Shown: one piece after another, positions 1 to 64,000 of the stretch
Layout of the letters: each line of letters begins with the position of its first letter
Numbering within the stretch: position 1 is the stretch's first letter
Assembly (NCBI RefSeq): GCF_004210375.1
Contig: NC_134830.1
Coordinates: 169,515,874-169,579,873, forward strand
From: Tachypleus tridentatus
Lineage: Eukaryota; Arthropoda; Merostomata; Xiphosura; Limulidae
Direction of reading: 5' to 3'
DNA: 64,000 bases
The notes under the pieces: generated by a model
Database searches by the model: none
Told to the model about the DNA's origin: nothing
Seen by the model: only the letters and a program-made list of their open reading frames with translations
Program-made: the position numbers and the translations under genes

Positions 1-3000
1 GTGAGGCCAGTTTGTCTGACTTGCAAGATATCTAACGTTAGGTAAGGTTGAAGATTCAACTACATGGAATGAAATAGATGCAGATTTGTAGTAGTTGATA
101 ATGCCTTCGGACAATTTAGTGGAACATCAATATGCATGGGCCTCTTAAGTTTGTATTCAGCAATAACACTTCGTGGAGAAGATCAGGGATTATGTTAGCT
201 ATTGTTGATATTCAATGTTGAAACTATTTTTAACTTGAGAGAACTAATATTAAAAGACAGACTTCAATGTTATATAGTTACTCATGAAGATGTTGGCTTG
301 AAGCATACATGTTGTCAGTTACTATTGTTATAGATTGAAATTAATAACAAAAAAGTATCTTTGACTAATCTATTAGAAAGTAATCATATGTTCATAATAT
401 ATGTGTAATTGATTAATAAAAGCTTTGGAAATGATATAGCAATTCATTGGCATTACTCGTACTTGAAGTTAGTGTGTGTTCTAATTATTCCATTGTTTTT
501 TAATCCTGTTTTTAGTCCTACGTATTGTATGTTCTTCCATGAACAAAGGTACTGTTAAATGTGTGAACTGAAAAGTAGAACAGTTAATCATTAAGTGTGC
601 TATTGTAAAATAGGATAAAAAAATAAATTGCAATATATTTTAAAGTTAAGTTAGCTGAGATAATTAACATTAGAAACATGGTATTATATAAAAAAAATTT
701 CAATTGTGAAATATCCATAACTTTCAATATATTCTGATAATACTATGTTTATTATAAAACCTTTTCCACTTGATTGATGAGATTTGACTTCTCTGTCTTA
801 TGCACAAAGATGATTCCATTTTAAGGCTAGGTAACTGCTTAAATGTGTGAAGAAAATCATTTAAGTGAAATTTAGGAAGAAATATATGTATAAATGAATA
901 TAAAACTAGGCTTAAAACTTTAAGTACATTAAATGAAACCTTCTGATAAACAAATGTTTAAAAAACTTTGGCTAGCGTATAATTTTGGCATGATAAAAAA
1001 AGCATGTTTAATGTACTCCTGTTATTGTGAATTCAGTAAAAACTACATGCCTTGCTCTTCAATTGAAAATAAAGATAAAACTTAGTTTTATAAAATCAAA
1101 ATTTTGTATGAAAGTTTGAAAAGGATGTAGGAAATAAAATTTGATGCTTAAAATCTACAATGAGGGGAAGCATTTTTGTTTCAAAAAATGTCATGACAAA
1201 ATCTTTGCAACATAAGCTGTGAATTTATACATATATTGCATGTAAAAATAAAGTTATCTAATTTCTAAACTAATTCTGAAGTTTTAAAGCTATTTTATCC
1301 AGTAGTTTGTTTTTGCATTGCAGTTTAACAAACCATAAAATGGATGTGCTGAATCCATGCACTTGGGTATAAGAGAGTTGAATAATATGGAATGATTAGT
1401 GTTTTGAAATTGGTAACAAAAAGAACACTGACTAGTATGCTAAAAAAGGAAGCTTATGTTTTTAATATTTGTGCAATTCATCTCATGGGCTTGTAAATCA
1501 TAGCTTCATTTGATAATTAACATTACCCATAAAATTTAAGTTTGTATAATTATTCCACTGATTCCTGTTTAATTTGTTTTATTTTCTTCTGGTAAGTATT
1601 AAATGTTCTTCCTTTTACAGCAATGCCATTAAATGTGGTAACTGAATAGTTGGTTTTAAATAGTCAGTAGTATTTTTATGAACTTAAATATCCAGAAGTT
1701 CCAAAGATTGGTAATAATTTGTTACCACCATATCATGTTTAAATAAATAATTAATTTCACTTCATTTTTGCACCTGGTAGCTCAGCCCAACATTTATAAT
1801 TAAATTTTTGAAATCTGCTATAATGTATAACACCCTAAATTACAAATCTAAATTGTCAGTCACAAATTTTCTTTGCACCCTGTTTGTACAGCAGTAAGTC
1901 TATGGAACAACATTAAAATTAGGGTTCAATTCACCTTGGTGGGCTCAGCAGATGTGACTTTGCTATAAGAAAATGCACACATGCAAATCTTCTTTGTGCT
2001 GTCTTGCTACTAAACCCCATGTTGTATAACAAACTGTATACTTAAGTTTACTGTGTCCAATAATATCAACTAGGTTTTGAACATAGTTGTTAATTCTGTT
2101 TTTTTTTTTTACTGCAGAAATGAAGTATAATTTTTCAATAATTTTTATGTTTATATAATGCTTAGAGCCTCAAGTAAACATTTTGAGTAAAAATAAATTG
2201 TGGTATTAAGGAAATTTATTTGCTATCTGTTATGAAGAATTCTAGTTAACTACAAAAATTGTAAAAAAATTATGGCAAATATAAATTTTAATTTTTTTTG
2301 TTCAGGTAGGATAATTGTATATAAAAGTAAAGTGTAAAACATTTAGCATGTGATGGAGTTGTCCACAGGAAGTTATCCACTTTATACCAAGCTAGAATTA
2401 GATTTAACATAAGCTTATATACTAATAGTTTTTAGGTCCATTATTGCCCATCTGTGAACAGAAAGGATAAATCTCTCACCTTAAATTTAACTTAACTGAG
2501 ATAAATAATGTGTTCAGGTGCTTTACTCAAATGACATAATATTGTGAAATTGTACATTATTGTGAATTAGCAGTATATTTGTAAATAAAAGTAAATATGT
2601 TAAGAGAATTTCAGGTAGATAATTAAATTAGACATTTCATGTATAGGTAATTATAATCTTTATACTTAGTAAATGTAACACATTATGTGAGAAAGACTTT
2701 TCAAAAATATTTCCATTATTTTATGGGTATTTGAAGTAATATAACTGCAGATTGCCAGTATCTCATTAATTTTGTGTGTTAGCAACCTGAAAGGAGTTTC
2801 AGTCTTTGATATGACTACTAAGTACTTTCTTTTATTTAATAATTTAATTTGTATAGCTTCAGTTCGTAAGATAAAAATGTTTTCATTGATTGTAGAGATT
2901 AGATGCTTTCAGAATTTTGCATACATTTCTCTATTACCTTTTTTTTTGTATTCTATATTTGTATTCTTGAATTTATCAAAATGTTTGGTTTTGAACAACA

Positions 3001-4075
3001 TGTACTGGGCATATTTTAATGAAGTCTTTTAATAGATGGATTAAGAATTAGAAAGGAGATAGATTACGTTAATTTGCATATACTGTATAAAATGTGAACA
3101 TTATTTTTAAGTTTTAAGAATTTCCTCAAATTTACTTTCAGATTTTTGGGACTGGTGTCATGTAGGTTACGTACTTTAACAATACTAGTATGTAACTAAT
3201 GATTGTTTATGTTAATGGATATAACCAAATGTTCTTTTATCTCATATTCCCTGTAAACCAGCAGCTACTGAGCATATTGTTTTAAAAATACTTTAAAAAG
3301 TTAATGTATGAAATGGCTCATGAAGTTTTGGGGTTGTAATTAGTTGATGGTCATTTGGGTAAAGGTTAGAAAACATATACTACTATCAACAGAAAAAGTT
3401 ATTTTATTTCATATATATAATATATTGTATTTTATGAAAACAAGTAAACTAATTCTGTGTTCTGATGTGCAGTAATCAGGCAAGGAGGGTATAATTCAGA
3501 ATTACTTTTGATGTGTACACCAATGATGTATATTCTATTGTTAAATGCCATGTTGATTATAATATGTGTATTTTTGAGTTTGGAAGTTGCATGTATTTCA
3601 TTTTTAGATTTTCTTTCTTAAATAATTTCAGTATATAAGTAAGCAGCAACTGTATTGCCAACTTCATGTTTTTTTTTTCCTTATCTGCCATTTGTACAAA
3701 TCTATATTTCGATGTTGCCTTTGCAACTTACCAGATGCTGCATTCAGCTGTGATACTGTACCATTAGATTTTTTTTATCACTTTAAAAAAATTATTTTTT
3801 AAGTATCTTATCAGTACCAACCAAACAGTGCCATAGAATGTGAGAGATAAATGTTTGTGTAGAAGTATATTTTAAATAAAGACAATTTTTCCCCTTACTT
3901 TAATTCTTTACTAGTTTTTCATATTTTAATCCTGATGTCATCTTTAAGAAAACAGCAGCATCCTTTAGAAATATTCTTCAGCTGAAAATAATATTGTGAA
4001 GACATAAAAATGTTGGTCAAATTCTAATAAAAACTAAATACTTCAGAAACAATATTTAAACAATTAGATTACATT
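1..4075. other. AT-rich stretch without a supported gene
   Basis: I see no convincing coding region here. The longest open frame (2772-3032) is low-complexity, lacks splice context and looks accidental. Several AATAAA hexamers lie on the + strand (for example near 1070, 1245, 2586 and 3873). They would fit a long 3' UTR or an intron of a + strand gene that starts before the window. A short frame near the left edge (about 20-92, ending in TAG) follows an acceptor-like TTGCAAG and could be the tail of such a gene, but it is too short to call. A degraded SINE tail lies at 1889-1985. Confidence 0.4.
1889..1985 (+). repeat. tRNA-derived SINE, family 2 (degraded copy)
   Basis: The copy contains the box-B-like GGTTCAATTCACC, then GGTGGGCTCAGCAGATG and GGCTTTGCTATAAG-like sequence. 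This is the order seen in the other family-2 copies of this window (18894, 14459, 20190). It is a degraded copy in the + orientation. Confidence 0.6.
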
Positions 4076-5383
4076 ATGGGTGTATCTCAGCAGAATGTCC
4101 CCTCGGTGTGGATTCCTGTACGTGGTGAGGGGACCTCTCAGGGAAGGTTCTGTTCTCTCAGTTTACCTCCTCTGGAATCTAAACATCCACTCACATGTTT
4201 GCCGTGTGTGGCAACCCGTAAAGGGGAGGAGAGAATCCTGGTGGTTGAGGGGTCCAACCCTAACATACTAATTTGGTCTTGAATTCCTGTAGATGGGTAG
4301 CCTTGGGGTGGCTCCCCCTTGGGTCAATCGGTTGGTCCACTTGGGCTAGGGTCAACCAAGTACCAGTGTTGGATGTTCTGAACAAGTGGACATTGTATCT
4401 GATGCTGGTGTTTGGATATAGTGCTCACGAAACCCTGGTGTTGTTGCAGTGTCCTTGTTTGACATTGTAGGGCCACATAGCACAGAAGCATCAAAAGCAG
4501 GTCTGGGATACTTTCTGTAGGTATCCCACACTCTTGAACCACGTCACTTTCCATCGGGCCTGTGCACATGCTCAGTGGGTAAGATGTCAAAGCCAGAAGA
4601 AATCTTGGATTAAGTTCACAACTGGCATATCTTCTTCGACCAATTCTAAAGTCATATGGGGTAAGATTCGAAAGGTCAGTTGGCAGTATAATTCTGTCCC
4701 CTTCTCGATCTTGGTCTCTGATGTCCAGGAAGTAGCTAATACCTGGAGCATTGCCGATACTCTCAATGAAAGCTTTTGCCGAGTATATAGCACTTCTGCT
4801 TCATCCTCCGCCTTCTTAGCTACCAAGACTTGGTCAGAATGCTCACCTCTTTCCTTTTGAGATGATTGTCTCTATGACTACAATTGTTCCTTTATACTGA
4901 TGGAACACAAACTGGCTCTTCATCAATCTGGCAGTACATCACTTGGACCTGATGATAACCACTATGACATGCTGCACCATTTATCTCCTACTTGCTATTC
5001 TTCTGATTGTTTTAACTGGATCTCGCAGGAGAATGTTTTTCCTGATGCTTTGTGCCAGGCTATTGTCCGACCTTTCTCTTAGCCTGGGAAGGATACCAAG
5101 ATTCTTTCAAACTACTGTCCAGTTGATTTGATGAGCTGTCTCTGTAAGATGTTAGAGAAAATGGTTAATGCTTGTCTTGTTTGATTCCTCGAATCAAACA
5201 ACCTCCTCTCGCCCACCCAGTGTGGGTTCCAACAACAGAGCTTCGCCATGGACCACCTGATTCGACTTGAAACATCAATCAGAAAACTTTCTCAAATGAC
5301 AACATATTGTATCAATATTCTTTGACATTGAGAAGGCTTATGATACAACATGGAGGTATGGCATTTTGCGAGACCTACACATA
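4076..5383 (+). mobile_element. Jockey-like non-LTR retrotransposon, 5' portion (interrupted)
   Basis: 4076-4470 is a GC-richer leader, clearly different from the surrounding AT-rich DNA, that looks like the 5' region of a LINE. From about 4630 a broken reverse-transcriptase frame follows. It has recognisable blocks: SNYCPVDLMSCLCKMLEKMV (about 5100-5170), PTQCGFQQQS near 5215 and FDIEKAYDTTW near 5320. In-frame stops and frameshifts interrupt it, so it is a fossil. The endonuclease domain is not visible, which suggests an internal deletion between the leader and the RT part. The RT frame stops at 5383, where a Tc1-type element was inserted. It resumes at 6925. Confidence 0.75.
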
Positions 5384-6922
5384 CACTGCTGGCCAAAATC
5401 TTAAGACTAATGAACATAAAGAAAAAATATGCATTGTTAGTCTCAACCACGTATTTGAGTAGAGCTTCGAAAGATGAAAATAAGAAAAGGGAAAATAAAA
5501 ATAAAAAACTTTTAGCATTTAATATGGAAAATATAAACATTGAAATTAACCTAAATACTCGCTTGTCAAACGTTAAAGACCATACTAAAAAGAAATCCTA
5601 AACAGGATAGGAAATTCCCAACAAGAGGTCTCAGAAGTGAGTTGCACAGCCGTCATTGTGAATAACTTCAAACATTCGCTTTGACATGGTCGATTTAAGC
5701 ATTTGCAGAAGGCTGGCTGGAATGTTATTCCAAGTGGTGAAGATGGCTTCACGAAGATCATGCACTGTTTGGAATTGACGTCCATTTTATAGACATCCCT
5801 TGCCATCCAACCCCAATTATTTTCAATGGGGTTCAGTTCGGGCAAACACGCTGGATGGTCCAAAAGAATCACGTTATTCGTCATGAAAAAGTTCTTTGTC
5901 CTGCGGGCATTGTGGATTGCCCTGCTGAAAGATCCAATCATTTCCACACAAGCGAAGGCCTTCAGTCAATAAGGATGCTCTCATTAACATGCCAATGTCG
6001 TCAGCTGCTGTTTGACGCCCCTGTATCACCTGAAGCTCCATTGTTCCCTGGAAGGAGAAAGCACTCCAGATCATGATAGAACCTCCTTTACTGTGTCATG
6101 TAGAAAATGTCTGATGGGATATCCTTATTGTGCCAGTAACGTTGGAAGTTATCCGGACCATCCAGTTTAAATTTTTTCTCATTAGAGAGCAAAATCTTGG
6201 TACACTTTTCTACGTCCCATATTTGGTGCTTCTCAGCAAAGTTTAACCGAGCTCTTTCGTAGTGTGGAAGGAGGCGTGGCTTTTGAAGACGTTTACAATC
6301 TTTAAAGCCTTTCTCTCGTAGATGCCGTCTTATTCTTCTTGAGCTGCATTTTGCGTCCATCAGGGCCTTAATCTGGTTCGACTATTGGCTGATGTCTTGC
6401 TGAACAACCCGTCGAATCCTCCTGCTCAACACTGGCGAAATTTTCTTTGGCCTACCACTTGAAATTCTCGTTCCGTATCCCTCAGGGTCGTTTAATAAAT
6501 TTGCAACATCAGTTTTACTATACCCAATCTCACAAGCGATGGCACGTTGAGAGAAACCTTCTTTTATAGCTCGACAATTCTGCCACATTCATACTATCAA
6601 CTTTTTAGCCTTTTGCCATGTTTTAACCAATGTAACACAGGAGATATCAGTGGGAGATGTTGACAACGCTAATGCTTGAACACAAATAACTAAATTTTGT
6701 TACTTGTTTACCGATTAACGCTTCATTTCAGTATAGTCTTAAACTTCTGGCCAACAAGTATTTAGGCTAATTTCGTAGTGTTCGCATTTTCCCTATTAAA
6801 TGCTAAAAAAAGTTTATTTTCATCTTTCGAAGCTCTACTCAAATAAGTGGTTGAGTATAACAACGCAAAATGCATATTTTTTCTTTATGTTCACTGGCCT
6901 TACGATTTTGGCCTGCAGTGTG
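5384..6922 (-). mobile_element. Tc1-type DNA transposon with ~200-bp TIRs, nested in a LINE
   Basis: The ends are long inverted repeats, about 5384-5594 on the left and 6722-6922 on the right. Both begin near CACTGC and GGCCAAAATC and share long blocks such as GAACATAAAGAAAAAATATGC and GTAGAGCTTCGAAAGATGAA. TA dinucleotides flank both ends (5382-5383 and 6923-6924), the known Tc1/mariner target duplication. The interior carries a decayed transposase on the - strand. The left and right flanks are two halves of one LINE reverse-transcriptase frame, so the insertion is younger than the LINE. The right terminus may be uncertain by two bases. Confidence 0.88.
5585..6588 (-). pseudogene. Tc1/Tc3-like transposase pseudogene
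   Basis: Read on the - strand, the N-terminal part (6588-6382) has a helix-turn-helix followed by GRPKKIS. The next part (6360-6088) has SSRRIRRHL and, farther on, LLSNEKKFKLDGPDN. The C-terminal part (about 5947-5600) has DHPACLPELNPIENNWGW, the third catalytic block of the Tc1 family. The parts lie in different frames with stops between them, so no full-length protein is made. In the block usually written FSDEKKFNLDGPD the aspartate is replaced by asparagine (LLSNEKK), so a catalytic residue is also gone. The gene fills the middle of the TIR-bounded element. Confidence 0.88.
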
Positions 6923-6924
6923 TA

Positions 6925-7690
6925 TGGGTTATGTGGTCATTTGCCCATTTTTCAGGAGATTCCGATTTTGTGTGGGTTCGACACTTTCCAGTTCTTTTCT
7001 ATAGGAACTTGGAGTCCCTCAGGGCTGTGTTCTGAGTGTCACACTTTTCAGTATAAAAATTAATGCCATCACTGAACAATTCCCTCTCACTGTTGCAAAC
7101 ATGCTGTATGTCGACAACTTTCACATCTCACGTCAGTTGTCGAACATGTTCATCTAGTTCATCTAGTTCGATTTGAAATTAGAAACTGGCCGTAACATTG
7201 AGTAACTTGAAACCAGGACTAGAAAGGCCAACTTTAGGTGACTGACGCTGCTGTTTGAACTACCCGTTAGTCATCCTGGCGAGTTATTATTTATAATTTT
7301 GCTGCATGTCTTTTAAAACCTTTTTATTACTTTCCTTTTTAAAAATGGCAATAACGTCATGTAACTTAGAACCAGGACTGGAAAGGCCAACTTCAGGTGA
7401 CTGACGGTGGTTTTTGCACTTATCTGTTAGTCTTCCTGGCGAGTTATGATAATAACAGTTACGCTACAGAAAGTTCTTTACAGTTTGAATTACTGTAGTT
7501 TTTCTTTTAACGTTGTAGACTAGATGTAAACATTGGTTTTATGCTATTTGTGTTTGTTAAACTTTGTTTTGTTTTATCTTAATTTCCTTTTATGAATTTT
7601 ACTAAATTTACTTTTAACTTTTTACCGGACGTTTGGCGCAGATAACCTAGCTGCTTTGTGCCATAAAACATTAAATCAATCAACCAGCAG
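6925..7690 (+). mobile_element. Jockey-like LINE, 3' portion resumed after the Tc1 insertion
   Basis: The reverse-transcriptase reading continues the frame broken at 5383. It contains LGVPQGCVLSVTLFSIKIN (about 7008-7065) and NMLYVDNFHIS, where the usual YADD-type box reads YVDN. From about 7180 the sequence is a LINE-like 3' region in which a motif starting ACCAGGACT and running through GGCCAACTT to GTGACTGACG occurs twice (near 7210 and 7370). The element appears to end near 7680 in GCTTTGTGCCATAAAACATT. Whether the 3' region belongs to the same LINE as the RT part is not proven. Confidence 0.7.
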
Positions 7691-8059
7691 AATGTCAATG
7701 AAATTTAGGAGATTCTTTAGAACTCAAAACAGATATGCTTTGAAAGAACTTTTCACCCAAATTTGGTAAATGGAGAGAATATAAAAAGTAAGAATGATTA
7801 CTTAGAAACTACCACTGGTGTTTATTGTAGGGTATATTATTGTACAATCAGTTTTGTGTATCTGGATTAAATGATTGAAAGCCTTGACATACATTGTAAT
7901 AAGAATGTAAAACATCAGAAACGGATTTCATATTGTATTCAGATTTATTAGGTAAAATCAGTACAGAGCTTCACTCATGGTACTTGACTGAACAAGACCA
8001 TTGGGCCTAATGTATTAAAACATGTAGTCCCAGGTATAACGTTTTTAACAAACTGTTAA

Positions 8060-8440
8060 ATGCTATTTAACCAGGATTAGAAAGGCCAACTTTAGGTGAC
8101 TAACGTTGCTGTTTGAACTACCATTTTAAAGAGGAAGTTGTTCTAACTTGACTACGCATTGTCACAGTTTTTTAACTCGTCATTTTCTTTTATTCTGTAC
8201 TGATGCACCAATGTGTAGTTTGTGTAACACTCTGATCACAATAAGCCACATTTTACTTTCTTGTAGTCGTTACGACTTTCAATGACGGCACCATTTTAAA
8301 CATGTTCGGTCTCAAGATTAAATGGTTAAATAACCAGCTATATCCTAGTTTATGTCAGTCAGATATTTTCTGACACTGTTTAACTGAAAGTTAATAACAT
8401 TGGTTTTATGCTATTTGTGTTTTTTAAATAGGGTTTAAAC
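8060..8440 (+). mobile_element. LINE fragment with ORF2 C-terminal zinc-knuckle
   Basis: It opens with a third copy of the AGAAAGGCCAACTT motif seen at 7210 and 7370. At about 8195-8290 a + strand reading gives DAPMCSLCNTLITISHILLSC, a CxxC...H...C cluster typical of the extreme C-terminus of non-LTR retrotransposon ORF2. A stop follows within a few codons. Near 8400, ATAACATTGGTTTTATGC repeats sequence also found at 7530. It is a rearranged fragment of the same LINE family. Confidence 0.65.
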
Positions 8441-8551
8441 AATGTTTAAAGTTCCTAGAGGACTAGTGAAAATCTCCACCTATGCAGTCAGATAGTATAG
8501 TCTGGATACTATATTTTGTTGTATCCCAATGGATACTGTGGGACATATTAA

Positions 8552-8779
8552 TTGGTCATGAAAGGATATTTATTTTATTTTATCTTGGCAGTAGTTACGA
8601 TTTTATATTTCACACTCCCAAAAGAGGCTAAGGAGACAACCAGCAGTGCTCAGAAACTTTCATTTCTCTTCAGCCTTGCATGCAGAATAGAAGGTTGGCT
8701 TTTAGTGGGAAAGTATAATGGTGTTTACTTGATGGATGTCATAGATATCAAATTACTTGATGGATTTGGTCTAGAATAA
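8552..8779 (+). other. Short open frame, no recognised product
   Basis: An open frame of about 75 codons lies between LINE fragments. It has one hydrophobic stretch near its start and no recognisable domain. I see no splice signals or family resemblance, so I do not regard it as a gene. Confidence 0.1.
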
Positions 8780-8799
8780 TATTAACATTAACAACGTTT

Positions 8800-10211
8800 G
8801 GGGAAAGCAATGATCCAGGATGGAAAGTAGAGTATAGAAGGCAATCTAGCTTGGCTAGAAAGCAGTGATAGCTTGAAGATTAGCTTGGTGGTCCTTGGAT
8901 GGCGGCGAAGAACGAGGCTTTGGTAAAGTAACAAGATCCTGGATTAAGGAGTTACAACTCAAAATATATTAAACTGTGACTGACTTGAACAATAATTTAA
9001 ATTATAATGTGCTAAAATAATGGTTACAACTTGGTTTTAACTTTACCTGAGAAGGCACCTCCAACAATTCAAGGTTAATAATTTTGCTGTGGAGGGGGGA
9101 TTACTCCAAGGGGGATAAACCCACTTTCACAGACAGGGTACTAAATAAAATACCCTGACCATGCCTCTTGAAAGCTCTAGGAAAGTAAAAATACCAGGAT
9201 ATAAACAACTATACTTAAGAAAAGGTTATGACAGAGGTGAATAAGACTGACTTAAATCTTCCTGGGAAAGTGGGTTATTGTCCTTGTAGGGGTAGCTGTA
9301 GGAAACTGACTCTGGTGGTGGACACACAATGGACTAGTGTCTGAAAACAAAGGACTCTTCTTAAATTGTTGTAAGGTTGTTCTTTGGTTTGAGTTTTCTT
9401 GACCTTTTTGGGAACACGGGTCCGGGTTTCATGATTAATTATTGGTGGTTGTTGAGGCCTGCTTTGTTGGAACTTGGGTTGTGGAAAGAATTAACTTGTC
9501 TTAAGGGGTCTGGGTGAATGTGTTGTACTTGTTGGTTGTGTTGGGCTGGAAGCTATCATGCAACAGTCTGGATAATGTTATCCTCGACCTGTGGAATAGA
9601 TAAAGGAACTTCAGTGTTTGATGGAGCTGATGTCAGTGTGGGGGTTCCTAGAATGGAAGGAAGTGGGGCAGCAGGCTTGTAGATCTTATGGAACTGAAGT
9701 GGTGATTTATAGTGGGGATAATCGGCTCTAAAATGGAAGAAATGAAAAACCATTAGTTAAGATGTGATTAGCTACACATTTGGAGGTAGTTACCACCTTC
9801 ATGAACTGAGTGAGAAGACCCGTAGTCCTTGATTGGATCTTATGAACAGTGTGAAGTTTCAATTTAGTAGCTGCTTGAAGTGAATACAGGATATCTGTTG
9901 GAGTGATAGAAGAATGGACGCTCCAAAGGAAGACAGAAAAAAGATTAGTTGAAATTTTAGTGGTGGAACACCATATATTAAAGTCAGTATTCCAGTCTTA
10001 ACATAAATAAAATTAGCCAGGATAGAGGGCTGGAGAAAAACTCCACCTCAATGAAGAATTATAGTTCAGGTCAATAAAAACTTCATGTTTAAACTGGTCG
10101 TTAAAGGTAATAATTTGATGAAGGGTGAAATCTCGCGGCAATCTATCAAGGATCACGGGTTGGAACTGGTGTTCCTTTCGGCGAAGAATTGGTTGTCTTG
10201 GAAGACATCTT
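8800..10211 (-). pseudogene. Degenerate retroelement ORF (ORF1-like), - strand
   Basis: Reading the - strand from an ATG at about 10211 (MSSKTTNSSPKGTP) gives a protein-like sequence that survives only by changing frame. After about 20 residues a frameshift leads into LPRDFTLHQIITFNDQFKHE (10150-10075) and SSLRWSFSPALYPG. Two stops follow, then TDILYSLQAATKLKLHTVHK (about 9905-9840) and TSKCVANHILTNGFSF. A proline-rich tail lies at 9750-9560. The composition, length and position beside RT fragments suggest the first ORF of a LINE. The family itself is not identified. It is head-to-head with the RT fragment that starts near 10520. Confidence 0.45.
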
Positions 10212-10519
10212 AGCAAGAATCAAGCCATAAATTGAGATTACCTGGGCCTTTTAAAACTAGTGCTATTCGAAGGGCAGTACGAGCCGATGCTTAAAACTAT
10301 ACATTGGGTATGACTTATTTTGGATAACTTTTGTTTGTTGTTAATCACAAAGCTATAGAAAGAATCTATCTGCATTGTCAACGCGAGTATTCAAAACAGG
10401 TTTTTAGCATTAGGATCTTTCAGACTTATCGCTGATCCACTGGGAGGTTTTCTGATGTCACAAAAAATATCCTTTCAGTATGAAGGTAAAACTACTACAA
10501 CAGAAGGTTTCAGACGTGA

Positions 10520-11350
10520 AGAAAGTTTTTTTTCCATTAGATATCGATTATCCTTCATGAATGTTAATAACAAAATAATCACATGGATATTTGACTTGTT
10601 AACCAATCGAACTGCAACAGTTAAAATAAATGACGCTCTATCAAAGACATTTAACATCACTGCACTGTAGGAATATGTTATATCATCACTACTTTAGATA
10701 TTGTTTGTAAATAATATACCCTGCCCGAACATGACAGACACATATTTTGCCCAGTATGCTGAGAACATGGGCATATGGAGTGTATCACGCAACCCACTAA
10801 TAGCAAGCAACAAAGTACAAAATATCTTTAAATGCAATCCTAAATTGATATAATGACTGGCGAGTCCTTTTGAATCCGCAAAAAAACTATTGATGTCTTA
10901 TCCGGACGCGGCTTAAAACAAACACTAAAAAAACGTCAAAAAAGTAAAACTGAAATTAGAAAACCACAAAATAAAGCTCTGACCCCATGCGAAATTTCTA
11001 GGAATAACTTTTGACACACAATACTTACGGGCCGGAAAGAAGCCCACTTAATACCCTAAAGTATGTATGAATATATCGAGTGTTTTTTGTTTCTTTGTTT
11101 TTTGACGTATATTCGTTCACTAATAGAAAAGGTTCTCCCATCTTCTACAATATGCCTAAAAATATTGCACAAATTATATGCACAAAGCTATCCATCAACT
11201 GTTATTTAAAGGCAGAGTAACAACACCAGCACACAAATTTCACGAAACAGCAGAAAAAAGAAACTAACTGCTAAGCTACACACCTCGACTAGTACGTCAC
11301 GCAAAATAATATATCCATAGAACATACATATGGCCTTCAAAACAACCTAT
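10520..11350 (+). mobile_element. Jockey-like LINE reverse-transcriptase fragment (decayed)
   Basis: The + strand reads NNKIITWIFDLLTNRTATVK and NDALSKTFNITA (10560-10670), matching the RT block before the VPQG motif. After stops it continues VNNIPCPNMTDTYFAQYAEN (about 10705-10765) and MGIWSVSRNPLIASNKVQN. The catalytic YADD box is reduced to YAEN. Farther on PHAKFLGITFDTQ is recognisable (10985-11025). Many stops and small indels make this a fossil, closely related in sequence to the LINE at 55330-57575. Confidence 0.72.
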
Positions 11351-11986
11351 AATAAAAACTTAATTTTATGCACAAACTAATCGTTTCTTGTGTTTCTTTT
11401 ATTTCAGTACAGTTCAGGTAGAATATTCGGCGCCTGTCTTGTGAAAGTCTGCTTTCTCGGGATACTTCCGATACCCACTTTCCTTCCCCCGTAGCAATTT
11501 TAAACGATTTTAGATTAGATAATTCCAGCCACTACGTGATCCTGATCCTGAAAAGTTTTTTCATTGACTTGTCGAACGTTTGTCGCTTTAATTCTTCTCT
11601 ACAACATCAGTCAATGACCTTGGTCATCTTCCCTTCTCCACCCTGGAATCCGCCGGGTATTTCTTTTCCGCACTCCTTTGAAATACCACTAGTCAAAAGT
11701 AGAACTTACTTCTCCAATAAAATTTGAAAAATTCACCAATATAACGAATAAAATTACCGCGAGGGGGGTGAAATGAGATATTATTATCCTTGACCATCCC
11801 AGTTGAGGAAATCTTTTTCCTCTTTGTTGTTGTTTTTGAAGCGTTTGTCCAATTGAATAAATGAACAGCTTCCGAATAGGGTTACCGACCACTGATTAGA
11901 CAGATATTTCTTTGCAGACAAAGCTCTTTACGATGTTTAAGCTGATTTGTTATTAGGAACTCGTTTATATAGAGAGCACTTTTGGA
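11351..11986. other. Region upstream of the RhoGAP-like gene
   Basis: No domain or repeat is recognised. An acceptor-like TTTCTTTGCAG at about 11911-11921 and another at 11955-11956 suggest that exon 1 of the gene downstream may be an internal exon, with further 5' exons not found. Otherwise the promoter may lie here. No TATA/Inr pair stands out. Confidence 0.3.
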
Positions 11987-12083
11987 ATGCGTAACCATTT
12001 TGACGAATATGAAGAATTAGGAAAGAGATTGGAATTGGAAGAAAGTGAACATGTACGCCTTTTCCGAGAAGATGAACCTACAG
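11987..12083 (+). CDS. RhoGAP-like gene, coding exon 1
   Basis: It starts MRNHFDEYEELGKRLELEES and ends EDEPT plus one base. The donor is ACAG|GTTTAC, a weaker variant. The single leftover base g joins the ga that opens exon 2 to give a glycine codon. Upstream the same frame is closed by TAG at 11954-11956. Confidence 0.65.
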
Positions 12084-15000
12084 GTTTACACAACTTATCC
12101 AGTCGTTGAGAAGATAGTAAGAGAATTAACAAAATGAATGAACTTAGCGGATTGCAAACATTGTAAGCAGAGCATATTAAAAATAAAAAAAAGCAACTTC
12201 AGTGCAATAGTTGTATGCCAATGATTTAGATGCAGAATTTCCCAATGAATATATCCATTGTAGCACTGGTCTGTACTACATATTTTCCACTCCTTTTGGG
12301 TTAAAGTTAACTGAAATTTTATTTTTCTCTATAATTCATAAGAATGAATGCGCCTATCGGATTTGCCGAATTAAAGTGATGAAAGAAACTTAAGGTAGTA
12401 CTGAGAAGCCCTAACTAAGACATTTTTCTTTAATATGCTGTTTAAACAGAGTCAAATGGAATTAGTGGCAACTGTTTATTGTAGAAAAAAAACAAATGTA
12501 GAGAACGAAGTTTCGAAAGTCATTCGTCTTGAAGAATGGACTCTTTCTACACTTTTTGTTTTCTACAACCGATAGTTGCCGCCAATTCCAGTGCACTCAT
12601 TAAGACATTTATGTTTACATTCAGTATTTTTATTTGAATACATTGTATTGATATTATATTTGGTTATTTCTTTTGTTTCGGTGTTGTCTTGTAAATATTT
12701 AATGAATTAAGTAAATGAAATTTTGTAATATGATTTAATAATTTGAACAATCTAGATTGGTACCATTTTCCCTCTCATATTCGTTGGTTATAAACATATG
12801 GAGGGAAAAGAACGACGTTAAGGAATTTGCATATGTATCCGAAAGAGGGGAGTGCTAAAAATTGTTACACTCGGGAGGAAAAAATTAATACGACCATGTA
12901 AGGAAAAGTCTTAAGTATAAATCAATAAATGTACAAAGTAAAAGAAAGAACATTTAAGTTTATTTTGCATTCCTTTAATAGACCTTTAGAATATAAATAT
13001 AATATTTGCAACTGCATATGTAAGGGTAACTTAACTTCACAGAATAGAATAGAAAATGTTCAGTAAATCGTTACCAGTGAAAAAACGTATATCATCGACT
13101 TTTGACCAGATGTCCCTCCGTCGGATGCCGGAAATGTTAATCATATATTTCTTACAGTTAATTTAACAATTTCTTTGTATCGTTAAAATGTTCACAGTAT
13201 ATCTGTTTTTGTCTGTACATCACATTATTTTAGCGTAACGCTAAACTTAATTTTCCAGGGTATTGAGCTAGGCATAACTGGTTAATAGTAGGCTTAATTT
13301 GAGCCTCTTACTGACTGGGCTAAAGAGTTACACAACCATTAGGCCTATTGGAAGGTGAACTGTAAATATAATTTTAATTTTACAGCATTGCATATTGTTA
13401 CCCAAAGTTAACAGTATATCATATGACCGTAGACATAGCATCGGATAGGGTGATTTGGATGAAATGTCAGTATCTTTATACATAAGTTTACCTTAATAAC
13501 TGAAAGTGTTCAACCATTTTATCTCAAACATCAGCAAACCTAGCAACATCATTGTGTCATCATTAAATATCAGTTACGTATTTTAAACATGAACAATTTC
13601 GCTTAAATTAACTTATTATTTACACTAAATATTTACATGGAATAATACAACGTTCCTATCCCAATAATTTCGGAAGATATACAAGTTTACATCCTTCTTC
13701 TAAAAGTCGGGTATTTAAGCAACTCGACTCGCAATCTGCGAATCACATCAAACATGTTTGCTCTTTTAGCCAATGGGATTACAATGTTATTGCCAATCCC
13801 ACTATTTGTTGAGTAATTCAAATATTGGTGATGTTGAATAGCAGGCGATATACCTCGTGTAGGTTTGCGCACTCCTGCACTGGCATCTAACATATCTTCA
13901 AAACACAGGGTTCCGGAAATGTTACGCAGAATAATATTTCAAAAACGCACAGTGAAGGAAGCATAAATATATATTAGTACAATATTCATAAATTTATTTT
14001 CGTATTTTGCTTTCAAATTTCAAACAACTTATTTCAGTACAGGTAAAATGCAAAAAAAAAAGAGAGATAAAATCTCAGTTATTTGATACTCAAGGCAATA
14101 AATAGACCAACTTCATTTGATCGAAAACTTAGAACTACCAATTTAAAAGTAATAAGCAGTAATTTATATAGATGTACAGTGATCATATTTGTGAGTTTTC
14201 TATTAAGTACTTTGTTTTATATTTTGTAGAGTGTTTCATGAATAACCGTGAAGATCATTGTATGTGGTACCGACTTATTCCTATCCTCGGCTTAAAGTTT
14301 GTCAATTTACCTGATTGGTTTAGTCAATTTTAAGTTACTAGTTATGCATAGAGTAATTTTTAAAAAACTGGACGAAGAAAAACTGCCAAGGTAAAACAAT
14401 ATGCATTTGTATGATTTTCTGTTTTGTTTTATATTTGTTTTGCGATCTTCAACTGGCGGAGCAAACTTATAACATTTAAAATCAAGTTCTGATACCCGTG
14501 ATGGACGCATTGCAGATAGCCCGTTATGTAGCTTTGTGTTTAACTACAAATTTGTTTTTGATACTTGTATTCTAAACCAAGTAGAATATTATTTTGTTTT
14601 CTTAAACGTAAAACCAATATTGAAAACAGTGTAATTTTAATTCCAACAGCATTTATTTTGAAATTAGTCTTCTTTTATTTTATTTTTTTTGACGAGCACG
14701 TTTTAGTTTGGAATTTTAATATTGAAAATGTTTTCCATGTTTAATTGTCTCCTTGTAGGACAACGGCAGGATTATGGATTTACATTGCTAAAAAAATCAG
14801 GATTCTATTCCTTGCAATGGTCTCAGCAAATAGCCCAAAGTGACTTTGCTCTAAAACAAGCCAACCAAATTAATTTACCTTCCAACGGTTCAGAGGTAGG
14901 TCTGAAGGCTTATAAGGACTTCCGATACCTATAGTAGGTACAGCCTAGATAGTCCATTGTGTAAATTTGTGTTTAACGATAAACTAAAATCAATAAGATA

Positions 15001-18000
15001 ACAGGCACAAGCAGTGGAAAATCTGAATAAGAGGCAAGGTATGAGTAGCACATGGCTGTTCTTTATAATTCAAAAATGTTAACATATTTGTTCAAAAGAA
15101 ATATTAAGCATACCGTTGTATTACATGTTATGCAAGAATTACTGAGAAGAAAAAAATACTTTCTACCAAAAACAAAAACATACTAACTAGTAAAATAAAC
15201 TGTATTAACTTGCCAGCAGTGAGGACCATAACAATAATAAAGTTCGTAATGAATTCTTGTGATTTTTTTTCCATTTAAAAGTCTAAGGACCGCATCGCAA
15301 TCTTAGGGTTGTGGGTTCGAATCCCTGTCACATCAAACATGCTCGCCCTTTCAGCCGTGGGGGCATTATAATGTTGCGGTCAATCTTACTATTTGTTGGT
15401 AAAAGAGTAGCCCAAGAGTTGGCGGTGGGTGGTGATGACTAGCAGCCTTCCATATAGTCTTACACTGCTAAATTAGGGACGGCTAGCGCAGATAGCCTTC
15501 GTGTAGCTTTGCGCGAAATTAAAAAACAAACAAAATAATTGAAAGTCTAATAATTTGCTAACACATGCTTGCTTTAGAAGTAGAAGTTTAGACATAGCAG
15601 GTTTAAGAAATTGAATAAACTGCAACTATCTGTTGAAAGAAAAGCAGACGGCGTTTCAGTTTCTATACTACACCGAGGCCTCTATGGCTCATTAATTTTC
15701 ACAAGTCCATTATTTTCAAGGCAAGTTAAGATATTAACTCACAGTATTTAAACTCTTATAATTTTACTTTTTGTTCGTTTGTAAATAAGCCAAAAGTTAC
15801 AAAATGGGCTGTCTGTGCTATACCCACCAATGATATCGAAAACCATTTTTAGCTATATAAGCTTTTAGACTTACAGCTTAGTCACTGTGGGGGTTGGGGG
15901 TTAGTTGTTGTTTTCCTTATTTATTCGTTACTGTTAATCAGTTTATCTTGCTGAACATTTCTAAAACAAACAATTTTTATACAATTGTTGTGTTAATAAT
16001 CATGCATTATACAATTACTTTTTGTTAAAATTGATATGTTGCATTTACACAGAGTACAGTTTTATCAAAAGCTGGATAAATCGGTCTTCCATGAAGGAGC
16101 TCTTAATCCGGTAATTGAGGTAATTTCAAATTTTCTATTTATTTTACACTGTTATTAATTTATGATGAGAGCAAACTGTGTACTTAGAGCAAAACTTAAA
16201 ATCAAGGTGACTACCAATGTAAGTAAATATAATTTTGTTTCGTTCACTCTTATAAAGATCGCAAGCCATTGCTGCTGGCGATATTTTCGGTCATTACGTA
16301 ATCGTAATAACATCTCGCAAAGTTCGGTCAGCTTTGATTTGGATTAGTTCCAAATACATATATTAAGCTAACGATTCAAAACAAACTTCCACGTATATAT
16401 CCACCGAATGCAAATCAGTCTTTGAAACACAAGGATAAAAATAAAAGTATTAGCATGTGATATATTTAATACACTAATCGATACTGTTAATGATATTTCA
16501 CGAAACTCAGTTTGCCAGTATATATATAAAAGTACAAAAACAAATAAGGACTAGATTTGTTTTATATTACTGACTTATAGCTAAACATTCATAATTGTAA
16601 ACAATATTTCATGTGTATACGTATGCATGCTTATGTTGATATAATTAACAGCAAGCCAGTAAACTACACACTATCTCTCGTTTTTGTTGACATAAATGCC
16701 TTGCTCCTTTGAATAAGCAACAATTTAAACACTTAGCAGCTATGGGTTACCCTACAGCCACCGACGGTAGTAGTTCTGACGTATATAGCCTGAATGAAGG
16801 ACACACTGCCTGACTTTAGCTTCAAATGGTTTAATATTGGCTAGTTGGGGCAGTGACCTCTTCACTTAGTATTAATGCAACAGATGTAATTTAGTGTAGC
16901 ACAATATAAATGTTGTTTTTGCATATGTAATACAAATTTTGTTCCTGGATGGTATGGGTTATTTCTTGATTGTTTATGTTGTAAAAATACAGAAAATGGC
17001 CATTATACCCTTCAAACTTTGCTTATGTGACCTGAATATTGAAATTTAGAAATTAACGTATTTTCTATGTAAAAACGGGCAAATTTGCATTTTCATTTAC
17101 ATAAGGTCTGAATAAAACAACATATGAATCAACTAGTATTTATACTAAAGTTATACAAAAATTTGCGACTGTGATGTAAATCACTTTCACGTATCAGCCC
17201 CCGAATATAGTTTCCCATCATGTTTTCGTTATACGCTCTTTGGTAGCAGTATTCAATGTCCAGTATATATTGATGGAAAAGCTCGCCTTGCTCCTCTGAG
17301 TATGCTCCCATGTTCTCCTTGAATTTATCAAAATGAGCGTCAAGAATATGGACTTTCAGTGACATCCTGCAGCCCATTTTGCCGTATTTCTTCACCAGAG
17401 CCTCAACCAGTTCCACATAATTTTCGGCCTTGTGATTGCCCAAGAAGCCCCGAATTACTGCGACAAATCTGCTTCAAGTTTGTTTGTTTTTTCCTTCCTA
17501 CTGAGCTTCTTGGGGAATTCTGTGCACTCCAAAATCTTCTTTATTTGTGGTCTAATGAAAATACCAGATTTAACCTTTGCCTCAGACAGCTTGGGGAAGA
17601 AGTCTCGGAGGTACTTGAAGGCTGCAGGCTTCTTATCAAGAGCTGTGACAAATTGTGTCATAAGACCCAATTTTATGTGCAATGGTGGGAACAACACCTT
17701 CTGGAGGTCCACTAGTGGCTCACACTTGACTTTGTGCCTCCTCACAGAGAACTTGATCCGTTGTGGCCAGTGCTTCCTGTTGTAGTGCGCTGCGGTGTCT
17801 CTGCTGTCCCAGAGGCAAATATAAGAGGGAAAATTGGTAAAGCCTCCTTGGAGACTTTACATCAGAAATGCCATCATTTTGAAGTCTCCGATAACCTCCC
17901 AGCTATAGTAATCATACTTCAAGGCTTCTAGCAAGGTCTTGACGCTTTTGTATTCCTCTTTGAGGTGAACCGAAAGATATTTAAATTTTAAAGGGTCTAA

Positions 18001-21000
18001 ATTTTGTATAATATAAAATCTTACTATTCAAGCAAGCAGAAAATTGTCCGTCTTACCTTCTAGAGTTTTTTGAAGTGTTCGCAGGTAAAATGAGGTGCCC
18101 AGGGTTTGTCTTGATACCCGACAGGCATGCCGAAATATGCCTTGTAGGATTCACACATTTTAGTAGATGCTGTAACAGAGTACTTTTTCGCTCTTGTCTT
18201 GATAAATTGACCACATACATAGCAGAATGCGTCTGGATAATGCTTGCAGCTTCTTGATGCCATCTCTGATAAAATCAGATAGGTCTATTTGTTCACTTAG
18301 GCAGCTAGAACTAAACTGAAGTGGTGAGCCCCTGTATATATATCACTATGGAAAGTTATAGAAAATTCTAAAAGGTTCTTGAAAATTGTCGTAAGTTCTA
18401 CAACATTCTAGAAAGTTCTTGAATATTCTTGTAAGTTCGAGAAAATTTTCTATTAGCTATTCAGCACTGAATCTACCTGGAATTTATGGAAAATGGGTAA
18501 ATTTGAAAATTTCGTTACCCAGGTCACAAAAGCAAAGTTTGAAGAGAAAAATAGGTCTTTTCCATTTACTTTAGGCATAAGCAATTGGGAAATAACTTTC
18601 TGCTCAGAAACAAGAAAAAGTAAATATTTTGTTACATAATGATATAGGTCATAATGTTATGTTCCAGTTATGAATAAGTTTGTATTTTTTGTCAGTTCAC
18701 AGTTGTTATTAAAGAAAGAATAATAATATCGCACTAGAAACTCTACAATGGTTATAATTATATAAAAAACAACAACTAGAAAAGTTCATGATTTATCATT
18801 TGAAGCTAATCTTGTTAGTGGTATTGCACAGCTTCTTGTAAACCTATTTTATTCGTAATTCACATAATATAAATATTATATATTAGTTAAGTACGCCCCC
18901 TAGGTGATTAGTGATAAATTTAATGACTTACACTGCAAAACTCAAGGTTTCGATCCCCCGCGGTGAACAGAGTACAGATAGCTAATTATGTAACTTTACA
19001 TTAAGAATATAAGAAGCTAAGTATTGCAGACATAATATATAGTCGTTGAAAATTACAAGAACATTTATTTTTTTGTAAGCACAAAGTTATACAACGGGCA
19101 GTCTGTACTGTGTCCACCACGTGTATCGAAACCTAGTTTTTAGCGTTAAAAGCCTTCAAACTTACTACTGAGCTATTGGGAGGAACACAAGAAATATTGA
19201 TAAGAAATGTTTAATTAATATGCTACTTGTTTATTTTGTTCATCGTTGTAAGAATTAATTTGACATTCATAGTCCCTGATGTACGCCCTCTGGGTAGGCG
19301 AAGGTATATCAGCAACAAATTCCATTTTATTGGATAAATCTCAAAAGAAAGTTCTCAGGGAACTGCTCCACAACATAAGGAAAGGAAGGTTGTCTTTTAT
19401 TGATCTTCGTATTCACACCACTGCCATTATTCTTGCTGTCCTTAAGGTAAGTTTTAATGCTCGAGGGCGACCAATTGCCCGAAATATTTTTCATCAGCTC
19501 ACTTGCCAGGAAAACAATTTGATAAATTCAAAAAGTTTCTACATACAAACACGATAATAGCCCACTGTGTTAAATGAATAATCTAATACATAAGTGTGGG
19601 CTTTTTTATTTTTCAGAATATTCGGAAAAACATTCTAAATGTTCGGTGACCCTGATGCTCATAATGTAAAAAAAACTGTTAAGTTCATAAGGTGGAAAAT
19701 ACATTCTAGTAATGAATATAAAGTAACATTTAAGATTTAAACACCAAAAACTGGTGAAGCTTTAGAAAACACTATACCTAATATTTGCGGTAAAAATTTA
19801 CATAAACTGCGGAATTACCCCCCCCCACACACACACACACACTTTCCTCTTAGTTGAGCGAGTCCTGTTATTCATCAATCCAGTTGCATGGAAAAACAAA
19901 ACACAGTAAGTGGTTATAATACAGTTATTAACTACTTCACTACCATCATAACTGAATCTACAGAATTACAAAGTTTTTCCAATCGTAAAAAATCTCCAGA
20001 TCTACATAGTTTTCAGAAATCATTCCAAACTAAAATCATTCTAATTCGTATAAGACAAATTCATATCATTTCAACGTACCCTAAACTCTTATTTTCAGAT
20101 TGTGTTTTATGTAAAGGTGTTTAGCTTCTTGTGCGATAACATCAGTATTTTTATTATATACATTGGACAATAATAAGTATTTATATGAATCAATGAGTTT
20201 ATTTACTTGCAACGCTAAAATGCGGGGTTTGATTTTTCGAAGTGGACACAGCAGACAATTCAATGTGGTTTTGTTCTTAAAGATTATTCTGTTGTTTATT
20301 TGTTCCCAGTCTTGTCTGAATCATATTTTCAAATACTATTTTGATTTTACTTCATTTGTATTAAGAAATCCTAATATACCCTGTTTATTGTTGATTATGA
20401 AATAGTTGCACGTAAAATACCTTCATTATTAAACTTCTGAGTTGGATAATTATTTATTAATCCCAGTTTCATCGTCAAAACTAAGAGCTCAAAGTCTTGT
20501 AAATATTTCTTTTATTGTAAACCTAACAAAAAGAGATTATACAGTAGCGAATGCATTGTATTACATAGATGAAGGTACTTAATACAGAAATTCCTTAAGT
20601 GTTATATTTTACAATTCGTGTAAGATAAAAATTGCAACATTATAGAATGTGAACATGTATTACTGGCTGATATTTTCATTCCTGTAATTATTGTAATATT
20701 TAAATCAATCAGTACTTAAATAACCAGGGGATAAATTGTTCCGACTCTTGGCGTTCGTTGCCTTCTGCCTGGAATGTCAGTGGATCACAAGACGAAGTTC
20801 CACCTCGTTTAGTATCCAAATTTAACCACTGTTTAATTATTCGTTACAAAATAAAACAGTTGTATAAGTGATTATACATTCTACTTCACCTTGCACATGC
20901 ATTAAAAACATATATTGTGCTTTCTTTACATTATTTGCAGAATTGTAATCACTACTTGGCGTAAAAATACAAGTAGCACTAGCGAGTTAAACTCGGGAAT

Positions 21001-24000
21001 TTCGTTATCTTCTAATTTAAAAATGTGTGAATTTCATTTCAGAGCTGAAAAATTAAAAAAAAAAAAACATGACACAATAATGAATCAGTAAGTGTTCTTT
21101 ATTTTGTCTCGTTTTATAAACAGAAATACTTGCAAAGTCAGCAAGACACCCCCCTTCAATCTAAAAGATACTTAGAGTGGTCAAAACTTGTATCAGGTCT
21201 TCCAACTTTGAGAGATTCGCTAACGGAGAAAAGCCTCAAAACACAGAATGGAAAAGCCCAAGCTAAAATGTAAGGATTAGGAAGATACGTGTAAGTTGTA
21301 ATTATAAAAGAAAACTAACATTATATGGGCAGTATACAGGCCGTTAACAACTATTAACAAATTTCTCATTGCTAGAATCCGCTGACCCGTAAGCTTAACA
21401 ATACGTTGTACTGTAGTATATATATATACTTTATTATGTAACTTGTAAACAGTTGATACAAGTTTGAACGCTTTTAACGTAATTTGAATTATTTTTACGC
21501 GTAAACAACTGTGTATATAACGCCTTTTTTTCATATTTGATAAATACCAGAAGTAAATTTAATTTTATCATTAAAGTTTAAGCGCAGATAGCCCTTATGT
21601 AGCTTTGCGCGAAACTAAAAAAACAAAAAAAGAAGAGGGTGCAAAAAAATAAGTTATTATGTGACACATACAGACAAATTTACAACTGTACAGATTAAAT
21701 ATAGTATACATTGTAAACTCCCCAAAATTTAGGCCCGGCATGACCAGGTGGTTAAGGCATTTGAAACCCCCGTCACACCAAACATGCTCGCCCTTTCAGC
21801 CGCGGGGGCGTTATAATGTTACAGTCAATCCCACTATTCGTTGGTAAAAGAGTAACCCAACAGTTGGCGGTGATTGGTGATGGTTAGCTGCCTTCCCTGT
21901 AGTTTTACACTACTAAATTAGGAACGGTTAGGGCAGATAGCCCTCGTGTGGTTTTGCGGGAAATTCAAACCTAACCGCAAAATTTAAATTTTTGCTAAAC
22001 AAACGCCCAATATTGTTGTGTCCATAGTTTGAACACACGGTACGTATATTCAGTGTTTGTATTACTTCTCGTTCAAGAAAAGAAAAAGTCTGAAACTTTC
22101 TCCTAATTTTATGAAAAACATAAATTGTGAGTCTGTTAATCAAGGAGTAAATCAGTGCAAAATAACTAGTTAGTTTGTCAGTTATCGTTAACCAGCAGAT
22201 GAATGCGGTGCTATCTAGTGAGTATTGTATTTCGACGGATAAGTTGCTCTCGGTTAGACATAGGACTTCAGACCACTAGTAACGCCGGTTACGTTTAATG
22301 AGATTTGAATCTGATGAAATAACAACTCCGTTATCGTTAAGTAGGATGGGCTTTCTACTGTATTTTTTACCGAGTAATTCAAAATAATCCCTCTCACAAT
22401 CGAAACAGTTACAATAATATTAATGTTGTATTTATATAAATAGTTGATATTCTGTTAATGAATATCTTGTATTAAAAATGACCAAATTTGAATCTAATAT
22501 GATAAATACTTTTCATCTGAAATAAAACCAAATATATTATCTCAATAATTTAAACCTAAACTCTGATATCATATAATATTTTCAATCGATTGAAAACAAT
22601 AAATGTATCCCATTTAAGATAGGAGTTAATTCACTTCAAGTTACAAGTCCATCAAAAATGAAAAACATCCAAAACACGAGTATTTCAGTGTTCTGCTTCT
22701 AAACAATTAGTGTTTATTTCAGTGTTTCACACAGCTCAATTCGTTCTATTACTATTATTCTGTCTTCAGCATTATTATACAAACGACAACACCAGAAAAT
22801 CTGGTGAACTGATAAACATAGTTTGTTTGTGTATTGAATTTTGCACAGTTACCCATGGGCTAAACGTACTTGATTTTGAAGGGATAGAAGGAAAGTAGCT
22901 AGCCAACACCACCCACCAACCACCTCTTCGGCACTCTTTACCAATAAATATTGGGATTAACCGTACATTATAACTCATACATAGCAGAAAGGGTGGACAT
23001 ATTCGATGATGGGTTCCAACCCATGGCTAGTTTCTTTATTACCATTTCCTTTGTCACAAAAGTATTTTGTTACTCTTTGTTTTGAAAGATTCGTAAAGTA
23101 CTGCTAAAATGTAGCCAGAGAAATATAAGAATTTCACGGAAAATCATTTAACTTAAAACCACAACAACTTTAGAACATTTAGTGTTGCATGGTTTCAAAT
23201 TGTCGCTTTTTTCCCCTTTAATTGCCTAGTACCACGACACCAAATTACGGTTATTTATTTCAGGCTTTATCGTAAAAATACAAGGTGTTATTATGATCAC
23301 AATTAGAACTGCTCTTAATTTGAAGCTGAAAACCTATTCAACAGCTCTTATTCCAAAACAAACCATCGTCTTAATGATTTCTCAAAATCTAAAAAAAACT
23401 TGGTGCTGACCTATTAAATCTGATCAGTAATGAAAATAGAGAAAATCCAACGATTTACCATAAACTTACAAGATCAAAAAACCATCCATGATCAAGTATT
23501 TTCATGTCATGCCAAACACTCTAGGGGTTACCAAAATTCATAAGTCAAGTTATTCACTTTGACCAGCCTGGAATGGCCAGGTGGTTAGGGTGCTCGACTC
23601 GCAATCTGAGGGTTAAAATCCTTGTCTTACCAAACATGCTCCTACTTTCAGCTATGGAGATGTTATAATGTATGTTCCATCTCACTATATGTTGGTGAAA
23701 TAACAACTCAACAGTTGGAAGTGGGTAGTGATGAATAGATGCTTTGACTCTAGTTTTTCGCTGCAAAATTAAGGAGGGCTATCTGCGCTAGCCCTCCTGT
23801 AGATTTGTGCAAAATTCAAAACAACCGAAAACACTTCGATCAATTCATTCGTCTGTTAGATCTTGTAGTTATAAGTTACCACGATTTATTGTTCCTATTC
23901 TTAAGTCCTTGACGTCTAATAACTCAATAATTAAAATCTTTACCATTTTCTTCTAATATATTAGGGCTAGCTAGCTTAGATATCGAATCTATCTCTATAC

Positions 24001-26468
24001 CAAAATTTCCCTGGATAACATCTTGGAAGTTTTTATTAGTAAAAGTATCAGCCGTCTTGTTTGTTTGTTTGTTTGTTTGTTTTTTTGGCCGAAACCCCGA
24101 TTCAAGTCAGAATTCGTCAGGAAGAGATTAGTGGAACTTATTTCCAAAAATTATATAACAAGAAGCTCACTTATAGTAAAATATGTTATTGGGTTATTAC
24201 TGGCTTTTGAGAATTCCATTCCTGAATAAATGTTAACTGAAGAAAGACTGAACTGGATCTCTTGAACTTAAAAACTTCGAGTATAAACAATGTTAAGAAT
24301 ACAAAGTTTATTTATTTTATAACAAAGTGAATCACTTATTATCTAAAGACATACTTTATCAACAAATAGACATAATTACTATACGATCCCCTCTTGGACC
24401 AATAGTTTCTGTAACCATGAGCACGTGTAAGGTTAAACAACTGTTATACAGGCATACTTTCAATAGGAACGTTTTACTATTGTTTTACATTAAACAATGT
24501 CATAAAAGTCCAGGCCTAGCATGGCCAGGTGATTAAAGCACTCGACTCATACTCTGAGGGCTGCAGATTCGAATCCTGGTCACACCAAACATGCTCACCC
24601 TTTCAGCCATGGGGGCATTATAATGTTACGGTGTATCTCACTATTCATTTGTAAAAGAGTAGCTCAAGAGTTGGCAGTAAGTGGTGATGGCTAACTGCTT
24701 TCCCTCTAGTCTTACACTGCTAAGTTAGGGACAGCTAGTGAAGATAGTCCTCGAGTAGCTTTGTGCAAAATTCAAAACAAACCCAAACCTAAAATTCCTG
24801 ATAATTTAAATTCTCATACACTGATATTAAATCCACTTATAAAGTTGATTAAAATGTGTCACAACCTTTCGTAGATAATAGGAAATAATCTCACTTCTCT
24901 ATACTGATAATAAACAAAAACACATACAAAACTCTTTGCCAACCTCTATTCTAATGAAAACAGTTTTAGCTCTGTTATCTTCTAACGTAATCTGATCATT
25001 TTCCTATTAAAGATAATTTTTCATCTCTGATCCTATTACATTCTACACAAAACGATTACTCTGATGCCAAAGTTAATTTTAGTTTTAGAGCAAGGCTACA
25101 TTAGGTTATATGCAGTTTGCACCGTACTGTAAATCTATACACTCACTGCTGTCCTACCAGGGGACTTAAAACATGTTCACATACAAGTACCTAACAGCAA
25201 ATTTCCACCTTGTAATAAACTGTGCAAAGTCACCAAATGTTCTATTGTTAGCTGTATATTGTTCAAGGATTATAAAGATTATAGTTTAAGAAACAAATCT
25301 CAAAGTTGATAAAAAAAACAAACAAACTTTTACATTATATTCTATAGAGATTTATCTCTGGACCCCATAGTTGAAACAATAACTACCTTCAGTATTAAAG
25401 CTAAACATGAATACTTATTCATTTGTGTCTAATATACAAATACATGTGTAGCACAGTCACATACATTGGTAAAAGTAAAAACTATTTTAAAATTAATCTA
25501 TAAGCACTTAGAAATATAGAATAGAACTGGTCATTGCCAGTATGCAATACAAGTGCATGAAAAAAACAAAAACATTGGTTGTAACATAGATTAACAACTG
25601 CGTCTACATCCCTTGAACTTTTCAAAGAAACCTTTCTGATTGCAAAGGACCACACTAATCTTGTCAATCAAATATACTTCCAATGACTGTTTGTTGAATT
25701 GTATGTAAAGCTGTTTGAGGACTATCTTCACTAACCATCCAGAGGATGAATTAGAATTATTCACAAAAACTACTTAAAAACCCCAACCAACCAGTAAACA
25801 AACCAGCAGTTTCACCAACTCTAAGAAACAAATTCTTTCAATAAACAGTTGTAATAAAACCACAGTATCAAGTAAGAAATCTTACTCTTCTCATTCTACA
25901 TAGGTTGCTACAAAGTCTTCCTGAGGGAAACCAAATATTCCTGAATTACTTTATCACCTTGCTTCATAAAATAGCTGTACAAAGTGGAAACATTGTGTTG
26001 GGCTCATTAAGACTAGCAGAATTTTTGGGTTCAGTCATTCTCCTCAGGACTCTGAAGTCACTAAAGGTTTGTATCATATTGTGTCCAACTTGTATACATG
26101 TAAAACTAACTTGTTGCCTCTGGAAGTTTTATTCCATGGTATATATTTAAACTACAGTAACTACAGTAAATAGAATAGTCCCTAGTCTGTTGATTTGTGG
26201 GGTAAGTGTTTGTTAACAATAACCAAGTGATACCCAACATGTTTATTTTCACTATGTAGTGCGTGCGTGCGTACATTTTCTGAAGAACTGACAAATTTTT
26301 CTTTTACAATAACCTTTCACACTTGACTTAACTTTTTTCCAATTTTTGCAGGTCCAGGTAGAAGCTGAAACCATTCTACAATTTCTTATTATACATGCCC
26401 CCCAACTTTTTGGTTGTAATCAGTTTCAATTAAGACCTAAAATTCCTGTTTTTAACAGAGAGAGATGA
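11987..26468 (+). CDS. RhoGAP-fold protein, probably catalytically degenerate (7 coding exons, 297 aa)
   Basis: I assembled this from splice sites and matching phases: 11987-12083, 14759-14895, 16060-16119, 19273-19446, 21124-21269, 25904-26066 and 26352-26468, totalling 894 nt including TGA. Residues 1 to about 85 form a charged N-terminus without a known domain. Residues about 90-285 read as a RhoGAP domain: PVIESLMYAL, VGEGIS, KVLREL, DLRIHTTAIILAVLKKYL, LLQSLPEGNQIFLNYF, RLAEFLGSVIL and ILQFLIIHAPQLFG. Known RhoGAPs stimulate GTP hydrolysis on Rho, Rac or Cdc42 with an arginine in GxFRxSG. Here that motif reads GISATN, the LR after LKxF is LQ, and the NLAxxFGP asparagine is arginine. I infer a pseudo-GAP that could bind GTPases without activating them. 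The start ATG follows an in-frame stop at 11954, but upstream coding exons cannot be excluded. Confidence 0.75.
12458..12589. repeat. Fold-back (MITE-like) inverted repeat
   Basis: The arms are GGAATTAGTGGCAACTGTTT running to AAATGTAGA on the left, and TCTACACTTTTT running to GATAGTTGCCGCCAATTCC on the right. They pair over about 44 bp with a few mismatches. The middle, about 45 bp, holds a shorter palindrome around GTCATTCGTCTTGAAGAATG. It lies in intron 1 of the RhoGAP-like gene and has no coding capacity. Confidence 0.75.
12600..13700. other. Intron 1 sequence, nothing recognised
   Basis: AT-rich intronic DNA with no open frame, repeat family or RNA gene that I can support. Confidence 0.4.
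13712..13872 (+). repeat. tRNA-derived SINE, family 1 (degraded)
   Basis: It has the family-1 order AACTCGACTCGCAATCTGCG, ACATCAAACATGTTTGCTC, CCAATCCCACTATTTGTTG and CCTCGTGTAGGTTTGCGC. The internal part is shortened. The ORF seen on the opposite strand is only a shadow of this repeat. Confidence 0.75.
14459..14555 (+). repeat. tRNA-derived SINE, family 2 (fragment)
   Basis: It contains GATACCCGTGATGGACGCAT and GCAGATAGCCCGTTATGTAGC, the 3' half of family 2, followed by an A/T-rich tail. It lies in intron 1. Confidence 0.65.
14759..14895 (+). CDS. RhoGAP-like gene, coding exon 2
   Basis: The acceptor is TGTCTCCTTGTAG and the donor is CAGAG|GTAGGT. It codes for QRQDYGFTLLKKSGFYSLQW through to INLPSNGSE and ends in phase 0. 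The strong splice sites and coding-like composition make this one of the clearest exons. Confidence 0.75.
14929..14998 (+). repeat. tRNA-derived SINE, family 2 (3' fragment)
   Basis: GTAGGTACAGCCTAGATAG and TCCATTGTGTAAATTTGTG match the 3' half of family 2. It begins only about 30 bp after the exon 2 donor. Confidence 0.55.
15280..15537 (+). repeat. tRNA-derived SINE, family 1
   Basis: A nearly complete copy. The pol III B box GGTTCGAATCC is intact (about 15314-15325). AACATGCTCGCCCTTTCAGC, the TTGGTAAAAGAGTAGCCC block and the CAGATAGCCTTCGTGTAGC end follow, then an A-rich tail. It lies in intron 2, + orientation. Confidence 0.88.
15784..15896 (-). repeat. tRNA-derived SINE, family 2
   Basis: Antisense copy: AAATGGGCTGTCTGTGCTAT, ACCCACCAATGATATCGAAA and CTTACAGCTTAGTCACTG correspond in reverse to the family-2 copy at 18894. 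It lies in intron 2. Confidence 0.65.
16060..16119 (+). CDS. RhoGAP-like gene, coding exon 3
   Basis: A 60-nt exon coding for FYQKLDKSVFHEGALNPVIE, phase 0 at both ends. The acceptor is the second AG in ACACAGAGTACAG; use of the first would hit a stop. The donor is GAG|GTAATT. Confidence 0.6.
16120..16929. other. Intron 3, 5' part
   Basis: AT-rich intronic DNA. No repeat or coding segment is recognised before the DNA transposon that starts near 16930. Confidence 0.35.
16930..17065. repeat. Left inverted terminus of the intron-3 transposon
   Basis: It pairs imperfectly with 18490-18640 read on the opposite strand. The best-conserved core is at 17010-17035. Several one- to three-base gaps are needed to extend the alignment, so this is an old or diverged inverted repeat. 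Confidence 0.6.
17129..18263 (-). pseudogene. Transposon-borne conserved protein of unknown function (MASRSCK family), decayed
   Basis: The N-terminal segment (18263-18057) starts MASRSCKHYPDAFCYVCGQF and includes KMCESYKAYFGMPVGYQDKP and the CEHFKK tail. The paired cysteines suggest a metal-binding N-terminus. A gap follows, then a long segment (17970-17455): HLKEEYKSVKTLLEALKYD, YICLWDSRDTAAHYNR, VLFPPLHIKLGLM and DFFPKLSEAKVKSG. After a frameshift comes NHKAENYVELVEALVKK, CRMSLKVHILDAHFDKFKEN and GAYSEEQGELFHQYILD (17443-17140). I recognise this as a widespread family of uncharacterised proteins in arthropod and cnidarian genomes. One in-frame stop (near 17862), one frameshift and a missing middle make this copy dead. 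Function is unknown; a role in transposition is inferred only from the inverted ends. Confidence 0.75.
18013..18057 (-). other. Probable relict splice donor inside the transposon gene
   Basis: On the - strand the N-terminal exon ends CTAGAAG|GTAAGACGG (donor at 18056-18055), a near-ideal donor. AT-rich non-coding sequence follows up to about 17970, where coding resumes without a convincing acceptor. This suggests that the intact gene had an intron here and that a deletion removed the intron's 3' part and the following exon. Confidence 0.45.
18311..18343 (-). promoter_or_regulatory. Core promoter: TATA box and initiator of the transposon gene
   Basis: Read on the - strand, TATATATA (18342-18335) is followed 25 bp later by TTCAGTTTAG (18320-18311). 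Its TCAGTT matches the known arthropod initiator consensus, with the likely start at A18317. The first ATG of the gene is about 54 nt downstream at 18263. The arrangement HSE array, TATA, Inr, short leader resembles a classic heat-shock promoter. Confidence 0.6.
18351..18450 (-). promoter_or_regulatory. Heat-shock element array: 20 consecutive GAA/TTC pentamers
   Basis: HSF is known to bind alternating nGAAn and nTTCn pentamers. From 18351 to 18450 every fifth base starts a GAA or TTC unit in strict alternation, 20 units without a phase slip. By my count thirteen units match exactly and the other seven differ by one base. The best stretch is TTC..GAA..TTC..GAA..TTC (18406-18428). The array starts 8 bp upstream of the TATA box of the - strand transposon gene. 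It could also be described as a 10-bp tandem repeat, but the conserved positions are those contacted by HSF. Confidence 0.75.
18490..18645. repeat. Right inverted terminus of the intron-3 transposon
   Basis: The reverse complement aligns with 16930-17065. The core is 18519-18544. The outer edge is uncertain. Confidence 0.6.
18894..19016 (+). repeat. tRNA-derived SINE, family 2
   Basis: The sense copy starts CGCCCCCTAGGTGATTAG. It has the B-box-like GGTTTCGATCCCCC at about 18947 and ends CAGATAGCTAATTATGTAAC. It defines the family-2 order used to identify the other copies. Confidence 0.75.
19074..19183 (-). repeat. tRNA-derived SINE, family 2
   Basis: The antisense copy contains TAAGCACAAAGTTATACAAC, GGGCAGTCTGTACTGTGTCC and CGTGTATCGAAACCTAG. 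It sits about 60 bp from a sense copy, so the two form an inverted pair just upstream of exon 4. Confidence 0.75.
19273..19446 (+). CDS. RhoGAP-like gene, coding exon 4 (first half of RhoGAP domain)
   Basis: The acceptor is GACATTCATAG and the donor is CTTAAG|GTAAGT, which is excellent. Codes for SLMYALWVGEGISATNSILL, DKSQKKVLRELLHNIRKGR and LSFIDLRIHTTAIILAVLK. The position expected to hold the arginine finger reads GISATN. Phase 0 at both ends. Confidence 0.72.
19818..19846. repeat. C-run and (CA)n microsatellite
   Basis: A run of C is followed by about eight CA repeats, in intron 4. Confidence 0.8.
20190..20278 (+). repeat. tRNA-derived SINE, family 2 (degraded)
   Basis: TTGCAACGCTAAAATGCGGG, TTTGATTTTTCGAAGTGGAC and ACAGCAGACAATTCAATGTG follow the family-2 order. 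It lies in intron 4. Confidence 0.6.
20400..21123. other. Intron 4, 3' part
   Basis: No further repeat or coding segment is recognised. A run of A lies near 21058-21067. Confidence 0.35.
21124..21269 (+). CDS. RhoGAP-like gene, coding exon 5
   Basis: The acceptor is GTTTTATAAACAG and the donor is AAAAT|GTAAGG. Codes for KYLQSQQDTPLQSKRYLEW, SKLVSGLPTLRDSLTEKSL and KTQNGKAQAK plus two bases completed by exon 6 (ATG). It covers the block equivalent to LRELPEPL of active RhoGAPs, where the arginine is replaced by glutamine. Confidence 0.72.
21580..21632 (+). repeat. SINE family 1, 3' end only
   Basis: AGCGCAGATAGCCCTTATGT and AGCTTTGCGCGAAAC, then an A-rich tail: only the last 50 bp of family 1. 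Confidence 0.75.
21731..21970 (+). repeat. tRNA-derived SINE, family 1 (head partly deleted)
   Basis: It starts AGGCCCGGCATGACCAGGTG but part of the tRNA-like head including the B box is lost. The body (CCGCGGGGGCGTTATAATG to GATAGCCCTCGTGTGG) is well preserved. It lies in intron 5. Confidence 0.88.
22888..23030 (-). repeat. tRNA-derived SINE, family 1 (partial, antisense)
   Basis: CAACACCACCCACCAACC, TCTTTACCAATAAATATTGG and GGGTTCCAACCCATGG are the reverse of the family-1 body and head. This is the only antisense family-1 copy in the window. Confidence 0.7.
23563..23826 (+). repeat. tRNA-derived SINE, family 1
   Basis: It starts CCAGCCTGGAATGGCCAGG. Full length but diverged, with CTCGACTCGCAATCTGAGG and ACCAAACATGCTCCTACTTT, and it ends near GCCCTCCTGTAGATTTGTGC. 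It lies in intron 5. Confidence 0.85.
24056..24085. repeat. (GTTT)n microsatellite
   Basis: Six or seven GTTT repeats followed by a T run, in intron 5. Confidence 0.8.
24511..24785 (+). repeat. tRNA-derived SINE, family 1
   Basis: It starts CAGGCCTAGCATGGCCAGG, with the B box GATTCGAATCCTGG and the tail CTCGAGTAGCTTTGTGC. Full length, moderately diverged, in intron 5. Confidence 0.88.
24790..25903. other. Intron 5, 3' part
   Basis: AT-rich intronic sequence. No repeat, exon or RNA gene that I can support. Confidence 0.35.
25904..26066 (+). CDS. RhoGAP-like gene, coding exon 6 (second half of RhoGAP domain)
   Basis: The acceptor is TCATTCTACATAG and the donor is AAAG|GTTTGT. The first base completes the ATG begun in exon 5. 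Codes for LLQSLPEGNQIFLNYFITLL, HKIAVQSGNIVLGSLRLAEF and LGSVILLRTLKSLK. LPxxN, the HL-type helix and xLAxFG are the best evidence for the RhoGAP fold. The usual asparagine before LA is arginine here. Confidence 0.8.
26352..26468 (+). CDS. RhoGAP-like gene, last coding exon
   Basis: The acceptor is CCAATTTTTGCAG. Codes for VQVEAETILQFLIIHAPQLF, then GCNQFQLRPKIPVFNRER and TGA. FLIIHAPQLFG matches the end of RhoGAP domains (FLIENxxxLF). Intron 6 is only 285 bp. AATAAA near 26558 may serve as poly(A) signal. Confidence 0.75.
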   Translation, partial: VQVEAETILQFLIIHAPQLFGCNQFQLRPKIPVFNRER

Positions 26469-28250
26469 GAAGACACAGCATATACAAAAATCATTATGAT
26501 TGACAGGTTTAATGGACAGCAATGTAGTTGTGTCAGAGATAATCTAAACCACCACGTGAATAAATTAAAAGTTGTGAAAGATTAAAATAGAAATCTTAAA
26601 TTTTGTACAGCCTCTTAATATTAAAATTTTTTTTTACATGAAATCCAGTTACTTAATAGTGGAAACCAAGATCAAGTAAATGATATAATGTTACAATGGC
26701 ACACTGTAGAAAGTCATAGGGAGTTTAACCCACACCCATACTCATAGGGTTAAAATGTAGGAATACACATGTTCGTACATGTACAGATACCTTTATTCTC
26801 ATCCAGCTAAACTTTTTGTAGTTGGTGCTTATCTGTAAATCTAAAACATTTGGGGGGCATTTTTGACAAGTATAATTTTAATGAGAAAGTAAATTACCAA
26901 TACACAGACAAATATATTTTTACTTTGCAATAAAAATTAGATGTATCCTTTTTCTAATGATTTTGAAGTATTGCACATAAATTACTTAATATGCATATTT
27001 TTTACATAGTGCAGACTTTGTGCATATGTAAATATTTCTGGTAGGTTGAACATATGACTCACTTATATTTTGGTCACATAATCTTTAGTAAATATGGAGT
27101 TTAGGTGTAAATTACCATTTGCTTGGTGTGTTTTATTTGTTAGATGGATATTGCAAGAATGAAACAATGTTTTTGTTGCTAATTATATGCAACATTAGGA
27201 AAACAATGGGACATAAATTGCTCTGAAAAAATATATATTATAGATACAGTTTTTACTGAATATCATAAATGACCAGAACAGTCTCAAATAAACATGTAAA
27301 AACATTTACAAAATATCACAAATCTCCATTTTTTACTTATTTATTTACTCACTCTTTCTGGCTTCAATTACCTTTATACTAAGTTATCATGTCTAAAGAA
27401 AAACAACCAAAATTAGCTCATATATTTCATGTTTGAAGTTTAGGAAACTTAAACAACCCAAAATGAAATATATAAACCATAACATGAAATTAATACAACC
27501 TTTAGTCTTTAGAAACTTACTAATGCTATCTGAATGAGCTCCAACAGCTCAGCAACTGACTATTAAATATTTCAAATCTTGTTCACAAGTTTTCCATATA
27601 TAGCTCAAATTTGTAATTCACTAAAGGTCATGCTACAGATTTTTGTTACCCATCTCGATAAAAAAAAACAAATGTTAAACAAACAGGTATGAGAGCTGGA
27701 TAAAATCATTCATCATATTGGAATAAAGGTGGGTATGTAAATAAAGAGAATTCAAAATGTTTTACATCACAACCATCTTTATGATGTGAAATTACAGCTA
27801 GAACATAAAACTTTCCAGAAAAATAAACAACATACTTGAAAGGTAAACAAAAATTTAAAACAACCTTGATTACAAAGTAAATTAACATTAAAAAACAAAA
27901 AAGGCTTCTGATGTTCAAATGATTTAGTGTCATGTTTTCTCTATAAAAGAAAATAAAAGATTTGGTAACATTTTGATTAAGTCAGATAAAGAAAGCAGAC
28001 AGCTATTATACATTGTGCAACTTCACACAATTCTCATGATGGGTGATAGTGGTTATGTATATGCATTTATATATTCTACAATCAGTAATACTATGTACCA
28101 CATACTTTCTAGGTTTGTATCAAAAAAATTTCTAAACAATACAATCAGCCATACCACAAAATTAAAAAGAAAAAAAAAGGGGAGGGGGAACATGCATGCT
28201 TAATCCAATAGTAACCAACATTAGGTTTTTAAAATTGTTAATAATTTTCC
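26469..28250. other. 3' flank of the RhoGAP-like gene
   Basis: Probable 3' UTR and intergenic DNA, AT-rich. Open frames here (for example 27706-27933 and 27973-28203) lack any domain or splice context and are not called. Confidence 0.35.
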
Positions 28251-28251
28251 T

Positions 28252-29908
28252 ATACTGAAAGTATATTTCTGATATTCACTTCCCTCCTATCACAAATATT
28301 AGCTAGTCTCATTCAGTGCTACCCTCTATACTTTTTATTTTCTTTAGGCACGCCACAATCATTCTGCTTCCTCTATTGAATTTGAGTGATACCAACATAT
28401 CTCATAAATCATCATCTCTTACCTCTCCACTTACAGGAGCCTAGTATTCTCACGTGATGAATGTGGCTCTTTCTATGCACCTCTACTGAACTAACACTTA
28501 AAGGTTGGGAAGAAAATGGAGGCATCTGAACTGTTATGGATGAAAGAAGGGTGGGAAGTGAGAGAAGGAGGAAATATTTATTAAAAATACACTTCAGTAT
28601 TGGAAAACTATAACTTTCATGTACAAATGGAAACAGCTAACAAAGTGACTCAATGTATGAAACCAGATCATCTCGCCATGAACCAGATAAAGGCCAGGTG
28701 TGAAGAAGATGAACATAAAGGTTGTGATGTATAACATTTGACTGATGTTGAGAAAAAAAGAGGAAGAAGTGGATAAAGAATGAAATGAACCTTGACAACT
28801 AAAGTCGAGTTGAGGGTAAACAAACTCGAGGCATTACGGTATCACAACTTAAGGTCCCAACAACATGAAACCACATAGTAAACACAAAATACAGGCTGAA
28901 GTGGAGAAGAGAAGGGCAAAGGTATCTCCAGAAACCTAACAGGAGGGCTGTGGAGAGCCTCAGAGCATGGTGCATGTGAAAAGAAGTTTGTAAGGATAAG
29001 AAATAAGCATGGATATAGGGCATGTAGAAGATAGACCTATGATTCAGGAACTGCTCCCTAAATAGGTAAAAGTAATCTAACAATTATTGACCTAAAACTG
29101 AATAGACAGTAGAGCATTAAGAAAAGGTAAAATAATAATTAGAGGTTCTTAGAGGGCAAGACATGCTAATTCTTTCATGTCATTGCAAGGCCAATGGATC
29201 AACAAGAACCAAAATATCATGGGAGAGAAGACTGTTTATAATAAGGATAAAACATCACAAATCCAAGACATAAAATCCATTAAGACTAAAACATGCCTAG
29301 GATACTCCTCAGGATGAAGACAGGAATGATTAGTAAACTCTAAAAGGCAGAAAAAGACAAGGTTCTTGTCAGCCAGCACAGGTTCAGAAGTCATGACAAT
29401 GCCCAGAGATACAGGCTGAATCAGTCATATCTCAGTGTATAAAAGCAAATAAAACCATTATCATGTCACTCACACCTTTGGGCAAGAAAAAAACTAATTG
29501 GTGAGGTTAACTTCAAAATTTATTGCATAGAAAAATGTTTCACCAAACTGAAGTGCCAAAATAAAGTGGCTTGAATTAACTGATAAAGACAAATAGAAGA
29601 ACCTGTCTAGTTGAATAAATCATAAGTTGAAAAACAACCATTTCATGGGGAAAAAAAGTTTAACCTATAGCAATAAAGAAACACAAGAGCATACCTGAAC
29701 TCAAACACTTTCAAATTTTGAAGTGATAGTTTGGTAGAGGTGACAGATGATGATTCATAGACATATTGGAATCACTCAAATTCAATAGGGGAAGCAGAAG
29801 GCTTCGGGCATGTGTAAAAAAAAGTTTGCATAAAGTGGGCAGTACTGAACAATAACAGCTAATATTGTGAAAGTAGGGAAGTACTGTATCAGAAGAAATA
29901 TTTTTAAA
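28252..29908. mobile_element. Purine-rich element bounded by ~170-bp inverted repeats
   Basis: 28255-28430 is an inverted match of 29730-29905. Paired blocks include ATTGAATTTGAGTGATACCA against its reverse at 29765-29790, ATCATCATCTCTTACCTC against 29733-29750, and CACAAATATTAGCT against AGCTAATATTGTG at 29860. The interior is strikingly purine-rich on the + strand and has no believable ORF. A block near 28560-28620 (GGAAATATTTATT, TTCAGTATTGGAAAAC) resembles 34850-34890 in the larger element at 34733. I infer a non-autonomous DNA transposon. The superfamily is unknown. Confidence 0.6.
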
Positions 29909-31070
29909 CAATATTAAATAAAATTAATAGACAAATGTGAAAGACTATGTTGTAGGCAATATAATTTTCAACTAAAAGTAATAAGGTAAATTTTATAAAA
30001 ATTAAACATCAAGTTTAATGCAAAATTCCTATGCAAATTTAGAGGCATCACTGAAAAATACAATAAAATATTCCTGAATTTGTACTAAAACATGTTAGAA
30101 TTTATCACTGGGGTATAAACTTTTTTTTTTCTTTCTTTCTCAACCTCATAATAATATGTCTGATATTTTACTTTATAAACACATGGTTAACTTAAGTTTA
30201 CTAATAAATAATATCCATATAATATACTGAACAGGAGTTACCTGTGTGGTTTATATACTAAGCAACAAGTTTCTTTTAACTGTGTAGGTATACAATTCTT
30301 TTAATTGTGTTATCTAATAGCTAATTCAGAGAATACCACTGGCATTTTTAAATGGAAACTATGATACATCTGTGTATGTATATTTTGATACTTTTTTTTC
30401 CACCCCACCCCCCACACTTAATGCAAAGTAGGTGCTTTACATTATCCACAAGTGATATCACATAATAATATAAATATGAAAAATGGTTTGAAACTCAAAC
30501 ATTTCAATTAGCTGTGTACTTAAAGTTAACAGTTTGTGTTTCCATGTTCCCTAGCTAAGTTATTTCACAGTACTGATTATACTGTTTAATATTATTACTT
30601 TTTATGCTAGTTTAGTGTTTATTATTATAATTTGGTCATCCAGATTATTTTAAACTGTATTCTTAACATATGTATTTAGGACTAACCTAAATTTCTTCAG
30701 TTGGCTAAATCCCATAAGATATTATTGGGAAAAATACCATTAACATCAAAGGTATCCAAATGATGAAACAACAAATTTTAAGCTTTGTAAGTCAAAATCT
30801 AAGAGAAGTATAATATTTAACTAACTATTCTGATGGCCAGGCTAATGTTTAGTTTTGTGCTATGTACAAGCTCGCTGTAATCAGAAGGTAATATTAATTA
30901 AATATTCAATACCTATATTATTTAAAATGTTCAGTACTTAAAAAGAGAGTGAAATAAGCTTAACATCTGTTTCATTAATATAAATATCTTATCTTCCACT
31001 AATACATTTATGTTAAATATGAAGAAGAAATTTGGAACATTAACCACTATATTTTATTTGCCTAAAAATT
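29909..31070. other. Intergenic AT-rich DNA
   Basis: No gene or repeat family recognised. Poly-T runs near 30121 and 30394. Confidence 0.35.
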
Positions 31071-31071
31071 C

Positions 31072-31110
31072 TTAACACTCCTACGAAAAGACATTTCTAG
31101 TCCTGATTTC

Positions 31111-31161
<51 letters not shown>

Positions 31162-31296
31162 TGGGAATCTCGTTAATCCATTCAATAATGGATTTAAATG
31201 GCAATTTCATTTAAATACAAAATTATTAGCCTAATATTAATAACCTTTCAAGTTGCTCTGGGGCCTATTAGGCCCCACTTTTCGTAGGAGTGTTAA
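31072..31296. mobile_element. piggyBac-type MITE (TTAA-flanked, 217 bp)
   Basis: TTAA at 31072-31075 and 31293-31296 flank an element whose ends are perfect inverted repeats: CACTCCTACGAAAAG and its complement CTTTTCGTAGGAGTG. TTAA target duplication is the hallmark of the piggyBac superfamily. The 217-bp interior has no ORF. It carries a small palindrome, GGGGCCTATTAGGCCCC, near the right end and is locally richer in GC than its surroundings. The perfect termini suggest fairly recent activity. Confidence 0.82.
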
Positions 31297-31483
31297 GGAA
31301 TTTTAAGACCTTAGAAACTAATTCTCATTACGCGAGAATGACACAAACTGAATAATATGAACTAGACACTAGTACTGATTACTCTCAGATCTCTAGCTCA
31401 GTGTTTCTCAACCCATGGGTTGCGACACAAAAATGGATCATCAGAATGTAGAAAAGGCTATCAAGCTTTCTGAAAATAGATAA

Positions 31484-31750
31484 CTATTTATTTGGATGAG
31501 GATTATTCTGCAAGAGGTGAGAAGAAAAGCTTGGGTAAATGAGAGTAATGAATAAACTTGCATGTCTAGATGAAAACTCCTTCCCATTTATTTTGTGTGA
31601 CATTTTGAGCAGATTGCTTTTTTCTGGCACTAAAGACAATGTTACAATGAAATTAGGTTGGAATAAAGTAATGCCACTATAACACAGTCTTTCACACCTG
31701 ATAGAAAGCATACAAAAACAAGAAAAAAACTCTTCACTAAGACATGTCAT
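31484..31750. other. Unassigned open frame (- strand)
   Basis: An 88-codon open frame with no recognisable motif. I list it only to record that it was considered. It lies between two small transposons. Confidence 0.08.
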
Positions 31751-32394
31751 TTTATTCTTTTACCAAAATTAAACATTTATTTAGCACACCAGATGTTATT
31801 TGCATTAAAACTACTTACTGGATCATGACAGACAATTGTTGTTTATAAATGAACTCCAAGCTAAAAAGCACTGCTCTACATACTTAAGTTTTTGGACAGA
31901 TTCCAGGTTTTATCTATGCAATATATATATATAAAACATACCATATTGAATATACCTTTCACAGATCCTAATAAACAAGAAGGTAAACACATGAACTATC
32001 ATAGCAAAAAATAGCAAAAAAATAAAATAAAGCTGTTTAAAACACACAAAAACTGAAAATAATTAATTAAAATGACTAAATGCCATAACTGTGGCATAAT
32101 AAGACATATTTCATCATACTCTACATAACAAATGGTTTAAGTTAATAAAAATATCAAAGCAGTAACAACCATCTATATAGTACATAGACTGTTCAAACAA
32201 CGGGTATAAATCACTTAACCCCTTCACCGTAGAAACACTGTTTAATTTTAGGGCAAAACCTTTTTTTTAACTTCTGTATAATGTAGTTGTTTTTACAATA
32301 GAGCTTCAGTGCCAATGAAACAGTTTATATTTTATGGCAGAATCTTATATTTCATGACCTCATAGTCATGAGTTTTATTACTATGAATATGAGT

Positions 32395-32710
32395 CATAAA
32401 CAGTTTGAAAAAAACAAACCATTTAATACCAACTGTGGTCTCATCTGGACAAAAGATTTCCCTTACCATCATCAAAGTAAAAATCAAAACGATGATTGTC
32501 AGAGGTGCTTCTACAGGGTGTTCGGAAAGTCACTGTGCAGTTTTATCTGTTAATAAATATATAAGTGCACAGTGACTTTCCGAACACCCTATAGAAGCAC
32601 CTCTGACAATCATCGTTTTGATTTTTACTTTGATGATGGTAAGGGAAATCTTTTGTCCAGATGAGACCACAGTTGGTATTAAATGGTTTGTTTTTTTCAA
32701 ACTGTTTATG
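32395..32710. repeat. Near-perfect palindrome (145-bp arms, 25-bp spacer)
   Basis: The left arm 32395-32539 and right arm 32565-32710 are reverse complements with only one or two differences that I can find (CTACAGGG against CTATAGGG). The innermost part of both arms, AGGGTGTTCGGAAAGTCACT then GTGCA, looks like the terminal inverted repeat of a mariner-like element. The outer about 120 bp of each arm (CATAAACAGTTTG to GAGGTGCTTCTA) is also duplicated in inverted orientation. It lies within about 1 kb downstream of the transporter stop codon and could be in its 3' UTR. Confidence 0.9.
32514..32591. mobile_element. Miniature mariner-like TIR element at the palindrome centre
   Basis: CAGGGTGTTCGGAAAGTCAC with GTGCA faces its complement across a 25-bp AT-rich spacer. 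The whole unit is about 78 bp and non-coding. TA is present beside the right end (CCCTATAG). It may be a MITE, or simply the fused ends left after palindrome formation. Confidence 0.5.
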
Positions 32711-33474
32711 GATAAACAGCCATAGTAAACATGAAAAGGCTATAGATATAAAGCAATTAATATCTTCTAAGAAAGCCCAGTATTCTCCTGCTGATATGTA
32801 GCAGTCATATGACTTTGTCATATGGTCTATACAACATATAAAACACTAGAATGCTGGGAGATTTACCAGGGATGAATTTTATGCATAGCAAAAGTACAAA
32901 TATCTGCAAGGAGTCTGTGGAAAGAAGGTTACCATACACTGTAGATTATATGGTGCAATGCAGTGAAATGGTTAATGATTTTACTAACCTTATTTATCAA
33001 TGTAATTAAAAAACCCAAGTAATTATAATGTATTTTCTTGTGGACTTCACTGAAAACTGGTATCTAATGAATCTAGTTTAGATACCTACATTTAAATTGT
33101 AACTAACGTTGATTAAAAGAACTAAACTTGTATTAATGAGTAATGTTAAATATAATCACTCAGGTAAAACTTTACTTTTAAACCTAAGTTTAAAAAGATC
33201 TCTACAAAGCAATTGTATATTTACAACCACTCACACTTGTGTTCAAATTGAAGTTTACGTCTACTTCAAAACTGCAAGATATACTGAAATGTATTTAAGT
33301 TCATTGAACTATCTGTTCCGTAGAAAAGTACACTTCACCATGTTCATGTACAATCATTTTATCTACAAGAAATATTATTCTGAAGCAAGTGATACTAACA
33401 AAAACAAATGCAAGATTCTCAGACTTTAGAATTTATCATTTAACTTCAGCTTGTTTGTTTAGCTTTAAAAGAAC

Positions 33475-33740
33475 TCACACAACCTGTCCATCCGACACAC
33501 TAGACTTTTGATAGCACTCTCGGTCCGAGGACTTTTCCTTCTCTTTTTCAAACTTAAACCAGACATGGTCAACTCTTCTGTTCATTTCACAAGAATTTTT
33601 TTGACTGAATAGTAAAGCAGAAAGAATACTAAACTTAAAATACTTAGAAACTGGAAGAACCATTACACCAGATACAAATATAGTTGTCCCACAAACATAG
33701 AAAGTAGCATCATAACTACCAGTAGAATCAAACAGATACC
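33475..33740 (-). CDS. Transporter gene, last coding exon
   Basis: The acceptor is TTTTTTTATTCCAG and TGA is at 33477-33475. It codes for the end of the conserved PPLAGxLxDxTGSY region and the last membrane segment, then a charged C-terminal tail FEKEKEKSSDRECYQKSS. The first two bases complete a glycine codon begun in the previous exon. Confidence 0.92.
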
Positions 33741-36700
33741 CTGGAATAAAAAAGGAAAAAAACTTTATTTTACTCAAATATTTTTACATTTTAGTTACTG
33801 TGAACATTAAATGAGCAGAATAAAGGTAGGCACACTTACTTTTGTATTTAGAAATTAAAAGTGTGTACTGTTAAAGATGTATTTGCAGTATGTTTTTATT
33901 TTGTATTTTGCTTTCTTATTAGCTAGTATCTCAAGACCAAAAATGAAGAGGGCATATATAGAGGTTGCCATCTGTCTCTCAATTAGCCCACTGCATTTCG
34001 AATGCACTGTAATAATACAATATATTATGACCAAGTTTACTCAGATCACTAAGGTTTTTGTGGACTAAAAGAAAACACAACAAAGAACTGTTAAATGTAG
34101 TAAACCATGAACAGTAATAAAACACATGGATAGATTTAATCAAAGGGCACAAAAAACAGTGGGTGCAATATAATGTGGGCTGTGGAATTTAAATATGTGT
34201 AACTATTCTGTATGTAAAGGTGCGCCAAAACAGAAATTTAAATAACTGTATGAACACGTGTGGTGATTCTAACAGATAAATCATAGAGAAATAACTAGAA
34301 TGTACTTTTTTTGTTTTTTAAATATAAAACAGAGTTTGATTTTTGCAATATAAATATCATGCCCAATACTACAGTAATTTTCCAGATTTATGATGTTAGC
34401 TTGAACACTTCCGAGAAGAAAAAAAGTCTGGCTTGAATGTTTATCAGTAGCATCAATTATGTATATGCTTAACTTTCTGTATAAATAGGCAATCACTCTA
34501 TGAATAAGACACACCAAAACACAATACACACAATGTACCTTGCACTACTATATGAAGCCGTCTTAGTCTTCTGGTTTACCCTTATGTCACATTACCGATA
34601 AGGGTTGATTCTTCAAAATTGGTAAATCCTTCAATGACAAGTGGTAAATTGAAAGTTAATATTTTTTATACACTAAATATAAAATGTTTCCACTACTACT
34701 TACCTCTCCTCAACAAACTCTTCACCAAAAGAAATGCAACACATCCTCCTATCACAACTGACTCCACTTATACAGTTGAACCCAATTTTTCACCCTGAGA
34801 TCAAGTATGAAAAATGCCACCAGAAGGGAAGGGGGAGTGTGGGAGGAGGTAAGTATCTAACAGAAATATATTTTCAGTGTAGGAAAACATTAACTTCCAA
34901 TACCATTACTCACTTCCTCTCACAGTTACAGCTGGGATCCCACATTGAACAGATGGAGGGACCAGTGTAAAATTACCTAGACAAGCACCCTTCAAAAGCA
35001 TCTAAAAAACACTCATGGAGTGTGCCCCCTCTTAGTAGAAGAAAGCACCTATGAAAGATTGCAGCACATGTAAGCCGGGTATACATTTCCCACAAATGGA
35101 GCCAACTGCATTGGAATGTAATCAGGAGGTAAACACCAGCCCAAACTAATGGCATCGAAAGGAATTCAACTGGCCCCTGGTAAGAGGAGAGTCCTAAACC
35201 ATTCACCTTAGGTGTAGAAGCCAGAAGGGAAGAGGAGCCTCTGTCCCGAAAAAAGTGAAAATGTAATACAGAGGGTTAATTCAAGTATAAAACCAATCAG
35301 AATTGGGGATGTAGCAAAAAAAAAAAAACAACAACAACAACTAATTTATTCAGATTTGTACAACATATGGAGAATGGCTCCAGGGGAAAGACAATATTCA
35401 ACTGAAGAGAAAATATACAGATGGTGCAAGAAATGTAATACCAAGGTATAAGGTGTGGGGAGTTGTCCACATGTTGGCCAGGATAATATACTCCAAAAAA
35501 GGATAGAAATAACTAGTCAAGGATATTTTGAGATAATGGATCAGATTAAAAAATACACAGAACAACTGGCAAGATTCAGATGAAGGAAAGAGATAACTAA
35601 TCTGGATAAACTGATGAATCCAAACACTAATGATAATAGAAGACATGAGATGTGGATGGATAACAGTTGATAAACAAATTGGGTGGGGTTAGAGCAATGA
35701 GAGGGTGCTGTGCATGATACAACAGCATGTAATAAACATGCTGAACATAATAAACAATATGGATCAGTGTTAAATAAAATACGAGATATGGAAGAAATGA
35801 AAACAGGGGAAAAATTAAAAGGATAAGACAGGATCACCCTACAAGTCCACAAATGGTTGAAAGAACAGACTTTTGTTAAACAAACATGTAAAATCTATAT
35901 ATCAGGAAGGGAAGAATCTATGCTGGATGGACATGGATAAGGAATGGAAATGGACAGTGTGACACAACTGGGGTGCTAAATGAGTGAATAAATGTGACAT
36001 TTGAAGCCAAACTGAGGTGGCTGGAAGAGAGACCAGGAAGGAGGGAGAGGTAATAGAAGTTGTTTTGGGAGAATGGACAAGAATAGAAACCATAGGTGAG
36101 CCACAAAAAGGACTTGACATCAAGTGGAGTGTATGAGAGAAATTACCCAGAGTGTAATAGAATATGGATGCTAGAGTATGCATAACAAAAGTCTTTTTAG
36201 TCCTAAGTGAACACATTCATAGTCAAGACCAAAAAATATGAAACTGGGGGCCAAAAGAAAAGAAGCTTGGCATTCAAAGGAGAAGTATCCAGCTGATAAC
36301 ATATCCATCAGAATATCTGGGAGTCAATAAATTATTCTGTGGGTAGAATCTATTCAGGAGGGAACAGATGATCTATTTTTAAATTGAGGGCAACTGGTAC
36401 AAGACAATCCAGTAAACAAATCTGATGGCTGGAAGTCTAGATGCAATATAGACTGCAAGAACATAAGGACCAGGATCAAGTGCACCTTTGACTGGCAACG
36501 GAAGAGGCAACTATACAGTTGACAGAATGAATCATAACTGTTGTGCCCTGCTCTGATGATAACCATTACCCAACAAACAACAGGAAGTGGCAAAAGGTTT
36601 AAGTGAAGACCTAATTACTCCTGAGACCAGTTGTGTAAGTTGTGTTGCATAATGCATACCACCTTGACAACTTGGTATCTGTAAAGACAGACATGGCCAT

Positions 36701-39700
36701 CCAGAAACACAGAATGAATAGATATCCTGCCACTGTCATGTTGCCCCTGTTTAACTACCAAAGAAAGTCAAACTGAAGGGAAGCAGGAAAGGATACATGT
36801 AAATCCAGATTGTCTCAGATGAAGTGCCAATGAATTTGGAGTGCCCACTGCAAGGAACACACGTGCATTCCCTCACACCATGGGAGAAGGTGCTGATAGT
36901 GCCCTCTGAACTAAAAGTTCCATGAACTGTAGATGAAGAAAAGTCTGGAACAGAATGAGATGCAAGTTGATGGCCAAGAAAAAGAGTAGGGAAACAAAAG
37001 ACCCACCTGATCAGCTTCCCTGAAGAGAAGTTGAGAGTGTGTGGGAAGACTGTGAAGAAATGAGCCAGTCAGGTATAAAATGATGGAAAACAAGCCAGTG
37101 AGAATGAGAAAACTAGGTAAACTAGACAAATTGACAGAAAGTTTAGGGTGCCAATTACCAGCCCAAAAGGAAGAGCTTGGATCGATAAACACAATCCTTA
37201 TGGATGAAACAGAAAATCATTTGAAACCCAAGCAATAGGAATGTGAAGATAAGTGATACACACATCAAATCTCATCATTTAAAACCCCAGAAAAAAACAC
37301 CCATCTGAAAAACAAGAATATATGATGAATCTGAGCAAGTCGAGGAAGCAATTCAAATGAGAGATGTCATTCCCCAGTATTCCTGAAGACAACAAAAAAA
37401 GTTAAGAAAGTATCCTGCAAGCACAAGAGAAACCTGTCTGATAGTATCCTTGATGAGAAGGACTTGTACCACTTTTGGGAGATGCTGGTGGGAAACAGGA
37501 TCTTTAGAGGGGGATGAAATGGGGCAGGGGATAAGACAGAAGGTGCAAGGAAAAGGAGAAAAAATCCTTCTGAAAAAATTCATTGACTCAAGGTTGGTAG
37601 TAAAATTCTCCCACAAAACTGGAAAACTAGCAAGCCTAGCTCCAAAAGGACACTAATTTATAGGCTAGCCTCTTGTAACACTGATACTATGCAAGGCATC
37701 ATTAGACAATGGTATGATGTATAGACATAGTCCAGGAAGGAGGAACTGATAAAGGAGGAGGTTTGGACAACATGAAGTAAAGAAAGATAAGGAATGGTGC
37801 AATGTAGTGGATTCCAAATGAGACTCTGCAGTGTCTGTACACCTTCCAAAGCTTTTAGGTCTCAGAAAAAGAATTGACTGAAGAACTCACAAAGAAGTCA
37901 GGAAAAGATGCTCGTGTGTAAATAAAGAATCCAAGTATAAGAGATCCCTACAATACAGATACTAAATGTGAAGTGAGAGGACAAACAAAAGGCAATTTGG
38001 ACAAGTTTTTGACTCGGAAGATATTGGTTTCCACTACAAATACTCTCAGAAGAAAGACAGAAAGCCTCAAACAATGATAGAAGGATTTGTGGAGTGATGA
38101 TATTCAAGTGCATGATCCTTTCTAGACCTATGCACATAAGCGGCCTCCAGAACATTCAGCATAGACCATAGTTTCAGCCAAAAGAGCAAGATCAAACACT
38201 CAGAATTATATGCTGCCTTTAATAAGGAAAGACATGGACAAAAACAAACACTACATGGCCATGATAAAGTCTGAAATGGTGACTGAAGTCTAGGTGCTCC
38301 AGAATGCTATAAATATGCCTGAATAACAAAGGGATGGCAAGAGAGGTGGAAGCTGTCCAAGTTAACATCATCTTGATCAAAGTTCTCAAAGTTTACTGAT
38401 TATTGGTAATTAAGTAAAAAAAAAGAAAAAAAGAATTCACAACAGTCTATTAGAAACAATAATTTTAAATGTAAAATTCAGTAACTGGATATATTCAAGA
38501 CTAGAAAAAAAAACAAAAAACAACCGAGATCAAAAACATGGTTGCAACACTGTCGTGTCCAGTCAAGAAGTGATGGTTGGGTTCAACTGAATACGTGGAC
38601 CTAACTACAATAGGAGGGTGTGTTGCACCCTTAGTGGAAATATGTCATGTTAATTTGCATGTTTAAACACAGCTGAATCATGTGGATTTAGGTGGTAGTT
38701 CAAAGCTAGTGGCAAGCAAGAATTTGCAAACCAAAGGACAGTGAACTTGAGAATAGCTGCAATTGTGAGGGGAGTAATCACATCAGAAGATGTATTGAGC
38801 TTCAGATGTATTTTGCAAATAGTTATTATTATTTTTGTTTAGCAATTCTATCATAACATTATTAGAATGAAACTAACGATATATATCTCAAAAATACTTT
38901 TGAATAACAGATACTGTTCTCTATCTGTTACAAATATTTATTTCACAAGTTTGAAAATATGCTTTTTAAAAATTCACCTTTCAAATAGTGGTGTAATATG
39001 AAAACAAGCTACTAACAAGTTATCAGACTAGTAGGCTTAAAAATAACATTGGCTGCAGTAAACCAAAATACCTATTTTTGCATTTGAAGAAAACAAAAAT
39101 TAATATAAATATTCTCCTTTACATAAGGGCACACATAACTTTTTGGTCTCTTTAAACCTTAATTTTGAGGCCAACAAGTCATTTATCTCAAGTTACAAAA
39201 TGTTCCACATCACTGACAAAAGCATGGTACAGACATAAAATCTGCTTTGTTTTCACCTACAAATTAAAGACTTAAAAAAGTTGAAAGAAAAGGAAGGTAT
39301 CAAGCAGAAAGAGGTTGACCATATATTTATATATAAACTAACATTACTGATGTGAAGTATTAATAAGATTAACTGGCAAACCTTCCACAACAAAAGCTAT
39401 CTGATAAGTGTCATGAAATAGTTGTAAATATTATCTTGAATACAATTATATCAAATCTAACATTATATTAAACCATTATAATATTATGTTAGATTTGATA
39501 TATATGTTAAAATGGTTTAAGATCATGGTTTGGTTAACCATGATTTTAACTATTAGAACACATGAATATCTACATTAAGCTAAAAAAAAAAAAGTTTTCA
39601 CACATGACTGCTAAACCCTCTGATTAATTGATTATATTGTTCATTGATTAGTTTGTCACAGAAAACCCTAAATAATGACTGTTTCAAACAACATGCACAG

Positions 39701-42700
39701 ATTCTCAAAAGATACTTCACACCAGTCCATCAACCATCAAGATGATACCAAAAGAAACTTTTAAAGCCCACTAATGGTAGTTTTTACCATATAAAAAATA
39801 AGCACAAAAATCAACTAATTTTTTTTTAAGTAGATATACAATCAACAAGAACAACTGCAAATTACTATATAACAACAGATTCCAAAAGAGCAAGAGAAAA
39901 AAAGAAAAGAAATGAAAGACTGTTTTATCATTATTAAAAAAAACCTGACAGTTTCAGAATTTTCCTGCTATTCAATCTACACAAAGGACCAGCAATATAG
40001 AGGCATCTCTGACTTTGAAGTGAAAACTAGACAGAAGGCAGCTAGTCAACAGCATCTTCCTTCTATTCTTGGGTTACATTTATCTGGCCAAATAATGGAA
40101 CATGGCCATCAATTTTACACTGCAATCTCATACACAAAGAATGAGTAATATTTGGTGTCCAATTAAAATTTATCATAAAATAACTTTCTACCTGAAACCA
40201 TGTTATAATAAATAGACAACAACTGGACATCACCATAACCCTGCTAAACAAAATATTCTACCAGGAAAAGATGATCTACAAATCTTTATGACCTAAAGAC
40301 AAGTGAAGATCATACAAAACACTGCCACTTATTATATTTCTCTTAAATACTCTGGTCTGAAACTTCCAACAGTTATTTTAAGATTACAGGCCATCTTGCA
40401 TAATAGACAATTTTAACACAAGCTGTTTATTATACATTTTTATTTTTTATCCTCTATGTATTTACAACCTAAATCTTTGGTAAAAAAATAACAATAAAAC
40501 TGCAATACAGAAGACTAGATCCTGCAGTACGTTACAATGAAAAGGACCTCAAAATCATACCATACAATTATGATATAATGGGAAACAGCATCAGTTATGA
40601 GTTACAACAATTAATATTTTACTTGTCCTAACTGGAAGTGTGTAGTAATTCAAAATCATTAAATTAAGAATGTTTGGTGCATCTAGTAAAGAGACTTATA
40701 CTTTGGTTATATTGTCTATGGATTTATTTTTAATTTGTTTGTTGTTTTTAATAAAGAGAAGAGAATAAAAACCTAAAAGATGACAACACCTCTCTTAAAA
40801 CTGATCAACTTGATTTTATATATCAGTAGAAAAAGTCAGAAGGAATTCAAAGAATCTAATAAAGGTTAGATAATTACTTGTGTGTAAAGATATAACTCTT
40901 GAAATTTGTTTTATAAACCGGTAACACAAAAACATTAAAAGACCCAAAGTCACAAGGCAATATTATCAAAAATATTTTTAAAGAAAATTTATAACATATG
41001 TGGGAAAAATAATATTTAAAATGCTTATAAAAGGTATAAGAATAATTAATTAACATACCTGCTAAAGGAGGTCCAATAATACTGGCAAACCCTTGAATTA
41101 GAAGAAGTAGACCATAAGCATTGGTAAACTTGTCCAGTGATATTATGTCCACAATAATAATTGAAACCAGAGCATAATTGGCACTAATGGTGAACCCATA
41201 TATTCCAGCAATGCTTGCCATACCCACATAGGTTTTGACCCACGGAATAATAGCTATACTCAAGCCACTCACCGAGATAAATGCACTATACAGAAATGAA
41301 GAATCTATCCACTTTTTATCCCCCCCATATCCTACCATTACCTAGAGGAAAAAAAAAGCTAAAAATAAACCTAATTTCACATGTATGCATTTTAACATTT
41401 AAAAAACATTAAATAATGGCTGTATATCTGTTCTTTGACAAATTGCTCTCTACTTATAAAACTATTTTAGTGATAAAGTGTAATTCAAACCTTATGTTTA
41501 TCATAATTTTCTGGTCTTTCTCAACAGAATGATTAACAGTTTTAATATCCATAGGAAAAGGAGAGATCTTTACACTTTTAAGTGTATTTATTAACAGCTT
41601 ATACAAAATCACACATGAAAGTGTTAGGGGTAGAACACTGAAACAGATTACAACCTTAGATAAATTAATTTTTAAGTTCTTTTATATGTGCCACATGTCC
41701 AATTAAACTACTGTAACTCATTTTTGTAGCACGCACATGGAGTTCATTAAATTACAATATGACCATAAGAAGATAAAGTTATGATGTTAACATTTGCATC
41801 AACCATATTATAACTATATCCTCACATCTAAAAAAAAAAACCACAAAGAATACACAAATCTGCAATGATCCTAACATGACTGCCATTTTAACTGATTTAG
41901 TGATTATCACAATTTTATATCAAAATTCTTAGCAATCAAATTACATGAAAAAAACTAAAATTTACTACAGTCTGTGTTTTTAAAACTTGCATTAGTAACA
42001 TCAACATAAAGTTTAAAAATTACATGTATTTTATAATGCAAGTCTTGTAGCTTCTGGGGTCTAATTACTTAACATTAAGCTATTTTGGGAAAATTTTAAC
42101 AGTTCCAAAAGCAGGTTCAAATATTCCCTGCACTGCAAGTGCATTATAACTTTGGCAGATGGATGAGTGGTAGGATGCTGCTGACTAGCTGTCTTCTTTG
42201 TGGTCAGTAGCAGGGCTAGCAGCAGATGACCTTAATCATTTTGCCACAAATACTATTGACAAATAACAAGTTTAGAAACTACATGCATATTACGTATGTA
42301 CAGAAGTATTATTATTCAGTTTAGGTACACATTGCTGATGTTATATATTCTAAACACTTAAATACTTGAAACATTTAAATGAGTTTTTACATGTTTTTAT
42401 TGTTTTAGTATTATATTTTTTCAGATAATTACAAAGTTGTTTAAAAATTTATATTTGCCTTCTGAGAGTTTCTCTAAAGCAATAACAGAAATTCTGTAAT
42501 GAAAATACAGCAAAATAAAATTAGCCAGGAATGCAATATGTTAACCCTTCGTCTACTAAAAAGAAGAACGTACAATGTGATAATATGCAACTAATATCCA
42601 CTATCTACAACATACAAGTCCTAGTTCAGAACAGAAAATAAGTCTAAATGTAGATACTTACTATTCCAATCATGTTCAGGATACCCAAAATAGATATGAG

Positions 42701-42937
42701 AAAAGAGGCACTTTCTTCTTCAACATTGTGGGTGATGGCATTATCTGGGAGGTATACATATGGTACATCTACACAAGCATAGAGCAAAAAATTGGACATG
42801 CAAAACAAAGTATAGTGGACGTTCCGAAAGATTGTCAAATCCACCATGTCCACCAAGAAATCTTTTAGATCTTGAAAAATTCCACATGCCTACATGAAGA
42901 AATTTAAAAAGGTAGTTTCTAAATAAATTGAGCAGTT

Positions 42938-43005
<68 letters not shown>

Positions 43006-46000
43006 AGAAACATTTTGGCCATGTACTGATCTAATAAATGAAGCCACAAGCTGCAAATCTCATTTTAATTTACTGCTTTGCTTTGCCATCAATCGTGTCT
43101 GTAAAACAATGTAAATATTAAAAAAAAAAAAAACATTTACACCATTATGTTTGTTCAGTTTCTTGTTAGTTCTACCTTCCTGCAACAGACTAATCTTATA
43201 GTTGTGGAATCCAAGAATGCTTTCTGGATACACACCTAGCCTTAACATAGAAGGATAAGGTAATTTTTTCTTGAAAACCTTTCATGTATAGTTCTTGTAT
43301 TACTAATCCTGATGAAACTGTAAAGACAAAAATCAATACATAAATACAAGACACTGATGACAACTACTCTTTATTCAGTCAATGACTAACTCTTGTGAGA
43401 AAAAAAAATGTTCAAGTATGAATTATATACAGCTTTAGCTTGAAATATTTATTTTGTTTTGGTTGCTTCATCTGGATATCTGTATTCTTCCTTTTAAAGG
43501 ACTGAATCACAAACACTTAAGGGTTCTAAGTCAGTTTTCAGCTGTGTCTAAGAAAGAAACACATCCACAGAGGTGCTACTAATGAAACGTTTTGTGCATG
43601 TGCCAAGCCATCATAATAACATGAACTGTGCTAGCAGCCTTACAAAATCCCCTACACATAAAAACAAAAAAAAATACACACACACACATATATATCAATC
43701 CTACTTGAGCAGCAGCATCCTGATGAAAGTCTCCAACACAAATTATCATATAATCTCACACATCCTCATTTAGAATAATTATTTATTATGCAAGGAGCAA
43801 CACTTCAATGATTTTTTTATGCTATTTCATTTTATCAAAGGTCTGTTTATATACACGATTTTCCCAATCTTAGGACTACTGTAAACTGTTCTTACTTGTT
43901 GGATCACAGAAATATCCCTCATCAGCTATTACAGAGTCCTGGACTACCTCCAATTTTAGTACACATTGCAATTAGAAATGCAGGTAGTCCACTACCTCAC
44001 AAAACTCCCAACTTGTATTTACATCATCCAATATCATTGCAGTCCACATGGTGCATTTCATGGAGTTATTTTGTCTGGTTGCAATGTTATAGCACTAAGT
44101 AAAGGATTGACTAAACAATTAATTAAAATAATTGTTTGTTTAAAATGTATAGAGGGAACATCAACAGTACAGTGGGATTAAACACAATACTGATTATTAT
44201 GTTATTAGGGATCTTGTAAATAACAAAGTCCATGAACTAACAAGCAATTTGTTGCATAACCAGTTTTGTAAAATGCACTGGAAAAGCTACTGATGGTGAT
44301 ATGAGCCCCACCATTAACTGAAGAGATAATGGTGCCCAGATCAAATTCCACTCTAGTTCAAAGCATACATTTATGTTATTGCTACTTAGTACCATAATTC
44401 ATACATAATACACAACCAGAATTGAGTATGCTGTAACTGTACATGTTCATATACATGAAAGGAAATATTCAATTAAAAAAAAAAAAAAAAAGCAATTGGA
44501 TGAAATTGTAAAAAGGACATTTAAATTTCAAATTTGAATATAATAAAGTTCAAAATTGTAACTCATTTATTGCAGGCCAGGTCATATGGGAATTTTCAGC
44601 AACAACTTAAATTCAAAATATGCCTTTCTCTCTCTCTCTCTTTTCAGATTGTGAGCCAATATCAATCTGTCTGCATTTTGTTATGGGCCAAGGTAAGCTT
44701 CTAAACAGACAAACTAATAAACAGAGTTAATGATACATTAAAAAAACAAAAAAAAAAACTGATTTGTAAAAGTATGTTCATACTTAATTTTCAAAACAAT
44801 AACAGAAGAGATTTTTACCATACATTCACTTCTATGCTGAACATGAAAAATATTATAAGTAACCAATTTATTAGGTTTTAGTTCTAATGCTCCCCCCCCA
44901 TTTCTTTATAAACTTACATGGCTCACTAAAACTGTGTCTGTTTTCCATTCTACTAGAAAAGCAATAGTATGGAAAATTTTCCTTTCATAGTGCAAACATC
45001 AGAAGGAGATGCAGTAACTCTAAGAATACAAATGAAAAACCAAACTCAAAATGTACATTGAGATACACATGTAGGGAGAAAGTGAAGACCACACACACTA
45101 AAATGCCCTATTTTTAGCTGTCAATAGTTTCCTATGAATAAACCTTTATTTATCATTCTAGTGCAACACATTTCAAAGAAGAAAAGAAAGTGTATTTACC
45201 AGTACATGTGGACAATCAACCAGTTTCAAACTAACCAGTTTCAAACTAATTTCATACATGTCATAGTGCACAGAAACATTTTTCTTTTGTTATTTTTGTG
45301 TGAAGTATGTTTTTATTAAATTCTCACATCACTGTGCATCTAACTGCTATTTAATAATTTTAAATTCTTGTAACTGAAATCATTTTTTCTATTTTGTAAT
45401 TACTAACAAAAGAGCCTACATTTGCTATTCAGGCAATGTTTAACTTTAATTACAGAAGTCCTATACTTGGATTTTAACTCTCACCTGTTCTTCTCTGTGT
45501 AAAGTAGTCATACTGTTACGGTAAATATCAGGGCAGCTGGAAGCTCTTAACCTATAGCGATGAATATTCAGCATAGCTCCACGGTAGGTCAAGCTTCCTC
45601 GTTGCAGTCGCAAGTTATTGAGCAAAGCAGAATCTGTTCTTTCCAATATATTCTGTCCCCACCAGGAAACGTGTCTCTGTGACTGATATTTTAATGTCTG
45701 GTTCTGTTTGTGCTCATGTTTTTCCTTTATACTTCCTTTTTCAATGACAACTGGTTTTTGTTTTAAATCTGCTATTGATATTTTTACAATGGTGTCAACT
45801 GTCTGAATTTTGGAGGGCGATAATCTTCTTGGAGTTTCTGCAGGAACAAAATCTGATACCAATGAATTCAAAATGTCAGGAAATTGATCAAGCAGAGTAC
45901 TGAGATGTCCTTTTTCTTTTGTAGATAGCTCATTAATCACTTCTACTGGTACATTTTCATTACTTATGTATGTTGGTAACTGAACTAGGGAACTGCACAA

Positions 46001-46888
46001 CCGATCCCTCAATATTCCATCTACCTTATCTGTTTCATCGCATGAATCTATTCCATCTTCAGAATATCTTTTAGACTCAGTTTCACTCTCAAAATCTAAT
46101 ACCTCCAACTCTTTAGAAGAAATTTCCAAATCCCTCATGAGAGACCCAAAGACCATAATATTCAGAAAGAAACCAGATAAGATCAACAAAGTTCCACGCC
46201 AGTCGTATCGTTCAAGTAACACAATAATCAAAGGGGCAAACACAAAGGTACCTATTCCTGTCCCACACACTGCTAAACCAGTTGCCAAAGCCCTCTTTTT
46301 TTCAAAGTAATAAGCTACAATCACAATAGAAGTTACATAACAAAGTGCTAAGCCAAACCCAGAAATGCTAAAAGTAAGAAAAAGAAACTCCAGAGAATTG
46401 GAAAAAAAACTCATAACAAACCCACTGGTAGCCAACAAAGATCCTGCAATAGCTACTTTCCTGCACCCATATCTATCAGTTAATGCACTAGCTATTGGAC
46501 CCATCAACAAAGGCATACTTAAAAACAGAGAACCAACCCAAGCTGTTTTTGCTTTACTTTCATTAAAATAACTTACAAGGTGAATATAAAGAATACCAAA
46601 TGATAATGATACTCCATCAGCAACCAAGTTAACCATAAATGAAGCAAATACCACCATCCATCCCCATCCACCATCTGGAGGAGTGGGAATACTCTCTGCC
46701 TTAAGATGCAAAGAGGAACTCGATGATGATGATAAACTGTGTGAGCTATTGCTTAATTCTTTCTGAAGAGAAACACCCCTACCAGAGTCAGAATCTTTTA
46801 CAGTTTCCAATTCTTTATTTGATTCATCTAGTTTTATGTTACAGTAAACTTCCAGACATTCATTATTTTCCTTGCACATGTTAGACAT
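33475..46888 (-). CDS. Monocarboxylate transporter-like protein, SLC16 family MFS (4 coding exons, 726 aa)
   Basis: Exons on the - strand: 46888-45485, 42889-42662, 41341-41059 and 33740-33475, totalling 2181 nt with TGA. Residues 1-70 are a serine-rich cytosolic tail. The SLC16 signature PDGGWGW is at 71-77 and YYFEKKRALATGLA lies in the first half. Six membrane segments precede a loop of about 200 charged residues. The second six-segment bundle starts in exon 2, continues with SANYALVSIIIVDIISLDKF, TNAYGLLLLIQGFASIIGPP and LAG, and ends GYLFDSTGSYDATFYVCG. SLC16 proteins move monocarboxylates or related small solutes across the plasma membrane, often with protons. The substrate here cannot be read from sequence. 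All exon phases match and motifs are intact, so the gene looks functional. Confidence 0.93.
34733..38628. mobile_element. Large purine-rich element with inverted ends, in the last intron of the transporter gene
   Basis: TGCAACACATCCTCCTATC with CAGTTGAACCCAA (34736-34790) is inverted at 38575-38628, which reads TTGGGTTCAACTGAATACG and ATAGGAGGGTGTGTTGCA on the + strand. The interior of about 3.8 kb is strongly purine-rich on the + strand. Its open frames (all pyrimidine-strand readings such as 35541-35852 and 36911-37192) resemble no domain and look compositional. It shares a block with the element at 28252. I infer a non-autonomous DNA transposon, but a large decayed repeat of another type is possible. 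Confidence 0.5.
38630..41058. other. Last intron of the transporter gene, 5' part
   Basis: AT-rich intronic DNA. A short perfect hairpin lies at about 39447-39502. No exon or repeat family is recognised. Confidence 0.4.
39447..39502. repeat. Small inverted repeat (hairpin)
   Basis: ATATCAAATCTAACAT and ATGTTAGATTTGATAT are perfect complements separated by about 22 AT-rich bases. A second short palindrome (CATGGTTTGGTTAACCATG) follows near 39524. Confidence 0.7.
41059..41341 (-). CDS. Transporter gene, coding exon 3
   Basis: The acceptor is TTTTTTTCCTCTAG and the donor is GCAG|GTATGT. Codes for VMVGYGGDKKWIDSSFLYSA through to IIGPPLA. The D-K/R-x-W-I-D block after TM8 and the LDKFTNAYGLLLLIQG block are typical of SLC16. 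Ends in phase 1. Confidence 0.93.
42662..42889 (-). CDS. Transporter gene, coding exon 2
   Basis: The acceptor is TCTTCATGTAG and the donor is GGAATA|GTAAGT. Codes for ACGIFQDLKDFLVDMVDLTI through to ISILGILNMIGI, that is the start of the C-terminal transmembrane bundle. Phase 0 at both ends. Confidence 0.92.
42938..43004. repeat. (TA)n(TG)n compound microsatellite
   Basis: About eight TA units followed by about 24 TG units, in the first coding intron of the transporter gene, some 50 bp from the exon 2 acceptor. Confidence 0.95.
43010..45484. other. First coding intron of the transporter gene
   Basis: Mostly AT-rich. It has a run of 17 or more A near 44476 and a CT tract at 44625-44641. A + strand exon-like block at 44648-44692 is discussed under findings. 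No repeat family is recognised. Confidence 0.35.
45485..46888 (-). CDS. Transporter gene, first coding exon
   Basis: ATG at 46888 (MSNMCKENNECLEVY) is the first in-frame ATG after a stop at 46918-46916. The apparent upstream start at 46900 is a TTG. The exon holds the N-terminal tail, the PDGGWGW signature, six membrane segments and the whole central loop. The donor is GAACAG|GTGAGA at 45484-45483. Reading through the donor reaches a stop within eight codons. Confidence 0.93.
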
Positions 46889-47064
46889 TGTAATAACCAA
46901 TATATATTTTTGGTATTATATATTTCTTTAACAGAAAATCCAAATTCTTGGATTAGTAAGGGTTTGGCCATGGGTCTGAGAGAGTAAACTTTATTCCTCA
47001 ATCTAAAATTCTTCATCAATACTTATAAGCCATCAATAGCTTCGAATGCTTTAGGATGTAAAAT
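46889..47064 (-). promoter_or_regulatory. 5' untranslated part of the transporter's coding exon, with an overlapping upstream ORF
   Basis: An acceptor (T-run then ACAG) ends at 47065, so transcribed sequence starts at 47064. An ATG at 47016 opens a 60-codon upstream frame that ends at 46834, beyond the main ATG and out of frame with it. Such an overlapping uORF usually lowers translation of the main frame. An alternative acceptor (GTTAAAG, exon from 46925) would remove this ATG. Confidence 0.5.
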
Positions 47065-49319
47065 CTGTAAAAAAAAAATAAAAAGCAAATTAATAAAAAG
47101 TAATCTTATAATATTACTCAGTATTTTACAATCACTAAGTAATAGGTAATCTAGGTTAATAATGCATGGAGGCAAAAATATGCTACAACAAACTAACAGC
47201 AATTAGCTGTATGTATGTGTATATATAAACAAGTTCAATTCCAGAGAATTTAATAAAAGATTTAATAAGATGTGAGAATCAACTACTTACACAACATACA
47301 ACCATAATCTGTGACCAGCTTGCCTTACCTAGATTACACACCATTTCTTGATTAAACATTGCCTTAAGAAAAACAACTCAATTATTTAAAGTACTAATAT
47401 TAGCTAGTTTTAAATAAGCTTGATGAAAATAATTATACATGATGAACTTATCTACACCAAAGTACAAGTATTATACAACTCATAAAAATATAAATTTATA
47501 CCAATCTATACGACACCTTCCAACAAACCATTTCTAATTTTTACTTTTTAAACCTGTCCAAAATATTCAATTGATATTTGTAATTTTCATATGAAATATA
47601 AATTAACAGAACACATTTAGGTTATGCTTAACTTTTCTCAAAAGGAATTCAGAAGTATTGTACAAAAAAATCTTAAGACCTTTAATTTTTGCCACATTTC
47701 AATAATAAAAATGGTTAACTCAAACTGCTAGATGTGAATTATGTTTACAATAGAATAATGAAAATATTTACAAAAGAAATAAAAATGAGCTGAAGTTTCA
47801 CCTGTTCTTAGAGCATAATCACATCAGGGTATCTGTTGTGTATGACATGGGGAAGTCAAATCCTGAATTTTAGCATTACAAGTCCAAAAACTTATTGCTA
47901 TCACACCAGGGAACAAAACAAAGGAAACTAACAAGTGAAATTCAGCATTTACAGTTACAACCAATAATAATGATCTTGAATATCAGTGTTTGAAATGAGT
48001 GATGATTGGTTTTGTTCTAATATTAAAACCACCTAAGATACAGATTTCTTGTTCAAGTTTCTTAAGCAAATACCTAAACTGAATCATTTTACAACAAAAA
48101 ACAATTTGAGTACAAAACAAAATCCAGAAATACTAGTTTTTTTAAACAAACTGTAGTGTACAATAATTATTTGTGACAGAAGTACTGTAGTTTGTTTTCT
48201 TTTTTTTTTACTTCTTTATATTTCCCAAAATATGTTGCTTAGTACAATAATAAACTACACTATCTATCTAATTAAAATTTATGAGCATTCTTAACTAGAT
48301 TAAATATTAAATAAACAATATACATGTATTAAATATCAGTACCATTTCATGCAATATTGTGTGTTGTAACATTGGTCTTTCACATTCAAGTTATTTTAAA
48401 TTACCTGTGAAAATAATTCAACATCCAGTCCACATACCAGTCATAAACTAGTTTATTTCCTACATTTCATGCTTATAGAAGTTTGTTAAAACCTCTCCAA
48501 CAGTACTAGAACTATTGAACAGCTTATGAATCCAAATACTTCACGAAAACACAATGACTGGTTCAAACATCTATCTTGAAATAACTATATTCTGCTATCT
48601 TGAAAACCTCTGTAATGATGCTCCATTGTTCCTAACTTTATTTATACTGATTAATTATTCACTATTAAACTTTTAACCGACTGGCCAACTCATATTTTAT
48701 AATCAAGTCTTGTTCAATAATTCTGCCAGGTATCTGGATCATTACATCAATGGTCTACAGTTTCCTTCACCTGACAAACAAATTACAGCTTACAAAAGTA
48801 TCCCGTTTCCTTAGTTCCATTTGAATGTGCAAACAATGAAGAATCTGGATAAAATTTATTTAACACTAACACACAGAAACCACACAGTACCTCTTTAACA
48901 GCAACTGATCACAAAATTTTCTAGCAAGTTTGAAGGTTTTTAATACACTTAATGAATGCAACCTATCAAGATATACAATGTTTACTTACTGTTAACAAAA
49001 GAGAATGCTGGAGTAGTAAATACTTTGACAGTTTTTTTTTTTGTTTTTAAAGAATTTAACTGCATTGATAAAAGGAAATAAAAAACACTTTCAAAATCTC
49101 TATCACCAACAAATAACTACTTGTATATCAAAAACAGGGATATATTAATTTATCTACATTTTTCAAGTGGCTTTTAAAGTGGGTGCATGTATATATCACA
49201 ATGGAAAGTAATAGTGTTAAGGCTTATCAGTGTTAAACAAATAAAACAATCTAATGTTTACTAAGTATTTGACACAACAGCTGAATACTCCATCAGGCAA
49301 ACATTACTCTAGTCATTAA
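47065..49319. other. Upstream intron or flank of the transporter gene
   Basis: AT-rich sequence. Nothing coding or repetitive recognised before the CR1-like LINE. Confidence 0.35.
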
Positions 49320-52092
49320 GATAACATTTTTTGTACCATTCATACAGTTAAACCTTTTTCTTAAAATGCATTTAAATTTACTGCCTCTACAAAATTTGAA
49401 GGCAAACAATCCTGTTAAGAAATAAATCTGTCTTAGCTGTTAAAATTTATAGTTGTGTCCCCTAGCCATACTAATCTCACTGTTAAATATGAAAAATGGC
49501 AATGTATCAACACTATCAATTCCCTTTACAATCTTAAACACCTCAATCAGATCCCCTCTAACTTCTTTTGTCTAAAGAAATTTTAGCCTCTCATCATATG
49601 ACAACCCCTCCACCTGAAGTACCATTTTAGTAACCCTTCTCTGGACTCTTTCCAACAATTTGATGTATTTTCTAAGGTAAGAAGCCCAAGATTGAGCACA
49701 ATATTCCAAATGTAGCCCAACTAGTGACCTGTACAATGAAAGAACTTGTTTTTGTATACACAACATAAATCCTATTTGCCCTACAACTTGTAACTGTACA
49801 CTGTTTGGATGGCTTTAAAGACTGATCATCCATTACACCAACTTCCCTTTCTTTCATGATACTGTTAAGGTTATTCCCATCCAAATTATACCTATAATTC
49901 AAATTATAATAACCTTTATCCATTATCTTGTATTTATTATAATTAAAACCCATCTGTCATTTATTTTCTCAACTCAATAAATGGTCAAAATCCTTTTATA
50001 AAGCAGCAGCGTCCTTTTCACAGATAGACATACACAGCACCAAGATATAATCTACAAATTTAAGTAATTTATGGACTATTATTTAATCTGTCATTGATGT
50101 AAATCAAAAAGAGCAAAAGCCCTAAGACTGAGCCATGAGGTACACTGCTTGTGATATTAATCCAGTTTGACTGCACATCATTTGTAATAACACTCTACTT
50201 TCTTCCATCCAGTCACTCTTCTAGTCAAGTTGCTAATTCATCTCACACACCTTTTGAGATAATTTTTAAAAGCATTTTACATGGCAACTTGTTAAGTGCT
50301 TTCTGAAATTCAGCTACACCAAATATACAATCTTATCCTAATCTACATAAGCAGTAACCTTTTCAAAGAACATCCAAAGATTTACAAGGCAATATTTTGC
50401 TTTAGTGAAACCATGTTGACTATTGAATAAAAACATTAAACTTTATTTTATGACTTTGCAAAGCATCTTTTGAAAAACTTTCCAAAATCTTTCCCACAAC
50501 TAACAAAAAACTGATTGATCTATAATTATTGGCACAGTTTTTATCACCTCTCTTTATAAAAGGAGTTACATTATCTAGCTTCTAATTATCTGGGCCTTCC
50601 CCCTCCCTATTCAAGGACTGAGAAAATATAGAGCAAGTGGGTCATATGTCCAAACTTTAACTTCCTTCAAAACTCAAGGGGAAATATTATCTGGCTCAGG
50701 AGCCTTATTGTTTTTTAAACTTCCCAATTTGTTTTCTTAAAACTAACTCTTCATAGGTGCACTTATTTTATCTTGTTTCTATTTACCAACTACTAGAAAT
50801 GTAGAATACTGCTTGACTCTTCATTAGTAAGACTTGAAAAAAAAAAAATAAATCAAACTCAATAATCCAGTCATCTCATAATCATCAGATTCTAGCCTTC
50901 CTTTATCATCCCTCAAGGGTCCTACACTCATTTTAACATTTTGTTCATCCTTAATGTATTTAAAGGAAATTTACTGTTAATTTTTGACATTTTCAGCCAA
51001 CCCTTTCTCATACACCCTTTTAACTGTTCCACTTTCTTGATATTCTATAACATCCTAAGCATCCTATCATACCAGTCAATTTAAATATATGCTGTTTTTA
51101 TTTAATTTTATCTGTTGAACACTTTCTGAGCCAATCCTTTTTTTCTTTGCACCTACCCTTTTCTTTCTATAAGGGCAATGTTTACCTTGAATACTTAAAA
51201 ATTTCCACATTTGATTATTGTCTCCAAATAACACAGCTGCCCAATTCATAACAGATAATTCTTGTTGCATCCCTTTAAAATTTCTTTCCTGGTCTTCATC
51301 CCAGTTTAAACATCTCTTACAGCTAAGCTAATAGCATTAGCAAACAAGCCAGCCTCTACTCTATTTAAATGTAAACTATCTATTAAAAAAAAAAATCCTT
51401 TCGTCCAATGATATGATCCGACAAGTCCAAGCAGCCAATGTGCACATCCTTCCATACTGGCCCAAGCCAAGCATGAAGCCCTAGTAACCTACTTATAACT
51501 TCATTACCACAGTTAATTCTGGACATTATCCTTGACAAAAGGAAGTTATGGCCTTTCTCTTCAAATGCCTTTATTAAACTTTTGTATTTATTAATTATTT
51601 ACTTTGATCTACCTTCCTACATCATTAGCCACTACCTGCAACATTGAAACTGCATCTCTCCTACCCTCTTTACTATAATCTCCTGTTCTGTCAGTTATCT
51701 CCTCCACATGCAAGTCTCAGTAGCATAATTTGATTCTTTTCTACATGCCTTGTCAAAGAATCACCTATAATTATAACATCATTACCATCCACAGCTTTCT
51801 CTGACCCTTTGGCTTCAATTTCCTCCAATAGTTCCTTGTCTGCAGAAACTACAGGCTGAAATTTGTTGTTCAACAGAATAAGTTCACTATAAAAAAGATT
51901 CACTACTTTTTACTCCAAGAGTACTTCTAATTTCCTGAAAATCACTGGTAGTGATGTATCTCTTGCATGTAAAATATTAAGCAGCCCCTGAAATCTTGCT
52001 ACCATTTCCCACAGTTTACACTTCTCTTTACCTATCATCTCTATTTTAATTAAAATAACCTCCAACTTCTTCAACCTACAAACTCTATACAA
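49320..52092 (-). mobile_element. CR1/L2-like non-LTR retrotransposon fossil
   Basis: Reading the - strand from 52092 downward: VIIIGDSLTRHVEK (about 51780), as in the esterase-like part of LINE ORF1. Then VGPLRDDKGRLESDDYEM (about 50910), NNYRSISFLLVVGKILESF (about 50520), [18 protein letters not shown] (about 50130), YRYNLDGNNLNSIMKEREVG (about 49880) and LEYCAQSWASYLRKYI (about 49700). The end reads RGDLIEVFKI with KGIDSVDTLPFF. VPHG replaces the usual VPQG, and many stops and frameshifts interrupt the frame. It is an old, inactive copy with no recent coding capacity. Confidence 0.8.
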
Positions 52093-53256
52093 AACAATTG
52101 CAAATCTTCATAACAGGTTCCTTAAAAATACATGCCAATCCCAAGTTCCCAAATAAAACCTACTAACTGCACCCATTACACCTAACAAATTGTGAATTCT
52201 TAACTCTTACACTAGTTTTAATTATTGTATTTACACTTATAGCCTGAAAATAAATGCTTAATATATAAAATAGTGTAGCCTATTTTAACACTATACTGTT
52301 AAGCCTAACATTTAACAAATAATCATACATACATGGAGACTTGAGTCACCTCCTTCATTATAACACTAACCATCTGTTAAACATCTGTATATTTTCAACA
52401 GTGAGATTTTACAGTTCTTGCTTATGGCTAAAAATTATTTATTTTTCTACAGTATATGTGGAAAGAAGGGTCATTTTCATATACAAATCAAGTAAACAGT
52501 AGATCACCTTTTCTTTTCTAACGAGTTAACATTCTTTCTATGAATCCTGTAATTAATTTCATGCGATTTCTCACACTTGCTAAGATACTTGAAGTAGAAG
52601 GTGATGATATACTTGAAGTGGAAATAAATGGCAAACAACTTTTTCACACATACTATCTTATGTATAATGTACATGTAGTAATACATAAACCAGCTGTTCT
52701 GAGCTTATTTAATTACAATTGTAATAGCAGGAGTCAGAGCAATATCACAGCTGACAGTCTTCAAAATGAAGCTTCTCTTGAACAAGGTCAAAGCAGGCAA
52801 GGATTTTATTATATATTTTACACACACACAACTTATTTTTGCTACTTCACTATACTGATAGCAGTTTTTAAAAAAACAAACAAACTTGGCTTTGTTTCAG
52901 TTCTCATATAAAACACTTCTTCGTTCTATACAATATTTCTATGCAACCTAATAGTTTCCCTTCTGGAAAATTGTCAATCAATAATACCACCATAGCATAA
53001 TTTTAGAATACTCTTAATATATCAACCAATAAGCATGCAGATTCAGAATGATACAACCAATCAAAATAATGTTCTAAAAATCAATTAATTATCATTAGAC
53101 TAAACATAAAACTTATTAATTTTCTCAACCCACATGGAACGATTAGTAGATATTTTCCTCTAGTACTCTACACTGTATATAAAAAAAAACTGTTCAAATA
53201 CCCAGCACAATTTATCTTTGTAAAAACATTTATGTAGATAATAAAGTAATTTGAGT
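52093..53256. other. AT-rich stretch
   Basis: A 123-codon + strand frame (52540-52911) has no recognisable motif and no splice context. I see nothing else to annotate. Confidence 0.3.
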
Positions 53257-53267
53257 ACTATTTCTGT

Positions 53268-53530
53268 AGGCCCGACATGGCCAGGTGGGTTAAGCCGTGC
53301 GACTCGTAATCTGAGGGTTGCAGGTTCGCATCCTCGTTGCACCAAACATGCTCACCTTTTCAGCCATGGGGGCATTATAATGTTATGGTCAATCCCACTA
53401 TTCGTTGGTAAAAGAGTAGCCCAAGAGTTGGTGGTGATGACAAGCTGCCTTCCCTCTAGTCTTACACTGTTAAATTAGGGATGGCTAGAACAGATAGCCC
53501 TCGAGTAGCTTTGCACAAAATTCTAAAAAA
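53268..53530 (+). repeat. tRNA-derived SINE, family 1, with target-site duplication
   Basis: It starts GGCCCGACATGGCCAGG, with the A-box and B-box regions GACTCGTAATCTGAGG and GGTTCGCATCC, and ends CTTTGCACAAAATTC plus an A run. ACTATTTCTGT occurs just before (53257-53267) and just after (53531-53541), an 11-bp target duplication expected of LINE-driven insertion. Confidence 0.93.
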
Positions 53531-53544
53531 ACTATTTCTGTTTA

Positions 53545-55032
53545 TAAATATAGTAATTTTTTTAGCTGTTTTAATTCAAAAGTACCACAATTTTGTCCTA
53601 ATTTATTTACTGATACTAAGTTTATATTTGTTCCACATTTATTTTCTTTTAATAAAAGATATTAAAACAGCAAGTTATAAATTGCTTGCTCACAATATCA
53701 ATTTGAATTAAATATATTTCAAGTTTTAATTTAATTTTACATGAATGTTTCATTTGATATTAAATGAACATTACTACAGGTTTCATAGGCATATTCCAAC
53801 TATGCTTAATAAAATATACAAATTATATGATACTGTATTGTAACCTAATGGTAGTGATGCACACTCTTCATCAGTCTAATGCTTCACTAATAGCAATGAC
53901 CATCTTGTAGGTCTTACTTGGTATTAGGATAGTTGAATCCTTTGACATGATTCAATACAACTTTTTCGGATTTATAGTTTGTTTTTCCACACTTGAACAA
54001 GCCATCCCTAATTCTGAATTGATAATAGAAATATACTAAAAGGAAAACGAGTGCAAAACCCTACAAGTATAACCCAAGGTCTTTGGAAATGTGGGTTTTT
54101 CTTCATCAGGAGCAAACTTTCTGTTTAATACCAACTGTTATACCACAGTACTACCTACAGTATCGTAATAACACCAAAACAGTAATAGAAATACTCATTT
54201 AGATCAGCAAATGCTAACATATTCCAATGGATTTCTGTAGTTTTTTTACATTGTTAATTAACCTGATTCAGTTAATAGAAGGGAAAACTAAACCTTTTCA
54301 TCAAAATATCTCAAAATGGATTAACATTACTAAAACGATAAAGCTAGGCCTCCATTAATTAAAAACAAATATTATTATGGAATAGGCCTATTTATTAAAC
54401 AATTAATCAAATTAATGCCACTATAAATTCCTACGTGTTTTTTTCGGGTAAAATTACAAAAGCTTAAAAAATTAAGTGTATGAAGTTTATACCAGGTTGT
54501 AAACTGTCATGAAATTTATAATTATATTAATAACGTTATATACTGAAATTGTAAAAGAATACCTATAATAATTATTATACAATATACACGAAGGTATAAA
54601 ATTATACCTGGAGGATATACCATCTTCTCCAGGAACTAAAAACAAGCAAATTATATTCACTTACATTCTTTAACACTAACGATACACTCTGCCTTAACAA
54701 TTAACAAATACACAAAATAAAACATATATTTTATTTATACATAAAATTACGATACACAAAACGTAACGTAAAGCGCCCCCTTTTAGCATACCCCAAGGTC
54801 AACTTTGTGACATTTTCCATACAACAAGGAAATTAACAGAAAAAAACAACAACTATTCTTGATTAACAAAGTTATTAACTCCGACGGTTTTTATAGAGTA
54901 AGTAATTTTAACAAATTTGAAATTAAAAACGTTAGAAACAATGTTTAACATTTGCATTAACATTACATCATAAATTCACTTTGTTATAGAATGTTTATTT
55001 TATCCCTTCCATTTACTGACAAAATCGCTCCT
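53545..55032. other. AT-rich stretch upstream of the transporter gene
   Basis: It contains a possible leader exon (54609-54640) and, around 54760-54800, a short richer segment AACGTAAAGCGCCCCCTTT that could belong to a promoter. Nothing coding is recognised. Confidence 0.3.
54609..54660 (-). promoter_or_regulatory. Candidate 5' noncoding exon of the transporter gene
   Basis: On the - strand, AGTTCCTGGAGAAGATGG and then TATATCCTCCAG|GTATAA ends in a usable donor at 54608. A TATAAATA-like motif lies about 120 bp farther upstream (near 54740). If this is spliced to 47064 it would form the 5' leader. Its own ATG would open only a short uORF. This is weak evidence from splice consensus alone. Confidence 0.22.
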
Positions 55033-55044
55033 TCTATTTAGGTA

Positions 55045-55323
55045 GGCCCGGCATGCCCAAGCGCGTAAGGCGTGCGACTCGTAATCCGAGGGTCGCGGGT
55101 TCGCGCCCGCGTCGCGCTAAACATGCTCGCCCTCCCAGCCGTGGGGGCGTATAATGTTTCAGTCAATCCCACTATTCGTTGGTAAAAGAGTAGCCCAAGA
55201 GTTGGCGGTGGGTGGTGATGACTAGCTGCCTTCCCTCTAGTCTTACACTGCAAAATTAGGGACGGCTAGCACAGATAGTCCTCGAGTAGCTTTGTGCGAA
55301 ATTCCAAAAAAACAAACAAACAA
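55045..55323 (+). repeat. tRNA-derived SINE, family 1, with 12-bp target-site duplication
   Basis: A complete copy with a GC-rich head (GGGTCGCGGGTTCGCGCCCG). The flanking direct repeat TCTATTTAGGTA occurs at 55033-55044 and 55324-55335. The high GC of the head and the intact duplication suggest a recent insertion, into or beside the 3' end of the neighbouring LINE. Confidence 0.94.
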
Positions 55324-55656
55324 TCTATTTAGGTACTTGGGTACAGGAGGATCAGGTGCGCAATATCTCTTCCTTCATCCCTAACTTTCATGTCGTCTAC
55401 TCGTTGGAGTGTATCATTGGGTAGACTTTGGGCCAGAGTATTTCACAGTACTCAGGCCCTTTTCAGGGCAATATCCATGTATAGTCTTGATTTGCCCTTT
55501 TTTTTCCATTAATTAAAGTTGTTGTTTCTTTCAATATTTCTATTCGTTTTCTTGTGTGTTTTTTTTTCCACTTTCATGTATATAATCTTTTTTTTCATAC
55601 ATATTTATCGGTGAAATACTAATAATAAAATAAAAGAAAAGAAAAAAAAATAAATG

Positions 55657-55760
55657 ATGTTGTTGTTGTTTTGAATTAAGCACAAAGCTACACAATGGGC
55701 TATCGAAACCCGGATTTTAGCGTGTAAGACCGCAGACATACCGCTGAGCCACTAGGGGGC
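55657..55760 (-). repeat. tRNA-derived SINE, family 2 (internally deleted)
   Basis: AAGCACAAAGCTACACAATG and GGGCTATCGAAACCCGG, then CCGCAGACATACCGCTGAGC. The middle (usually ...CTGTGCTCTGCCC...) is missing. It is nested in the tail of the LINE. Confidence 0.82.
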
Positions 55761-56189
55761 AAAATTAAATGAATAAAATAAAATAAAACTAGTTTCTATT
55801 GAAATAGTTTAGTGCATTATGCAAGATTCTTTCAGATATTGTTTCTATGTTTGCATGAATGTGGATGAAGTGCTACGTGGTACTTTATAGGCTAAAGTTA
55901 GAATTGAATTTTGTATTCTTTGTAGTTTCTGCAATTGTTTTTGTGTTATGTTTATCCAGGCAGGAGATGCGTATTTTATTATACCTTGATTTTTACCTGA
56001 AATATTTCTTGCATAATTTGCTCTTTTCCAGATTCTTATCAGGATATTGTTTGTATGCTGTATCCACGTTAATTTGGTATCATAAGTTAATCCTAGAAAT
56101 TCTGCAGAAGTAGCAGTCAGTAAAAGTGATCCATTCATGTATAACTTGAGTGGATCTTTTTTTTAGTTTATTTAATCTGCTGAATAATA

Positions 56190-57311
56190 TTACTTGGGTT
56201 TTTGAATATTAATTTTTATTCTATATTTCTGGCAGTATTCTTCTATATTATTTAGAACAGGTTGGAGGTTTGTTGTTGCAATTGAAAGAGTGGGAGCACT
56301 TTTCCAGACTGCTACATCGTTAGCAAATTGTGATGCAAAACCTAAATTTAGGTCCGACAGTGGCATATTACTCACATACATGATAAATAATATAGGGCTA
56401 ACTACCCCTCCCTGCGGGACTCCTGCCTTGGGTGAAAAGGACCCTGAGTGGGCCCCGTTCACATCAACTTTACACGTTCTGTGTTCCAGGAAGTTGGATA
56501 GCCATCTAATAATTCCCTGGAGTAAAGCCATTTCCGTTAACCGATGGCGTAATCCTTTGTGCCACACCTTGTCAAATGTTTTCTCAACGTCGAGAAAGCA
56601 AGCTACAGTGCATTCGTTTTTGTTGAAGCTGTCTGTAATTGATTCTGTTAGTCTAATTAGGTGATATGTAGTTTGTCTGTATTTTCTAAATCCGTTTTCA
56701 ATTTCGGGTGATTTTGAATTTACTTCTAAATATATAGATAGTCGATTACTAATTGTTCTTTCTAGAATTTTGCCGATACAACTTATTAGGCTAATTGGGC
56801 GGTAGTGGTATGGTTTATTCGCTGGCTTTCCTTCTTTCTGGAACATTAATATTACTGCTTCCTTCCAAGAAACATGGATATATCCAGCTGATAATGATGA
56901 ATTAAATAAGGTTTTTAGGTGCTCATATAATCTCTGACTGCTGTGTTTTAGGAGGATAGCTTGAATACCATCTTTTCCAGGAACTTTGTTTTTTGTGTTT
57001 TTGATAGCTGTTTCTACTTTCGTTACTGTTATATCTTTTATTGGTTGATGAGTACTCCAATCTATTTTCTCTAATTTTATTAATGGGTTTACTGGGAATA
57101 TTGGTGTGTATATGCTTTTGTTCTGTTCAATGAAGTTATTGACTTTATTATAGAAGTATCTGTTCATGTCTGGTTCATGATGTGTTTTGAACGTGTTGTC
57201 TAGGTGGTTTTTAAATATCTCAGCTTTTTCTAGGTTAGTGTATGCTGTTTTTCCATGTAGTTCGAGTGGTGGGTATTCTTTGTTTTTTTCTGTGTTCGTA
57301 TATCTTTTCAA
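56190..57311 (-). pseudogene. Jockey-type reverse transcriptase, catalytic box altered
   Basis: A 373-codon open frame containing RT blocks in order: KVPGKDGIQAILLKH, WKEAVILMFQKEGKPANKPY, YRPISLISCIGKILERTISN, ACFLDVEKTFDKVWHKGL, AGVPQGGVVSPILFIMYV and FASQFANDVAVW. Known RTs of this clade have YADD or FADD at the last site. Here it is FAND, which removes one of the two metal-binding aspartates. The first aspartate block (FLDVEKTFDKVW) is kept. A stop ends the frame before the thumb and C-terminal region, which continues in another frame at 56138-55845. The protein would be inactive. Confidence 0.88.
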
Positions 57312-57949
57312 GTGTGTCCAGAATTGTTTTGGATTTGTTTTGTGATTTAGTTCTGAGCAGAAGGTGTCCCAACTATCTTGTTTTTGTTGTCTGATTTGAT
57401 GTCTTATTTTATTTCTTATAGCATTTATTTGTGTTTTTAGTGTGGGGTTTCTATTTTGTATATACTGTTTGCTTAGTTTTCTTCTGTCTTTTATTAGGTG
57501 TATTATTTCTTGATGTGGTTGCCATAAGTGTGTTGTTGTGAAGTGTTTTTGTTTCGGTATTGAGCTGTTGGCTGGATGTTACAGACACTCAGAGATTATA
57601 TGACTATACGCATCTATACTGACAAAATCGTTTAAAAGAAATGTCAGTTTTGAATACCCTGTAATTAATCTCCCATTGTAAAAAAATGTTATTTTAATTT
57701 TTATCAAATGTAAATGTAATTACCAATTAAAGTAAAAGTAGTAATCCCTCACATACAAAACCGCTAGGCAACGCGTAATTAACTCATATTAGGGTTATTT
57801 TGAACGCATACGTGTGTATTAGAATGGCAATAAATTATTTAAAAAATGTTTGTATACATTTACAAAATATCATGTCACATATTCTACTACGTTATTAGGA
57901 AGAATAAAAAGGCACTATTAGCAAAAATGAATTACTCAAAACATGTATG

Positions 57950-58203
57950 TGAGGTTAAGGTGTTCGACTCGTAATCTGAGATTCGCGGGTTCGAATCTCC
58001 GTCGCACCAAACATGCTCGCTCTTTCAGCCGTGGGGGCGTTATAATGTTACGGTCAATCCCACTATTCGTTGATAAAAGAGTAGCCCAAGGTTTGGCGGT
58101 GATGACTAGTTGCCTTCCCTCTTGTCTTACACTGCTACATTAAGGACAGCTAGCGCAGATAACCCTCGTGAAGCTTTGCGCGAAATTCAAAAACAAACAA
58201 ACA
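57950..58203 (+). repeat. tRNA-derived SINE, family 1
   Basis: The extreme 5' end is missing (starts GTGAGGTTAAGGTGTTCGAC). The B box GGGTTCGAATCTCC and the whole body are intact, with a tail of AAACAAACAAACAC. Confidence 0.9.
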
Positions 58204-58254
58204 CATTGCGGAATTAGCTGTTACATTCATTTCATTCTAGCTACCTTTGTTATT

Positions 58255-58438
58255 GGCCCGGCGTGTTAAGGCGTGCGACTCGTAATCTGAGGGTCGCGAG
58301 TTCGCATCCCCATCTCGCCAAACATGCTCGCCCTCCCAGCCGTGGGGGCGTTATAAGTCACGGTCAATCCCACTATTCGTTGGTAAAAGAGTATCCTAAG
58401 AGTTTGCGGTGGGTGGTGATGACTAGCTGCCTTCTCGA
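58255..58438 (+). repeat. tRNA-derived SINE, family 1, ending in a snap-back
   Basis: It starts GGCCCGGCGTGTTAAGG and runs through the body to GACTAGCTGCCTTCTC, then stops. After about 22 unrelated bases the last 22 bp reappear in inverted orientation (58459-58480). The normal 3' third of the SINE is absent. Confidence 0.88.
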
Positions 58439-58481
58439 TACAATTCTTTTTTGGCAGAGAGAAGGCAGCTAGTCATCACCA

Positions 58482-59425
58482 GGTGTACCCACATAACATT
58501 ACAATATCAGCCTAGTTTCATTTGAGTTTACTTACTAATTACAAGAATCTTTTATGAGTTATAGTTTGTTTTTTTAAACATACGATGTTTCAGTCTCTAA
58601 TACTTATTCTTCTCAAACACATAGATAAAAGTAAATGAAGTTTCTGTAACACCAGCGATCAAAACGTTGTACTGTTTAAAAACATAATTATTTGCTATAA
58701 GTATCATAAATTATAAACGTGAAATTTAGTCATTGTTAAACATCTTTTTCTTTTCAAATCTCATTCTTAACTTAAGGAGGTGGAAACATTGTTACTTGTT
58801 TTGCGTTTTTGAAATAAAAGTTTTTTTTCTTATATGTATTCATATTCATTTACTTCAAGCGAATTCCTCATAATCATATATCATCTTAGGTAAGTATGAT
58901 CGACCTAATTAATCCAAAACTCTTGTAAAGGAGATGTTTCTTGGAGGTACTGGACTAACGCTGTTGCTTTCTGTTATGCAAATAATTTTGCCAAACTTCA
59001 CATCATAAATAGCGTTCCTGCATAATTTACATTTAAGAAATCGTTCCAACCCAATTTACCATATTACGCTAATGCCTTTAGTTTTGTTGAATTTCACAGA
59101 AAGATAAATGAGAGTACATTATGATTTACAGGAATTTTATTATATAGTTATACAGAAGTATGTAGAGTTGTTATCTTGTACATTTGTTTCTTTATAACTT
59201 GCAAAATATATCAAGTTTTTCAGCGATATACCGAAATTATTTACTATGTGTAACAATGTCGACTGACTAAGTGTCAGAGTGAATTGTTGTTAACTTTGTT
59301 GGTTAATTTAAGGTGTATAATAGTGGAGACGGCTGGTGTGACAATAGATATTACAAAATTGTTTAAAATTCAAAACATGTAACGTTCTGATCTCATAGTT
59401 CAAGTGAATTCCTCGTGAAGTTAAT
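58482..59425. other. AT-rich stretch
   Basis: No gene or repeat recognised. Confidence 0.35.
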
Positions 59426-59427
59426 CT

Positions 59428-59632
59428 ACAGGGTGGCCCGTAAGTTGCTACCCATCCATATGTTATGTTATATACAATTACGCATGTATTATAAATTTGT
59501 TTATTTTTTTTCAGAGAAATATGGCCAATGTAAGCCCATTTACACTTGAAGAGCGTATTGTGACAAGTACGTAGGTACATGAGCTCAAGAATACTGGTGA
59601 CAGCACACAGATACATTGGAGTCACAAGATTC
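59428..59632 (+). mobile_element. Mariner-like element, 5' fragment
   Basis: It begins ACAGGGTGGCCCGTAAG, a terminal-repeat-like sequence, then an ATG at 59522 with MANVSPFTLEERIV and, after a stop, VHELKNTGDSTQIHWSHK. The start resembles the N-terminal helix-turn-helix of some mariner-like transposases. The rest of the gene and the other end are not present here. The identification is tentative. Confidence 0.4.
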
Positions 59633-59821
59633 AATTAGAAAGTAATTAACTATCGAAGTAAAACGTTGTTCAAATGGTTTTGTAAGCTTAGAAAGATAGT
59701 AGTATAGAAGTACTACTGTTAAGAATATTAATAATAATCGAAATGTTTGATGAAATTCAGTTATAGATTGTTGGCTTGCAATGACGTAAATTACAAATAT
59801 ATATATATATATAGTTGGCAG

Positions 59822-62800
59822 CAGGGGCGTAGATCCTGTATTCCACCCATCCCCCCCTACAGTTTGGTCTGTTGAATTGTTTTATTGCATCACAGAGCTA
59901 CAAACTGTGTGTTTGTTATTGTGATTCTTGTGTTCTTACCAATCGAATTACATAATTAGGCCTAGGTGTAGGCTTTTTCAGTAGCCGAAATGTACATCTT
60001 TAATATAGGCGTGCTTCTAAGCTTTTCGATCTAAGCGATAGTTCGTAAGTATCAGTCAGTAGGCCTAAGTAGACATGCAAGGCTTGCAAGCACTATCACA
60101 GAATCTACCTACGTCTTGTATGTAGTGTAAGATTAAGTAAAATTTTCATCACAACAGATTGAACAGAGCATGAAATTCGAAAATATTACTCCCAAGCGTA
60201 AACTCCTGTGATCTAGATCTGGCAGGCCATTTGTAGCTTGTAGCTGCATCAATCGTATGTGAATATTGTGCGGTTTTCCTACGCCATTTGTTCTTATGCA
60301 TGTCTAGCCGGGTTTATTATCGAACGCCTTACTCTCCTTAGCTGCCGAAGTCGCTGACCATAGTGTACGTTTAGTGTACAGTTAACGACAGGTTCGGGCT
60401 GTTCGGATCCAGACGCGCCCCACATCACCCCCCTCCGCTCCCTTTAGTCTGAGCCTCGATTTTACACCAGGGTTTATTAGACTTGTGTTTGTAGCCCTCA
60501 TAAATCCATGAAATTTCAGATTATCACCGCCCTTTAATAAAGTGCTGGTGCTTTATGGTAAAAGAACAATATATTCTCTTATCATAGATAGTAAAAATAT
60601 TGTATTTTCTTGTATAATTAGAACACAAAAGGAGTGATTTCAATGGCCTGAAGCCTTTACTCGAATTGTATTGCTAGTTTTTGTTTAGATGTTTTTATTT
60701 AAAAGACATGCTTATACACATTATATCACAACGTGTTTGCCTTTCGATGAGCTTCAACAGGAATATAATATATTTGTGATTGTTTAAGTATTTTTCGAGA
60801 AACTTGCAATTACTTGTGTTGTAACTAGCACACATTATTGTCCCAGTGATGCCCAGGTGGTCAGTCGCCTCGGTAGTCACTGTGTGGTTCGCACGTTCGA
60901 CATTGTACAGTTCAATACTACTTCCATTCTGTTCTATCTTCGTTTATTGTACATTAGAGTTTTTCAATAAAGACTATTATAGCCTGTTGAGTCATCCGTG
61001 AAACAGATTCAATGATGACAAGCAAGCGTTTGAAACTTTTCGATATTAGACAGTTCTGCAAGCCATTTACTGGTACTACAAGTGACAATGCAGATGCAGA
61101 TAATTCAACAACATCAAGCAAAGGAATAGAAACTTGCCATACAGAGGAAATACCATGTTCATCAGAGGACGAGTCTGAAAATGCTTATGCAACTATTGCA
61201 CATCATGAACCACCAGATAGTTGTGAAACAAGTTTGTGCAGCAATGAAAAATCTGACACTCCAAAGATACAGTGTGGAAAGCCATATCATCCACACGCAC
61301 AACTAATACCATGACAGAAAGCAAAATCTCAACTTTCAGGGCAAGTGGTTTGATGAGTTCCCATGGCTGCACTTCGACAATCAGACTCAAAAAGTCATAT
61401 GCTTTTATTGAGCCAAGGCGGAAAATAGAGGCCTTTTTACAGGGAAATTGGAGAGGCCAGTGGAGTATACCTTCATATCCACTGGATTTTGCAACTGAAA
61501 AAAGCCAAAACAGAAATTCAACAAACACCAATCCTCCTCTCAGCACAGATTTGCTATATCTCCAGGAAGTTCACTTGATGTAACTCCAGTGACTGTCCAG
61601 CAACATGATGGAAAAAAGCAGCAGCAGAAAGAATGCAAAAGAAGTCTAACCAAAATATTCAGAAGTTTACGTTTCTTACTGCGTCAAGGTTTAGCATTAT
61701 GTGGACATACTGATATGGAGGGGAACTTCCTGCAGTTAATGATGCTCCTGGAAGAGGAAAATCCTGAGTTGATGGCCTACGTGTCAAAGAAAACCACATT
61801 CACATCATCCCAGGCTCAGAATGAAATAATGGAGATGTTCAGCCATCAAATACTAAGGAACATAGCACACAAAGTGCAGCAAAGTAAAATCTTTGCATTA
61901 ATGGTTGATGGCACTCAAGATGTTACAGGTCCTGAACAGGAAGCAATATGCGTATGATACGTAGATGAGAACCTTGACATCCATGAGAGATTTCTTGGTT
62001 TGTAGTGTTTCCAATACAACTAGTGAAACAACATCCTTGACTATACTTGATGTACTGACTGGACTCAATTTACCACTGTCAGGATTAAGAGCACAAACTT
62101 ATGATGGGGCCACTGACATGAGTGGTGTGTACAGTGGATGTCAGGCAAAAATAAAAGAGAAGCAACCACCAGCTTTGTTTTTTCACTGCGGAGTACACAA
62201 GGCTAATTTAATAATGCAACATGCAGTTGAAGCTTGTGAATGTGTTTGAGATTCTATCCAATGGGTACATGAACTTGGTGTCTTGCTTCAGAGGTCAGGC
62301 AAATACAAGACAATCTTTGAAAATGTTATATCATAAGACAGCCACAATGGTCCAGTTAAATTCATCCGCCCACTGTGTCCAACATGCTGGTTGTTCCACC
62401 CATCTGCAATTACATGTGCTAATGATCACTACAGGGACATTGTTGATTTTTTATCTGAATTAGCAAATGAAAAATCAGATGTAGTAGTGAAAGCACGAGG
62501 TCTGCTGGACAGATGTGACAAATGAAAGACAGTTTTAGGATTGTTGACGGCTCAGCATCCATTAGCTGCATTAGAGGAAATAAACCGTGCATTCCAAGCA
62601 AAATCAGCGACAGTATCTGGCATGATTGAAACATCTGCAGTGACAGTTGAGCAATTGCAGGTATTGCGAACAGAGGAAAATTACAAGATATTTGATGAAG
62701 CTGAGAAAAAGGTAACTTCCCTAGGTCTGGTGCCTGTTGAACTACCATGCATTCATAGACCCCTCAGAAGGATCATAGGTGATTGCTCAGCACACCATTC

Positions 62801-63339
62801 TGCAACAACTAGAGATTACCACAGAAGCCAAAATTTTGAATTTGTGGACACAGTCATAGAACATCTGACCACTAGATTCAATGCAGATAACAATGTCTTG
62901 GGGCAATGCCTGGCACTTGAGAACATGATCACCTCTGGTAAGATTGACAACTCGGTTATAAACTTCTATCCTGAAATCTCTGCACAACGGCTCGAGTTTC
63001 AGTTGTCCATGTTCAAAGGAACAACAAAAGCAGTATCTCTGAAAGGTGAGAAGGATGCTTACTGTAAAATGCATGAAACAAGCCAGCAGATGTTTAGTGA
63101 AGTGTTTCTTCTCATGAAAATTTTGCTTGTACGTCCAGTATCCAGCTGCAAATGTGAACGCAGCTTTCTGCATTAAGACGGTTGAAGACGTGGTTAAGGT
63201 CAACCATATCTCAGTGCTGCCTCAACCATGTGGCAGTTTGTCACACTCACAAAGGTTGACAAGATAAATATGGAAGAGTTTATGAAAGAATTCATAAACA
63301 GATCATCGCAAAGGATGTCTATGTTTGAGAACATGTAGA
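59822..63339 (+). mobile_element. hAT-superfamily transposon (left end and gene; right end not located)
   Basis: CAGGGGCGTAGATCCTG at 59822-59838 looks like the terminal repeat of hAT elements of the ZMYM1-like group, which commonly begin CAGxGGCGTAG. The transposase pseudogene lies downstream (61012-63339). No inverted copy of this terminus is visible before the window ends. About 1.2 kb of leader separates end and gene, with a short tRNA-like stretch near 60845. Confidence 0.45.
61012..63339 (+). pseudogene. hAT transposase (ZMYM1-like, TTF zinc finger + dimerisation domain), decayed
   Basis: 61012-61314 gives an acidic, serine-rich N-terminus (MMTSKRLKLFDIRQFCKPF). A TTF-type zinc finger follows in another frame: WFDEFPWLHFDNQTQKVICF (61340-61400), where the second cysteine codon has become TGA. 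The catalytic region has LRQGLALCGHTDMEGNFLQL, IFALMVDGTQDVTG and, after frameshifts, LRAQTYDGATDMSG. The C-terminal dimerisation block at 63060-63340 reads MKILLVRPVSSCKCERSF, then after a stop LSAASTMWQFVTL and MEEFMKEFINRSSQRMSMFE. hAT transposases cut and paste elements with short TIRs. This copy has at least five frame breaks and is inactive. Its order of domains is complete. Confidence 0.88.
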
Positions 63340-64000
63340 CTGGAGGACTAAATGAATCTTACTTCAATGAAAAGTATGAATAATTATGTGCTTCATTGTA
63401 TTGATGTGTAATTTTCAAGAGTTTGCAAAGACATTTATATCAAAGAACATGAACAGTTTTTCAGTAGAAATAAACTTATCAACTTATTATTAAATGAAAG
63501 TTATTAGTAACCTTGTCAAGTATAATGGCTATCCTTTATACTGGGCAGTATGTAGGAATAAATTCATGTGACAGTTAATTTGTGACACATTTGTCTTTAT
63601 TCTATAAACATTTTGAAAGCTGTTCACAACACCTCACTTATACAAACGTACATGGAAACCTTGAAGTATCGTGGCAACAAGATCACTCTGTAACTGCATG
63701 TTTACAGCTTTCAGGTTCACATAATCAGAGATTACCAACTTACAAATTGAACAGACCACATAAGTGGTTGCAAAAATCATTCCCTCCCATTGGGTGTAAA
63801 AAATCTACACCCTTGGTTGGCAGGGATTTTTACTGTCCCATATTGAGAGATTGTTTGTGGAAATATTTAAATTCAAGTTAAAATCCATCTCAAAGATGCT
63901 TTTGCCTTCTTTGTCTGTCAGTAACAAGTGGTGTTTGGAGAAAGTTTCAACTAACCTTTGATCTTGTAGATCATATTAACATATTTCTTTTATCTGAGCT
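63340..64000. other. Window end, nothing firm
   Basis: AT-rich. A 99-codon frame (63582-63881) has no recognised motif. It may include the 3' flank of the hAT element. Confidence 0.25.

Follow-up and report, generated by a model that had tools for sequence, protein, structure and literature searches.

The window analysed here, a stretch of 64,000 nucleotides (64 kb) of the Tachypleus tridentatus genome, contains a monocarboxylate-transporter-like host gene and a copy of a DNA transposon that carries a long array of GAA/TTC heat-shock elements (HSEs) next to the start of its transposase. The coordinates of these features are collected in the table below. The protein encoded by the longest host-like exon, at 45464-46915, shares 91% identity with a protein of Limulus polyphemus and 99% with an unnamed entry, followed among named entries by proteins of scorpions, ticks and spiders (56-58% identity). 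Other mobile elements are recognizable at 56190-57578 and 61499-63176, where a reverse-transcriptase-like (LINE) frame and hAT-like transposase fragments were named by reading.

Table. Features of the transposon copy and of the host gene in the 64-kb window
Feature	Position	Strand	Basis
DNA transposon copy, 1721 bp, ends CATTATG .. CATATGC, internally deleted, coding frame broken by stops	16921..18641	-	end alignment of copies; TSD script; translation
5' terminal inverted repeat, ~155 bp	18487..18641	-	5' consensus vs reverse-complemented 3' ends, three copies
Upstream heat-shock trimer, consensus TTCcaGAAcaTTC perfect, decayed in window copy	18479..18491	-	copy consensus
GAA/TTC heat-shock-element array, 20 units, 13 perfect	18351..18450	-	register scan and TRF
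TATA box TATATATA, 25 nt ahead of predicted start A	18335..18342	-	sequence; geometry from consensus
Initiator-like TCAGTT, predicted start A18317	18314..18319	-	read from sequence alone
First transposase coding exon MASRSCK.., ATG 18263, 54 nt past predicted start	18066..18263	-	translation; protein relatives
Transposase catalytic-region fragment; one Cys of C(2)C motif lost here, CYLC in other copies	17458..17856	-	translation
C-terminal transposase fragment, HILDAH and EEQGE..H motifs	17132..17473	-	translation
3' terminal inverted repeat, inner edge approximate	16921..17075	-	same alignment of terminal inverted repeats
Monocarboxylate-transporter-like gene, two exons (40.9-46.9 kb)	40874-41341 and 45464-46915	-	protein similarity

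We refer to the transposon as the MASRSCK family, after the opening of its first coding exon. Copies of the family end sharply, with CACTATGTAAC at the 5' end and GTTACATAGTG at the 3' end in the end alignment. The set used for ends and flanking duplications (TSD) comprised 30 of 40 copies, the other 10 having been set aside because they were duplicates or had an end that was not recognised; 24 of the 30 begin with CAC, 21 end with GTG, and 20 have identical 3-bp duplications, mostly TTA or TAA, where 11.6 are expected from swapped ends. At other lengths, identical duplications were found in 2/30 copies at 2 bp (5.4 expected) and in 0/30 at 4 or 5 bp. The window copy itself neither begins with CAC nor ends with GTG, and its flanks carry no matching 3-bp duplication. 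As judged from three copies, the terminal inverted repeats (TIRs) pair over the outer ~155 bp only; a lenient alignment ran on through the array, and a stricter one stopped before it. The transposase motifs CYLC and HILDAH, present in pieces of several copies, correspond to the C(2)C and H(3-4)H motifs expected between the second D and the final E of a DDE RNase H transposase, and residues D315, C334, C337, H491, H496 and E510/E513 are invariant across 79 relatives, the catalytic roles being assigned by inspection in both cases. Going by its termini, 3-bp TSD and DDE motifs, the family is an EnSpm/CACTA-like DNA transposon.

Two other assignments were considered and rejected. Transib and ProtoRAG elements have a 5-bp TSD, which none of the 30 copies shows. 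Helitrons are rolling-circle elements with a Rep-helicase and with neither TIRs nor TSD, and the family has TIRs, a TSD and a relative with a RAG1 fold, which separates it from the HSF-bound Helitrons. The latter relative concerns an intact 525-aa related transposase frame nested in one MASRSCK copy (L013:2661-4235); this frame lacks a ~40-aa stretch of its relatives, has 2478 relatives and no Pfam family, and the RAG1/Transib fold was found in a close relative of it. Pfam returned no family for protein P0001 and, for the window exons, nothing beyond sub-threshold matches at chance level, and scans of viral contig and genome contig collections yielded no relatives. The transposase query (window 17132-18263) shares 74% identity with a Myxocyprinus asiaticus (fish) protein and 65% with one from a mantis shrimp, matches that suggest horizontal spread of the family.

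The array consists of GAA and TTC units in strict alternation and a 5-bp register, with one mismatch in each of the 7 imperfect units. Here the earlier note on this DNA, which had described 20 units without a slip, 13 perfect and 7 one base off, was exact in coordinates, register and count; its statement that the TATA box, TCAGTT initiator and ATG follow in promoter order on the minus strand was likewise confirmed by reading. When scored against the nGAAn/nTTCn pattern, which may not be the host's own HSE preference, the array matches at 53/60 letters, and no other 20-unit register in the window exceeds 34/60. In 20 windows simulated with a first-order Markov model the maximum was 33/60. TRF reports periods of 10, 20 and 40 for 18351-18450. 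If an HSE is defined by at least three nGAAn/nTTCn units that alternate without leaving the 5-bp register, the array qualifies as one.

Built from 34 de-duplicated copies, one of them the window's, the consensus comes closer to the ideal pattern than the window copy, with 16/20 perfect units as against 13/20. On the gene strand all ten of its GAA units and six of its TTC units are perfect, the other four being one base off, and a further perfect TTCnnGAAnnTTC trimer is located 31 bp upstream of the array. The promoter layout of the consensus places 8 bp between the array end and the TATA box, 25 nt between the TATA box and the initiator A, and 54 nt between this A and the ATG. The array sits inward of the 5' TIR; aligned alone to the 3' ends of three copies, it scored 17, 20 and 18 against shuffled means of 17.6-18.4, i.e. 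no 3' counterpart was detected in these copies. Since it is one-sided and lies at the promoter, the array fits, as an arrangement of sequence, transcription control better than end recognition by the transposase.

Presence of the array among family copies was assessed in two samples. The first used a 383-bp query from the array region, which gave 1900 first-look candidates in the 2.17-Gb genome, of which 40 were scored. The scored copies besides the window's own are 89-92% identical to the query, and all 40 (39 fetched copies and the window) have the array; within these elements, 6-unit matches reach 15-17/18 at best inside the array and 12-15/18 outside it. Because a query that holds the array selects for it, the second sample was drawn with coding DNA (window 17161-17800), giving 3998 candidates, of which 40 were scored and the best 20 of the 39 non-window matches were read. 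The 5' TIR is retained in 18 of these 20 copies (89 to 150 of the first 150 bases matched), and every one of the 18, among which two pairs look like mutual duplicates (L056/L064 and L058/L066), has an in-register array near it, with 5 to at least 31 units. The remaining two, one without a 5' end (L052) and one with the leader only (L057), have no array and score 2 and 1.8. Copies with the array score at least 5, and the maximum is 4 among 357 flank pieces and 3 among 1000 shuffles. These controls are 270 bp long; the stretches scanned in the second sample measure 1.5-1.95 kb, the length over which the two copies without an array gave their scores.

Given its occurrence in both the array-selected and the coding-selected copies, the array is, on the evidence of these sequences, an ancestral trait of the family whose length changes, visibly by 40-bp blocks in L056. 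The possibility raised in the earlier note that other family copies might lack the array is contradicted by its presence in 40/40 copies of the first sample and in 18/18 copies with a 5' end of the second. The note's broader reading, a transposon-borne HSE promoter spreading into host introns, is partly supported: it is borne out for an array placed as a promoter element and common to the copies, including those sampled by coding DNA, and finds no support as to intron placement, as the host coding exons seen do not put the window copy in an intron. Repeated 40-bp blocks have enlarged the arrays of L056 (at least 31 units) and L064 (at least 23 units), and these enlarged arrays could possibly serve as a series for HSF-site dosage.

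The EnSpm/CACTA-like family bears a 20-unit HSE array directly upstream of its transposase TATA box, an arrangement that likely constitutes an HSF-driven promoter. Stress-activated HSF trimers would bind cooperatively along the array, and bound HSF would fire the adjacent TATA/initiator promoter. The supply of transposase would thereby be tied to stress, whether heat or proteotoxic, or else to the activity of HSF in germ cells, and every new copy would leave a ready-made cluster of HSF sites in the host genome. It is from the sequence that we infer HSF binding, heat induction, and effects on transposition and host genes. One variant, which overlaps this reading and which we regard as rather unlikely, is a real HSF promoter serving HSF activity in germ cells or embryos and not heat, so that expression would fall in cells whose new insertions are inherited. 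HSFs act in the gametogenesis of several animals, and one paper reportedly concerns HSF5 in meiosis. The variant draws on the same sequence evidence as the heat-driven promoter, and sequence cannot separate the two inputs, although long arrays would seem to suit strong stress induction.

A second explanation is that the array is a 10/40-bp minisatellite grown by slippage near a promoter, its HSE appearance being derived from a chance GAA..TTC seed with no role for HSF. The 40-bp tandem duplication included in the window array and the variation in length among copies (5 to at least 31 units) are in line with such an origin, and so is the pattern of decay. Across copies, 111/2040 core cells and 58/1360 spacer cells are changed (gaps counted in the totals), which corresponds over non-gap cells to 5.5% for the core and 4.3% for the spacer, with 4.7% for the 5' flank and 4.2% for the promoter. 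The earlier note had expected the GAA/TTC positions to be more conserved than the spacers across copies and regarded equal conservation of the spacers as the mark of a plain satellite; taken as worded, this comparison goes against its heat-shock reading. The copies look like neutral fossils, however, because the 5' flank and the promoter decay at about the rate of the array, and under neutral decay the comparison of core and spacer across copies cannot discriminate and is silent on selection in the once-active source. The comparison between units favours the cores: among the ten decamers of the consensus, the six core positions agree at 9.33/10 and the four spacer positions at 6.75/10, a contrast equalled by 6/210 labelings when the columns are relabelled. 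Also at odds with slippage alone are the constant distance to the TATA box and the one-sided placement of the array.

Further evidence against a chance minisatellite comes from the genome-wide distribution of perfect 6-unit HSEs (GAANNTTC x3 in register), which occur at 218 sites, compared with 0 sites for a reversed-pattern control and an expectation of 0.09 from the window base composition. For 50 of the 218 sites, all on contigs C1-C3 and some of them overlapping within one array, the sequences were compared: 26 are of the MASRSCK-array type, 23 resemble a second repeat, and 1 is neither, so that 49/50 of the listed sites resemble two repeat families. All 26 MASRSCK-type sites differ from the MASRSCK consensus array at no more than 3 of 28 letters, and the 23 differ from one other sequence at no more than 2; by chance, 7.4% of random perfect sites are expected to fall within the first cut (4 mismatches) and 0.1% within the second. 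Three of the listed sites were read in context, one of which (L082) is a MASRSCK copy and the other two (L083, C1:55586555-55586855; L084, C1:65451080-65451380) are near-identical 301-bp examples of the second repeat. Their main array has 9 or 8 units, 8 or 7 of them perfect, and ~20 bp upstream of it lies a smaller one with 3 or 4 perfect units; a TATA box follows the main array, and ~40 bp further on is an ATG that opens MISLDEAVHLL... We take this opening to be reminiscent of piggyBac transposases; Pfam has no match for the 26-aa start. The order of array, TATA box and ATG is the same as in the MASRSCK family, and the spacer sequence is different. Common descent of the two core promoters was considered on the basis of 12/20 identical letters after the TATA box (P ~0.03 by random pairs) and rejected as too weak, and the two families are apparently unrelated. 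That an apparently unrelated repeat with other spacers has the same layout, together with the excess of perfect sites over the reversed pattern, makes the minisatellite explanation improbable.

Plant CACTA elements have subterminal repeats as accessory transposase sites, and the EnSpm/CACTA-like nature of the element allows the array to be viewed as such a repeat for its own transposase with an incidental match to HSF sites, a view rendered very improbable by the missing 3' counterpart in the three copies aligned and by the related transposon nested in L013, which has a TATA-like box (by eye) and no array, its best 6-unit upstream match being 11/18.

Extending the HSF-driven promoter to both families, we tentatively propose, with slightly less than even confidence, that two unrelated DNA transposon families of the horseshoe crab each gained a promoter of the hsp style, made up of a long HSE array, a TATA box and a short leader, and together supply nearly all long perfect HSF sites of the genome; heat stress would then awaken them and also be read out via HSF docking sites, thousands in number, that transposons carry. 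Should the other 168 sites be like the 50 that were compared, almost every long perfect HSE in this 2.2-Gb genome would be of repeat origin. If the second family is a transposon, the same promoter design would have originated, or been taken over, on two occasions in this genome, and the gain of hsp-type promoters would represent a repeated transposon strategy. For the MASRSCK family, the HSF-driven promoter predicts that transcription rises when the animal's own stress response is on.

HSF-driven transposons are already known from Helitrons and ONSEN, and the novelty here would lie in the class of element, in the host, and in an array positioned as a transposase promoter. Our literature searches found no report of a horseshoe-crab or CACTA heat-shock transposon. 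The EnSpm/CACTA group (CMCT clade) has CAC..GTG termini and a 3-bp TSD, and its transposase combines a RAG1-like fold with the motifs C(2)C and H(4)H (PMC12730594). The MASRSCK family is similar in termini, 3-bp TSD and transposase motifs; it differs from the group in having a protein family without a Pfam match and a candidate heat-shock promoter, a feature not mentioned in the passages of PMC12730594 consulted. In Caenorhabditis, as reported in PMC6927752, high-density HSE clusters of C. elegans lie within Helitrons, HSF-1 binds the HSE clusters, the full-length element is transcribed upon heat, and nearby genes are up-regulated. The MASRSCK family shares with these elements the combination of a DNA transposon and clustered HSEs; in contrast to rolling-circle elements of nematodes supported by ChIP and RNA data, it is a chelicerate TIR element with a RAG1-fold relative and an array set against the TATA box, and is known here from sequence alone. 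ONSEN, an LTR retrotransposon of Arabidopsis, has fewer HSE units than the MASRSCK array. Its internal HSEs drive heat transcription through HSFA2 (PMC8376061). Both elements thus contain HSEs within their own sequence, with the difference that those of ONSEN are in the LTR of a plant retrotransposon, whereas the MASRSCK family is a DNA transposon in which the HSEs would themselves form the transposase promoter. With such a promoter, a RAG1-fold-related TIR element of a chelicerate would join nematode Helitrons and plant retrotransposons among the HSF-driven transposons.
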